This document shows, in pieces, positions 1 to 44,999 of a stretch of 44,999 nt of DNA. The stretch covers positions 1 through 44,999 of IMG/VR virus record IMGVR_UViG_3300034072_000663. One strand, written 5' to 3'. Every line of letters begins with the position of its first letter. The stretch's first letter is position 1. The notes below the pieces were generated by a model that saw only the letters and a program-made list of their open reading frames with translations, did not search any database and was not told the DNA's origin. This DNA comes from a virus. The translations under genes and the position numbers were made by a program.

Positions 1-339
1 GGGCTGTTCCTAGCGTCGTATGTCTGGGTTTTCCTGCAGGGCTTCCAGTCACGCAGCGTGAACTCTGGGGAATACGTTTGGGCCTTCTTCGGCTCATTCC
101 TCCTAGGGACAGCCCAGGCATACGTTCTGTCCAGAGTTATCCTGTCGAACGATCCTACGCACCTTCTGGTCTATTGCCTAGGGGGAGCCTGTGGGATCGT
201 ATCGGCTATGAGATATTTCGCATTCCTTAAGACCAAGAAAGACTCAACAACCAATGACCACCAAGACCACCAAAGCGGCTTCGACAGAGCCGACCGCAGA
301 AGAAACCAATGTTGCTGCAGATCTGATTGCAGCCGTTGA
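1..339 (+). CDS. Membrane protein, 5' part cut off by the window edge
   Basis: The frame is open from the first base, so the start lies outside; it joins in frame to the open frame that ends at 44999. The visible part has about three hydrophobic stretches (residues 2-13, 24-42 and 48-65 of the visible part) followed by a Lys-rich, polar tail. No family recognised. The last 86 bases overlap the next gene in another frame, and the tail encoded there (rich in Cys, Arg and His) looks like a by-product of that overlap. With the piece at 44883-44999 the whole protein would be about 151 residues. Confidence 0.6.
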   Translation, partial: GLFLASYVWVFLQGFQSRSVNSGEYVWAFFGSFLLGTAQAYVLSRVILSNDPTHLLVYCLGGACGIVSAMRYFAFLKTKKDSTTNDHQDHQSGFDRADRRRNQCCCRSDCSR

Positions 340-469
340 GAACCTCCAGAAGGCTGCCGCAGCTTTCGCTGAGAATACCACTGTCCCTCTGTCCGATGTT
401 CCTTCGAATATCGCAAATTATCGCTTGACCTTTGCTGGACGTTACCTATATTCGGTAGTGTTCAACTGA
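254..469 (+). CDS. Small Ala/Thr-rich hypothetical protein
   Basis: A 71-residue protein with a Thr/Lys start, an Ala-rich helical middle (about residues 20-40) and a more ordered C-terminus. It overlaps the membrane protein gene before it by 86 bases. No good ribosome binding site is seen before the ATG, so it could instead be reached by frameshift from the upstream gene. It is the last gene before a strong terminator. Function unknown. Confidence 0.55.
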   Translation: MTTKTTKAASTEPTAEETNVAADLIAAVENLQKAAAAFAENTTVPLSDVPSNIANYRLTFAGRYLYSVVFN

Positions 470-501
470 TTTGATTTTTCCTTTGCACCGAGAATAACTC
501 A

Positions 502-542
502 GGGGCTGTAAGTTCTACCAAGGACCTGCAGCCCCTTTTTTT
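502..542 (+). terminator. Rho-independent terminator
   Basis: GGGGCTG at 502-508 pairs with CAGCCCC at 529-535, with further pairing inside, followed by a run of T to 542. It closes the SSB-to-membrane-protein unit that enters across the window junction and separates it from the phage promoter 13 bases later. Confidence 0.85.
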
Positions 543-554
543 CGTCTTGGTTAA

Positions 555-576
555 TCTAAAAGGGTTACCACTGCAC
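555..576 (+). promoter_or_regulatory. Phage RNA polymerase promoter, copy 1
   Basis: Copy of the 22-bp element whose core reads CTAAAAGGGTTACCACTGCA. It is identical to the copies at 39504 and 42208 and close to the one at 15505. It lies between a terminator and the primase-helicase gene. Four near-identical copies, all in the gene direction and all at the head of a block in a genome with a T7-type RNA polymerase, point to that polymerase's promoter. No start site has been mapped. Confidence 0.8.
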
Positions 577-607
577 ATTCGCTACCACATCCAGGACTAT
601 CGCACTT

Positions 608-2323
608 ATGGAAACCGAAAGAGACAATAGCCCCTTCGTCGGCCATGAGCCGTGCCCGAAGTGTGGCTCCAGGGACAACCTAGCGAGAAGAGCGTCCGGT
701 AGAGGCTATTGCCACGGATGCGGCTACGTAGAGTTCCCTGACGACGATAGCTCCAAGAAATACCAGAGAACAGGCAACCAGAAGATGAAACCATACGAAT
801 TCCGCCAAGGGGTTATCAAAGACCTCTCCAAGTCCTACGGGCTGAGCTATCAGACCTGCAAGGACCTGGACATTAGAGTCGTCGAGTTCGGTGTCGAGCA
901 TCTTGGAGTGCAGTATCCTCCGAAGCCCTGTATCTCTTTCAGATACTACGACCCTAACCCTTGGGGCGAGAAGATTAAATACAAGCTGCCTGAGGACGCT
1001 GAGGACGACAAGACCTATCGCTTCCCTAACGCAGGCGGAAAGATGCCTCTCTACCTTCAGCACAAATGGACTGAGGGCTGCGATACGCGAACTCTCCTGA
1101 TCGCTGAGGGCGAAGGGTGCGCAGCGGCTTACTATGAGGACACAGGAGGCCGTAAGCCTGTCGTATCGCCTCCTACGGGTGCCAAGGGAGCCATCGACTG
1201 CATTAAGCAGAACATGGACTTCATCCTGAGGTTCGAGAAGATCGTGGTCTGCTTCGACAACGACGAGACAGGCCAGAAGTGGGCCAAGGAAGTCGCCAAG
1301 ATACTCCCAGCCGGCAGGACCTACATCGGTCGCCCTGGGAAGCACAAGGACATCCGAGAGGCTCACCTTAAGGGAGACGTGAAGACTGTCCAGTGGATCG
1401 CTGAGAACGCTGAGCAATTCAAGCCAGACGGTATCTTCACACTGTCCGATATCAAGAGCGAGATCCTGCTGCCTCCAGAGCAAGGGAGACCTTGGTTCGA
1501 CCAGCGGCTGACAGACCTGACTTACGGTAGACGCAAGGGAGAGACCTACGTCTTCGGAGCTGGGACAGGCATCGGGAAGACCGATTGGTTCACTCAGTCC
1601 ATCGCGTTCGACGTGCTGACCCTGGGTATCAAGACAGGCGTTATCTACCTTGAGCAGCCACCTTCGGAAACAGGTAAACGCTTGGCCGGTAAGGTCGCTG
1701 GGAGATCGTTTCATATCCCAGACGGCTCTTGGACGCAGGAAGAGCTGGAAGAGACTGTAGACCTATTGGAAGCCACAGGGAATCTCGTCCTTGGAGGCAA
1801 CTTTGCGTCTGCAGCTTGGCCGGACATTGAGGCTCGCATTCGGTTCATGAAGCATAGCCTGAGTGTCGAGCACCTCTACCTGGACCACCTTACGGCTCTG
1901 GCAGACACCAAGAACGAACAGGAGAGCGTGTCCACCCTGATCAAGGCGATTGCCTTGCTATGCCAGGAACTGGGGATGATCTTCCACGTGATCTCTCACT
2001 TGGCAACACCAGAAGGCAAGAGCCACGAAGAGGGCGCAAAGGTTCTCCCGAAGCACTTCAGAGGCTCAAGGGCCATCCAGTATTGGGCGCATTATATGTT
2101 CGGCCTGGAGAGAAACACTCAGTCAGAAGACCCAGAAGAAATCCTCTATACGACCTTTCGTATCGTCAAGGACCGTTACACTGGTAGAGCTTCTGGTCGT
2201 TTCTTCCACTACCGTTACAATAGAGCGAACGGTCTACTGGAACCAAGCGAACCTTATGTTTCCAAAGGAAGCGATGGGCAGTCGTCTAGTCAAATAGAAG
2301 ACTACTCGGAGCTTGGCTTTTAA
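608..2323 (+). CDS. Bifunctional DNA primase-helicase (T7 gp4 type)
   Basis: 571 residues, close to T7 gp4 (566). The N-terminus has a zinc-binding module with C16, C19, C35 and C38, followed by a TOPRIM-type primase region. The C-terminal half is a RecA-like DnaB-family helicase with Walker A GAGTGIGKT at 317-325 and a hydrophobic strand ending in LDH near 421 as the Walker B-like motif. It should unwind DNA and make primers at the phage fork together with the polymerase downstream. The ATG at 608 lacks a strong Shine-Dalgarno but retains the whole zinc motif. It is the first gene after phage promoter copy 1. Confidence 0.95.
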   Translation: METERDNSPFVGHEPCPKCGSRDNLARRASGRGYCHGCGYVEFPDDDSSKKYQRTGNQKMKPYEFRQGVIKDLSKSYGLSYQTCKDLDIRVVEFGVEHLGVQYPPKPCISFRYYDPNPWGEKIKYKLPEDAEDDKTYRFPNAGGKMPLYLQHKWTEGCDTRTLLIAEGEGCAAAYYEDTGGRKPVVSPPTGAKGAIDCIKQNMDFILRFEKIVVCFDNDETGQKWAKEVAKILPAGRTYIGRPGKHKDIREAHLKGDVKTVQWIAENAEQFKPDGIFTLSDIKSEILLPPEQGRPWFDQRLTDLTYGRRKGETYVFGAGTGIGKTDWFTQSIAFDVLTLGIKTGVIYLEQPPSETGKRLAGKVAGRSFHIPDGSWTQEELEETVDLLEATGNLVLGGNFASAAWPDIEARIRFMKHSLSVEHLYLDHLTALADTKNEQESVSTLIKAIALLCQELGMIFHVISHLATPEGKSHEEGAKVLPKHFRGSRAIQYWAHYMFGLERNTQSEDPEEILYTTFRIVKDRYTGRASGRFFHYRYNRANGLLEPSEPYVSKGSDGQSSSQIEDYSELGF

Positions 2324-2369
2324 CCATAAACTCCCACATATGGGACAATAGCAGATCAAGGATTTACCG

Positions 2370-2540
2370 ATGGCTGTAATAGATGCCGAGAGCCGGTTCC
2401 AAGCGATCCGGACGAAGGTTCGCCAGATCAACCAACAGCAATCTCTGATCGAGCGGGGTCTCCTCTACGGGGACTCCGCCTACTCGCGCTTGAGGATGCT
2501 GCAGTCAGAACTGATAGAACTTAGGGCCTCAGGCGCATGA
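2370..2540 (+). CDS. Small hypothetical protein (56 aa)
   Basis: An ORF of 56 residues starting MAVIDAES and ending ELRASGA, largely helical and rich in Gln, Arg and Leu. It has AAGGA upstream of the ATG, and its stop overlaps the DNA polymerase start as ATGA, the usual coupling seen throughout this operon. Function unknown; the place between primase-helicase and polymerase suggests a replication accessory role, which is inference only. Confidence 0.7.
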   Translation: MAVIDAESRFQAIRTKVRQINQQQSLIERGLLYGDSAYSRLRMLQSELIELRASGA

Positions 2541-4600
2541 AGTATGAACTAAAGAACAGACGCGTGATCTGTGACACTGAGACCAATGGTTTCCTAGAGA
2601 ATGTCACCAAGATGCACTGCGCAGTAATGATCGACATTGACACTGGGGAACTGATGGACTTCGGTCCGGACGAACTCGACGAGTTCCTGTTGCATTACCA
2701 GAAGGCCAAGCTTGTAGTAGGCCATAACTTCATCAAGTATGACTATGAGGTTATCCGCAAGCTCTTTGGCGTGACGATCAAGCGGGAACGGGTGAGAGAC
2801 ACTCTGATCCTCGCAAGGCTCTACAACAGCGACATCAAGGGACAGGATCTTCCCAAGGCTTCTGCCTGGAAGAAATGGAAGCTTGCGGCTGCTGAGGCCG
2901 AATCCAAAGGCGTCCCTTACCACGTCAAGCCTCCCAAGGAATTCCCTGGGCAGCTTTGCGGGAGCCACTCGCTCGAAGCTTGGGGCTATCGCCTGGGCGA
3001 AGAGAAGAAGGGTGACTACGCGAAGGAAATGAAGGCCAAGGGTCTCGATCCGTGGGCCTCATGGAACCCTGAGATGCACGAATACATGATCCAGGACGCC
3101 AAGGTAAACCTGGGTCTCTGGCTGTTTCTCATGGACCAGGAGCTGAGCTATCAGGCTATCGTCCTGGAACACAGGGTCGCTTGGCTTGCTTCGAGGATCG
3201 AACAGAATGGCTTCTCGTTCGACTTCAAGGCTGCCGAGCAGCTCCACATGGATCTGGTGGCAGAGCGAAACGCTATCCGCAAGGACCTGCACAACCTGTT
3301 TCCACCTTGGACAGAGCGTGTCGAAGATTTCATCCCAGCGCGAGACAACAAGACCAAGGGATACGTCAAAGGCGTCCCTGTGCCTCGCTATGAGACCTAC
3401 ACGTTCAACCCTTCGTCCAGAGAGCACATCGCTAACCGGATTATCTTCAAGTATGGCTGGAAGCCCAAACAGAAGACAGAAGGCGGCGGCGTAAAGATCG
3501 ACGATGAGGTCCTGACGAACTTGGCGAAAGTCAAGAACAAGGATGGAACCCCGAAGATCCCTGAGGCCGCTATTCTCGCTAGGTCTTTCGTCCTGGACAA
3601 GAGGATCGGTCAGCTTGCCGATGGTTCCAACGCGTGGCTGAAGCTCTATAATCCGAAGACTGGTTGCATCCACGGGACTTACAATACCAACGGTGCCCAG
3701 ACGGGTCGAATGACCCATGCGAAGCCTAACGTTGCCCAGACGCCTAGCCTCAAGAATGCCAAGGGGGTCGTCCCTCTAGGCAAGGAGATGCGGGCACTGT
3801 GGAAGGTCCTGAAGAAGGGCTGGAAGCAGATCGGGGCAGACCAAGCGGGCCTTGAGCTGCGCTGTCTCGCTTCGTTCCTCTCTGCGTTCGACGGCGGGGA
3901 ATACGCAAGGCTGATCTCGTCCCCCGGGTTCGATACCCATTGGCACCACGCCAAGATGCTCTTCAACTTGCCGATGGACACCCCATACGACGAGAAGAAC
4001 GAGCAATATGTCTTCTATCGGACCAGAGCCAAGCGATATGTCTACGCGTATCTCTACGGTGCCCAGGATCCGATGCTGGCCTCTATCATGGAGTGCACAG
4101 TAGCTGAGGCGGCTGCTTGCCGGAAGAACTTCGAGAAGAACTTCCCGGCCCTTAAGAAGCTCATAGAAGCCGTCCAGAAGGCCTCCAAGAAGAAATGGAT
4201 CAAAGGTCTCGACGGGCGAAGAGTGCCTGTAAGATCGGCTCACGCTGCCTTGAATACCCTTCTGCAGTCTGCAGGTGCTCTACTGTGTAAACAGTGGATG
4301 GTGGACGCTTGTGACGCTCTCACAGGCGAACGCTGGGAAGAAGAGGAGCCAGTCGATTTCGTAGTGAACACTTGGGACCCAAACCTTGCCGCAGATCTGG
4401 TCTACGGTTGGGATGGAGACTTCGTGTTCCAGGCTCTTGTCCACGACGAGATTCAGTCAGCAGCAAAGGAAGAGCATGTCCCTACGGTAACAACAGTCCT
4501 TGTGGCTGTCGCTAGAACTGCAGGTAATGCCTTCAAGTCATGGAGATGTCCCACAGATGGAGACGCTAAAGTTGGCCAATCATGGGCAGATTGCCATTAA
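2537..4600 (+). CDS. Family A DNA polymerase with 3'-5' exonuclease (T7 gp5 type)
   Basis: 687 residues (T7 gp5 is 704). The proofreading domain shows D13-T-E15 (exo I), a VGHNF motif near residue 61 (exo II) and D187 in YMIQDAKV (exo III). The polymerase domain shows motif A with D435 in DQAGLELR (T7 has DASGLELR), the motif B region around YVYAYLYGAQD and motif C VHDE at 635-638. All metal ligands are present, so it should be active in both functions. Start overlaps the small gene before it (ATGA). Confidence 0.96.
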   Translation: MKYELKNRRVICDTETNGFLENVTKMHCAVMIDIDTGELMDFGPDELDEFLLHYQKAKLVVGHNFIKYDYEVIRKLFGVTIKRERVRDTLILARLYNSDIKGQDLPKASAWKKWKLAAAEAESKGVPYHVKPPKEFPGQLCGSHSLEAWGYRLGEEKKGDYAKEMKAKGLDPWASWNPEMHEYMIQDAKVNLGLWLFLMDQELSYQAIVLEHRVAWLASRIEQNGFSFDFKAAEQLHMDLVAERNAIRKDLHNLFPPWTERVEDFIPARDNKTKGYVKGVPVPRYETYTFNPSSREHIANRIIFKYGWKPKQKTEGGGVKIDDEVLTNLAKVKNKDGTPKIPEAAILARSFVLDKRIGQLADGSNAWLKLYNPKTGCIHGTYNTNGAQTGRMTHAKPNVAQTPSLKNAKGVVPLGKEMRALWKVLKKGWKQIGADQAGLELRCLASFLSAFDGGEYARLISSPGFDTHWHHAKMLFNLPMDTPYDEKNEQYVFYRTRAKRYVYAYLYGAQDPMLASIMECTVAEAAACRKNFEKNFPALKKLIEAVQKASKKKWIKGLDGRRVPVRSAHAALNTLLQSAGALLCKQWMVDACDALTGERWEEEEPVDFVVNTWDPNLAADLVYGWDGDFVFQALVHDEIQSAAKEEHVPTVTTVLVAVARTAGNAFKSWRCPTDGDAKVGQSWADCH

Positions 4601-4835
4601 TACCCACAGTGAGGACGATAAGTATTTACTACACGTCCTACACAGGACCTGGAAGAGTCCTTTCAAGACCAGAAGTGTAGTCGCTAGGGAAAATCCTGAA
4701 GTGATCGCACAGTTGGCCTATTGGGGACTAATAACAACACAGAATGTAGATTTAACCTTTGGGTCAGTCTGGCGGATAACGTCTAGAGGATTGGCTCTGT
4801 TAGAGCACTATGGAGACCTTTATGAAATTCCTTAA
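4557..4835 (+). CDS. Hypothetical protein (92 aa)
   Basis: The frame opens at 4500, but METLKLANH at 4557 is the most likely start, overlapping the polymerase end by 44 bases. The middle and C-terminus (residues 25-92, with IAQLAYWGLITTQ and WRITSRGLALLEHY) look like a small winged-helix fold. The bases are more AT-rich than the neighbouring genes. No family assigned. Confidence 0.6.
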   Translation: METLKLANHGQIAINTHSEDDKYLLHVLHRTWKSPFKTRSVVARENPEVIAQLAYWGLITTQNVDLTFGSVWRITSRGLALLEHYGDLYEIP

Positions 4836-5289
4836 GTTTTACAATCCGTTCAAGCGTATCCGCGTGCTAGAAGAGGCACTGGAGACGGAACATAAGTTCC
4901 GCAGGATGGCTGAAGGAGGACTTCAATCGTGGTCAGAAGTGGCTTTTAGAATGAAAGACCGCGCTGAAGACCATGAGGAGACTATCAGCGTTCTCGAAGA
5001 CGCTCTCCTTGGGGCCGATAAGGTCGTAGAGGAACACGCAGCGTATATCCAGGAACTGCAGGACACTATCCGCGAAAAGGAAGCCTTCGAATCTGTGGCT
5101 GCCCAGACGATGCTCGAAGCCTGCGACCTGATCGAACGCTTGTCCGAAGTGATCGAAGCGCAGGACGACGAGATCGAGGAGCTGGAAGGCGAACTCGAAG
5201 ACCTCGAGGACGAGCTTGACGACATGAACGTGGCCTTTGCGTTCCAGGAGGCAGCTTTGGCCGGCCTCAGAAAGCAGAGCCTCCACTAA
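4810..5289 (+). CDS. Acidic coiled-coil protein (159 aa)
   Basis: A short basic and hydrophobic N-terminus (METFMKFLKFYNPFKR) is followed by a long, very acidic heptad-like region (about residues 20-150) full of Glu and Asp with regular Leu, Ile and Val. This predicts an extended coiled coil. It overlaps the gene before by 26 bases; a second ATG at 4822 is possible. The last base of its stop is the first base of the next start. Function unknown. Confidence 0.7.
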   Translation: METFMKFLKFYNPFKRIRVLEEALETEHKFRRMAEGGLQSWSEVAFRMKDRAEDHEETISVLEDALLGADKVVEEHAAYIQELQDTIREKEAFESVAAQTMLEACDLIERLSEVIEAQDDEIEELEGELEDLEDELDDMNVAFAFQEAALAGLRKQSLH

Positions 5290-5567
5290 TGGGCAAACTC
5301 TACAGGAAAGTCCGCAGGCTCCCAGCGTGGCTGTGTGCGACCGGTAGAGGCCTCAAGGATATGATCACGGCCAAGGACGGCGAGACGGTGGCTCCTTCGA
5401 GGGTCTACTGGCTCGCTGCCTCGGCGTGGTCGGTCATAGGGTCGATCTACTCGACCGTAGCACTCGCACAACCTTTCAACGTGACGGACTTCGGGACCGG
5501 TATGGGCTTGGTGCTCACTGCCGGTGGCGTCGGGGTCTGGATCACTCGTAAGACGGAACCTGAGTAA
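5289..5567 (+). CDS. Two-helix membrane protein, holin candidate
   Basis: 92 residues with a basic N-terminus and two predicted membrane helices (about 38-58 and 68-86), with a charged C-terminus ending KTEPE. The sequence around GETVAPSRVYW resembles small phage membrane proteins often left without a function. Size and topology fit a holin, and spanin-like genes follow within 2 kb, but three other small membrane proteins in this genome are rivals. Its start overlaps the preceding stop (TAATG). Confidence 0.6.
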   Translation: MGKLYRKVRRLPAWLCATGRGLKDMITAKDGETVAPSRVYWLAASAWSVIGSIYSTVALAQPFNVTDFGTGMGLVLTAGGVGVWITRKTEPE

Positions 5568-5878
5568 TGACCACAGAATCCCTTGAACGAAGGATCTTTC
5601 TGACCAAGGCCATAGAGGACCTGATCAACGAAGGGAACCAAGCGCACGTCTACCTGAAGGGTGACCCTGGGTTCTACCTGATCTCCAGGATCGAAAGGTC
5701 CTTCAGGGACGGGTTTATCGGTGTGTCTCCTTGTGGCCGCAGGTGCTTCTTCATGCCTGACGATATCCAGTCGGTCTGCGCCAAGTTCGACACGCAGGAA
5801 ATGGAAGAGCGCACGAAGCGCAAGGCTATTGCTCTGGCTTTTCCAGCGCGTCCTTCAGATGAAAAGGCAGTGCATTAA
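5567..5878 (+). CDS. Hypothetical protein (103 aa)
   Basis: Start overlaps the previous stop by one base (TAATG). The protein is a mix of helix and strand, with a central FYLISRIERSFRDGFIGVSPCGRRCFFM segment of beta character and a basic C-terminal helix. It is the last gene before the only gap in this operon. No family recognised. Confidence 0.65.
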   Translation: MTTESLERRIFLTKAIEDLINEGNQAHVYLKGDPGFYLISRIERSFRDGFIGVSPCGRRCFFMPDDIQSVCAKFDTQEMEERTKRKAIALAFPARPSDEKAVH

Positions 5879-5999
5879 TAGCACTTGTCAGATAGCATAA
5901 GATGTTCTGCACACTATAGATTGCATCAACGATTGCCATGAGCGCATCCTCATAAGGCGCATCGTCTTCGTCTTCTACAGGCTTCTTCTTTAAACTCAT
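5826..5999 (-). CDS. Possible antisense small gene (57 aa)
   Basis: The 133-base gap in the plus operon and the end of the gene before it hold an open minus-strand frame beginning MSLKKKPVEDEDDAPYED and ending ALEKPEQ. It has a lysine start, an acidic stretch and an amphipathic helix, and reads like a protein. GGGAG lies about 7 bases before its ATG. It points against every neighbour and overlaps the 3' end of the upstream gene by 53 bases. It may be chance. Confidence 0.35.
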   Translation of the reverse strand: MSLKKKPVEDEDDAPYEDALMAIVDAIYSVQNILCYLTSAINALPFHLKDALEKPEQ

Positions 6000-6011
6000 A
6001 AGGAGGCTCCC

Positions 6012-6437
6012 ATGCCTTTTAGCATAACCAAGCGACTACTGGCCTATGTGGCCGGTGGTCTGGGTCTTAGCGTCCTAATAGTTACCGGATTGCTAATGGT
6101 CCAAACGTCTCGCCTCTCGTCCGCTCAGGACGCCATCAAGGCACTCAAGGAACTCGTGGTGGCCAAGGAAGCCAGGATCCTGGAGGACGCCACCAAGATC
6201 GCTGAGAGGGACCGCCTGATAGCCGTCCAGAACGCTGCGGTCATCAAGATGGCTGAGAAGTCCGTAGAGGACGAGAAGGCTTACCAAGCGCGACTGGCAG
6301 TGGCTGAGCGTAAGGCCGCAAGTCTCGATAAGCAAATCCAGAAGATCGACCAGTCGCCGGCAGTTACCCAAGAGGAACTGCTAGGTCTTATCCGTGAGAG
6401 CATTGCGGAATACCAGAAGGAGCAGACCAATGGCTAA
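6012..6437 (+). CDS. Inner-membrane spanin-like protein (Rz type)
   Basis: 141 residues: a short cytoplasmic start, one membrane helix (about 9-30), then a long charged coiled coil. This is the build of an i-spanin, which spans the periplasm to fuse inner and outer membranes at the end of lysis. An AAGGAG Shine-Dalgarno stands 7 bases before the ATG. A lipoprotein of o-spanin type lies 300 bases downstream, separated by an unrelated gene. The assignment rests on architecture and context, not on sequence identity. Confidence 0.65.
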   Translation: MPFSITKRLLAYVAGGLGLSVLIVTGLLMVQTSRLSSAQDAIKALKELVVAKEARILEDATKIAERDRLIAVQNAAVIKMAEKSVEDEKAYQARLAVAERKAASLDKQIQKIDQSPAVTQEELLGLIRESIAEYQKEQTNG

Positions 6438-6753
6438 AGCATTCAAACGTTTCCTTTTGTTTGGCTTTGACTACCATAGTCAGTGCGGCGCATTCAATGA
6501 CTTTATAGCTTCATCGGACACAAGCGATGATATCGTCAAATCCATTCTCAAACTGAGAGATTGTAAACATAAAGACGAACCTACCCTTTATGGAGACGAT
6601 ATATATGAAAACTACATGATCGTAGATATTGCTGAAAGTAAGCGGTTAGATTTTTACGTCTATCCTACTATGGCAGGTAATTACAACGTAACTGTAGAGG
6701 ACTGGTTTGATATTGAAGAGGCTGAGGAGCAGGCAAATGTATCACCGCGATGA
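6430..6753 (+). CDS. Hypothetical protein in AT-rich DNA (107 aa)
   Basis: Starts ATG at 6430, overlapping the spanin-like gene by 8 bases and the lipoprotein gene by 17. The protein is rich in Asp, Tyr and Phe, with an acidic C-terminus. By eye the DNA is clearly more AT-rich than its neighbours, which suggests later entry between the two spanin genes. No function recognised. Confidence 0.65.
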   Translation: MAKAFKRFLLFGFDYHSQCGAFNDFIASSDTSDDIVKSILKLRDCKHKDEPTLYGDDIYENYMIVDIAESKRLDFYVYPTMAGNYNVTVEDWFDIEEAEEQANVSPR

Positions 6754-7081
6754 CGATGGCGAGTTCGCTCGCTGCCAGATAGGACTTTTGGTAACGTTTA
6801 TGTTACTTATGGTCTTTTGGTTTCTTTCAGCATGCACAACCACAAGAACCCCTCCGCCTGCACCTGAGGCCGTTCAGGTCCTAGTGCCCATCAAGCAACC
6901 CTGCGTCCCTGCCAAGGTAGAGCGGCAGGTCAAGCCGGTGGATGACCCTGCGATACTGGAAGCTGACTTTGCGACTACCGTTAAAGGTGTCGTCAAGTCT
7001 TGGCTGATGGAAACCCAAGAGAACACTAAGCTACGGGCTGCTAATGATCGGCCTTGTGGTTCTGAAGGGGACGAGAAGTGA
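6737..7081 (+). CDS. Outer-membrane lipoprotein, o-spanin-like (Rz1 type)
   Basis: A polar N-terminus and hydrophobic stretch end in a lipobox, LSAC with C33, followed by TTTRTPPPAPEA, a Pro-rich linker typical of Rz1-like proteins. It should be lipid-modified and sorted to the outer membrane. I chose the ATG at 6737 because GAGGAG precedes it; an upstream ATG at 6707 is possible. It is longer (114 aa) than lambda Rz1. The stop overlaps the next GTG start (GTGA). Confidence 0.65.
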   Translation: MYHRDDDGEFARCQIGLLVTFMLLMVFWFLSACTTTRTPPPAPEAVQVLVPIKQPCVPAKVERQVKPVDDPAILEADFATTVKGVVKSWLMETQENTKLRAANDRPCGSEGDEK

Positions 7082-7383
7082 CACTATCAGAGAAGCTTAA
7101 GAAGGCCCAGGCTCCTTCCATGATGATCATGGCAGCTGAAGAACTCGAAGCAGAGAACGCAAAGCTTAAAAGCGAACTCGCGACCTGGAAAGAAGATTAT
7201 TGGAAAGCACATGCTGGTAATTTGTCCATGGAAGAAGAAATTGAGGAGCTAGAGGGTAAACTTGCAGCACTCGCTCAGATCGTCCCAGCGAACGTAATGG
7301 CAAACCTCGGCACCAAAGGTGAACGCCTTTGGACCTACCAGGAAGCAGTCGCTGAGTATAAGCGAAACGGAGACGAGAAGTGA
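7078..7383 (+). CDS. Coiled-coil hypothetical protein (101 aa)
   Basis: GTG start overlapping the previous stop. Residues 15-70 form a Glu/Lys/Leu-rich coiled coil; the C-terminus ends GDEK. The bases across this stop (GGAGACGAGAAGTGA) nearly repeat those across the previous junction (GGGGACGAGAAGTGA), so both genes end in GDEK and the next gene uses the embedded GTG. Function unknown. Confidence 0.65.
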   Translation: MTLSEKLKKAQAPSMMIMAAEELEAENAKLKSELATWKEDYWKAHAGNLSMEEEIEELEGKLAALAQIVPANVMANLGTKGERLWTYQEAVAEYKRNGDEK

Positions 7384-7664
7384 TTAACCCATTCGCAGCC
7401 GCAAGTGAAATCGAGGAAGCCGTAGACTACATCTACGAACTCGAAGGCCAAGACGGTCTTGAAGTAATCCGAGAAGGCGACTGGACGCAGGACCACAAGT
7501 ATCAGCACCGCGAGGATATCGTCCGTTACAAAGGGATACTGCTAGGTGTCTCTCAGGGGCGCTCAGGGTCTTACCATACCGATTGGTATTACGATGACCT
7601 TGAGGCTTATCCTGTGGTCGAAGAAACAGTGACCTCCGTGGTCTACAAGAGAGTTAAGAACTGA
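7380..7664 (+). CDS. Hypothetical protein (94 aa)
   Basis: GTG start inside the previous stop. The protein has a helical N-terminus and a strand-rich, aromatic second half (KGILLGVSQGRSGSYHTDWYYDD) that looks like a small beta fold. No family assigned. Confidence 0.65.
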   Translation: MINPFAAASEIEEAVDYIYELEGQDGLEVIREGDWTQDHKYQHREDIVRYKGILLGVSQGRSGSYHTDWYYDDLEAYPVVEETVTSVVYKRVKN

Positions 7665-7849
7665 TGGAAGATTATGTAGGCGGCTTTTGCGCAAGCACTA
7701 AGCGTCATCCAACACCTGAGGAAGTGTTGAAGGTATACACAGATGGTCTACGTGCCAAGGTCCGAGAGTTGACAGCCCCAGGCCGAGAACAGGCCCTTGC
7801 GCTGACCAAGATCGATGAGGCCGAAATGTGGGCCTTGAGAGGACTATAA
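7664..7849 (+). CDS. Small hypothetical protein (61 aa)
   Basis: Start overlaps the preceding stop (TGATG). Helical, with a moderately charged middle. No function recognised; kept because it fits the tight overlapping gene chain. Confidence 0.55.
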   Translation: MEDYVGGFCASTKRHPTPEEVLKVYTDGLRAKVRELTAPGREQALALTKIDEAEMWALRGL

Positions 7850-7850
7850 G

Positions 7851-8105
7851 ATGGTCTGCAGCAACTCCAAGTGTCCTTGTAACTTTCCAGACCCTGATGG
7901 CAGCAACCCGTTCCTGATGCATCTCGCAGAAGCTGTATGGGCCATGGATTGCTACCAGCATCGCAAGGTTCAAGTCTTAGCAGAGCTTGGAGCATCCGCC
8001 TACGGTTGGAAACACGCCATGAAAGGTCTGCAGAAGGCAATCAAGGACCATCCTGCGGACTATGTGCCTGCATACATGGCCAAGCCTAAAAATAAGGAAG
8101 ACTAA
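7851..8105 (+). CDS. Hypothetical Cys-containing protein (84 aa)
   Basis: One base separates it from the gene before, and its stop overlaps the exonuclease start. Three cysteines near the start (C3, C8, C10) and C34 could bind a metal, but the spacing matches no motif I know. A basic C-terminus (MAKPKNKED) follows a helical core. Confidence 0.6.
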   Translation: MVCSNSKCPCNFPDPDGSNPFLMHLAEAVWAMDCYQHRKVQVLAELGASAYGWKHAMKGLQKAIKDHPADYVPAYMAKPKNKED

Positions 8106-8986
8106 TGACCAAAACCAGACTCCTGGTCGATGGAGACCATTTGTTCTATAAGCAGGCCGCAGCTTGCGAGAGGGAACAACGCCTCTCAGTTTACAAAGAG
8201 ACCTCTCCGGGAGTCTGGGAGGTCGATAAGGACGCTCAGACGATCATCTCCCTGGATATGGTCCTAGAGCAGGCTATCAGCTCTGTAGAAGCCTCTCTGA
8301 GCCGCTACAAGCACGAGCTGAAGGCCGATGAGACTGTCCTTGTGTTCTCAGGTTCTAACAACTTCCGCAAGGAACTGTGGGACGGCTACAAGCTGGCCAG
8401 GAAGGCTACTCGAAAGCCTGTAGGATACTTCAGCCTAATCGAGCACTTCAGGGACAACACAGACTATCCTGTAGTCTTTGAAGATTGCCTTGAAGGCGAT
8501 GATTACATTGGGATCCTGAGCACTCGTCCTTCGTCCCGGGACAACATCATCGTCTCTGGCGATAAGGATATGCAAACACTCCCTGATGTGCGAGTGTCCT
8601 GGTTCGACAGTGATCCCAAACTCAAGAGGGACTATAAGACAACCAAGGAGTCTGCGTATCTCTATTGGATGGGCCAGACGCTCACTGGAGATTCCACGGA
8701 CGGTTACAAAGGCTGTCCTGGGCTTGGTCCGGTAGGCGCAAAGGCAGTCCTGGATAAGGGCGCAGAGTGGCGAGATGTCGTCTCAGCGTTCGAGAAGGGC
8801 TGTGAGGCTCTCCTCAAGAAGGAACGCAAGACAGACCCTACGCTCGAACTGTGCTCAGCGTTGACTGAGTGCAACGTCGAGACACCTGAGGAGCTTGCGT
8901 TGCTTAACGCTCGAATGGCTCGAATCCTCAGGTTCACAGACTGGGACAAGACGACCAGACGACCGATACTGTGGGAGCCTGAATGA
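8105..8986 (+). CDS. 5'-3' exonuclease (FEN type, T7 gp6 counterpart)
   Basis: 293 residues (T7 gp6 is 300). Metal-binding acids of the PIN/FEN fold are visible: D9 and D11 in LLVDGD, E126-D127 with E130, D132 and D133 in EDCLEGDDY, and D153 and D155 in GDKDMQTL. A helix-hairpin-helix-like segment GCPGLGPVGAKAVL follows. In T7-like phages this enzyme degrades host DNA and removes primers. It sits downstream of the polymerase as in T7. Confidence 0.9.
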   Translation: MTKTRLLVDGDHLFYKQAAACEREQRLSVYKETSPGVWEVDKDAQTIISLDMVLEQAISSVEASLSRYKHELKADETVLVFSGSNNFRKELWDGYKLARKATRKPVGYFSLIEHFRDNTDYPVVFEDCLEGDDYIGILSTRPSSRDNIIVSGDKDMQTLPDVRVSWFDSDPKLKRDYKTTKESAYLYWMGQTLTGDSTDGYKGCPGLGPVGAKAVLDKGAEWRDVVSAFEKGCEALLKKERKTDPTLELCSALTECNVETPEELALLNARMARILRFTDWDKTTRRPILWEPE

Positions 8987-9198
8987 TCCCTCAGGTAAGA
9001 GCTACCCAGTGCGAACTACTGGCTAAGAACCTAAGGGCCATTGGACTCGGCGTGTTGCGATCAGGGCAGCACGTCGATGTCCCTTGGTCAAATGATATCA
9101 ACCCCAGAACCCTGCACCAATTGACGGCCAAAGACATTCTGGACGATGCCCAGGATTTCGACAGGATCGCCAAGAAGCTGCGAAAAGTGTATTCTTAA
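8983..9198 (+). CDS. Small hypothetical protein (71 aa)
   Basis: Start overlaps the exonuclease stop (ATGA). Helical, basic at the C-terminus (KKLRKVYS). No family recognised; it is translationally coupled to the exonuclease. Confidence 0.6.
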   Translation: MIPQVRATQCELLAKNLRAIGLGVLRSGQHVDVPWSNDINPRTLHQLTAKDILDDAQDFDRIAKKLRKVYS

Positions 9199-9214
9199 AG
9201 GTTTACCAAAGGAG
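9193..9214 (+). promoter_or_regulatory. Degenerate match to the phage promoter
   Basis: TCTTAAAGGTTTACC and the next bases match 16 of 22 positions of the promoter element found at 555, 15505, 39504 and 42208. It spans the stop of the preceding gene and lies before the gene at 9222. It may be a weak promoter or coincidence. Confidence 0.25.
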
Positions 9215-9221
9215 AAGCGTA

Positions 9222-9392
9222 ATGGCTTATGAAGTGATTGAAGAAAAAGGTTTCGAGGACGTTTCAGTCAATGACTTGGGCGACACTATTACGCTCTCCC
9301 AGATCGACGATTACGATTCGCTCCACCAGATTATCCTTGGATCAAAGCAGATACTCGAACTCCGCAAGATCCTCAACAAGAGAGACGATTGA
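9222..9392 (+). CDS. Small acidic hypothetical protein (56 aa)
   Basis: A 56-residue ORF starting MAYEVIEEKGFED and ending LNKRDD, with a strong AAAGGAGAAG ribosome binding site 5 bases before the ATG. It fills the space between two larger genes exactly. Acidic and probably mixed alpha/beta. Function unknown. Confidence 0.7.
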   Translation: MAYEVIEEKGFEDVSVNDLGDTITLSQIDDYDSLHQIILGSKQILELRKILNKRDD

Positions 9393-9393
9393 C

Positions 9394-10143
9394 ATGCCAG
9401 GACACTACGCAGAACAGATGGAAGAGGCCGCAGAAGAGGCTCGAAGACAGGCCCAGGAGACAGCCGCAGGTCTCGCCAAGAAACTGCAGGCAGACAGAGA
9501 GGACGAAGTCTACAAGGCTAACGCAGCTCTCTACAATGAGACTGTCTACAGGCCAGACGGCAACGGAGGGATGATCGGATACGTTCCGCCTAACTATCCG
9601 TCCACGGGCATCGTCGCGCCTCAAGGTGTAGGCTTCCCGCCTATTAAGCCTGATCAGCCGGATCTCTTCGCAGATCTCGCCAAGAAGCTCGACGAGCAAT
9701 TCAAGGTGACTAAGGGTGCCTCAGGAACCACAGGCAACCCTAAGGAAGCTGCCGGCGCAAAGAAGCCTGCGATTTGGTCCGTAATGCCGCGCTGGGTCAT
9801 CCTCGAAGTTGGCCGTGTGATGCAGTTCGGAGCCTCGAAGTATGGCGCGTTCAACTATAGATGGCGCAGCGGCAGAGCCGGAACCTATCAGGACGCCATG
9901 GAACGCCATGCGCAGCTTTGGTTCGACGGAGAGGACATCGACCCTGAATCCGGCGTGTCTCATCTCGCCCACGTGATCGCCAATGCGCTCATCCTCATGG
10001 ACTGCCAGGCTAACGGGACACTGATCGACGACCGTCAGAAAACCGGCATTGTCCGCAAGAAACTCAACGAACTCGAAGGCCTCCTCAAGAGCCTTCCGTT
10101 CCCATCCGCTCCCGGCTCTGCCGCTGCGCCTTCGAAAGCTTAA
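9394..10143 (+). CDS. DUF5664-type (dATP/dGTP diphosphohydrolase-like) protein
   Basis: 249 residues from the ATG at 9394, just after the previous stop. The N-terminal 110 residues are low-complexity and helical. The conserved part, about residues 125-215, has YGAFNYRWR, YQDAMERHAQLWFDGED and DPESGVSHLAHVIANALILM. These His and acidic residues in two helices are typical of the DUF5664 family of phage proteins, annotated as dATP/dGTP diphosphohydrolase-like. The family is related to all-alpha NTP hydrolases that act on nucleotide pools. The substrate here is unknown. Confidence 0.7.
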   Translation: MPGHYAEQMEEAAEEARRQAQETAAGLAKKLQADREDEVYKANAALYNETVYRPDGNGGMIGYVPPNYPSTGIVAPQGVGFPPIKPDQPDLFADLAKKLDEQFKVTKGASGTTGNPKEAAGAKKPAIWSVMPRWVILEVGRVMQFGASKYGAFNYRWRSGRAGTYQDAMERHAQLWFDGEDIDPESGVSHLAHVIANALILMDCQANGTLIDDRQKTGIVRKKLNELEGLLKSLPFPSAPGSAAAPSKA

Positions 10144-10148
10144 ACCTC

Positions 10149-10406
10149 ATGAACATTCGAAATGTTATCCTCTTGGCTCTCGCTGCGGTCATCGTTGCGC
10201 TGATCGCCAAGCCACTCTTCGCCATCATTGCGGGCCTTACGGCTCTCATGGCTCTCATCGTCCTGGGCGTTCTGCTCTGGGCTGCTGCCGACTGGGCAAT
10301 CCTCAAGCTGGACAGTCCAGCCTATGAGAACACCTACGCAGATTCGCTTGAGGACTGCTTCGGGAAGCTGATGGACTTCATCATCCCAGATAAGCCACGG
10401 AGATAA
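10149..10406 (+). CDS. Small membrane protein, holin candidate
   Basis: 85 residues with two adjacent hydrophobic helices (about 6-22 and 23-50) that could form a hairpin in the membrane, followed by an amphipathic, acidic then basic C-terminus. The place at the end of the operon with the lysis-like genes upstream makes it a second holin candidate. Topology only; no family match. Confidence 0.55.
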   Translation: MNIRNVILLALAAVIVALIAKPLFAIIAGLTALMALIVLGVLLWAAADWAILKLDSPAYENTYADSLEDCFGKLMDFIIPDKPRR

Positions 10407-10412
10407 GCGCCA

Positions 10413-10772
10413 GTGTTTGGATTCTTCAAGAGACGCAAGACGCAGCCTGAGCCTGTGACGATCGCATATATCGATGGCGACTCGACCTTTCGGGACAACG
10501 AAGGCAAGAGACACAATATAGAAGAGCATAAGGATCTAGTGGAACGCTTCAGGTTCCATAGGACGCGAGTGGACACGCCTGCGCCTTATGTTCCCAGCTA
10601 TACCCCAAGCCCCAGCCCATCGTATGACTATACGCCTACTCCTATCCCAAGTCCGTCGTATGACTCGTGGTCATCTTCCAGTCCGTCCTATGATAGCGGC
10701 TCGTCGTCCTCATCGTCTTTCGATAGTGGCGGCGGTTCGTTCGGTGGCGGCGGGGACTCAGGTTCCTGGTAA
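10413..10772 (+). CDS. Protein with Ser/Pro/Gly-rich disordered tail (119 aa)
   Basis: GTG start 7 bases after the previous stop. Residues 1-55 look folded; from about 56 on the protein is repeats of PSPSYD and SSSPSYDS, ending in a Gly-rich stretch and a final SGSW. Such tails are seen on bacterial and phage proteins of unclear role. It is the last plus-strand gene before the bidirectional terminator. Confidence 0.6.
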   Translation: MFGFFKRRKTQPEPVTIAYIDGDSTFRDNEGKRHNIEEHKDLVERFRFHRTRVDTPAPYVPSYTPSPSPSYDYTPTPIPSPSYDSWSSSSPSYDSGSSSSSSFDSGGGSFGGGGDSGSW

Positions 10773-10784
10773 TAGCTAAAAGAA

Positions 10785-10827
10785 AACCCCCTTGCCTTCC
10801 TTATGGTTGGCTTGGGGGTTATTTTTT
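10785..10827. terminator. Bidirectional terminator between convergent operons
   Basis: AACCCCC and GGGGGTT arms with an inner GCC/GGC pair, a T run on the plus strand (10822-10827) and a T-rich stretch on the minus strand. It lies where the rightward replication/lysis operon and the leftward early block meet. Confidence 0.85.
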
Positions 10828-10909
10828 CGATTTTAAAGCCCGTGGAGGCCTGTCAGATGCTTTTGGCTACCCTAGGTGCTGGGAGGCTCCTATCGGTGGC
10901 TGGTGAGGC

Positions 10910-11194
10910 TTAGGCTGCCGTTTTGAGCCTATCGTAGTGGATATGAAGCGCGGAAAGTTCGGCGTGATCGTCAAAGCTATGACAGAACCTATCGATACCA
11001 TATAGCCGCATACCTTCAATCATGTAATCACTGAAGGACTCAGGCAACTCCAACACCTTTCCAGGGTTATCTAGAAGTATAATCTTAACCGTCTCAGGCA
11101 AGTTCATAACGGCATCGCATGCCTCACGTGCCTTATAACACTGCGTGATGCTGGTAAACCTGAAGGTTCCCAGGTATTTGCCTAAGTCCATCAT
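10910..11194 (-). CDS. Hypothetical protein (94 aa)
   Basis: The last gene of the leftward block. It starts within the stop of the gene before (ATGA), and a second ATG follows at once. Mixed alpha/beta with no recognised motif. Confidence 0.6.
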   Translation of the reverse strand: MMDLGKYLGTFRFTSITQCYKAREACDAVMNLPETVKIILLDNPGKVLELPESFSDYMIEGMRLYGIDRFCHSFDDHAELSALHIHYDRLKTAA

Positions 11195-11409
11195 AGCACG
11201 CCCTCCTGTATCTTCTCGCGCCCACCGACCACTAGGTCTAACTCGTGGTCCTGCAGCTCTCTGATCGCAGCCGCTTTGCGCTTCTTATAGAGAAGCCACT
11301 GGACGCCCTCCTCCCAAGACATACCAGTCGCCCCAGTGTAATCCTGCATGGCCAGCAGATCCTCGTCCGACCAATCGCCCATCCAAGTCTGTCTGATAGG
11401 TTTTCTCAT
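11191..11409 (-). CDS. Hypothetical protein (72 aa)
   Basis: I use the ATG at 11409 (MRKPIRQTW) with CAGGAG 9 bases before; a TTG two codons upstream is less likely. Two tryptophan-rich segments (TWMGDWSDEDLL and MSWEEGVQWLL) flank a helical core. No family assigned. Confidence 0.6.
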   Translation of the reverse strand: MRKPIRQTWMGDWSDEDLLAMQDYTGATGMSWEEGVQWLLYKKRKAAAIRELQDHELDLVVGGREKIQEGVL

Positions 11410-11411
11410 TG

Positions 11412-11582
11412 TCAAAACTCCTGCTCTGCCTGTCTTGCGAACTCCAGAAGATCTTTTCTGGAGATAATAACTACGTGCGACCGGCTGTCCACGCTGTCGA
11501 ACTGAGTAAAAGCAAAAGTGTCTGCTCCTAGATACTCGAAGTTAACCTTCTCAGCTTCTAGTAATTCCTTTAGTGTCGGCAT
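11412..11582 (-). CDS. Small hypothetical protein (56 aa)
   Basis: A 56-residue ORF starting MPTLKELLEAEKV and ending ARQAEQEF. It overlaps the end of the repressor-like gene by 32 bases and stops 2 bases before the next gene, so it belongs to the same leftward transcript. Function unknown. Confidence 0.65.
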   Translation of the reverse strand: MPTLKELLEAEKVNFEYLGADTFAFTQFDSVDSRSHVVIISRKDLLEFARQAEQEF

Positions 11583-11931
11583 TGTCTTGTTTCCTTTGCG
11601 TTGCTTTAGGCGCGTCCAGTAACTCCTGGACTATATCTCGGATTGTCTCCAATCGCGCCTTGGTGTCTGTCTGGTTCATTATGTGATCGATTGGCAACCT
11701 GAGGCCATGAGAGGCCGGGCGATAACCATCGGCGAGAGCTTGAAGACAGAATGCGACAGGCCCAGGACAGGAGATCTCTCCAGACTCCCAGCGTCTAACA
11801 GTCTTCGCTGAGCCTGACCCAAGGCCCAGGAGAGAAGCTAGGCCACCTTGCGACAGCCCTACGCTCTCTCTTATCTCACGGACTCTCTCAGGGCTGAGAG
11901 TTTCCATCTGGTTCTTCTTTTCGAGGTCCAC
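11551..11931 (-). CDS. XRE-type helix-turn-helix regulator, candidate lysogeny repressor
   Basis: 126 residues. Residues 15-62 form an XRE-like HTH (REIRESVGLSQGGLASLLGL, then TVRRWESGE). The C-terminal half (about 65-115) is helical and probably oligomerises; there is no LexA-like peptidase signature. The GTG at 11931 has AAAGGAT before it; the ATG at 11907 is an alternative. Two palindromic boxes stand directly upstream, and the same pair is found at the leftward early promoter and at the phage RNA polymerase promoter. I infer it binds these boxes and represses all three. Confidence 0.75.
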   Translation of the reverse strand: MDLEKKNQMETLSPERVREIRESVGLSQGGLASLLGLGSGSAKTVRRWESGEISCPGPVAFCLQALADGYRPASHGLRLPIDHIMNQTDTKARLETIRDIVQELLDAPKATQRKQDNADTKGITRS

Positions 11932-11951
11932 TTGTCATCCTTTCTCACGCT

Positions 11952-11994
11952 GCTAGAGGACTTAGTGTCCCCTGCGTTGAGGACATAATGCCCT
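11952..11994 (-). promoter_or_regulatory. Two-box operator and weak promoter of the repressor gene
   Basis: Two 15-bp imperfect palindromes, at 11980-11994 (AGGGCATTATGTCCT on the minus strand) and 11957-11971 (GGGACACTAAGTCCT), with centres 23 bp apart. The geometry is the same as at 14781-14818 and 39433-39470. In the corresponding promoter positions the -35 would be TCAACG and the -10 TCTAGC, both poor, which suggests weak autoregulated expression. The boxes overlap the end of the upstream gene. Confidence 0.7.
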
Positions 11995-12556
11995 ATTCGC
12001 TGAAGGTGTCAAGAGGGTTTTTTGAGATTATCCCGTGTTTTTCTCTGAGCCTCGCCACAGCGTCCCAGTCCTTTGCGTATTCCGTGACGCATCCTGAGAT
12101 CCCGTGACAAACGATATCGACAGGGTGGCTGGTGATCGCATCGAACAAAGGGCGAGCCTCGTGGTCGGGCCATGGGACGAGCTGAGAGGGTTCTGTAAGC
12201 CCTGCGACCATGATGTCTGGGAGAGCCTTGAGGGCTGGGATAAGATCTGTCTGGACCATGACAGCCCTGCGCCTGCCTTCGTCCGAATAGAACTTGGGAT
12301 CCCTCAGGCACACATCGACGCTCGCACTATCAGTGTCTACCGGTATCGAATCTATGCTGGGATACCTAAAGATCTCGAAGTAATCGACACCACAGGACAA
12401 AAAGGGGATTATGGAAAACCAGCCCTGCTTGAAGCTCTCTTGTCTTTCATCATCGCCACTATTAAAGATGAACGCATTTCGATACTCTCTATGCTGCTGG
12501 AACCATAAGTTATACGGTTCGAACCTGAATCTATCCGCTGTGAACACCTGTCCCAT
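11993..12556 (-). CDS. Hypothetical protein (187 aa)
   Basis: A globular, Asp- and aromatic-rich protein with no transmembrane segment or known motif that I can see. Segments such as LVPWPDHEARPLFDAITSHPVDIVCHGISG suggest an alpha/beta fold. It starts 2 bases after the stop of the small membrane protein before it. Its 3' end carries part of the repressor operator. Function not recognised. Confidence 0.7.
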   Translation of the reverse strand: MGQVFTADRFRFEPYNLWFQQHREYRNAFIFNSGDDERQESFKQGWFSIIPFLSCGVDYFEIFRYPSIDSIPVDTDSASVDVCLRDPKFYSDEGRRRAVMVQTDLIPALKALPDIMVAGLTEPSQLVPWPDHEARPLFDAITSHPVDIVCHGISGCVTEYAKDWDAVARLREKHGIISKNPLDTFSE

Positions 12557-12558
12557 GG

Positions 12559-12753
12559 TCAGAACCCTCCGTCTCTCAGGATCTCGTCGAGCTTCTCTTG
12601 CTGCGTCTCCTGGACCTCTTGGACCTCTTCCATCCGGTCGATACTGTCCTCGTATAGGAACAAAGAGTGAACTATCAGATCCAGCCCTACGTATCCTGAG
12701 AGAGCCATGGACAGGGCAGCTACGAGCTTGAGCATTTGGTCATTACTAGGCAT
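12559..12753 (-). CDS. Small membrane protein with coiled-coil tail (64 aa)
   Basis: The frame is open further upstream, but MPSNDQMLKLV at 12753 is the sensible start, as it follows the stop of the previous small gene. One membrane helix (about 9-30) is followed by an acidic coiled coil rich in Glu and Gln. Unknown function. Confidence 0.6.
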   Translation of the reverse strand: MPSNDQMLKLVAALSMALSGYVGLDLIVHSLFLYEDSIDRMEEVQEVQETQQEKLDEILRDGGF

Positions 12754-12758
12754 GGCGA

Positions 12759-12914
12759 TCAGTCTTTCTTGAAGTGGGCCACGGCATCCAGAGACACTGC
12801 AGCGAGGACAAAGAAACCCAAGGCCAAGAGGCCCAAGGCAGTGAAGCCCCAAGGGAGAGCACTTAGGATCAATGCCAGAAGTGCTATGAGCAGGGCTGAG
12901 AGAGCTTTGGTCAT
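12759..12914 (-). CDS. Small hydrophobic protein (51 aa)
   Basis: An ORF starting MTKALSALLIALL; almost the whole protein is hydrophobic (about residues 4-44), giving two close membrane helices, and it ends HFKKD. It directly precedes another small membrane protein in the leftward operon, so the two may work together. Confidence 0.6.
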   Translation of the reverse strand: MTKALSALLIALLALILSALPWGFTALGLLALGFFVLAAVSLDAVAHFKKD

Positions 12915-12978
12915 TTTAGGAATATCCTCTAGAATGCCCTGGGAGGCCCCTTAGAGAGCCTCCACAGGATTTTGGCTA

Positions 12979-13923
12979 TCAGGCAGCCAGAGGCAGCTCT
13001 TCGTCGTCTGAGGAGGCCTCAGAGGCGTCTACAGGGCCTAAGAGAGACACGCAGGCAGCATCAGCCAGCCTTGCAGCCTTGAGGATGGCGTTCTTGTCTT
13101 CTCCAAGCTTCTTGAGCCATCCGCCGACGTAGGCAGCGTGGTTGTCGATGTGTTCCCCTTCGACACCAAGGCGAGCGTTGAGCATCGCTGAGCCAAGCTC
13201 CGCCACCAGCTCCTCGAAGGCATACTGAGGGCTGCCAAAGTGATCGAACTTGACGATCCCGTCGCGGGCTTGGCGATCCTTGTGGCCGGTCCAGTGGACT
13301 AGCTCGTGACCAAGGGTCGCAAGGTAAGAGCCAGGAGTCTTGAAGGACTCGAAGGCAGGCACCTGGACGAAATCCTGCTGAGGCGAATAGAAGGCCTTGT
13401 CGCCACCAAAGCGCACATCGGCACCACAGGCCAGAAGAGCCATCTCAGCCTCGTGGTTGCGCAGGGCAGGGTCCAGAGGGACGTGCTCAGGATTGACGAA
13501 GCGCGGAGGTATCTGATTACCTTCTTCTGCCGGCTCTAGCTGGTCGAGGTTCCAGACGTGGCTAGCAGTCATGAAGAAACGCTTTTCGGTCTCGCCGGTC
13601 TCTGCGTTCTCCTTTTCGCTTACCTTGAAGAAGATCACTACAGTGCCCTTCTCGCCCTTGCGCACCTTGAAGCCCAGGTCCTTTGCACCATGGAAACCGA
13701 ACCAATAGGGCGACTGGTAACCGTGGACAGCCGCAGCCATGCCCAAGAGAAACTGATTGATACCACGGTAGGCCTTGCGCTGAGAGTTGCGCTGCAGGCC
13801 GCTGGTGGCCCACCCCTTGACCCAGGGGCGAGTGCCTGCCTCAAGGGCCTCAACGATCTTGGCGGTGACTTCTGCAGCGTAATCGCGACGCTCGAAGGTC
13901 TTCTTGGCGGTCTTCTTGGTCAT
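12979..13923 (-). CDS. ArdC-like antirestriction protein
   Basis: 314 residues with the two-part plan of ArdC. The N-terminal ssDNA-binding domain (about 10-130) has RPWVKGW, YRGINQFLL, KVRKGEKGTVVIFF and HVWNLDQL. The C-terminal zincin-type metallopeptidase domain has HELVH at 206-210, in a GHELVHWTGH context, with a FEELVAELGSA helix downstream. ArdC-type proteins protect incoming DNA from host restriction. A CAGGAG site precedes the ATG. Being in the leftward block with host-type promoters fits expression at once on entry. Confidence 0.85.
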   Translation of the reverse strand: MTKKTAKKTFERRDYAAEVTAKIVEALEAGTRPWVKGWATSGLQRNSQRKAYRGINQFLLGMAAAVHGYQSPYWFGFHGAKDLGFKVRKGEKGTVVIFFKVSEKENAETGETEKRFFMTASHVWNLDQLEPAEEGNQIPPRFVNPEHVPLDPALRNHEAEMALLACGADVRFGGDKAFYSPQQDFVQVPAFESFKTPGSYLATLGHELVHWTGHKDRQARDGIVKFDHFGSPQYAFEELVAELGSAMLNARLGVEGEHIDNHAAYVGGWLKKLGEDKNAILKAARLADAACVSLLGPVDASEASSDDEELPLAA

Positions 13924-13952
13924 GGGATACTCCTGGATCTGAGAGGTTTTGG

Positions 13953-14159
13953 TTAAGCAGATTTACGAAGGGCTGAGGCCTTCCGTGAGCATTCTCTGTA
14001 ACCTGCTTCGAGCATAGTCAGGTGAGGCCTATAGTTAGACTCTGAGCGGTCCACAGCCTGCATGTCGTAAAAGTATCTGTTGGCAGCCCGCTGGTAATCT
14101 ATGGCAGTCCACTGTGCTCTAGGAGCTGAAGGGAACGGGAAGGGGTGGCTCTGGGTCAC
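13953..14159 (-). CDS. Hypothetical protein (68 aa)
   Basis: GTG start with AAGGAG 8 bases before, downstream of a near-consensus host promoter. The first 18 residues are Pro- and Ser-rich; the rest is helical and basic. It lies just before the ArdC-like gene and is probably cotranscribed with it. Confidence 0.6.
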   Translation of the reverse strand: MTQSHPFPFPSAPRAQWTAIDYQRAANRYFYDMQAVDRSESNYRPHLTMLEAGYRECSRKASALRKSA

Positions 14160-14187
14160 GATGGTGTCTCCTTGTGTCTATGCTTTG

Positions 14188-14235
14188 ACTATAAGAGCTA
14201 TGGGACCATCTGTCAATAGGGATAATCCCATAGCT
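14188..14235 (-). promoter_or_regulatory. Host-type promoter with a 10-bp inverted repeat
   Basis: On the minus strand TTGACA (14216-14211), a 17-base spacer and TATAGT (14193-14188): a near-perfect sigma70 promoter for the 68-aa gene and the ArdC-like gene. It is overlapped by AGCTATGGGA at 14196-14205 and its exact inverse TCCCATAGCT at 14226-14235, with GGGATAATCCC beside the second arm. The repeat is unlike the AGGACA-type operator, so another regulator is likely. Confidence 0.75.
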
Positions 14236-14247
14236 GCAATTATTTTC

Positions 14248-14724
14248 TTATGGCTTCGACGGACGACGGAAAGACAGCGTCTCGTGGTAGACCATAGTGA
14301 AGGTGTCGAAGCGTTTTCCAAGAGAGCTAGTCAGCAGCACCTTGGTGTCCTGCTTGGTGCTCTTGGCGATCTCGACGGCTGCCTCGTAGGCCTGCTCGTA
14401 GGTGTCGAACGGACGACCATTGACCGTGATCGTGTCCTCAGCGAACCCTGGTCCGATGGAAGGCGCATCGACCTCGACGACCTCGATCTCGACGAGGACA
14501 GAGAGCCTAGCGTTCTCGAGGTCTGAGAGCTGCTTACGGTAGCTCTTGGACTCTTCCATGAACTTGTCTGCAAGCTCGTTCAGCTCTTTCTTGTGGGGGC
14601 CATAGGGAAGACCTGCAGCAGCATTCGAAGCGGCGCAGGCTGCCTTGAGAGCCTGGGAGGCAAGAGGCTTGAGGCTTTCCATCTCTGCGTCAATCTGAGC
14701 GATCTTCTGGTCCTTGGTGTTCAT
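14248..14724 (-). CDS. Hypothetical protein, first gene of leftward early block (158 aa)
   Basis: MNTKDQKIAQ at 14724 is preferred over the longer frame because AAAGGAAAA precedes it. The N-terminal 90 residues form a helical, coiled-coil-like region; the C-terminal part, from about 110, is a small alpha/beta domain (TITVNGRPFDTYEQAYEAA). It directly follows an operator-controlled host-type promoter, so it should be one of the first genes expressed. Function unknown. Confidence 0.7.
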   Translation of the reverse strand: MNTKDQKIAQIDAEMESLKPLASQALKAACAASNAAAGLPYGPHKKELNELADKFMEESKSYRKQLSDLENARLSVLVEIEVVEVDAPSIGPGFAEDTITVNGRPFDTYEQAYEAAVEIAKSTKQDTKVLLTSSLGKRFDTFTMVYHETLSFRRPSKP

Positions 14725-14775
14725 GTCGTTTTCCTTTCGAGTGCTGAGAGGTCCTTGTGTCCTCTTCATGTTCAA

Positions 14776-14818
14776 AAGATAGGACACATTGTCCTACTCG
14801 TCAAGGACAAAATGCCCT
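14776..14818 (-). promoter_or_regulatory. Leftward early promoter with two-box operator
   Basis: On the minus strand TTGACG (14804-14799), a 17-base spacer and TATCTT (14781-14776). The boxes AGGGCATTTTGTCCT (14818-14804) and AGGACAATGTGTCCT (14795-14781, a perfect 6-3-6 palindrome) overlap the -35 and fill the spacer. The arrangement is identical to those before the repressor gene and before the phage RNA polymerase. A repressor bound here would block host RNA polymerase. Confidence 0.8.
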
Positions 14819-14990
14819 CCAAGCGAAAAAACTTTTAGGTGGCTGTGAGGTGCTTGCAGTGTGACTGGTGGAGGCTATTGGACACACTCGGGTGTGATAG
14901 GTTGCGGATAGGGACTGGTGGTGGCCATGAGGTGCTACAGGTCAGTGCTGAGGGTATTCAGATACCTCTTCAGTTTTTTGGATTTGCCTC

Positions 14991-15019
14991 TTGACACCTG
15001 CCGACCTTGGGACTATATC
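14991..15019 (+). promoter_or_regulatory. Host-type promoter, rightward
   Basis: TTGACA (14991-14996), 17-base spacer, TATATC (15014-15019). The -35 is perfect and the spacing ideal. No AGGACA-type operator overlaps it. No clear gene follows for 800 bases, so it may drive a leader RNA or the virion block at a low level. Confidence 0.5.
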
Positions 15020-15358
15020 GGATCTAGCAGCAACAGAGAGCGAGGAGACACCGAAAGCCTAATGTCCTAGAGATATCCCCCACCTCTTCGTCCCCCACCA
15101 TTAGAGAACGTCGAGATCTTCGAGATATCCGGTGGATGCTACAGCCACTGATGATGACGAATGGCCCTGGCTGAGCGGGTCCCTTCTGGCTCGACCGATG
15201 GAACCAGAGGCCATCTGACAGACACGATTGTCCAACTGGGGCTTCGCTGGGAACTTTTATTTTTCAGACTCTTAGCCGCTTCAAGCATCTCTCAGATTTC
15301 TCGCAGCAACCCTCGGAAACCCGCAGAAATCCGTCAGGCCCCTACCCGATTATTTTTA

Positions 15359-15379
15359 GGGTCCCATAGGGTCCCATAG
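15359..15379. repeat. Tandem repeat carrying TCCCATAG half-sites
   Basis: GGGTCCCATA occurs twice in tandem, giving TCCCATAG at 15362-15369 and 15372-15379. The same TCCCATAG forms one arm of the inverted repeat over the ardC promoter at 14196-14235. This suggests a second DNA-binding regulator acting at both places. Confidence 0.5.
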
Positions 15380-15504
15380 CCACCTAGTGTCTTACCCGGA
15401 CAATACACCTATTAGCAGTCAGATAGGCCCCTTTTCGATGCTCAGAGGGACCCAAAGTGACTCCTAGACAACTCCTTGAATTCTAACAGTTTTTCAAAAA
15501 GTGC

Positions 15505-15526
15505 TCTAAAAGGGTTACCATTGGAC
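15505..15526 (+). promoter_or_regulatory. Phage RNA polymerase promoter, copy 2 (variant)
   Basis: Identical to the other copies over TCTAAAAGGGTTACCA, differing after that (TTGGAC for CTGCAC). It is the only copy upstream of the 22-kb virion block and is therefore the likely late promoter. The change at the initiation end may alter strength. Confidence 0.75.
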
Positions 15527-15545
15527 AAAAGCCCCCCTTATAGAC

Positions 15546-15671
15546 ACTAAGGGCCACTAAGGGATACCCTGAGATAGAATTATCTTATAGGATATACCTA
15601 AGAGACTAATAGATACCCTAAGAGTCTAAGAGACACCATAGGTATCCTAGAGACGCTAAGAGTCTCTCTCA
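15546..15671 (+). repeat. Degenerate duplicate of the polymerase promoter-leader region, rich in CTAAGAG
   Basis: ACTAAGGG occurs twice, followed by GAATTATCTT and then runs of CTAAGAGA, CTAATAGA, CTAAGAGT and CTAGAGAC. The same order (ACTAAGGG twice, GAATTATCTT, CTAAGAGATACCC, GGTATC) is found at 39524-39640, where it forms the leader and first codons of the RNA polymerase gene. Here frames are broken, so it is a relic or has a DNA-level role. Confidence 0.65.
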
Positions 15672-15845
15672 AAGTCATTCTGTCCGTTCCCCTATTCCCC
15701 AAAAGTTTAACTGATGGTTCTCACCGATAGAACCCTAAAGGCTCAAGGGCCTACCCTTAGTGGTGTGTCCTGAAAATGCTTAACCTTAAGCGACCTAGGA
15801 ACCTATAGATCCTATGGTCCTGTTAGAATACCACGCAGAGACATC

Positions 15846-16568
15846 ATGGCCCTTGAGACCGCTAATTTTATCCATCAGCTCAACCCTTCGTATCCTTCTC
15901 GTCCTGAAGACATCGTTGAGGGTGCTGATCACCTTCGGACCATCAAGCGTTCGATAAAGAATACCTTCCCTGGGATCCAGGGTCCTCTTCGTCCTGAGAT
16001 CACCCATGATTTCCTGAACGATCTTCTGAACCAGTTGATCCCTCTAGGATCCATCGTCCCCTACGCACTGCCTGTAGCCCCTCCAGGATGGGCTATCTGT
16101 GACGGTAGTCTGGCTAACAGGTCTGATGGCTCAGGGACTATCCAGACGCCTGACCTCAGAGGCAGGACTCTGGTCGGAGCTACAGAAGCTCGTCCTCTTG
16201 GGACCCTGTTCGGAAACGCTCAGTCCACTCTGACCACGACAGCTGCTGGTCGCCATGGACACCCTGGGACCGCTCAGATCCCTGAGACCGCAGTCAACGT
16301 GTCCGTAGCCGTAGGCCCTGCTACCCAGGAAACTACGATCAACCAGACCAAGGGTTCTAACTGGGACGCTGGTGGTGGCACTGGTGCCCCTGTGACGAAC
16401 GTTACAGTCACCAATGTTGCTCATAGCCACCCTGTGACCGTGACCCCTGCGCCTATCCCTGCGCGGTCTGTCGATCTGTCCATTGGCGAAGCTGGAGACC
16501 ATGCTCACCAGATTACCGTGGATCTCCATCAGCCGTCAGCTTCAATCGTTTATATCATGAAGGTTTAA
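15846..16568 (+). CDS. Tail fibre protein with phage collar domain
   Basis: 240 residues. Residues 1-45 (MALETANFIHQLNPSYP, then an EGADHLRTIKRSIKNTFP segment) resemble N-termini found on fibre proteins of T7-like phages. Residues 67-110 carry the collar-type motif (LGSIVPYALPVAPPGWAICDG, then TPDLRGRTLVGA). The His-rich repeats near 147, 200 and 226 are typical of trimeric, ion-binding collar fibres. Likely a particle-surface protein near the receptor end. Confidence 0.75.
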   Translation: MALETANFIHQLNPSYPSRPEDIVEGADHLRTIKRSIKNTFPGIQGPLRPEITHDFLNDLLNQLIPLGSIVPYALPVAPPGWAICDGSLANRSDGSGTIQTPDLRGRTLVGATEARPLGTLFGNAQSTLTTTAAGRHGHPGTAQIPETAVNVSVAVGPATQETTINQTKGSNWDAGGGTGAPVTNVTVTNVAHSHPVTVTPAPIPARSVDLSIGEAGDHAHQITVDLHQPSASIVYIMKV

Positions 16569-16573
16569 CTCAG

Positions 16574-18202
16574 GTGCCAACGTTCCCTGTGCGCCGCCTC
16601 GGTGCCTCAGGTATCGTGACGGACCCAAATCCTTTCGACCTAGAAGACTCGAACACATTCTCGTCCGGCGTAAACGTCAGGTTCTCTCAGGGTAAAGTCT
16701 CCAGAGGCCCCGTGTGCCGGACGGTGACAGACCTGGGAGACCTAGAGCCTGGGCATGTCCTCACGATCCCTGTGTCAGCCTCAGGTTCCGATCAGATCGT
16801 AGTGGCCTCAAGCGACTTCGGGCGTATCGTCCGGATCAACGGGGACGAGCTGGAAGACCTTACTCCAGACATCCCAGGCTGGGCACCGATCGACACTAAC
16901 GACAGGATCACTTCGACCTCTCTTGGAGGCGTAGCGTATCTCAACAAGTTTACCCATGTTCCAATCTACAAGTCCCCAGGGACCGACAGATTCGAGCCTC
17001 TTCCAGGCTGGGATCCCGATTGGAGATGCTCAAGGCTCATAGCCTACAAGGACTTCCTGATTGCTATCGGAGTCCAGCAGAACGGCCAAGTATATCCTAC
17101 CTTGGTCAAGTGGTCAGATCTGGCCCAGTTCGGTGCTCCCCCAGCGTCGTGGGACACATCCGCAGAGAATTCCGCTGGTGAAAACATCATCAACGAGATG
17201 CAGGATGCTATAATCGACGCGCTCCCCCTCAGAAACTCTCTAATGCTCTACTGCACCAACAGTGTGTGGACAATGGACTATCTCGGAGCTGAACCTCTGT
17301 TCTCGTGGCGAAAACTATTCGACACTCAGGGGATCATGAACCAGAACTGTGTGGTCCATGTAGAAAACCAGCACTTTGTGGCAGACGATGACGATATCTA
17401 CGTCCACGAAGGAGCTTCTCCAAAGTCTATCTGTAGAGGGCGAGTCAGGGACTTCATCTTCGATTCCCTGGACCTCAACCTGAAGCACCTATGCTTTATG
17501 TCGCATGAGCCTCGTCTTTCCGAAGTGAGGTTCCATTACCCTTCGAACGACTACCTGACTGGCTTTAGGCCCTCAGCAACTGGTTGTAACCGGTGCGCAG
17601 CGTATAACTATTCGAACGACACCTGGACATTCTACGATACGGCGAACTTCACTGGGGTAACTCTGGCAGCTTTCGTCCGGTCAAACTCTTGGAACGACTA
17701 CGAGGGCCTCTCCTGGGAACAGGTAGGGGGCGCGTGGCAGTCTTCGAGCGGCGATGAGGCCAAGCACACGATCTACACGGGTCGCTCGGACCTTGACGCC
17801 GGTCTGACAAAGCCCAGAGTCTATGGTTTCGACCGGATAAACGACGGTAGACTGCCGTTTCCACCAGAACCAGAGGCTCTAAGAGACGCTTTTGTAGAGC
17901 GAGTAGGTATCGATCTGGACAACCAGGGCAAAAACCTGAGGCAGTATATCCGTCTTCTAGACGTTTGGCCACAGATGTCAATCGAAAAGCCTGAGGATGC
18001 CTATTGGCAGTTCGGAGCGAACGATTTGTCCGGAAGTGAACCCGAATGGTCCCCTGAGATCGTCTATCATCCCAATGGTTCCGACTTCATAGACCTCAAC
18101 GAGGCAGGGAAATACCTTGCTTACAGGTTCCGATGCGGCGGCTTGAGGGACTTTTCGCTCTCGGGCTTCGATGTGACCCTAGAACCAGGAGGTCGCAGAT
18201 GA
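16574..18202 (+). CDS. P22 gp10-like tail hub / DNA stabilisation protein
   Basis: 542 residues, GTG start 5 bases after the previous stop. The N-terminus (VRRLGASGIVTDPNPFDLEDSNTF) and the succession of strand pairs with Trp and Asp through the protein suggest the beta-propeller-like tail protein that plugs the portal in P22-like phages (gp10). The order next to a small helical gene and ejection proteins fits. Assignment is by length, architecture and context. Confidence 0.65.
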   Translation: MPTFPVRRLGASGIVTDPNPFDLEDSNTFSSGVNVRFSQGKVSRGPVCRTVTDLGDLEPGHVLTIPVSASGSDQIVVASSDFGRIVRINGDELEDLTPDIPGWAPIDTNDRITSTSLGGVAYLNKFTHVPIYKSPGTDRFEPLPGWDPDWRCSRLIAYKDFLIAIGVQQNGQVYPTLVKWSDLAQFGAPPASWDTSAENSAGENIINEMQDAIIDALPLRNSLMLYCTNSVWTMDYLGAEPLFSWRKLFDTQGIMNQNCVVHVENQHFVADDDDIYVHEGASPKSICRGRVRDFIFDSLDLNLKHLCFMSHEPRLSEVRFHYPSNDYLTGFRPSATGCNRCAAYNYSNDTWTFYDTANFTGVTLAAFVRSNSWNDYEGLSWEQVGGAWQSSSGDEAKHTIYTGRSDLDAGLTKPRVYGFDRINDGRLPFPPEPEALRDAFVERVGIDLDNQGKNLRQYIRLLDVWPQMSIEKPEDAYWQFGANDLSGSEPEWSPEIVYHPNGSDFIDLNEAGKYLAYRFRCGGLRDFSLSGFDVTLEPGGRR

Positions 18203-18402
18203 TCACTGAGGAACAACTGGAGAAATACCGGAAGCAGGCCAAGAATCTGCCCCCGTATATCCCAGGAATCCCTTTTAGCAACCCTGAGATGCTGTCCGTC
18301 TTCATCCGAGACGAGAACGACGTGATCTCGGGGATCTTCAGAAACCTAATAGCAACCATCAAGGCTCTTAACGAACGCGTTACGGAGCTAGAAAACCAAT
18401 GA
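18199..18402 (+). CDS. Small helical virion-block protein (67 aa)
   Basis: I choose the ATG at 18199 (MITEEQLEKYRKQ), which overlaps the previous stop as ATGA, rather than the longer frame from 18133. Helical C-terminus with heptad-like pattern. Unknown function; cotranscribed with the tail hub gene. Confidence 0.65.
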   Translation: MITEEQLEKYRKQAKNLPPYIPGIPFSNPEMLSVFIRDENDVISGIFRNLIATIKALNERVTELENQ

Positions 18403-18418
18403 TCCTAGGGAGGGCTTC

Positions 18419-18742
18419 GTGAATAAGATCCGGATCCCTCCTCAGGACCATCAACTAAAGGTTCCTGTAGTCCGCAGGTTCGAATACGTCATTTTCCTTG
18501 AGCAGGCCAACCCTAGCACGACGTTTATTCACTGCAATGTCTACGTAAAGTGGACCAGACACGTCAAAGAGCGTCTAAAAGCAGATTTCGACAAGTTGAC
18601 TGCCCTTCATGGTGGTCCTTTCTACGCCTTGCATACTCCAGGCGACACAAAACACGAAAAGTTCCTCAAGATGTTCGGCTTCGAATGGAAAGCCTCTTAC
18701 ACCAACAGACACGGTGAGCATCTTGAGATCTACACAACTTAG
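18419..18742 (+). CDS. Hypothetical protein with acyltransferase-like C-terminus (107 aa)
   Basis: GTG start with AGGGAGG before it. Residues 75-107 (FYALHTPGDTKHEKFLKMFGFEW) resemble the last part of GNAT-like proteins seen near ejection proteins in T7-like phages, where a catalytic role is doubtful. The acetyl-CoA-binding motif is not evident. Likely a virion assembly accessory protein. Confidence 0.55.
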   Translation: MNKIRIPPQDHQLKVPVVRRFEYVIFLEQANPSTTFIHCNVYVKWTRHVKERLKADFDKLTALHGGPFYALHTPGDTKHEKFLKMFGFEWKASYTNRHGEHLEIYTT

Positions 18743-18750
18743 GATTAACA

Positions 18751-19773
18751 ATGGGCGGTTTTTTCTCCGGAACAGACGTTAAGAAGACCACTAGCGAGAT
18801 TGACACTGGTCCGTCGAAGTTCCAGCTCCCTTACCTCCAGGACGCCTTTAGCGGCGCACAGAAGAACTACAGGGAATCTGTAGGCACCCCGTTCTACCAG
18901 GGACCCCTCTACGCCGGTCTAAGCGATCAGGCCCGTTCGAACCTGGGCACTCAGAGCAACTATGCGATGGGCCAGGGTATGGCCGGCGTGAACGCTCTGA
19001 ATCAGACAGGCGTCAACGGTCTTCAGTTCCAGGGACGCGCTGGGCAGGCTCTAGACAGCCTTGGTAACCTGATCAACACAGACGCTACCCAGTCGAACAT
19101 TGGCGCAGCGAGCCTTTACGCAGACAATCCGTATCTGAACTCGCAGATCGACGCAGTGAACCGCGATGTAGTCCGTGGTCTCCGTGAGCAGACTCTCCCA
19201 GGCATCAATCGGTCCTTCTCGGCCACTGGTGGCATCAATTCGTCCAGAGCAGGTGTTGCTGAAGGTCTCGCCATGAGAGGCGCACAGGACCGAATGGCAG
19301 ACACTGCAGCCCAGATGAGAGCTTCGGCATACGACCGTGGTCTCCAGATGGCTCAGGGCGACCGTGCGACCAACATGAACGCTCTAGGCAATCTGTCAGC
19401 ACAGTATGCAGGCCTTACGAACCAGGGCATCGCAGCTCTTGGCGCAGGCAACCAGATCGCTCAGGGCAACTTCGGTATGGCCAACACTGCAGCGGCTCTC
19501 GATCAGGCAGATCGCCAGGGTCAGGTCGATGCGGACTTCAACAGATGGCAAGGCCAGGACACTAGAGCGACCGATCTTCTCAACCGCTACTACGGCGTCG
19601 TCGGCGCGAACCAGTGGGGCCAGCAGGGCACAGAGACTAAGAGGGAAGAGACTCCAAATGGAGGCATCTTCGGTAAGATTCTTGGCGGTGCAGCTTCTAT
19701 CGCCGGTATCGCAGAGACTTTCAGCCCAGGCAGTGTCGGAAAGCTTTTCAAAGGCGCCGCGAAGAAAACTTAA
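18751..19773 (+). CDS. Internal virion / DNA-ejection protein candidate (340 aa)
   Basis: Gln-, Ala-, Asn- and Gly-rich with repeated small helices, a composition typical of ejected podovirus proteins. The C-terminus (GGIFGKILGGAASIAGIAETF) is a glycine-zipper-like stretch that could insert in a membrane. First of four adjacent proteins of this type (18751-25860). The role is inferred from position between tail hub and terminase. Confidence 0.6.
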   Translation: MGGFFSGTDVKKTTSEIDTGPSKFQLPYLQDAFSGAQKNYRESVGTPFYQGPLYAGLSDQARSNLGTQSNYAMGQGMAGVNALNQTGVNGLQFQGRAGQALDSLGNLINTDATQSNIGAASLYADNPYLNSQIDAVNRDVVRGLREQTLPGINRSFSATGGINSSRAGVAEGLAMRGAQDRMADTAAQMRASAYDRGLQMAQGDRATNMNALGNLSAQYAGLTNQGIAALGAGNQIAQGNFGMANTAAALDQADRQGQVDADFNRWQGQDTRATDLLNRYYGVVGANQWGQQGTETKREETPNGGIFGKILGGAASIAGIAETFSPGSVGKLFKGAAKKT

Positions 19774-19812
19774 AACAGGCGGTATGGCTTAAAGTCATCC
19801 AAGGTATAACAA

Positions 19813-21222
19813 ATGGTATTTCCTTCAAGCTTTCGCGGGTTCATCAGCTCGCTTCCCAATGAGGACGATCCTCTGACCCCAGAGACTCCTCAGATCGCAG
19901 GAGCGACTGCGGCCCCTAATCCTGCACTCGCGTCTTTCACGAGCAGAGCACTTCCCCCAGAGGCCGAAGCTCCTGCAGGTAACCCAGCGGCAGCCATGGA
20001 GACTCCTCAGGAGTTTAACCATTCGTCGTCTTTCGGCGTGGCTCAAAGCCTGCCTTCAGCTCCTCCTTCGACCAAGAAGCAGGGCTTCTGGAATAGCCCA
20101 GACAGTGCCGAAACTCTGCTTAAAATAGGTGCTGTCCTGTTGAACGGAGGCACCCTAGGCGAAGGTCTTGCTCAGCTCGGCAAGGGTGTCACAGAGTGGC
20201 GCAGCCGCCTGAGAGAAGACCAGCAGCAGGCTTTCGACAACGAGATCAAGACCAAGGCAATCCAGGCGCAGATGCTAAACGCTATGCGTCTTGGTCGCCA
20301 GCAGAACCAGATGCTTCCTGCAGATCTCATGAAGTCTCGCCAGTCGCTGATCGCTCAGATCGCTATGCAGGACCTGGACCCTCAGGCCAAACAGCAGATG
20401 TGGGCAGATGCCATCTCTAACCCTGCGAAATACGGTCTGGACCCTCAGATTGTCCAGGGTCTTCCTGCAGAATACACGCCTCGCATGGATGCCATGGGCA
20501 AGAGCCTAGGCATGTCGGCCTACCAGTTGCAGAACGCCAATCGCCAGGAAACACGCGACGCTAACACTGAAGATTGGCGGAAATTCCAGAAGGAAAAGGA
20601 CTCTCGGGATTTCAACTACAATGTGACCAAGGATACTTGGGACGCAGGAATTCAGATTGCCGAGAAAGACATCCGCAACCCAGATGGGACTCCAGTAAAT
20701 GCCGCTTCTGTATTCGGCGGAGCTGCTCAGCTTCCTCCTCCTCCACCTTCTGTTGCTGGCTCGAACGTCAACGTAAATAGCTACGGTCCAATGATCGAGC
20801 AGGCTGGTCTTCAGGCCGTCCCAGGTGTCAATGTGACAAGCCGCGAACGCTCAGTCGCTTCTAACGCTAAGGCCGGTGGAGTTTCCAACAGCTTCCATCT
20901 GACTGACGATGCGAGAGATTTCACGCCCCCTTCAGGTATGTCCATGGGCCAGCTTACGGCAACCCTGAAGCAGCAGTTCCCGGGTTACGACGTGATCAAC
21001 GAGGGCGACCACGTGCACGTAGAGCCAGGACAGGGGATGGCTAAGTCCCAGCGTCGTGCCGGTGGTATTCCAGCTCCTGCGGCTACTCCAGCCCCAGGTC
21101 TCCCAGGGCCTGTGCGTGTTAATCGTCCAGGCGGAAAACCGAAGCAGGTCATTACACGCGTAGTGAACGGCGTGGTCAGCGTGAAGAACCCTGACGACGG
21201 CCAATGGTATAGAGTAAGATGA
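19813..21222 (+). CDS. Ejection protein with M15-like peptidase domain (469 aa)
   Basis: Residues 1-300 are helical and Gln-rich. The C-terminal part, about 320-425, looks like a D-Ala-D-Ala carboxypeptidase (M15-like) domain: VTSRERSVASNAKAGG, then H362 and D369 in SFHLTDDARDF, then H400 and H402 in GDHVHVE, which together make the usual zinc ligands. Such a domain would cut the peptidoglycan stem peptide and open the wall for DNA entry. A PPPPSVAG linker near 316 recurs in the ejection protein at 21797. Confidence 0.7.
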   Translation: MVFPSSFRGFISSLPNEDDPLTPETPQIAGATAAPNPALASFTSRALPPEAEAPAGNPAAAMETPQEFNHSSSFGVAQSLPSAPPSTKKQGFWNSPDSAETLLKIGAVLLNGGTLGEGLAQLGKGVTEWRSRLREDQQQAFDNEIKTKAIQAQMLNAMRLGRQQNQMLPADLMKSRQSLIAQIAMQDLDPQAKQQMWADAISNPAKYGLDPQIVQGLPAEYTPRMDAMGKSLGMSAYQLQNANRQETRDANTEDWRKFQKEKDSRDFNYNVTKDTWDAGIQIAEKDIRNPDGTPVNAASVFGGAAQLPPPPPSVAGSNVNVNSYGPMIEQAGLQAVPGVNVTSRERSVASNAKAGGVSNSFHLTDDARDFTPPSGMSMGQLTATLKQQFPGYDVINEGDHVHVEPGQGMAKSQRRAGGIPAPAATPAPGLPGPVRVNRPGGKPKQVITRVVNGVVSVKNPDDGQWYRVR

Positions 21223-21794
21223 TGCAGGAATACGATTTCAGTAAAATGGAGAAGATCACCGATCCGTCGATGATCGCCCAGCTGGAAACCCCTCAGACTT
21301 CGATCAATACGCAGGTCAATAAGAACCCCAGGGGTCTTACTGGTCAGCAGTATGTCAACGTCCGGAAGAACTACGCAGAGCTTCAAGTCGCTCAACGTCA
21401 ACTCGACCGCATGAAGGAAGAGTGGAACAAGTCGCAGAGGAACAAGGGTCTATCGTCTGTTTGGGAGTATAACCCCTTCAACGCAGACAACAAGGTCTTC
21501 GACAAGACTATAGACGGCTTCCGCTCGACCATGAGAAAGATCACCAAGACTCCAGGTGAAGGCTCTATCTCGGACTACGAAACGAAACTTCAGCAGCTTG
21601 AACTTCCGGATCGTTGGAGCTTCGACGAAGCGAACCTTGAGTCTTTCAGGAACATTGAAGATCGAATAAGCTCTACCATGCGCATGTATGAAGAAGTCCT
21701 TGGTCTTCCACCTCAGCTCCCTAAAGCTCCTCCAAGCAATCGACAAGCACCTAAGGCTATGCCTCCAGGCGTGAAGATCAGAAGAATCAAATAA
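21219..21794 (+). CDS. Helical virion-block protein (191 aa)
   Basis: Start overlaps the previous stop (ATGATG). Charged helices through residues 40-170 and a Pro-rich, basic C-terminus (PPGVKIRRIK). Lies between two large ejection-type genes, so it is probably an internal virion component or its assembly partner. No family recognised. Confidence 0.6.
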   Translation: MMQEYDFSKMEKITDPSMIAQLETPQTSINTQVNKNPRGLTGQQYVNVRKNYAELQVAQRQLDRMKEEWNKSQRNKGLSSVWEYNPFNADNKVFDKTIDGFRSTMRKITKTPGEGSISDYETKLQQLELPDRWSFDEANLESFRNIEDRISSTMRMYEEVLGLPPQLPKAPPSNRQAPKAMPPGVKIRRIK

Positions 21795-21796
21795 CC

Positions 21797-24166
21797 ATGA
21801 ATAAGACCTACCAAGCAACCATGCCGGATGGTAGTGTATTTGAACTTGAAGTCCCTGACAGCTACACTGATGAGCAGGCCAACGAGTTCCTGCAGGCACA
21901 CATTGCAGACTACACGAGCCAGCAGGCCCCAAGTTCGAATGGACTACCGAAGCCTCCGCCATCGGTTGCTGGTGGTCAGCCTCTTAGAGTTAACGTAGGT
22001 TCCGAAGATCCTCCAGCGGATGCTCCTCTGTCCACAGGGGAGACCATTGGTGCCGGTATCGGAACCGTGGTTGACGGAGCTTTCCCAGGACTCTCTGGTG
22101 TAGTCTCAGGTTCTGCCGGCGTCGTAGGGAACGCCTACGAGGCTCTCACAGGCCAAGGGGACTTCGATCCTCTCCAGGCCTGGAACACCAATAGAGACGC
22201 TGCGAACCAGAACATCGAACAGTTCTACGAAGAGAACCCTAACACTGCCACAGGCCTAACAGGTCTCGGAATGGTTGGCTCCATGTTCATTCCAGGTCTC
22301 AACGTCCTGAAGGCTGCTCAGGGTGCCAGCAAGGCCCGTGTCCTTATGACAGGCGCAGGGAACGCTGCAATCGAAGGCGGTATCTACGGAACTGCAGACG
22401 GCGCAATGACAGCTGAGAACCTCTCGGACATCCCAGAGCGTATGGCTCTAGGTGGTCTTGCAGGTGCAGCCGTTGGCGGCTTGTTCGTGCCTGCAGTCCA
22501 CGGTGCTGTCGGTGTCGCTCGAAACGTAAAGAACAACATCCCAGGGCTTCCAAGCGAAGCTGCGGCTCGCGCTCAGTCCGAAAGACTGCAGAACCGTGCG
22601 CTGGCTAACAGCAACATGCGCGATGCTAATGGTAACATCGTAGGCCCAGCGACCCCTCGCGGCGTCTACCAGGAAACCATGGACCGTCAGGCTATGGGCG
22701 TCCCAGCGATGCCTGCAGATGCCGTTCCGAACATGCAGCGTCTTCTGGGCGTATCTGTCCAAGGGCAGGGACCTTCAGCCACTGCGGCTAGAGAGGCTCT
22801 ACAGGCTCGACAGGCAGCCCAGAGAGATCGTGTCCGAGACCAGATCGGCAACGTCCTTGGTCCTACCGACAACATCCAGATGCGCAGCGACCAGATCGTC
22901 CAGGATGCCAACGCAGCCGCAAGTCCGTTCTATGAGCAGGCCAAGCAGATTCCTACGGTCACTACTCCAGGTCTTCAGGACGTAATGCGCTCAGCGTATT
23001 TCCCTCAGATCCTGCAGCAGGCCGTGCGTAACCTCACGTCGGACAGCCGCAACATTCGGGATCCTCGTCAGATCGGCTTCACGTTCAATCCAGACGGCTC
23101 AGTGTCCACAGACCTCGCAGGTCTTTCGACCGAAGGCTGGATCGAAGTCCAGAAGGCTGCAAGACAGGTCAGCGAAAGCCTCAGGGCACCAGGAGCCGTC
23201 CCAGGACGCACTATGCCTACCTCTGAGTCCAGAGGCGTTGGATCGACTGCAGGACACCTTGCGGACGAGATTGGCGCACAGAACGCTCCGTATAACACGG
23301 CTCGCACAGAGTTTGCCGACGAGATCGCCGGAAGAGACGCTCTAGAGATAGGTGCAGACTTCCCAGGATCCACAGGTCAGCAGGCCGAAGCTGCTTATTC
23401 GACCATCCAGCGGTATCCTCAAGGACACCCTCTGGCAGGTCTACCGGTAGGCAACGCTGCGGACATGAATCGTCTTGGAGCAACTTCAGCTCTCGATCAG
23501 GCAGCCTCCAGAGGCACTCCAGCCACCAACGTAGCTCAGAATATCTCCATTGCTATCGGAAGCCAGGATCCTCGCAAGATCGCTGTTGCCCGTCAGATGT
23601 ATGGGGACGATGTAGTTGACGATTTCATGCGTCGTATGGGCGCAGAGAACCAAGCGTGGTCTACACAGAACACAGCCCTTGGTAACTCTCAGACCCAGCC
23701 GCGACAGGCTCTCACAGACGCTATCTCTGAGGCGACCAGAAACCCGGGTCTCGCTCAGTTCCTGACCTCAGGTTGGAAGGGCGCAGTGATCAGCAACCTG
23801 TTCACTGGACAGGGCGCAGGCGTAGCCAAGTTCAAGGAAGACGTAATGAACCGGATCGCAGAGGTCTGGGGAGCTACGGACCCTCAGGACATCGCACAGG
23901 GCCTCCAGGCTCTGATCGATCGCGCAAGGTCTGACCGTGCGTTCGCTGAGACCCTGAACAACGCAGGTGTCTCAATGGCTCGTCTGACAGCTATGCTAAT
24001 GGCTTCTCAGAGCACCGAACAGACCGAACCTATACCAGTAGGCGGCGACGGTTCTGAGCCTATCGAACTGCCGAGATACGAAGACGGCTCTCTGTTCACT
24101 GGGGAATACCCAGGGATCTACCAAGAGACCGTGGACGGCACAGAGTATAATCCAGAAGAATACTGA
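21797..24166 (+). CDS. Large internal virion / ejection protein (789 aa)
   Basis: N-terminal 35 residues (YQATMPDGSVFELEVPDSYT) form a small strand-rich domain. A Pro-rich PPPSVAG linker follows, then several Gly/Ala-rich hydrophobic stretches (about 75-110, 155-180, 190-240) that could form channel-like membrane helices. The rest is a long helical, Gln- and Ala-rich region. This matches the build of podovirus proteins injected ahead of the DNA to form a conduit across the envelope. Confidence 0.65.
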   Translation: MNKTYQATMPDGSVFELEVPDSYTDEQANEFLQAHIADYTSQQAPSSNGLPKPPPSVAGGQPLRVNVGSEDPPADAPLSTGETIGAGIGTVVDGAFPGLSGVVSGSAGVVGNAYEALTGQGDFDPLQAWNTNRDAANQNIEQFYEENPNTATGLTGLGMVGSMFIPGLNVLKAAQGASKARVLMTGAGNAAIEGGIYGTADGAMTAENLSDIPERMALGGLAGAAVGGLFVPAVHGAVGVARNVKNNIPGLPSEAAARAQSERLQNRALANSNMRDANGNIVGPATPRGVYQETMDRQAMGVPAMPADAVPNMQRLLGVSVQGQGPSATAAREALQARQAAQRDRVRDQIGNVLGPTDNIQMRSDQIVQDANAAASPFYEQAKQIPTVTTPGLQDVMRSAYFPQILQQAVRNLTSDSRNIRDPRQIGFTFNPDGSVSTDLAGLSTEGWIEVQKAARQVSESLRAPGAVPGRTMPTSESRGVGSTAGHLADEIGAQNAPYNTARTEFADEIAGRDALEIGADFPGSTGQQAEAAYSTIQRYPQGHPLAGLPVGNAADMNRLGATSALDQAASRGTPATNVAQNISIAIGSQDPRKIAVARQMYGDDVVDDFMRRMGAENQAWSTQNTALGNSQTQPRQALTDAISEATRNPGLAQFLTSGWKGAVISNLFTGQGAGVAKFKEDVMNRIAEVWGATDPQDIAQGLQALIDRARSDRAFAETLNNAGVSMARLTAMLMASQSTEQTEPIPVGGDGSEPIELPRYEDGSLFTGEYPGIYQETVDGTEYNPEEY

Positions 24167-24168
24167 GT

Positions 24169-24200
24169 GGGGCTTGGGGGTTACTCCAGCCCCATCCCCC
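24169..24200 (+). other. Hairpin between ejection-protein genes
   Basis: GGGGCT at 24169-24174 can pair with AGCCCC at 24188-24193, and the neighbouring G and C runs offer a second pairing. No T run follows, so it is not a classical terminator; it may mark RNA processing or pausing. Confidence 0.35.
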
Positions 24201-24210
24201 TCAGGTAAAC

Positions 24211-25860
24211 ATGTCTACAAAAAGAAAAACTAAGAGTGCTCCTCGCAGATCTCAGAGCACGGCCAGACGAATCGTAAGCGGTATCGGACAGTATCTCGAT
24301 GGTGCCTGGGGAGACGTTAGCGACGATCTGGCAGGCACTGGTCATTCGGCAGTTTCCACTGTCTACAGGTTCGCCAATGGTCTGCCTGTTAATTTAGACA
24401 CCATAGCAGAAGACTTCGAAGACGGTAGGCAAGCCCAAAGGCGAGACGCAAAGCGGTTCGTCAAGGAAAACCCTAGGACAGCGGGTGCTCTGAGCACTGC
24501 AGGTCTGGTCTCAGGTCTCGCAGGCGCGGGTGCCGCTGCAAAGGGCGCAGTTCGCGGTGTCAACGCTCTTCGGTCCGGTGCTCTAACTACAGGCCAAGTC
24601 GCTAGGTCTGCAGCAAAGGTATCCCCAGCGTCTGTTGTATCTGGCGCACTTTTCGGAGCTGCTAATGGGGAGACTTCGAGCGAACGACTGGCGAACGCAG
24701 GTATAGGCGCAGGGATTGGTGCTCTTGCCGCTCCTGTAGTCGCCTTGGCTTCTAAGGCTCCACGGGTTGCCCCAAAGCCCCGAGAGAGAAACATCCGAGA
24801 GCTGACACCGGAAGAGACCGATGCGGTTGCTGGAGGTGCTTCCGGTTACGGAGCGAACGATTACGGCGTAGGGTATTCTCCAGAATACTCGAAACTGAAG
24901 AACCAGCCAAAGTATGGAGATTTAGACCTGCAAATTACTCCAGGCGACCAAATGTCTCCTGTGAAGCCTCTAAAACCTGAAGACCTTCAAGGCGCACTTA
25001 TTGTTTCAGCACCAGCTGATAGATCAAGAGCAGGCGGGGTTCTATCTAGTATCAACGGTGAAAAGTTAAACAAACCCGTCCAACTCCAAGGCGGTATGGA
25101 CTTCATGAGAGTCCAGGAAGCTTTAGGACACAACAGCGGCGAAAAGTCCGTTTGGGCCTCAGCTCCTGGTGTTATTTCAGGTTTCGGTCGTGTAGCTAGA
25201 GAAGCTGCTGAGAAAGGTCAGAAAGCTTACTTAGCTCCTTGGGCAATGGCAGGCGCAAGTAGTGACTATTCGCACATGCCCGCGTCTGTCGTGGTCCAGC
25301 AGTTGTTGAAGTCAGACCCAAAGTCTGTTCGCATGTTCGAAAAGGAAATCCTTTCTAAATTCCCAGCTTACGTAGGTTCCAAAGATCCTAAAGCTCTGAT
25401 CACACAAGTGGAAAGTGATCCAGCACTAAGATACAACATGATGAAGCTCTTGGACACAAAGAAGATGCAAGACGCTGGTCTTCCTTCTGCTAACAACGCA
25501 AGACTTGCTACCACAGAACCTGCGTTGCTTGATGTCCCAAGTGGAACTTTTGGTTACAACATAGGCCTGATAGACCCATCAGGTGTCACCATCAAAGATC
25601 CCATGCTTCCTCATTCGACATACGCAGCACAGCTTAAAGGTAACTATGCAGGAAGCCTAGAAGCTCCAGTAGGCGCTACTACGTTCCTGCGTGATGCTAC
25701 CAGAGCTATGGAAGCCAATCCTAAAGGCTTCATACCTGCACACATTGAGTATAACCTTAAGCGAGGCGTCAAGACGCAAGAAGCGGACCAACAGTGGGTC
25801 GATGAGGTCTCTGCGGAGATCGAGCGGCTTAGATCTCTCGGTCTCGGGTTCTCTCGCTGA
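24211..25860 (+). CDS. Ejection-type protein with distinct C-terminal domain (549 aa)
   Basis: Basic N-terminus (residues 2-25), then Gly/Ala-rich hydrophobic helices (about 88-115 and 135-190) as in the ejection protein before it. From about residue 245 the protein becomes globular (LQGALIVSAPADRSRAGGVL onward) and the DNA turns visibly more AT-rich with different codon choice. I recall similar segments in large multi-domain phage proteins but cannot name a family. A domain graft is likely. An antisense gene overlaps the 3' end. Confidence 0.6.
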   Translation: MSTKRKTKSAPRRSQSTARRIVSGIGQYLDGAWGDVSDDLAGTGHSAVSTVYRFANGLPVNLDTIAEDFEDGRQAQRRDAKRFVKENPRTAGALSTAGLVSGLAGAGAAAKGAVRGVNALRSGALTTGQVARSAAKVSPASVVSGALFGAANGETSSERLANAGIGAGIGALAAPVVALASKAPRVAPKPRERNIRELTPEETDAVAGGASGYGANDYGVGYSPEYSKLKNQPKYGDLDLQITPGDQMSPVKPLKPEDLQGALIVSAPADRSRAGGVLSSINGEKLNKPVQLQGGMDFMRVQEALGHNSGEKSVWASAPGVISGFGRVAREAAEKGQKAYLAPWAMAGASSDYSHMPASVVVQQLLKSDPKSVRMFEKEILSKFPAYVGSKDPKALITQVESDPALRYNMMKLLDTKKMQDAGLPSANNARLATTEPALLDVPSGTFGYNIGLIDPSGVTIKDPMLPHSTYAAQLKGNYAGSLEAPVGATTFLRDATRAMEANPKGFIPAHIEYNLKRGVKTQEADQQWVDEVSAEIERLRSLGLGFSR

Positions 25861-26011
25861 TTTCTTCGAGAAGCCTTCTCGCAGATTCAATATTGTTCTC
25901 GGCTCTCTCTAGGTCCTTACCTAGGAGGGCTGAGGACGCCTCGTTCAAGGCTACCTCAATACCGTCGATGATATCTTCGAGAGCCACTTCGCTCCAAGCA
26001 TTGTTGTCCAT
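25829..26011 (-). CDS. Antisense moron gene, small acidic helical protein (60 aa)
   Basis: ATG at 26011 (MDNNAWSEVALEDIID) with AAAGGA 9 bases before; a longer frame from 26047 would run into the promoter. The protein is two acidic amphipathic helices ending ERTRDREI. It is the only minus-strand gene inside the 22-kb virion block, overlaps the end of the upstream virion gene by 32 bases and has its own near-consensus host promoter. This is the classic setting of a moron expressed in the lysogen. Function unknown. Confidence 0.7.
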   Translation of the reverse strand: MDNNAWSEVALEDIIDGIEVALNEASSALLGKDLERAENNIESARRLLEEISERTRDREI

Positions 26012-26032
26012 CACAAAATTCCTTTCAGAACC

Positions 26033-26061
26033 TATATAGTCCCACATCCGAGAGAAGTCAA
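26033..26061 (-). promoter_or_regulatory. Host-type promoter of the antisense moron gene
   Basis: Minus strand: TTGACT (26061-26056), 17-base spacer, TATATA (26038-26033). No phage operator box overlaps it, so it should be active in a lysogen. The -35 ends one base before the terminase small subunit start on the other strand. Confidence 0.75.
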
Positions 26062-26062
26062 T

Positions 26063-26617
26063 ATGCCCACAAAGCCTACTGGCAGACCTAGAGGCAGACC
26101 ACCAGGTTCCAAGAACAAACCAAAAGATGTCTTCGCGTTTATCGACGAGTGCCTCAAGGCACCAGTAGTCGGCGTGAAGGCCCCGAAACCTAAGAAGCGC
26201 GGCGGTGCCGGACGTTTCACCTACATGACACCAGAAGAGCGATCAGCTCACGCCAAGGCCATGAAAGCCAAGGTCAAGGACTACAGTAACGTAGGCCGTA
26301 AGAAAGGTGTCCCCCAAAGAAGCAATTGCTACGGACATGCGCTCGCTGAGAAAGAGGCAAGTCCGGAAGTCAAAAGGATCATGAAGAAGATGAAGAACGC
26401 AGGACAGCTTCCTGACGACCCTCGGGCTGTTCAGGCCCTTGAGACCACTCTCAAGATCTTGAAGGCTCAGGACACAGACGCAAAGACCAAGGTAGCAGCC
26501 GCTAGACTGCTCCTGGACTTCACCAAAGCTAAACCGGCAGCCAAGGTTGCCATCGAGTTCTCACCAGAGGACTTCCTAGACGAGATCGCTGCAGAAGAGT
26601 TCGGCGACGAAGAGTAA
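26063..26617 (+). CDS. Terminase small subunit (probable)
   Basis: 184 residues directly before the large terminase gene. The N-terminus has an AT-hook-like TGRPRGRPPGSKNKP; residues 115-160 are helical, and the C-terminus is acidic (DFLDEIAAEEFGDEE). Small terminases recognise phage DNA and bring the large subunit to it. The call rests on gene order and DNA-binding character. Confidence 0.7.
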   Translation: MPTKPTGRPRGRPPGSKNKPKDVFAFIDECLKAPVVGVKAPKPKKRGGAGRFTYMTPEERSAHAKAMKAKVKDYSNVGRKKGVPQRSNCYGHALAEKEASPEVKRIMKKMKNAGQLPDDPRAVQALETTLKILKAQDTDAKTKVAAARLLLDFTKAKPAAKVAIEFSPEDFLDEIAAEEFGDEE

Positions 26618-26620
26618 ACT

Positions 26621-28294
26621 ATGGCTCTAACAGCAGAGCAAAAGCGACTGGAGATCCGCAAGAGGTTCCACAAGGACTTCGAGTTCTACGCTAACAGACT
26701 TCTCTACATTAGAACCAAGAAAGCTGAGGTAATCCCTTTCAGGCTAAATCGTGCCCAGAAGAGATTCCTGGATATCATCCTGGACCAGTGGCAGCGAACA
26801 GGCCGCGTCAGGGTATACGTCCTCAAGGCCCGTCAGCTTGGCCTTTCGACCCTCTGGGGCGGCTTCATGTATTGGTGGACCAGCACTCACAGGGCCACGA
26901 AGGCCATGGTGGTTACGCACCACTCGGACGCTACCAAAGCCCTGTTCGAGATGACCAAGCGTTACCACGAGCACATGACGCCTCTGATGAAGCCTAGCAC
27001 AGGCCGTTCGTCTCAGAAGGAACTCAAGTTCGACAAGCTCGATAGCGGTTACATCGTGGCCACCGCAGGCGCAGATACCGTAGGTCGAGGTGAGACCCTG
27101 AACCTCGTGCATATCTCTGAGGCAGGCCTCTGGAAACCCAAGACAGCTTCGGACATTGCCAACGGTCTACTCCAGGCCGTCCCAGGCGAAGACAACACCT
27201 TTGTCTGCATCGAGTCCACGGCTCGCGGTAAGTCCGGATGGTTCTACGAGCAATACGTCCAGATCAAAAATGGCACTAGCCCCTATGAGCTGGTGTTCCT
27301 CCCTTGGTTCTTCTCTGACGAATACCGCGAAAAGATCCCTCCCGAAGAGCTTCCGTTCGAATGGACGCACGAGGAAGAGGAGATGGCCGCTAGGGTCAAG
27401 AAGGAATGGGACGAGGACCTTGACGACGAACAGATCTACTGGAGACGCCTGAAGCTCTCCGAAGGTCTCGACAGGTTCAAACAGGAATACCCTTCGACCG
27501 CTGAGGAAGCCTTTCTGGCCTCAGGTCTTCCTGTCTTCAACCCCTATGTGGTCCAGGAGATGGAAGAGGCTGCCAAGGAGATCGAGCCGATCCTCATGGA
27601 CTACGATCCAATCGAGAAGGCTATCGTCCAGAGACCAAGAGGACGCCTCAAGGTCTACTCGCTCCCTGAGCCTAACGAGAACTACATCATCGGAGCAGAC
27701 GTTGCCAAGGGTGTAGGCCGTGAGGAAATCAGAGACGCTGACGGTGTGGTCATCCAGGCAGGCGAAGGCGACTATTCGGTAGCCACTGTCCTGGATTCCA
27801 AGCGCAATGTCGTAGCGGTCTACAGGGGCAAGGTAGAACCAGGGTATTACGCTGAGATCCTTAACGCTCTTGGCGAGATGTATAACTGGGCGAGGCTTGC
27901 AGTCGAACTGAACAACCACGGGATCCTGCCTAACAGGTTCCTTAGGGACAACTTCGACTACCCAAATCTCTACAGTCGCGAGAACTACGACAAGCTCGAC
28001 GATGCGCGTCCAACAGAGGACCTAGGGTTCTACACGGACGTAAAGACAAGACCTTTGATCATCGACAGTCTTAGAGAAGCCGTTCGTAACAAAGAGATCG
28101 AAATCCCTGACCTAGTGACGCTCCAAGAGATGTCCACGTTCATTGAGAACATCAAGACAGGCAAATTAGAAGCAGAGTCCGGTAGTTATGACGACTGCGT
28201 AATGGCCCTCGCTATAGCCAACCACATCTACCAGGAAGAGGCTGCCTGGATCCCATCAGACACTCCACAAGACCTCTACTACGAGATGATTTAG
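26621..28294 (+). CDS. Terminase large subunit
   Basis: 557 residues. ATPase: a Walker A variant KARQLGLST at 69-77, a Walker B strand LNLVHISE with E167, and a coupling-type motif CIESTARG near 191. Nuclease: a RNase H-like strand IIGADVAKG with D360, later acids in the AVELNNHG and YDDCVMAL segments. It packages DNA into the prohead. Starts 3 bases after the small subunit stop and leads into the portal gene. Confidence 0.93.
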   Translation: MALTAEQKRLEIRKRFHKDFEFYANRLLYIRTKKAEVIPFRLNRAQKRFLDIILDQWQRTGRVRVYVLKARQLGLSTLWGGFMYWWTSTHRATKAMVVTHHSDATKALFEMTKRYHEHMTPLMKPSTGRSSQKELKFDKLDSGYIVATAGADTVGRGETLNLVHISEAGLWKPKTASDIANGLLQAVPGEDNTFVCIESTARGKSGWFYEQYVQIKNGTSPYELVFLPWFFSDEYREKIPPEELPFEWTHEEEEMAARVKKEWDEDLDDEQIYWRRLKLSEGLDRFKQEYPSTAEEAFLASGLPVFNPYVVQEMEEAAKEIEPILMDYDPIEKAIVQRPRGRLKVYSLPEPNENYIIGADVAKGVGREEIRDADGVVIQAGEGDYSVATVLDSKRNVVAVYRGKVEPGYYAEILNALGEMYNWARLAVELNNHGILPNRFLRDNFDYPNLYSRENYDKLDDARPTEDLGFYTDVKTRPLIIDSLREAVRNKEIEIPDLVTLQEMSTFIENIKTGKLEAESGSYDDCVMALAIANHIYQEEAAWIPSDTPQDLYYEMI

Positions 28295-28301
28295 GAATAC
28301 C

Positions 28302-30452
28302 ATGAAGCAAAGACGCCCTGAGGCAATCAAAGACGAAGATCTGCTCAATGCCTGTAGGCGCAGAGTGGAGAGAGGAACTGCCTTCGTCGATACCGGACTG
28401 GCGCAGGAACGCCGCGAAGTCCAGGAATACTGGCTGGGCAATCTGCCTCTCCCGCTCACAGCCGGTGGCTCTAAGTTCCGCTCGCAGGACGTTTACGTAG
28501 CCGTAGAGAGCATGAAGGCCCAGATCGTCGAGAGCTTCTCGGCAGGGTCAAATATCGTCCAGTTCAGCCCTCAGACGGCTATGGACGTGGTGCTCGCCAA
28601 GCAGGCTACGGCCATGTGCGAGTTCGCCATCCACAGACAGAACGACGCCCTGAGCCTCTTCATGGACGTTGCGCACGACGGTCTGACCAATCGTATCGGT
28701 ATCGCAGAGGTCGAGTGGGAACGCTCAGAAACTGCAGTCGAATACGAGTATGGCCCTGCGACCATGGAGGAGCTGACAGAAACCCTCTCGCAGCCTGACG
28801 TTCGACCTATTGGCAAGACTAAGGTCTCCAAGGCCGCTGACGGCGTTACCACTCTGTATTCCGGCAGATTCGAGCGGATCACCGATACCTCTCAGGTCAA
28901 GATGACTGCAGTTCCCCCAGAGGAACTCATCGTCTTTGGACGCTGCTCGTCTCTGGACGACGCCAAGCTTGTCTCACGGCGTATGCGTATGACCATGGGC
29001 GAACTGGCGGCTCAGTTCCCTGAGAAGCAAGACGAGATCTTCAACGCTACAGGCCTTGAGACCGATACGATCTACGACGAGGAAACTCTAGCCCGTGAAG
29101 CCATGTCCAACGCCTCTATAGGTGTAGCCAGTGGCGGCGTAGGGGCTGGGGTGTCCAGGGTCAACAACAAGATCCCTCTGGCAATCAGTGGAAGCACTTG
29201 GCTAGACGATGACGACGCTGAGGATGCCGCTGGGCAGATGCTCACAGTCTACAAGACCTATATTCGCATAGACGCTGAAGGCCGTGGCCGGCAGGACCTC
29301 TACCGTGTGATCCACTGCGGCGAAGTGATGATCGACAAGGTCAAGGTGGACGACCACCCCTGGGTAATCTTCAAGCCTGCTCCGATGCCTCACGTGTTCT
29401 GGGGAGACAACTTCGCAGCCCGCGTGATCCAGACGGCCAACGTCAAGACCACTCTGACCCGTGCGATCATCGAACAGGCAGTCGATGCGACTAACCCTCG
29501 CTACATGGTTGCCCGTGGTGGCCTAGCGCAGGCCAGAGAGCTTCTGGACAATCGCAGAGGCGGTATCGTCAACGTCCGATCTCTTGCAGACAGCGTTGCG
29601 CCTCTCCCTCAGACCCCGATCAATCCGTTCGTCCTGCAGACCATTGGTCTTGTAGATAGCGACCGGCAGGATATCACTGGTATCTCCAGACTGTCCCAGG
29701 GTCTCGACAAGAATGCCCTCAGCCACCGTAACAGCGGCGGTCTTGTGGAACAGCTTACAGACAACAGCATGGTCCGCACAAAGATCATAGCGCGTCTATT
29801 CGCTGCCCAGTTCCTGAAGAACCTGTATCTCAAAGTATACGCCCTGATCATCAAGCATGAGAAGACCGAACGTATCATCGAGGTCGCAGGTAACTATGTC
29901 CCTGTGACACCTTCGGACTGGAAGTCACGCAAGGACTGCATTGTCGATATGTCTCTCGGATATAACGAGAGAGAAGCCAAGGTCAAGGACATGGCCGAGT
30001 TCGTCGCAATGATGGACGCCAATCCTGCGAACCAGAGGCTCTTCGACGAGAAGAAGCGTTACAACGTGTATAAGACGATGCTTGAAACCAAGGGCTACAA
30101 GAACGTCCAGGACTTCCTCAACGATCCAGAGCAGCTTCAGCCGCCTGAGCCAGATCCAATGGCAATGCTGGCCCTCGAAGAGCAGAAGAAGAAAGTTGAG
30201 ATCATGGAGCGCGAACAGGCAATCCGTGAGCAGCAGATCATCCACAACCTGCAGATGGCTGAGCAAGAGTTCGAACTCAAGGCCCAGGATACTGCCTTCA
30301 AGGCCCAGATGTCTATCCGCGAAGCCGACCGTAAGGACGCAGATGCTGCAAGTGTCATCGACACCAGACAGGCTGAGACCATGGTCCTCGTGGAAAACGC
30401 TGCGAACCCTCAGGGCAAGCTCCAGCAGAATACGATCATTAGCCCAAGCTAA
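28302..30452 (+). CDS. Portal protein (P22-like)
   Basis: 716 residues, close to P22 gp1 (725). The N-terminal and central region (EVQEYWLGNLPLP, YVAVESMKAQIVESF, then the strand-rich wing) and the C-terminal, Gln- and Glu-rich coiled coil (about 620-690) match the P22/phi29-like portal plan with a barrel tail. Forms the dodecameric vertex for packaging and tail attachment. T7-like portals are shorter and differ, so the virion module is not T7-derived. Confidence 0.85.
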   Translation: MKQRRPEAIKDEDLLNACRRRVERGTAFVDTGLAQERREVQEYWLGNLPLPLTAGGSKFRSQDVYVAVESMKAQIVESFSAGSNIVQFSPQTAMDVVLAKQATAMCEFAIHRQNDALSLFMDVAHDGLTNRIGIAEVEWERSETAVEYEYGPATMEELTETLSQPDVRPIGKTKVSKAADGVTTLYSGRFERITDTSQVKMTAVPPEELIVFGRCSSLDDAKLVSRRMRMTMGELAAQFPEKQDEIFNATGLETDTIYDEETLAREAMSNASIGVASGGVGAGVSRVNNKIPLAISGSTWLDDDDAEDAAGQMLTVYKTYIRIDAEGRGRQDLYRVIHCGEVMIDKVKVDDHPWVIFKPAPMPHVFWGDNFAARVIQTANVKTTLTRAIIEQAVDATNPRYMVARGGLAQARELLDNRRGGIVNVRSLADSVAPLPQTPINPFVLQTIGLVDSDRQDITGISRLSQGLDKNALSHRNSGGLVEQLTDNSMVRTKIIARLFAAQFLKNLYLKVYALIIKHEKTERIIEVAGNYVPVTPSDWKSRKDCIVDMSLGYNEREAKVKDMAEFVAMMDANPANQRLFDEKKRYNVYKTMLETKGYKNVQDFLNDPEQLQPPEPDPMAMLALEEQKKKVEIMEREQAIREQQIIHNLQMAEQEFELKAQDTAFKAQMSIREADRKDADAASVIDTRQAETMVLVENAANPQGKLQQNTIISPS

Positions 30453-30463
30453 TAGGAACACGT

Positions 30464-30799
30464 ATGGAAGACTACGTCCTAACGGACGAAGAGCAACTTA
30501 TAGTAGACCAGGGGGCGGACGCCCGCTCCCTGCTACTGTCAGATATCTTTATCCGCACTATCGGTAAACTCAAGGCCGACTGTGCTCAGTCAATTCTCGA
30601 AAGTTCTCCGGAGCAATCCCAGGAAAGAGAACGGACTTACTACATGGCCAGAGCCTTAGAAGCTGTGGTCAATGAACTTGAGACAATCTCAAACGCTGGC
30701 GACGCTATAATGACGAAGCTGGCATTCCTAACAGAAACACCCACAGACACCGAGTCCCAGGCACTCTACGCCCCGGATTCCACTGACTCGTGGTATTGA
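30464..30799 (+). CDS. Hypothetical protein between portal and scaffold (111 aa)
   Basis: Acidic, helical throughout, with a disordered C-terminus (SQALYAPDSTDSWY). The place between portal and scaffold suggests a head assembly role, but nothing in the sequence proves it. Confidence 0.6.
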   Translation: MEDYVLTDEEQLIVDQGADARSLLLSDIFIRTIGKLKADCAQSILESSPEQSQERERTYYMARALEAVVNELETISNAGDAIMTKLAFLTETPTDTESQALYAPDSTDSWY

Positions 30800-30812
30800 A
30801 AGATGACAACCT

Positions 30813-31844
30813 GTGTCAACCCCAAATAATACTGACATCGCCGCTACTGACAACGGAATCAACGAAGAGCAGGCTGTAGCCATGCTTCTGGCCCGCGACA
30901 GTAAGCCTTCCAAGAGCAAGCCAGCAGATGACTCTGCGCCCAGTGATGAAACAGACAGTTCGCCCTCAGAAGACGGTGAAGACGATCTGGACGATCTCGG
31001 CGAAGACGAAGAGGATCTTGAGGATAACTCTGAGGACGAAGATGTCGATCAGGACGACGAGGACGCCGATGAAGGCGAAGACGACGATTCTGACGAAGAC
31101 GAACCAAAAGACAAAAAGACTGATCTGAGCGACGATGCGACCGTGGAAATTACCGTCCATGGGAAGACCGAAACGCTCACCATCGCGCAGCTTAAGCGTA
31201 TCGCTGCGGACCGAACGGCCATCCAGGCGAAGTCTGAGGAAGCCGATAAGGTAGGCCGAACGGCTGCTGCAGCTATCGACGCTGTGGCCTCTCAGCTCCA
31301 GGAAGACCTCGTGCCTTACCTGAAGGCCGACTGGGACCAGATGAAGTTCGACGTGCTCAATGGTCGTATGTCCGAAGAGGAATACAACTGGCACAAGCAG
31401 AACTTCACGAAGCTCCAGGCCCGCTGGGACAAGCTGAAGAATGCCGAAAGCGGCTACGTGTCCGTAATGGACGAAGCGACCAAGGCCAGACGTGCTCAGG
31501 AAGCCCAGGAAGCTGTGGCAGAACTGAAGCGCGATATCCCAGAGTGGGACGACAAGCTCTACACGGATGTGGTCAACTGGTCGGCAACCCAGGGTCTCAA
31601 CCCTGAGGAAGTCCTGCAGATCACCAACGCTAAGGTCATGAAGATCCTCGTGAAGGCCTTCAGAGCAGACACAAAGAAGACTGCTGCCGTCAAGAAGATC
31701 GAGAATGACCCTCGTCCACTGAAGCCAAGTGCTTCGGGAGACAGTCCGGTGAATGCCAATATCCGCAAGCTCGAGAAGAAGATCAAGTCTGGCGCAGGCA
31801 CTGAGGAAGACGCTATCGCGCTTCTGAAGGGTCGTTGGGGCTAA
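30813..31844 (+). CDS. Scaffolding protein (probable)
   Basis: GTG start. Residues 28-105 are an extreme acidic low-complexity region of Asp and Glu, followed by charged helices and a basic C-terminal helix with KLEKKIKSG. Position directly before the major capsid gene and this composition are typical of podovirus scaffolds, which shape the prohead and leave it. Confidence 0.75.
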   Translation: MSTPNNTDIAATDNGINEEQAVAMLLARDSKPSKSKPADDSAPSDETDSSPSEDGEDDLDDLGEDEEDLEDNSEDEDVDQDDEDADEGEDDDSDEDEPKDKKTDLSDDATVEITVHGKTETLTIAQLKRIAADRTAIQAKSEEADKVGRTAAAAIDAVASQLQEDLVPYLKADWDQMKFDVLNGRMSEEEYNWHKQNFTKLQARWDKLKNAESGYVSVMDEATKARRAQEAQEAVAELKRDIPEWDDKLYTDVVNWSATQGLNPEEVLQITNAKVMKILVKAFRADTKKTAAVKKIENDPRPLKPSASGDSPVNANIRKLEKKIKSGAGTEEDAIALLKGRWG

Positions 31845-31856
31845 TAGCTCCTAAAC

Positions 31857-31884
31857 GTTAAGCACATGGTGTGCTCAGCGTAAC
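31857..31884 (+). other. Hairpin in the capsid gene leader
   Basis: GTTA/TAAC outer arms and GCACA/TGTGC inner arms with a TGG loop, 30 bases before the capsid start. No T run. Probably an mRNA stabilising or processing hairpin for the most highly made protein. Confidence 0.5.
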
Positions 31885-31915
31885 AACAATTCAATCCACA
31901 TAAAGAGTAAATACT

Positions 31916-32845
31916 ATGAGTAAGCCTTTTTCAACCTACGAACAGGTAGGCAAGAAGGAAGACGTCTCGGACGTTATTTCGACCCTGAACCGTCAGGACA
32001 CCCCGTTCTCGGATTCGCTGGGCACCCGTCAGATCCACAACGTGATCTACGATTGGCAGGAAGACGAACAGCTCCCAGGTGGCGATAACGCCAAGGTCGA
32101 AGGCTTCGAGGCTGTCGATGAGGCTCTGACGACCACGTCGAAGCTGATGAACACCACGCAGATCTTCTCGCGCACCTTCAAGACCTCGGGCACCCTGGGC
32201 GCAATCGACATGTATGGCCGCAAGGATGAGCTGGCTCGCCAGATCGTCAAGAAGGGCCTGCAGCTCAAGCAGGACTACGAATACGCTTGTATCGCTCGCG
32301 ACGGCGGTATGGTCCTGGGTAACGACACGGACACTCCGCGTCGGTTCGCTTCGGCGCATGGTCTGGTAGCTGCGGGCAACCGTATCTCCAACGCGACCAC
32401 TGGTGCTAACCCCGCTCCTCGTGCCCTGCAGGAAGCTACGCTCCGTGCGGCTATCCGTAAGAGCTACGATGAGGGTGCTAACGCTACCTGCTTCCTCGTG
32501 GCTCCTCTGGTTGCCGAACAGGCTGCTGAGTTCAACGGTAACGCTGAGCGCACTCGTGAAACCACGGCTGCCAAGGCTACCACGATCAACCACGTGGTTG
32601 ACGTGTATATCACCGCTCTGGGCACCCTGACCATCGAGACCGCGCGTCTGATGAAGGCTGACCTTGGTCTGCTCTTCAAGAAGGGCACTTACCGCAAGGC
32701 AGTCATGAAGAACCGTAGCTGGTTCAAGGAGACCCTGGCGAAGACCGGTGACTCGACGCGCACCATGCTGGCCGGCGAATACGGTCTGCAGATCGACAAC
32801 TCGAAGGGCGCAGTGATCGTCACGGGCATCGACCCGAACGCCTAA
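31916..32845 (+). CDS. Major capsid protein (DUF5309 / SU10-type)
   Basis: 309 residues with the hallmarks of the DUF5309 HK97-fold family: DVSDVISTLNRQDTPFSDSLG near the start, YDWQEDEQLP, a long helix-rich core with GRKDELARQIVKKGLQLKQDYEYA, and a C-terminal segment ending in YGLQIDNSKGAVIVTGID. Codon choice is markedly GC-rich at third positions, as expected for a highly expressed gene. Flanked by a leader hairpin and a terminator. Confidence 0.85.
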   Translation: MSKPFSTYEQVGKKEDVSDVISTLNRQDTPFSDSLGTRQIHNVIYDWQEDEQLPGGDNAKVEGFEAVDEALTTTSKLMNTTQIFSRTFKTSGTLGAIDMYGRKDELARQIVKKGLQLKQDYEYACIARDGGMVLGNDTDTPRRFASAHGLVAAGNRISNATTGANPAPRALQEATLRAAIRKSYDEGANATCFLVAPLVAEQAAEFNGNAERTRETTAAKATTINHVVDVYITALGTLTIETARLMKADLGLLFKKGTYRKAVMKNRSWFKETLAKTGDSTRTMLAGEYGLQIDNSKGAVIVTGIDPNA

Positions 32846-32873
32846 TCGCTAGGCAACCCTTCGTAAAGCTAGA

Positions 32874-32905
32874 AGCCCCTGGGAGTTCGCTCCTGGGGGC
32901 TTTTT
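32874..32905 (+). terminator. Terminator after the capsid gene
   Basis: AGCCCC and GGGAG arms pair with CTCC and GGGGCT around a TTCG tetraloop, followed by five T. It would limit but probably not abolish reading into the tail genes, as capsid terminators do in T7. Confidence 0.85.
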
Positions 32906-32924
32906 GCATGTCCAAAAGATACAA

Positions 32925-33299
32925 ATGACAAACACACCCTTCAAGTTCTACGGCATCAAAGAAGAGCTGGTAGACGCCGACATTACGCCCGATGGCGAAC
33001 TCAAGTCCGGCCTGATCAAGACCACAGTCCACCACTCGCCAGACTTCATCGACAAGGTGAGAGCCAAGAGAGAATACCAGGATTCCAAGCGTTTCTCTGA
33101 GCTGACCAAAGGCGACGAGCTGGAGCGTATCCACGTAGCTCGCATCACCCCAGACATTATCAACCGATGGTATCGAGAAGGCTTCGATATCCACGAGATC
33201 ATGCGCGACAATCCTCCACAGGCCGCTGCCCAGATGATCTTGGATCGCCTTCGCTTCGAAGAGCAGGACCACCTCCTGCTGACTAACAGAACATTCTAA
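32925..33299 (+). CDS. Hypothetical protein after capsid (124 aa)
   Basis: ATG at 32925 (MTNTPFKFYGIKEEL) is chosen; an earlier TTG lies in the terminator tail. Charged, helical in the C-terminal half. It may be a head completion or tail adaptor partner given its neighbours, but no motif is seen. Confidence 0.65.
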   Translation: MTNTPFKFYGIKEELVDADITPDGELKSGLIKTTVHHSPDFIDKVRAKREYQDSKRFSELTKGDELERIHVARITPDIINRWYREGFDIHEIMRDNPPQAAAQMILDRLRFEEQDHLLLTNRTF

Positions 33300-33315
33300 A
33301 CTGAGAGGATTGCCA

Positions 33316-33945
33316 ATGGCAGACCTAGTTACTCTCGGAGGCCTGATCTCCAGGCTCCAGGGGCTTATCAACAGGCCCAGAAGCTTCACCCGGGAACTGG
33401 CAATCCAATTCATCAATCAGGCCATTGCGAACCTGGAGCGAACCCTTCGCATCGGGAACATGGAGCGTGTGGTCTTCGGGACCATGGACGGCAACACGAA
33501 CTACGTCCGGATCCCTAACGACTTCCTTTCGCTAAACCGTCTGTTCACCACTGAAGGTGGCCAGTTGAATCAGGTGGAGCTTGGGGAATACCTGAGACGG
33601 ACCCAGAGCTACTCAGGCGAAGGTATCCCTGAGATCTTCACCAAGGTTGCTGATCGCTGGATGCTCCACCCCAAGCCAGCCAATGGTATCGTTCTGCACG
33701 TCTTCTACTACGGGCAGTCCAGGCCTCTCCAGGTCGATACCGACAGAAACACATGGACCCAATCGGCCACCTCTGCAGTCCTCTACGCAGCCGCACAGGA
33801 AGCTGCGATCTACTTCCAGGACGACGCAAGAGCAGACCGCTACGCAGCTCTGGCCCAGAAGTATCGCGACGAGATCGAGCTGCAGGATCTGGACGAAGAG
33901 TTCAGTGGTCCGATGGAAATGAATTACGCCCCTGGGCTATACTAA
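33316..33945 (+). CDS. Head-tail adaptor (P22 gp4-like position)
   Basis: 209 residues from the ATG with GAGAGG 7 bases before. N-terminal helices (LISRLQGLINRPRSFTRELAIQFINQAIANLER), a strand-rich centre, then helices with AVLYAAAQEAAIYFQDDARADRYAALAQKYRDEI. This is the usual layout of the phage adaptor proteins that sit under the portal. Gene order after the capsid supports it. Confidence 0.7.
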   Translation: MADLVTLGGLISRLQGLINRPRSFTRELAIQFINQAIANLERTLRIGNMERVVFGTMDGNTNYVRIPNDFLSLNRLFTTEGGQLNQVELGEYLRRTQSYSGEGIPEIFTKVADRWMLHPKPANGIVLHVFYYGQSRPLQVDTDRNTWTQSATSAVLYAAAQEAAIYFQDDARADRYAALAQKYRDEIELQDLDEEFSGPMEMNYAPGLY

Positions 33946-33954
33946 GGACACGCA

Positions 33955-35523
33955 ATGTCTTCGACTACGTTTTATCAAAATAACCCTGGGGCAACCCTCA
34001 ATCCGGACGAGCCTTGGGGAACCTTCCCGACTACTCTGGTAGGCCCTAAGGGAGACAAAGGGGACAAGGGCGACAAAGGTGACCCTGGGCTTCCAGGACC
34101 TCCAGGACGCGACGGTGCCAACGGTGCTCCAGGTGCTAACGGTGCCGATGGTGCCCCGGGTGCTCCAGGCCTTCCAGGTGCTCCAGGCGAACCAGGGTCG
34201 ATTGGTCCTAAGGGCGATACCGGCGAAAGAGGCCCTAAAGGTGACCAGGGTGCCCAGGGCGAACGAGGCGAGACTGGTCCTAGAGGAGACAAGGGCGACA
34301 AGGGTGACCAGGGCGAACCTGGACCTAAAGGCGACAAAGGTGACAAGGGAGATAAAGGCGACAAGGGCGACCCGGGTTCCACCGCGAACACTGGTGACCT
34401 CAGGCTCCTCCTGAGACAGGCCGACAAGTCAGGGTTCCTCCCGTGCACCGGTCTGGTTTACCTGCGGTCTGCCTATCCGGCCCTTAGCGATTTCCTTGGT
34501 GCTAGCACTGTGGTTCCTACCGATACGTTTATCCGTGGGGCTGCGCTTCCCTCAGCCAATCCACGCTGGAATTTGAGATTCGGAGGCCGTTGGATAATCG
34601 GACACCAGTTCGCCATGAGCCGTTCTGTTTCCGGTGCGGACGGGACTTGGACCGCGTCTTCTATATCAAGCAACCCAGCAACGGAAGCTGCTGTTAGAGG
34701 TGATGGTTCGATATTCATGCTCTGTGGTGGTGGAGGTCAGACTACGGTCTACACATCGACCAACGGTGATACTCTGACGACCTTAACCAGCAGACATACG
34801 CTTTATGGAGGTTCCACCAGCGACACATACAGCCGCATCAAACCTCACCCGACCGACAATACGAAGTTTCTGATTGTAGGGAACAGATCGTCTGCAAACG
34901 ATCAGGCTCTCATCCTCGAGACACAGGACGGAACCACTGTAACGCGCCATCCTACTGCCCCTACGTCGTCTTCGCTCACAGATATCGTATGGTGGCCCGC
35001 TCAGAACCTCTGGGTTGCCTCTATGTTGAATGGTGACGTTCAGGTAGCTTCAGCTCTTGCAGGTCCTTGGGTTGTTAGAGCTACAGGCAACACTCAGCGT
35101 ATCGACAGGCTGCTTGTTGATGGCCCTACGCTCTATGGTCTTGGTGCCTCAGGACGTTTGATCACGACCACGGACGCTCAGGCCTTTGTGCTATCAGTGT
35201 TTGACCCTCGTATCAATACAGTAAGAGGCTTTCAGAAAGTTGGAAGCACCTTCGTTATCCTGGCGCAGTCTACAGCTCTTGATGGTCTTGGACGCATCAT
35301 CGTCTCGGACGATATGATAAACCCAAGGTCGCGTATCTACTCAGACGGAACTCAGCCTAACGCGCCCGATGGACTTGTAATAGCTGACAACAGGATCTTC
35401 TTCTTTGAAGGTGATCGTCCAGTGTTCTCTCAGTCCCTCGACTTCAACCCATCGCTCCAGTTCGTAGCCCCAGACCTTCGCGCAGGTAACACTGTGCAGG
35501 CCGAATGGTTCATTAAGACCTAA
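33955..35523 (+). CDS. Tail fibre with long collagen-like repeat (522 aa)
   Basis: Residues 1-29 are a short anchor with FYQ; residues 30-141 are about 37 Gly-X-Y triplets, many GDK, GPK and GAP, which form a trimeric collagen-like rod. The C-terminal 380 residues are repetitive strands with Asp/Ser/Thr loops, in the manner of a beta-propeller-like head. Probably a receptor-facing fibre. A second protein with the same plan follows at 35706. Confidence 0.8.
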   Translation: MSSTTFYQNNPGATLNPDEPWGTFPTTLVGPKGDKGDKGDKGDPGLPGPPGRDGANGAPGANGADGAPGAPGLPGAPGEPGSIGPKGDTGERGPKGDQGAQGERGETGPRGDKGDKGDQGEPGPKGDKGDKGDKGDKGDPGSTANTGDLRLLLRQADKSGFLPCTGLVYLRSAYPALSDFLGASTVVPTDTFIRGAALPSANPRWNLRFGGRWIIGHQFAMSRSVSGADGTWTASSISSNPATEAAVRGDGSIFMLCGGGGQTTVYTSTNGDTLTTLTSRHTLYGGSTSDTYSRIKPHPTDNTKFLIVGNRSSANDQALILETQDGTTVTRHPTAPTSSSLTDIVWWPAQNLWVASMLNGDVQVASALAGPWVVRATGNTQRIDRLLVDGPTLYGLGASGRLITTTDAQAFVLSVFDPRINTVRGFQKVGSTFVILAQSTALDGLGRIIVSDDMINPRSRIYSDGTQPNAPDGLVIADNRIFFFEGDRPVFSQSLDFNPSLQFVAPDLRAGNTVQAEWFIKT

Positions 35524-35533
35524 GGAAAACATA

Positions 35534-35713
35534 ATGCTCGTAAGGTATTACATTTACGCACCTGACGGTCTTTTCGTGACTGAAGTTCAGCTTCCGGACA
35601 CTGCGCCGGCTCCTGCCTTTTCGACCCTGGACGCACCTGCGGGTGCCTCTCCAGGGCAGGTCTATCGCAGGGTAGGCCTACAGTGGATCATAGAGGACCC
35701 TTCAAGTGAGTAA
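35534..35713 (+). CDS. Small protein between fibre genes (59 aa)
   Basis: An ORF starting [12 protein letters not shown] and ending IEDPSSE, with AAGGA 9 bases before the ATG. It overlaps the next gene's GTG start by 8 bases. Strand-rich, with a Pro/Ala middle. May be a fibre joint or assembly factor. Confidence 0.65.
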
Positions 35714-36362
35714 CCAGCAGTTTCCTACCTCAGGGTTCTACCAGCGCGAACAGTATAGTCTGACAGGCGAGAGAGGCGAAAAGGGAGACAAAGGCGACCA
35801 GGGGGATATCGGTCCAATCGGCCCTAAAGGCGACAAAGGGGACAAGGGCGACCAAGGCGAACAAGGACCTCCAGGACCGGAAGGTCCTCCAGGTGCTGAT
35901 GGTGCTCCAGGTTCCTCAGAGATCCATATCAGCTTCTGGGCAGACAAGCAGATCATGCCGAACGAGGTCCTGCTGATCCATGCGGTCAATCGGTCCATGA
36001 GGTTCCCTGACAACTTTGAGGGATCCTCAGGTGTGGTCATGCAGGCACCTAATGCCCCCGTGGTCCTTCAGGTCTACTCCAAGCACTCTACAGGCCTCTC
36101 TGAGTCCGTAATGGATGGCGACGAGTATCCTGTGAGAGGCGCAGGGTGGACGCTGCAAGGTAACATCGAGATTGGAACCAACGGCTACTTCACGTTCACT
36201 ACGGCCCTAGGTCGTCAGGACATGTCGCCAGCTTTCAGGTCCAGGGTCATCGTCGTGGCCGCTGAGGAAGTCCCTGAGAGCCTGCAGGGGCTTGCAGTTA
36301 CCCTCAAGGCTGAGCCTGAACCAAACCCGACACCTCCTTCTAACTTTGGAACACCCGTGTAA
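35706..36362 (+). CDS. Second collagen-like fibre protein (218 aa)
   Basis: GTG start. Residues 1-20 again carry a GFYQ-type anchor, residues 21-69 are about 16 Gly-X-Y triplets and the rest (72-195) is a small beta-rich domain with a Pro-rich tail. The shared N-terminus with the fibre at 33955 suggests that both attach to the same tail site. Confidence 0.75.
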
Positions 36363-37372
36363 TGACAGCAGCTAGATACTGGCGGATACGTCTAGGGGGT
36401 CAGACTAATATCGACCTCAAGGACGTATACTTCCTCGATAAGAACCTTAAGAGAATCGTTCCGTCAAGTCCTGCTAATGTCTTGTCGTCTCCCACAGCGG
36501 TCAATAGTCCGTATGTGACCTACCTTGAGAACACTTTGTTTGCAAGGTTCAACAATACCACAGATACGGGTGATGGCACTTTCGGTAGGTTCATAGGGTT
36601 CTACTCTGAGGAACCGGTAGAGGTATTCTACTATCAGGTCATCGCGATCAACGGAAGCGCAGCGTCAACCTTCGTCGAGCGTTCTAACGATGGGGTCAAC
36701 TGGGACCTGATCTCCAGAACACCGTGGGCAACGGCTTGGGGTGAACTTCGGCACCCTGGCGGATACATTCCGTTCTACAGGGCGCGTAGGGTCCTCTCAT
36801 CGTCCTCACAGACTGGTGCTCTGACGACCGCTCAGCATTGGCGCATAGCCTTCCCGCTGCAGGTTAACAATGGTTTAGGTTCTGGAGAACCGTTAGGCTT
36901 TGGGGCGACCATCGCGGAGGCTAAGTTCTCTGAAGGACAGGACGGTCCGAACGTCGTAGGTCCTCCAGCAAACTCCAGTGCCATAGGGACACCTAACGAT
37001 CCCCAGCTGGCCTTCGATGGCGACCTGCAGACTTTCTTCAGGCCTGCCTTATCGTCCTATCAGAACCCCTTCTCGATCCTGCAGGGCTATTCGTTCGAAC
37101 CGGTCACCATCAGGCAGATCGCGTGGACACCCTCAGACGAAAACACCGCAAGGCCTGAGGTCATCGTCCTGCAGAGTTCTGCGGATGGTATCGACTGGCG
37201 AACGGTGCAGACCTTCGACGCTAAACCACCGGACTCAGGGGTCCCTCAGTATCCTGCCAGCAACCAGTGGCCAGCCTTCGAGAAGCGGTTGTTCCCTCCG
37301 AACACCATTCCTGTCCCAGAGCCAGAACCTGAGCCTGTCTTCAAGCGCAGGCGGCAATCCTATATCAGCTAA
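36362..37372 (+). CDS. Discoidin-like tail protein, two repeats (336 aa)
   Basis: Start overlaps the preceding stop (TAATG). Two halves begin alike (ARYWRIRLGG near 4, QHWRIAFPLQVNNG near 157), and both have strand patterns with SNDGVNWDLI or SADGIDWRTV endings. This is the build of F5/8-type (discoidin) carbohydrate-binding domains. Probably binds host surface sugars. The C-terminus is Pro- and Glu-rich. Confidence 0.65.
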   Translation: MTAARYWRIRLGGQTNIDLKDVYFLDKNLKRIVPSSPANVLSSPTAVNSPYVTYLENTLFARFNNTTDTGDGTFGRFIGFYSEEPVEVFYYQVIAINGSAASTFVERSNDGVNWDLISRTPWATAWGELRHPGGYIPFYRARRVLSSSSQTGALTTAQHWRIAFPLQVNNGLGSGEPLGFGATIAEAKFSEGQDGPNVVGPPANSSAIGTPNDPQLAFDGDLQTFFRPALSSYQNPFSILQGYSFEPVTIRQIAWTPSDENTARPEVIVLQSSADGIDWRTVQTFDAKPPDSGVPQYPASNQWPAFEKRLFPPNTIPVPEPEPEPVFKRRRQSYIS

Positions 37373-37383
37373 AAGATAACAAT

Positions 37384-37674
37384 GTGAACACCCCAGCAAC
37401 CCCGGGTCCCGATGCTTTCCAGATGACACTTCTACAGACCCTGATGGAAGTGAAGTCAGACGTTGCCACCATTAAAACAAAAGTAGAGAACGTGGAGAAC
37501 AACCTAAAGAGCATCGACGACTGTATCAAAGACCACGACAAACGCCTGGACGAACTTGAGGCACAACTGAGCACCATTGGGACACACCGTCGTATCTTTA
37601 CGGCTGCCCTTGCGTTCATTTGGTCTGTCCTCCTGCTTTTCTCCGAGAACATTAAGGCCCTTATCGGCCTCTAA
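37384..37674 (+). CDS. Coiled-coil protein with C-terminal membrane helix (96 aa)
   Basis: GTG start at 37384. A coiled coil (about 18-66) is followed by one membrane helix (about 70-87), the layout of XhlA-like haemolysin or holin-accessory proteins. It is the last gene of the virion block, immediately before a terminator, a common place for lysis genes. Third holin-like candidate in this genome. Confidence 0.6.
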   Translation: MNTPATPGPDAFQMTLLQTLMEVKSDVATIKTKVENVENNLKSIDDCIKDHDKRLDELEAQLSTIGTHRRIFTAALAFIWSVLLLFSENIKALIGL

Positions 37675-37679
37675 AAGTG

Positions 37680-37706
37680 ACCCTCCCTTGCGGAGGGTTA
37701 TTTTTT
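37680..37706 (+). terminator. Terminator ending the virion block
   Basis: ACCCTCC pairs exactly with GGAGGGT around a short loop, followed by TATTTTTT. It separates the late genes from the integrase unit. Confidence 0.88.
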
Positions 37707-37710
37707 CGAC

Positions 37711-37739
37711 TTGACCCTCAGCCAGAAGGTTGCCATTAT
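37711..37739 (+). promoter_or_regulatory. Host-type promoter of the regulator-integrase unit
   Basis: TTGACC (37711-37716), 17-base spacer, CATTAT (37734-37739). GTCCT at 37746-37750 and AGGAC at 37757-37761 form an inverted repeat just downstream, possibly an operator, but with inverted orientation and different spacing from the AGGACA-type boxes elsewhere. Confidence 0.65.
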
Positions 37740-37791
37740 GGGATGGTCCTGAACCTAGGACAAACCATAGCAACAACACAAGGCTAAACCA

Positions 37792-38133
37792 ATGGACGAC
37801 GAACTGAAGGCCCTCAGGAAACTGGACCGTGTGATCGACCAGATAAGATCCTCAGTGGCCAGTGCTCTGCCTCTCCAGGTTGCCCAGACGTTTCTGGCAG
37901 TAGCCATGAAGGAAGGCCAGTCGGTCTCTGAGATCTCTGAGGAACTGAAGTCCAACCTCTCGACTGTCTCACGGCATCTCCTGGATCTGGGAGCAAGGAA
38001 CAAGGAGCAGCAAGGGATAAACTACGGTCTCGTCGAGTCCAGAGGCGACCCTTTGGATATGAGAAGAAAGGAGTTCTACCTGACACCTAAGGGAAAAATC
38101 CTACGCAAGAATATTCTCGGAATCATGGAGTGA
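37792..38133 (+). CDS. Winged-helix regulator before integrase (113 aa)
   Basis: Residues 25-75 (VAQTFLAVAMKEGQSVSEISEELKSNLSTVSRHLLDLGA) form a MarR/ArsR-like winged helix, and the wing is followed by a basic stretch (LTPKGKILRKN). Ends 3 bases before the integrase start. It may control integrase or act in excision; no further evidence. Confidence 0.7.
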   Translation: MDDELKALRKLDRVIDQIRSSVASALPLQVAQTFLAVAMKEGQSVSEISEELKSNLSTVSRHLLDLGARNKEQQGINYGLVESRGDPLDMRRKEFYLTPKGKILRKNILGIME

Positions 38134-38136
38134 CTA

Positions 38137-39231
38137 ATGGCAATCTATCCGGACAAGAAGAACGGAAAGCTTACAGGACGCTGGAGGGTAGAACTCCAGT
38201 CCAAGGGACGCAGATACCGTGAGCGTCACAACGATCTTGCAGCCGCCAAGAAGGACGAAGAGAGAGTCAAGGCTGCCTGGGCAAAGGGACTGGAGGTCGA
38301 GAAGACTTCTGTCCGAGTTGAGGTCAAGGATCCCTGCAAGAGCCTTGAGCGTCTCGCCAAGAATGCCAATGGTATCCTGTGGCGCGATCAGGCCTCAGAG
38401 CTGAACACCTGGAAGCGTATCGAAAGGATCCTCAGAATCCTCCCAGGAGCCACCGTGGACAGCCTTACGACCCCTGACCTGGACAGACTAGCGGATGTCC
38501 TCCAGAAAGGCTCTGACGGCGGTCCTAAGGCCTCTGACAGCACTATCAACAGATACCTGTCGCATCTCCACAAGCTGATGGACCATGGAGCATCCAGAGG
38601 ATACCGCAGGGAGAACCCTGAGCCTCTGGTCTTCCCTTGGCGCGAAGAGAGCGAAGGGCGTATCCGCTGGTTGACCTACGAGGAAGAGGCGAAGCTCCAG
38701 GAACTCCTGCCGGCTAACTGTTGGACACTGGTAGAAGCCTCAATCGACGGAGGGTTCAGACGAGGAGAGCTTCTGTCCTTGGAGCCAGGGCAATTCTCAG
38801 GGAACCGTGTGCACCTGTGGGAAACCAAGACGGACAGCCCACGCACAGTCCACATGGATTACGTCAAGTCCACCAATCTCTACGATCTGGTCTGCAGGAA
38901 GCAGATGCCTTCAGAGAGTGAGCTTCGGTATCAATGGGACAAGGCCAAGGCTGCTATGGGACTGGAGAACGATGAGAACTTCGTGTTCCACGCTTGCAGA
39001 CACACTTGCTGCACTCGTCTGGTGGAATCTGGGGTCAATCTCAGGGTGATCCAGAAGTTCATGGGACACAAGCGGATAGAAACAACCATCAGATACGCCC
39101 ATGTTCGGGACGAAATGCTCGAAGAGGCTTCAAGGGCCAAATCGCAGCACGCGGATAATATCCACCTGAGGACGGGAATTCCCCCACTGGCCGGTGGGGA
39201 AGAGGGGAACATAAGCTTGCAATGTGCATAA
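38137..39231 (+). CDS. Tyrosine-family integrase
   Basis: 364 residues. N-terminal arm-binding region, SAM-like core-binding domain (about 100-170), then the catalytic domain with R208 in GGFRRGELL, H285-A-C-R288, H311 in MGHKR and the nucleophile Y320 in TIRYAHV. All catalytic residues are present. The attP core, a partial tRNA-Leu, lies 40 bases after its stop. An integrase next to the phage RNA polymerase recalls cyanophage P-SSP7. Confidence 0.94.
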   Translation: MAIYPDKKNGKLTGRWRVELQSKGRRYRERHNDLAAAKKDEERVKAAWAKGLEVEKTSVRVEVKDPCKSLERLAKNANGILWRDQASELNTWKRIERILRILPGATVDSLTTPDLDRLADVLQKGSDGGPKASDSTINRYLSHLHKLMDHGASRGYRRENPEPLVFPWREESEGRIRWLTYEEEAKLQELLPANCWTLVEASIDGGFRRGELLSLEPGQFSGNRVHLWETKTDSPRTVHMDYVKSTNLYDLVCRKQMPSESELRYQWDKAKAAMGLENDENFVFHACRHTCCTRLVESGVNLRVIQKFMGHKRIETTIRYAHVRDEMLEEASRAKSQHADNIHLRTGIPPLAGGEEGNISLQCA

Positions 39232-39250
39232 AGGCTGGCTAATCGCCCCC

Positions 39251-39333
39251 GGTTTCTAAGGGATGCTAAGCGCGGGCGTGGCGAAACTGGTAGACGCGCC
39301 AGATTTAGGTTCCACTGGAAACCCTTAGAAACC
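39251..39333. repeat. 12-bp perfect inverted repeat flanking attP core
   Basis: GGTTTCTAAGGG at 39251-39262 and its exact inverse CCCTTAGAAACC at 39322-39333 enclose the tRNA-like core. Likely recognition sites for integrase or a partner. Confidence 0.8.
39272..39312 (+). other. attP: attP core: 5' half of a tRNA-Leu gene
   Basis: The sequence begins GCGGGCGTGGCGAAACTGGT and continues through the D arm into an anticodon loop with TAG, matching bacterial tRNA-Leu(UAG) from its first base to just after the anticodon. The 3' half of a tRNA (variable arm, T arm, acceptor) is missing, so it is not a working gene. Together with the adjacent integrase this marks attP; the host site should be a tRNA-Leu gene. 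Confidence 0.85.
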
Positions 39334-39356
39334 CTAGATCTAATAGTCACTTACAG

Positions 39357-39403
39357 AGCCGTAGAGGGGTATCCGGACGATATCTCCCTACGGCTTTTCT
39401 TTT
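39357..39403 (+). terminator. Terminator between attP and the RNA polymerase gene
   Basis: AGCCGTAG (39357-39364) pairs with CTACGGCT (39388-39395), with inner TATC/GATA pairing, followed by a T-rich run. In the integrated state it would stop host tRNA-Leu promoter transcription from entering the phage polymerase gene. Confidence 0.85.
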
Positions 39404-39432
39404 GGTCTCCTGGTTAACAAAAAGTTTCTGAT

Positions 39433-39475
39433 AGGGCATTTTGTCCTTGCGCCTGAGGGCACCTTGGCATATACT
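39433..39475 (+). promoter_or_regulatory. Host-type promoter of the RNA polymerase gene with two-box operator
   Basis: TTGCGC (39447-39452), 17-base spacer, TATACT (39470-39475). Box 1 AGGGCATTTTGTCCT (39433-39447) overlaps the -35, and box 2 AGGGCACCTTGGCAT (39456-39470) fills the spacer. Centres are 23 bp apart, as at the early and repressor promoters. Repression here would stop all phage-polymerase transcription. Confidence 0.8.
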
Positions 39476-39503
39476 CCCAGACCTAGGACATTCCCAGGGA
39501 TGT

Positions 39504-39525
39504 TCTAAAAGGGTTACCACTGCAC
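39504..39525 (+). promoter_or_regulatory. Phage RNA polymerase promoter, copy 3 (own gene)
   Basis: Exact copy of the 22-bp element, 27 bases before the polymerase start. It would give positive autoregulation once the first polymerase is made from the host promoter. Confidence 0.8.
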
Positions 39526-39551
39526 TAAGGGACACTAAGGGAGACCAAGAG

Positions 39552-42170
39552 ATGAATTATCTTGAAGATGATAAACTAAGAGATACCCAGAGAGACTATG
39601 AGTCCCTTAGTCTTACCTTAGGATACGATAGGTATCTAAGAGACCAAGAGAACAAAGAGAAGACCAATGGTGTAGAATCGTCCGATAATCACCAAAGGCT
39701 CTTCAGTCTTTTGGTTGACAAAGTGGCTGAGGAACTTGAGTCCTGGATCGATCAGGCCTCTAAGTCCGCAGGGAAGACTCATGGTGGCTTATCGTCACTG
39801 AAACTTCTGGACAAACATCTCTTGGCCTACATCGGTCTGGCTTCGGTCTCTCAGGCTGTCCTAAGGAACGCTTCGATCACCAAGGCATATCTCAAAGCCG
39901 GCAGGACCGTTGAGATCGAACTGGAAGCCATGGCTCTCCAGAGCACCGATAAGAACCTCGCAAAGAAATTCCAGGCGTTAGTCAAGGGTTCGTCTTCGGT
40001 GAAGGCCATGGAGAAGACCCATGGTAAGTTCCTTAAGAAGATCGACAAGGAGACCGGGGAGGTCCATTACGACCTTGAGTTGGCCTGGGACAATGCCAAG
40101 AGAATGAACGTCGGGGATCCTATTATCCAAGCGACACTAAAGGGTGCCGAAGATATCTTCGAGAGAGCCTATAGACCGATCAAAGGCGAACAGGAATCTT
40201 ATGTCCGCTTCACGGCTTATGGTGCTCGTCTTATGTATGACTTGAGGGAGAACGCTGCGTGGATGCGTCCGGCATACCTCCCGATGCTAGTGATGCCTAG
40301 CGATTGGGAGAACCTTTGGACAGGCGCATACTCCACCAAGAAGGTCTCCAAGACCGTTCAGTTCGTCCGTGGGATGCACAAGGAGAGCAAAGAGCTTCTC
40401 AAGGCAGCAATCGACTCGGGGAAGATGAAGCAAGCGATGGACGCTGTGAACATCCTCCAGAGGACCAAGTTCGCTATCGACACGGATATCCTGGAGATGA
40501 TCGAATGGTGCATCCAGTCGAACCTCAGGCCGTCCAAGAGCTTCCCTATGGCTGTCTCTCCAGAACCTTTCGCCAAGGTATGGCCTTCGGTCTGGGAAGC
40601 GTGGCCGGACGAACGCAAGAGAGCTTACACTCGCAAGGCGGCTGAGCGTTACGAGATCATCGACACTGCAGCCCGTGAGCGTGTGGTCCTGAACAACGAT
40701 ATGAACACTGCAAGCTTCCTCGCAGGGTTCGAAGAGTTCTACCTGCCTTACAACATGGACTGGAGGACCCGCATGTATCCTGTCTGTCACTTCAACCACC
40801 AGAGGCCGGACCACGTGAAGGCTCTGTTCCGGTTTGCCGACAGGAAGCCTGTAGGAGAGCATGGAGGGAACTGGCTGGCTATCCATCTGGCCAACTCAGG
40901 GGACTTCGAGAAAGTCTCCAAGAAGCCCTTCACTGATCGCTGGTCCTGGGTCGATAGCAATCTGGACATGATCCTAGCGATTGCCGACGATCCAAAGGGA
41001 AACTACGAGAAGTGGTCTGAGGCAGACTCTCCGTTCGTGTTCCTCCAGGCTTGCATCGAGTATGCAGCTTATGTCCGCTCAGGGTATAGCCCAGAGTTCC
41101 TCTCTTCGATCTCCGTGGCTATCGACGGTTCATGCTCAGGCCTTCAGCACTTCTCGGCAATGACCAGATGCAGCGAAGAGGCTTACCACGTGAACCTGTT
41201 GCCCAGAGAGGACGTAGGGGACATCTACAACGTGGTTGCCTTCAGATCCTCGCAGACCCTCAAGGAAGAGGCTGAGAGCGGCTCCAAGAACTACCTGATA
41301 GCATCTATCGTCCTTGAGCAGGGCTGGGGGCGCTCAGAGAACAAGCGGCCTACGATGACGTTCTACTACGGCTCCAAGGCCTCAGGGATGCGCGATCAGT
41401 ATATGCAGGACACCATGCGTCCTATCAACGACAAGGTGTCTCTTGGAGAGCTGCAGTGCAATCCCTACGAGATCGTCAATGTGGAGACTGGTAGGCCCGA
41501 TGGTGGCTATGCGGCCTCAGGGGTTATGGCCGAACACGCCTACAAGGCCGTTAAGACTGTAGCTCCCAAGGCTGCTGGTGCGATGGAGTTCTTCCAGAGC
41601 GTTGCGTCAATACTCGCACATGAGGGACATTCCATGGTCTGGGTAACGCCTACCGGCGTCCCTGTTTGCCAGCGGTATAGCGAATGGAACATGAAGAGGG
41701 TCAAGATGTGGCTCTACGACAGGAACGTCAGGATCGAAAAGGCTCCAGGAGAGGCTAAGGTTGACGAACAGGGCCGAGTGTCCACACGCGTAGCCTTGAC
41801 CATCAGGGAGAACGAGACGACCCGAATTGACAAGCGCAAGGCACGGTCTGCAGCGTCTCCTAACGTCGTCCACAGTATGGACGGAAGCCACATGCAGCTT
41901 GCTACGGTCAAGGCATACGAAGAGGGAATAGACGCCTTCATGCCTAACCACGACAGCTTCGGGTGTCACGCAGGGTCCATGCAGAGGTTCTTCTTCATCG
42001 TCCGCGAGACCTTCGCTGAGATGTATACGAGCTACTGTCCGTTCGAAGCGGTCCTGAGCCACGCTAAGTCCGTCCTGTCCGAAAAGAGCATCAAGAAGCT
42101 GCCAGAGGTTCCTCCTAAGGGCGACCTGGACCTGTCTCTGGTAATCTCCTCGCTCTATGCGTTCGCCTAA
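39552..42170 (+). CDS. Single-subunit DNA-dependent RNA polymerase (T7 type)
   Basis: 872 residues (T7 gp1 is 883). Motif A: D525 in AIDGSCSGLQHFSA; motif B: K598 to Y606 in KRPTMTFYYGSK; motif C: D801 in HDSFG. These correspond to T7 D537, K631, Y639 and D812. I place the start at the ATG at 39552, after the phage promoter, although the frame is open from 39441. It should transcribe from the four repeats. Regulation by a repressor-controlled host promoter plus its own promoter is inferred. Confidence 0.96.
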   Translation: MNYLEDDKLRDTQRDYESLSLTLGYDRYLRDQENKEKTNGVESSDNHQRLFSLLVDKVAEELESWIDQASKSAGKTHGGLSSLKLLDKHLLAYIGLASVSQAVLRNASITKAYLKAGRTVEIELEAMALQSTDKNLAKKFQALVKGSSSVKAMEKTHGKFLKKIDKETGEVHYDLELAWDNAKRMNVGDPIIQATLKGAEDIFERAYRPIKGEQESYVRFTAYGARLMYDLRENAAWMRPAYLPMLVMPSDWENLWTGAYSTKKVSKTVQFVRGMHKESKELLKAAIDSGKMKQAMDAVNILQRTKFAIDTDILEMIEWCIQSNLRPSKSFPMAVSPEPFAKVWPSVWEAWPDERKRAYTRKAAERYEIIDTAARERVVLNNDMNTASFLAGFEEFYLPYNMDWRTRMYPVCHFNHQRPDHVKALFRFADRKPVGEHGGNWLAIHLANSGDFEKVSKKPFTDRWSWVDSNLDMILAIADDPKGNYEKWSEADSPFVFLQACIEYAAYVRSGYSPEFLSSISVAIDGSCSGLQHFSAMTRCSEEAYHVNLLPREDVGDIYNVVAFRSSQTLKEEAESGSKNYLIASIVLEQGWGRSENKRPTMTFYYGSKASGMRDQYMQDTMRPINDKVSLGELQCNPYEIVNVETGRPDGGYAASGVMAEHAYKAVKTVAPKAAGAMEFFQSVASILAHEGHSMVWVTPTGVPVCQRYSEWNMKRVKMWLYDRNVRIEKAPGEAKVDEQGRVSTRVALTIRENETTRIDKRKARSAASPNVVHSMDGSHMQLATVKAYEEGIDAFMPNHDSFGCHAGSMQRFFFIVRETFAEMYTSYCPFEAVLSHAKSVLSEKSIKKLPEVPPKGDLDLSLVISSLYAFA

Positions 42171-42173
42171 AAG

Positions 42174-42250
42174 CTCCCAGATCTGAGAGGGTCCCAAGCG
42201 TAGTAGCTCTAAAAGGGTTACCACTGCACAAGCACTCTCGGATCTGGGAC
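42174..42250. repeat. 16-bp inverted repeat flanking phage promoter copy 4
   Basis: CTCCCAGATCTGAGAG at 42174-42189 and CTCTCGGATCTGGGAC at 42235-42250 pair at 14 of 16 positions, enclosing the promoter at 42208-42229. It may end the polymerase transcript, form a processing site or affect promoter use. Confidence 0.7.
42208..42229 (+). promoter_or_regulatory. Phage RNA polymerase promoter, copy 4
   Basis: Exact copy of the 22-bp element, before the SSB gene. It heads the SSB, endonuclease, lysozyme, tRNA and methyltransferase unit. Confidence 0.8.
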
Positions 42251-42297
42251 CATCTCTCATCCGTCACTACCAAGCACCGCCAGCAACGAGGTATCTC

Positions 42298-42915
42298 ATG
42301 GCATCTAACGACAAGATTAACTTCAAGATTGGTCCGTTCGTGGCCTCTCATGTCCACGTCAACCGTCCGGACGACAAGTTCGAAAAGGAAAAACCAAAGT
42401 TCACCCTCTCGTTTATCGAGGACCCCAATCATGAGGTTATGAAGGATGCCCGCGCTCAGGTGAATGCCGCAGCGAAGGCTCTGGGAACCAAGAAGGGCCA
42501 GGGAACTCCGATCTCAGGACACACTGAGAAGAACGACGACGGAATCAAGATCCCTACAGGCAAGTATGTCCTGAAGGCCAAGAGCCTCTACGCGCCGTCT
42601 CTGAAGGGTCCTCGTGGTCAGGATCTGGACCGCAGCAAGTTTCAGGTAAACGACGGTAGTCTCGTGGTTATCTACGGATACTTCGAGCCTTACTCGATGG
42701 GCACAGGTGGCTTCACGGCTCGCCTGCAGACCGTCCAGGTCCTCAAGAAGGGCGAAGGCAGCTCTCAGTCCTCAGGCAGCGACCGTGGTCCTGCAGTGGA
42801 TGTCTACGACGAATACGAGTTCGACGAAGAGTTCGAAGAGCCGGCTGGCGACTTCGACGAGCCTCCTTTCGATACTGAAGGCAGCGACGATCTTGACGAC
42901 ACGCTCGACCTATAA
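42298..42915 (+). CDS. Single-stranded DNA-binding protein (T7 gp2.5 type)
   Basis: 205 residues (T7 gp2.5 is 232). An OB-fold-like core (about 5-160) with KPKFTLSFIEDP and VVIYGYFEPY is followed by a strongly acidic tail (YDEYEFDEEFEEP to the end). The acidic tail docks polymerase and helicase in T7. It ends in Leu, where T7 gp2.5 ends in the functionally important Phe. The position before endonuclease I matches T7. Confidence 0.85.
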   Translation: MASNDKINFKIGPFVASHVHVNRPDDKFEKEKPKFTLSFIEDPNHEVMKDARAQVNAAAKALGTKKGQGTPISGHTEKNDDGIKIPTGKYVLKAKSLYAPSLKGPRGQDLDRSKFQVNDGSLVVIYGYFEPYSMGTGGFTARLQTVQVLKKGEGSSQSSGSDRGPAVDVYDEYEFDEEFEEPAGDFDEPPFDTEGSDDLDDTLDL

Positions 42916-43360
42916 GTTTTCCCGAAAGAAATCAGACCACGGACGATCAGGACTAGAAGACAAGACGATGAGGGACCTCGAACAACGCGGGGTCCCTTAC
43001 CGCTACGAAGAGGTCAAGGTTCCCTACGTTAAGCCTGAGAGCAACCACAAGTATACTCCAGACTTCATACTGCCTAACGGCATCATCGTAGAGACCAAGG
43101 GACAATTCGACACTGCAGATCGGCAGAAACACGAATTGATCCAGAAGCAGCATCCAGACCTGGACATACGCTTCGTCTTCTCTCGATCTTCGAGTCTCCT
43201 CAGGAAGAACGCCAAGACCACTTATGCTCAATGGTGTTCCAAGCGCGGCTTAAAGTTTGCCGACAAGATAATTCCTCAGGACTGGATCGACGAGCCTCCG
43301 TGTCCAAAGCGACTGAAAGCAATCGAAGATTTGAATAACAATGGAAAAACTAAACCGTGA
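42893..43360 (+). CDS. Endonuclease I, Holliday junction resolvase (T7 gp3 type)
   Basis: No ATG or GTG is suitably placed. A TTG at 42893, with GAAGG before it, gives 155 residues (T7 gp3 is 149) and keeps RSGLEDK. Catalytic residues would be E22, D57, E67 and K69, each exactly two positions beyond T7 E20, D55, E65 and K67. An ATG at 42968 would lose E22. The start lies inside the end of the SSB gene. Resolves branched DNA before packaging. Confidence 0.88.
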   Translation: MTTRSTYKFSRKKSDHGRSGLEDKTMRDLEQRGVPYRYEEVKVPYVKPESNHKYTPDFILPNGIIVETKGQFDTADRQKHELIQKQHPDLDIRFVFSRSSSLLRKNAKTTYAQWCSKRGLKFADKIIPQDWIDEPPCPKRLKAIEDLNNNGKTKP

Positions 43361-43832
43361 GATTCTCCGCGCCGAACTGACGCGGGACGAAGGTTTACGC
43401 CTTAAGGTCTACAGGTGCACAGCCGGTAAGCTGACTATAGGCGTAGGCCGTAATCTCGATGACGTAGGGATCTTCCCGCACGAGACGGAAAAGCTGAAGA
43501 TCACCAAGGATTCATGCATCCAGAAAGGTATCACCAAGGAACAGGCTATGGCCCTCCTGGATAGCGATATCGACCGGTGCATCAGCGACTTGGACCGCAG
43601 ACTTCCGTGGTGGAGAACCCTGGACCCTGTGCGGCAGAGAGTCCTAATCAACATGTGCTTCAACCTAGGCATTACAGGCCTTACAGGCTTCCGGAACACT
43701 CTTCGTATGATCCAACAGGGTCAATACGAAGCAGCAGCCAGAGGAATGCTGAATAGCCTGTGGGCACGTCAAGTCAAGTCGCGGGCTAACCGACTGGCTG
43801 AACTAATGCGCCTAGGACCTAAGAAGCTCTAA
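43341..43832 (+). CDS. Endolysin, GH24 muramidase (T4 lysozyme type)
   Basis: 163 residues. The triad E17, C26 and T32 lies in DEGLRLKVYRCTAGKLTIGVG, matching T4 lysozyme E11, D20 and T26, with Cys in the Asp place, as in part of this family. No signal or anchor segment, so it needs a holin. It starts inside the end of the endonuclease gene, at the place where T7 has its amidase gene 3.5. Confidence 0.92.
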   Translation: MEKLNREILRAELTRDEGLRLKVYRCTAGKLTIGVGRNLDDVGIFPHETEKLKITKDSCIQKGITKEQAMALLDSDIDRCISDLDRRLPWWRTLDPVRQRVLINMCFNLGITGLTGFRNTLRMIQQGQYEAAARGMLNSLWARQVKSRANRLAELMRLGPKKL

Positions 43833-44147
43833 GAATCCGTACGCACGCATGAACGTGTGAGACTTGGTCAGTAATCCTGAACTTGTGGGAACCTGATGAC
43901 TGTGGCCCTGAAATGGTTCACTGTGAACAAGTCGCTGTTGGCTGTGCACAAGCCCTCACCTGATGGAGGTGCGTAAAGCCTCCCATATTCTTAAGAATGC
44001 GTCAGAGAGATCGCCCCTCGGCTGACTGAGGCTAGCTAAACGTCTGGGGTAAGATCAGACACTAGCCGCGCAGGGGACACAAGCCTGCACGTTGTAACAA
44101 GCAGTTACTCAAGTTCCGTTACGTGAAGACGGGGCATCCCTTAGTAT
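43833..44147 (+). ncRNA. Hairpin-rich non-coding segment, possible structured RNA
   Basis: 315 bases without an acceptable open frame but with many local pairings: GTTCAC/GTGAAC (43916-43928), CACCT/AGGTG (43957-43971), ATTCTTAAGAAT (43987-43998), a two-tier stem GGCTAG/CTAGCC with inner GTCTG/CAGAC (44030-44067), GCAGG/CCTGC (44070-44088) and GTAAC/GTTAC (44094-44108). It leads directly into a tRNA gene. Structured RNAs near phage tRNAs are known (for example GOLLD and ROOL), but those are larger and I do not claim a match. Confidence 0.4.
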
Positions 44148-44225
44148 CGTGTAGTAGCTCAGTCTGGTCAGAGCGTGCCGTTTGGAGCGGTGAGGCCGCA
44201 GGTTCGAATCCTGCCTACGCGACCA
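44148..44225 (+). tRNA. tRNA-Pro (UGG)
   Basis: Complete cloverleaf: acceptor CGTGTAG with CTACGCG, D stem GCTC/GAGC, anticodon stem TGCCG/CGGTG with loop TTTGGAG (anticodon TGG at 44183-44185), T stem GCAGG/CCTGC with TTCGAAT, discriminator A and an encoded CCA. C1-G72 and A73 fit bacterial tRNA-Pro. Proline CCT codons are frequent in the phage genes, so it may aid late translation. Confidence 0.93.
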
Positions 44226-44250
44226 TTTCATCCTTAAAGGGAATTAGACA

Positions 44251-44838
44251 ATGTCAAACCTTAGCGGCGCACATTTAGCAGCAGGAAACCCTACTAAAGG
44301 ACGCAACCCTTCAGATTTTTACACTACACCCCCATTAGTGACTCAAGCACTTATTGACGCAGACGTATTGCCTTCTGGTTCTTCCGTGTGGGAACCTTGT
44401 TGTGGTGATGGCGCAATGTCTAAAGTCCTTATTGCGAATGGCTTTGACACTTATTCGTCCGATCTATATTTTAGGGGGTATGGTGTCGGTGGAGTCGATA
44501 TTCTTAATACCGAGAATACGCCGATACCAAACGCTGGTATAATAACTAATCCTCCATTTAATATCTCATCCGAGATTATAGAACATGTCCTTGGTAACCT
44601 TCAGGTTCCATTTTTGGCTTTAGTTCTTAAGAGTCAGTATTGGCATGGCGCGAAGCGTAGCGCGATATTCAAGAAACACCAACCTACACATGTTCTACCT
44701 CTTTTATGGAGGCCAGACTTCCAAGGGTGTGGAGGATCTCCGACTATGGAGGTTTTGTGGACTGTATGGGACGCGAATACGGCCAGAGGTCGTACCTTAT
44801 ATTACCCTCTACCTAAACCGACCACATTCAAACAGTGA
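44251..44838 (+). CDS. DNA adenine methyltransferase-like protein (195 aa)
   Basis: Class I SAM-dependent fold: motif I as EPCCGDGAMSKVL near 50-62 and catalytic motif IV as NPPF near 94-97, typical of N6-adenine methyltransferases. No target recognition domain is visible, so the target is unknown. The gene is much more AT-rich than its neighbours and lies next to a tRNA, which suggests recent entry. It may protect phage DNA from host restriction. Confidence 0.8.
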   Translation: MSNLSGAHLAAGNPTKGRNPSDFYTTPPLVTQALIDADVLPSGSSVWEPCCGDGAMSKVLIANGFDTYSSDLYFRGYGVGGVDILNTENTPIPNAGIITNPPFNISSEIIEHVLGNLQVPFLALVLKSQYWHGAKRSAIFKKHQPTHVLPLLWRPDFQGCGGSPTMEVLWTVWDANTARGRTLYYPLPKPTTFKQ

Positions 44839-44882
44839 ATAAGAAAATTCCAAACAACAATCTTAAAGAAGGAACCCAGGAC

Positions 44883-44999
44883 ATGATCCTTGAGAAACTG
44901 ATGAATGTCTTTGGCCTTACGCTGGCCAACATGAATACCTTCAAGCCGTCCAATCGGATTGGTCCTGGAGTCCGAAACCACCTCAAGAACATGAGGGGT
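44883..44999 (+). CDS. 5' part of the membrane protein gene that continues at position 1
   Basis: ATG at 44883 with AAGGA 9 bases before; a GTG at 44835 overlapping the methyltransferase stop is possible. 39 codons run open to the last base, in the same phase as the open frame at position 1. The protein begins MILEKLMNVFG and has a basic, polar N-terminus before the membrane helices. Confidence 0.65.
   Translation, partial: MILEKLMNVFGLTLANMNTFKPSNRIGPGVRNHLKNMRG

Follow-up and report, generated by a model that had tools for sequence, protein, structure and literature searches.

The stretch of DNA analysed here (the window, also labelled W) is a virus record of 44,999 bases, and the site between its integrase and RNA polymerase genes very probably serves as attP for a temperate podovirus of Sphingomonadales that has a T7-type RNA polymerase and recombines with the tRNA-Leu(UAG) gene. 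Phages with a T7-type polymerase were long held to be strictly lytic. New in this work are complete prophages of such phages, the occurrence of carriers of the 5' half and of the 3' half of a tRNA gene in one integrase clade, and a genome, G025, in which the two kinds stand in tandem.

The core of the site is 100% identical over 41 nt to nucleotides 1-41 of tRNA-Leu(UAG), which an earlier reading of the letters (the sequence-only reading) had recognised as the first half of that tRNA. It begins at the first base of the mature tRNA, stops just past the anticodon loop and lies 40 bp downstream of the end of int. A search with the exact 41-mer in a bacterial genome collection holding one genome per species matched 73 contigs, mainly from Sphingobium, Blastomonas, Sphingosinicella and Sphingomonas (mostly Sphingomonadales), and in 73 of 73 the match sat inside a complete tRNA-Leu(TAG) gene. 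An exact match of 41 nt placed at a tRNA boundary is far beyond chance. The core is intact and internal in the window, which suggests that the window is the free-phage form. The features discussed below are collected in Table 1.

Table 1. Features around the attachment core in the window, and prophages of related phages.
Feature	Position	Strand	Evidence or remark
Candidate sigma-70 promoter TTGACC-17-CATTAT, 5' of the HTH-int operon	37711..37739	+	read directly; weak consensus match
Small winged-helix/HTH regulator, corresponding to the MarR-like gene found in T7-like temperate phages	37792..38133	+	phrog_9665 transcriptional regulator, E 7.6e-19
Tyrosine integrase (int)	38137..39231	+	Pfam Phage_integrase, E 1.4e-19; phrog_1 integrase, E 1e-44
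Inverted repeat, left arm GGTTTCTAAGGG	39251..39262	+	perfect 12 bp, symmetric around the core
Predicted attP core, nt 1-41 of tRNA-Leu(UAG)	39272..39312	+	exact in 73 contigs; homologous cores are the prophage junctions in G011, G025, G252 and G004
Inverted repeat, right arm CCCTTAGAAACC	39322..39333	+	perfect 12 bp
Predicted intrinsic terminator	39357..39403	+	hairpin 39357-39395 and T-run to 39403; -22.7 kcal/mol
Candidate promoter of the polymerase gene, sigma-70 type, TTGCGC-17-TATACT	39447..39475	+	about 1% of window background scores as high
T7-like single-subunit RNA polymerase	39552..42170	+	Pfam RNA_pol, E 5.5e-80; phrog_414, E 3.3e-188
G011 prophage	C1:825467-868116		predicted junctions
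G025 5'-half prophage	C1:762301-721276	minus	predicted junctions
G252 prophage	attL C3:2919748, attR C3:38723		2919748-end plus 1-38723, across contig ends
G004 prophage	virus record 46986-1231		predicted junctions

The regulator gene in front of int is matched by Pfam HTH models only below their cut-off; homologues of it stand upstream of int in G004, G011, G025, G252 and G619. The sequence-only reading had placed a promoter at 37711. A sigma-70-like motif is indeed present there, but its match to the consensus is weak, its score with a host-trained matrix was only moderate, and its activity is putative; a better sigma-70-like site lies between the terminator and the polymerase gene. The host-trained matrix was dropped because it was over-fitted to the Sphingobium tRNA-Leu promoter, and a generic sigma-70 matrix was used in its place. 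Elsewhere in the window, an ArdC-type anti-restriction protein is encoded on the opposite strand at 12979-13923 (phrog_7245, E 2.4e-75).

The 12-bp inverted repeat that had been said to frame the core was found: it is perfect and centred on the core, with each arm 9 nt away from it, and was matched in 0/300 shuffles. It was rejected as a conserved arm site of the integrase, being present only in W and G252 and with different sequences. CTAAGGG repeats near attP were also discarded as specific arm sites, as the 7-mer occurs 17 times in the window, mostly elsewhere. We also noticed that ACCTAGGACA is common to 37745-37770 and 39480-39510, 3' of the candidate promoters of the HTH and polymerase genes, and that an imperfect palindrome, TAGGACATTCCCAGGGATGTTCTA, accompanies its copies; a regulator operator is possible. 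As an operator shared by the upstream regions of the two genes, ACCTAGGACA was not retained (shuffle value in W, 0.028; weak or absent in the relatives).

Relatives of the integrase were sought in IMG/VR and among genomes sampled from the family, order and class to which Sphingobium belongs. They were found at 10 viral loci (L076 being on the same contig as L002) and in 7 bacterial genomes; the class sample of 385 genomes gave no integrase relatives. Four of them, G011, G025, G252 and G004, are whole prophages or prophage-bearing records with predicted ends, 41.0-45.8 kb long and with repeat blocks, and these integrated relatives have integrases 42-50% identical to that of the window. In all four, attL consists of the host flank with its promoter and the 5' half, followed by the polymerase gene, and attR of the HTH and int genes followed by a complete tRNA-Leu(TAG), which is the lysogen geometry that had been predicted. 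The reading frame beyond the rebuilt tRNA at attR we take to be the start of the host tig gene; in G025, tig lies beyond a second prophage and not directly after the rebuilt tRNA. In G004, the cores at attL and attR are distinguished by nt 16 and nt 40, which places the strand exchange between these positions, around the anticodon loop, and the crossover falls inside the tRNA fragment as expected. The free-phage contigs L078 and L080 show the order int, 5' half, terminator, i.e. the unintegrated form; L081 and L082 were not among the junctions read, as these records are cut at the int stop. The search for prophages split at the site thus succeeded for the four relatives but not for the window phage itself, of which no prophage was found in the 73 exact-core contigs (no split copy), in 94 Sphingobium genomes or in the family, order and class samples (398, 398 and 385 genomes). 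A DNA-level search of phage records for the window returned nothing useful.

We infer that the window phage behaves in the same way. Its integrase would recombine attP with the tRNA-Leu(UAG) gene at the anticodon loop, and because attP has the 5' half on the integrase side, the host promoter and the native 5' half would end up beside the phage polymerase gene, with the terminator between them. A complete tRNA-Leu(UAG) would be rebuilt from the phage 5' half and the host 3' half about 35-40 bp 3' of int. It would be without its native promoter and would depend on phage DNA for its transcription: transcripts of the HTH-int operon could read through into it, there being no terminator between int and the core, or a small promoter in the gap could serve it.

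The need for transcription from the phage side, which the sequence-only reading had foreseen for a rebuilt tRNA downstream of the integrase, is borne out by the attR sites of the relatives. BLAST searches with the whole tRNA detected a single complete tRNA-Leu(UAG) in each of G011, G025 and G252, namely the rebuilt one; the other tRNA-Leu genes checked in these genomes have the anticodons CAA, CAG, GAG and TAA, and no second tRNA-Leu(UAG) was found in the three lysogens. In G025, a covariance search with ARAGORN run on the hits again gave a single TAG tRNA-Leu gene, in a list of 40 matches that lacks some expected tRNAs and is possibly incomplete. The native tRNA promoter (TTGCCC or TTGCGC, a spacer of 16-17 and TATA, 15-25 nt before nt 1) stays at the prophage end far from the rebuilt tRNA. 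For both reasons, phage-side transcription is topologically required.

It is also conceivable that the tRNA fragment does not work as an attachment site but was left behind by an imprecise excision or captured from host DNA, and such an origin was proposed for the tRNA-Leu gene beside int in LUZ100 (PMC10134795). We regard this as highly improbable, since homologous fragments form the exact ends of integrated relatives, and the fragment runs from exactly tRNA nt 1 to the anticodon loop, which is what would be expected of a crossover site with a restored gene. With the fragment taken as a working attP, the source of the tRNA transcript has to be considered. The gap between int and the tRNA is 33-40 nt in W, L078, L080, G004, G025 and G619, and in G011 the integrase reading frame extends into the tRNA. 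Read-through of the HTH-int operon is the source we would put forward, if with some reserve. It is quite possible, though not what we would expect, that the rebuilt tRNA is served instead by a small promoter of its own in the gap. The Prochlorococcus phages P-SSP7, P-SSP2 and P-SSP3 have TATAAT 19-20 nt before tRNA nt 1 (background 0.2-1.4%), so that a putative local promoter is convincing in these three. TTGCCC-17-TATTCC in G252 and TCGACA-17-TATGTG in G011 lie as far from the tRNA as the host promoter of the respective genome does, and these candidate -10 boxes at the host's spacing are suggestive of a local promoter there. However, most Synechococcus phages show no such promoter before the tRNA half, the best gap site in W, L078, L080 and G004 is no better than 8-29% of random positions, and in the gap of the window a local promoter is weak, about 15% of random positions scoring as well.

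The terminator was confirmed as a hairpin with a T-run and is the strongest terminator-like site in the window, where only 4/498 180-nt windows reach -18. In the free phage it would end the HTH-int transcript, and in the lysogen it would stop transcripts that start at the strong host tRNA promoter before they reach the phage early genes. It may, however, merely end the HTH-int transcript, with no special shielding of the polymerase gene of the lysogen, which we hold possible but rather doubtful. Of 10 cyanophages that carry the 5' half, 9 have the terminator, 63-82 nt downstream of tRNA nt 1. Among them are S-TIP28 and SS120-1, in which the polymerase gene precedes the cassette; the terminator therefore belongs to the cassette, is not tied to the polymerase gene, and has the ending of the HTH-int transcript as at least one of its roles. 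In LUZ100, a terminator after int halts most MarR-int transcripts (PMC10134795). Strong hairpins follow the core in L078, L080, G025 and G004 as well, and in attL of G004 and G025 the terminator separates the host tRNA promoter from the polymerase gene, but in G011 and G252 no hairpin after the core passes the same terminator test. Both roles can hold, and a double role, with the block to the host promoter as its presumed second part, is the simplest reading.

The same arrangement allows a further and, in our opinion, unlikely model. The rebuilt tRNA-Leu(UAG), as the sole one of the cell, would be the last cistron of the regulator-integrase operon of the prophage, and integration would sever the polymerase gene from this operon. 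If this were true, lysogeny would be transcriptionally tied to the supply of a needed tRNA in an addiction-like manner, and integration itself would switch the lytic programme off.

We also looked at the relationships of the integrases. The sphingomonad integrases form one clade (support 99/98), which includes the 5'-half carriers at tRNA-Leu; the cyanophage integrases form a separate, distantly related branch, with long branches and an unsupported deep order. The expectation that the family integrates at the 5' half of tRNA-Leu held for the four prophages, whereas some integrase relatives use tRNA-Arg, tRNA-Cys or the 3' half of tRNA-Leu. One of these is a 5'-half element of only 2.7 kb in G619 (C13:46665-49399; L127, 40001-56000), in which only HTH and int were recognised and which is bounded by 42-bp copies of the tRNA-Arg(UCU) 5' half. 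Islands at the 3' half of tRNA-Cys with related integrases were seen in G348 (C11:620194-626566, 6 kb) and G497 (C22:604400-616453, 12 kb) and are possible satellites; G511 is of the same tRNA-Cys type, with one end only seen.

G025 carries, besides its 5'-half prophage, a 3'-half prophage at the same tRNA-Leu(UAG) gene and with an integrase of the same clade. The two, which belong to the same broad group, stand in tandem (L100-L105, C1:660001-780000). The only complete tRNA-Leu(UAG) found in this genome (C1:721276-721192, minus strand) lies between them, its upstream flank being prophage 1 and its downstream flank prophage 2, and the host's own 5' and 3' tRNA halves lie outside the tandem, at 762301 and 670949. 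Provided that the second exchange, too, happened close to the anticodon loop, this tRNA would consist wholly of prophage-derived bases; the halves are identical and preclude proof by sequence. The clade with both halves, together with the G025 tandem, indicates that one crossover point is compatible with a 5' half as well as with a 3' half, and it informs the evolution of attachment sites and the upkeep of a needed tRNA after loss of its promoter. With the complete sphingomonad prophages, the 5'-half arrangement becomes accessible to testing.

Most phages and islands that integrate into tRNA genes resemble the window in having a tyrosine integrase, a crossover at the anticodon loop and a restored tRNA, but the half that they restore is the 3' one, and the native promoter is retained. 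The general statement to this effect in the sequence-only reading agrees with Islander, in which 3760 of the listed islands carry a 3' fragment and 159 a 5' fragment (159/3919; PMC4383910). The archaeal pTN3-like integrative elements share with the window the 5' half of tRNA-Leu as attB, and their recombinant tRNA is expressed from the integrase promoter (reviewed in PMC8371274); unlike in the window, where int ends before the core, their integration splits the integrase gene. Lysogeny dependent on a phage tRNA (Fionnbharth type) was considered and rejected, as the core is 41 bp and not short, homologous cores in the relatives rebuild the tRNA, and the only phage tRNA found is a tRNA-Pro(UGG) at 44148-44225. 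In L085 (6895-6979), a complete tRNA-Leu(CAA) comes after an integrase gene, and some 100 nt further on there is a second 3' half of a similar tRNA; this layout resembles tRNA-dependent lysogeny or an integrated junction.

LUZ100 and the pelagiphages HTVC119P and HTVC200P have the same order of MarR, int, core and polymerase genes, with a core on the tRNA-Leu anticodon loop, and LUZ100 also has a terminator between int and the polymerase gene. In contrast to the window, their core is only a short anticodon-loop segment of about 11-13 bp (read by eye), and in LUZ100 the place of a 5' half is taken by a complete tRNA-Leu gene upstream of int; according to the LUZ100 paper, T7-like pelagiphages have the same complete tRNA-Leu upstream of int (PMC10134795). 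By eye, the int-polymerase gap of L149 (HTVC021P) contains an apparent tRNA-Cys 5' half on the strand opposite int. As in Autographiviridae, the window encodes a single-subunit phage RNA polymerase, but its portal and major capsid proteins match SU10/phiEco32-type families and not the T7 type, so the phage is not a plain member of that family. The genes of this portal and capsid lie at 28302-32845, and the polymerase, endonuclease I and DNA polymerase are T7-like, which makes the phage a mosaic of two groups of podoviruses.

The closest parallels are the cyanophages P-SSP7 and S-TIP37, which have a MarR-like gene, a tyrosine integrase, an exact tRNA-Leu 5' half and a terminator in the same order as the window, with the polymerase gene following the cassette. 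The parallel drawn with P-SSP7, whose int lies beside a tRNA-Leu match, is borne out by its sequence and by the literature (PMC8776855). According to the same paper, the att motif of each of the four cyanophages matches the first half of tRNA-Leu, and integration requires both int and attP. The window differs in host phylum, in its tRNA-Leu(UAG) target, in a distantly related integrase and in its head genes, and its relatives are complete prophages, whereas stable lysogens of the cyanophages were not obtained. It shares with the T7-like phages of this type an int gene with attP directly 3' of it, an exact first-half match within their range of 39-42 bp and a MarR-like regulator gene directly 5' of int, and integration at tRNA-Leu is seen in the four relatives. 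The window site is thus a further case of the 5'-half tRNA-Leu cassette already known from T7-like cyanophages.
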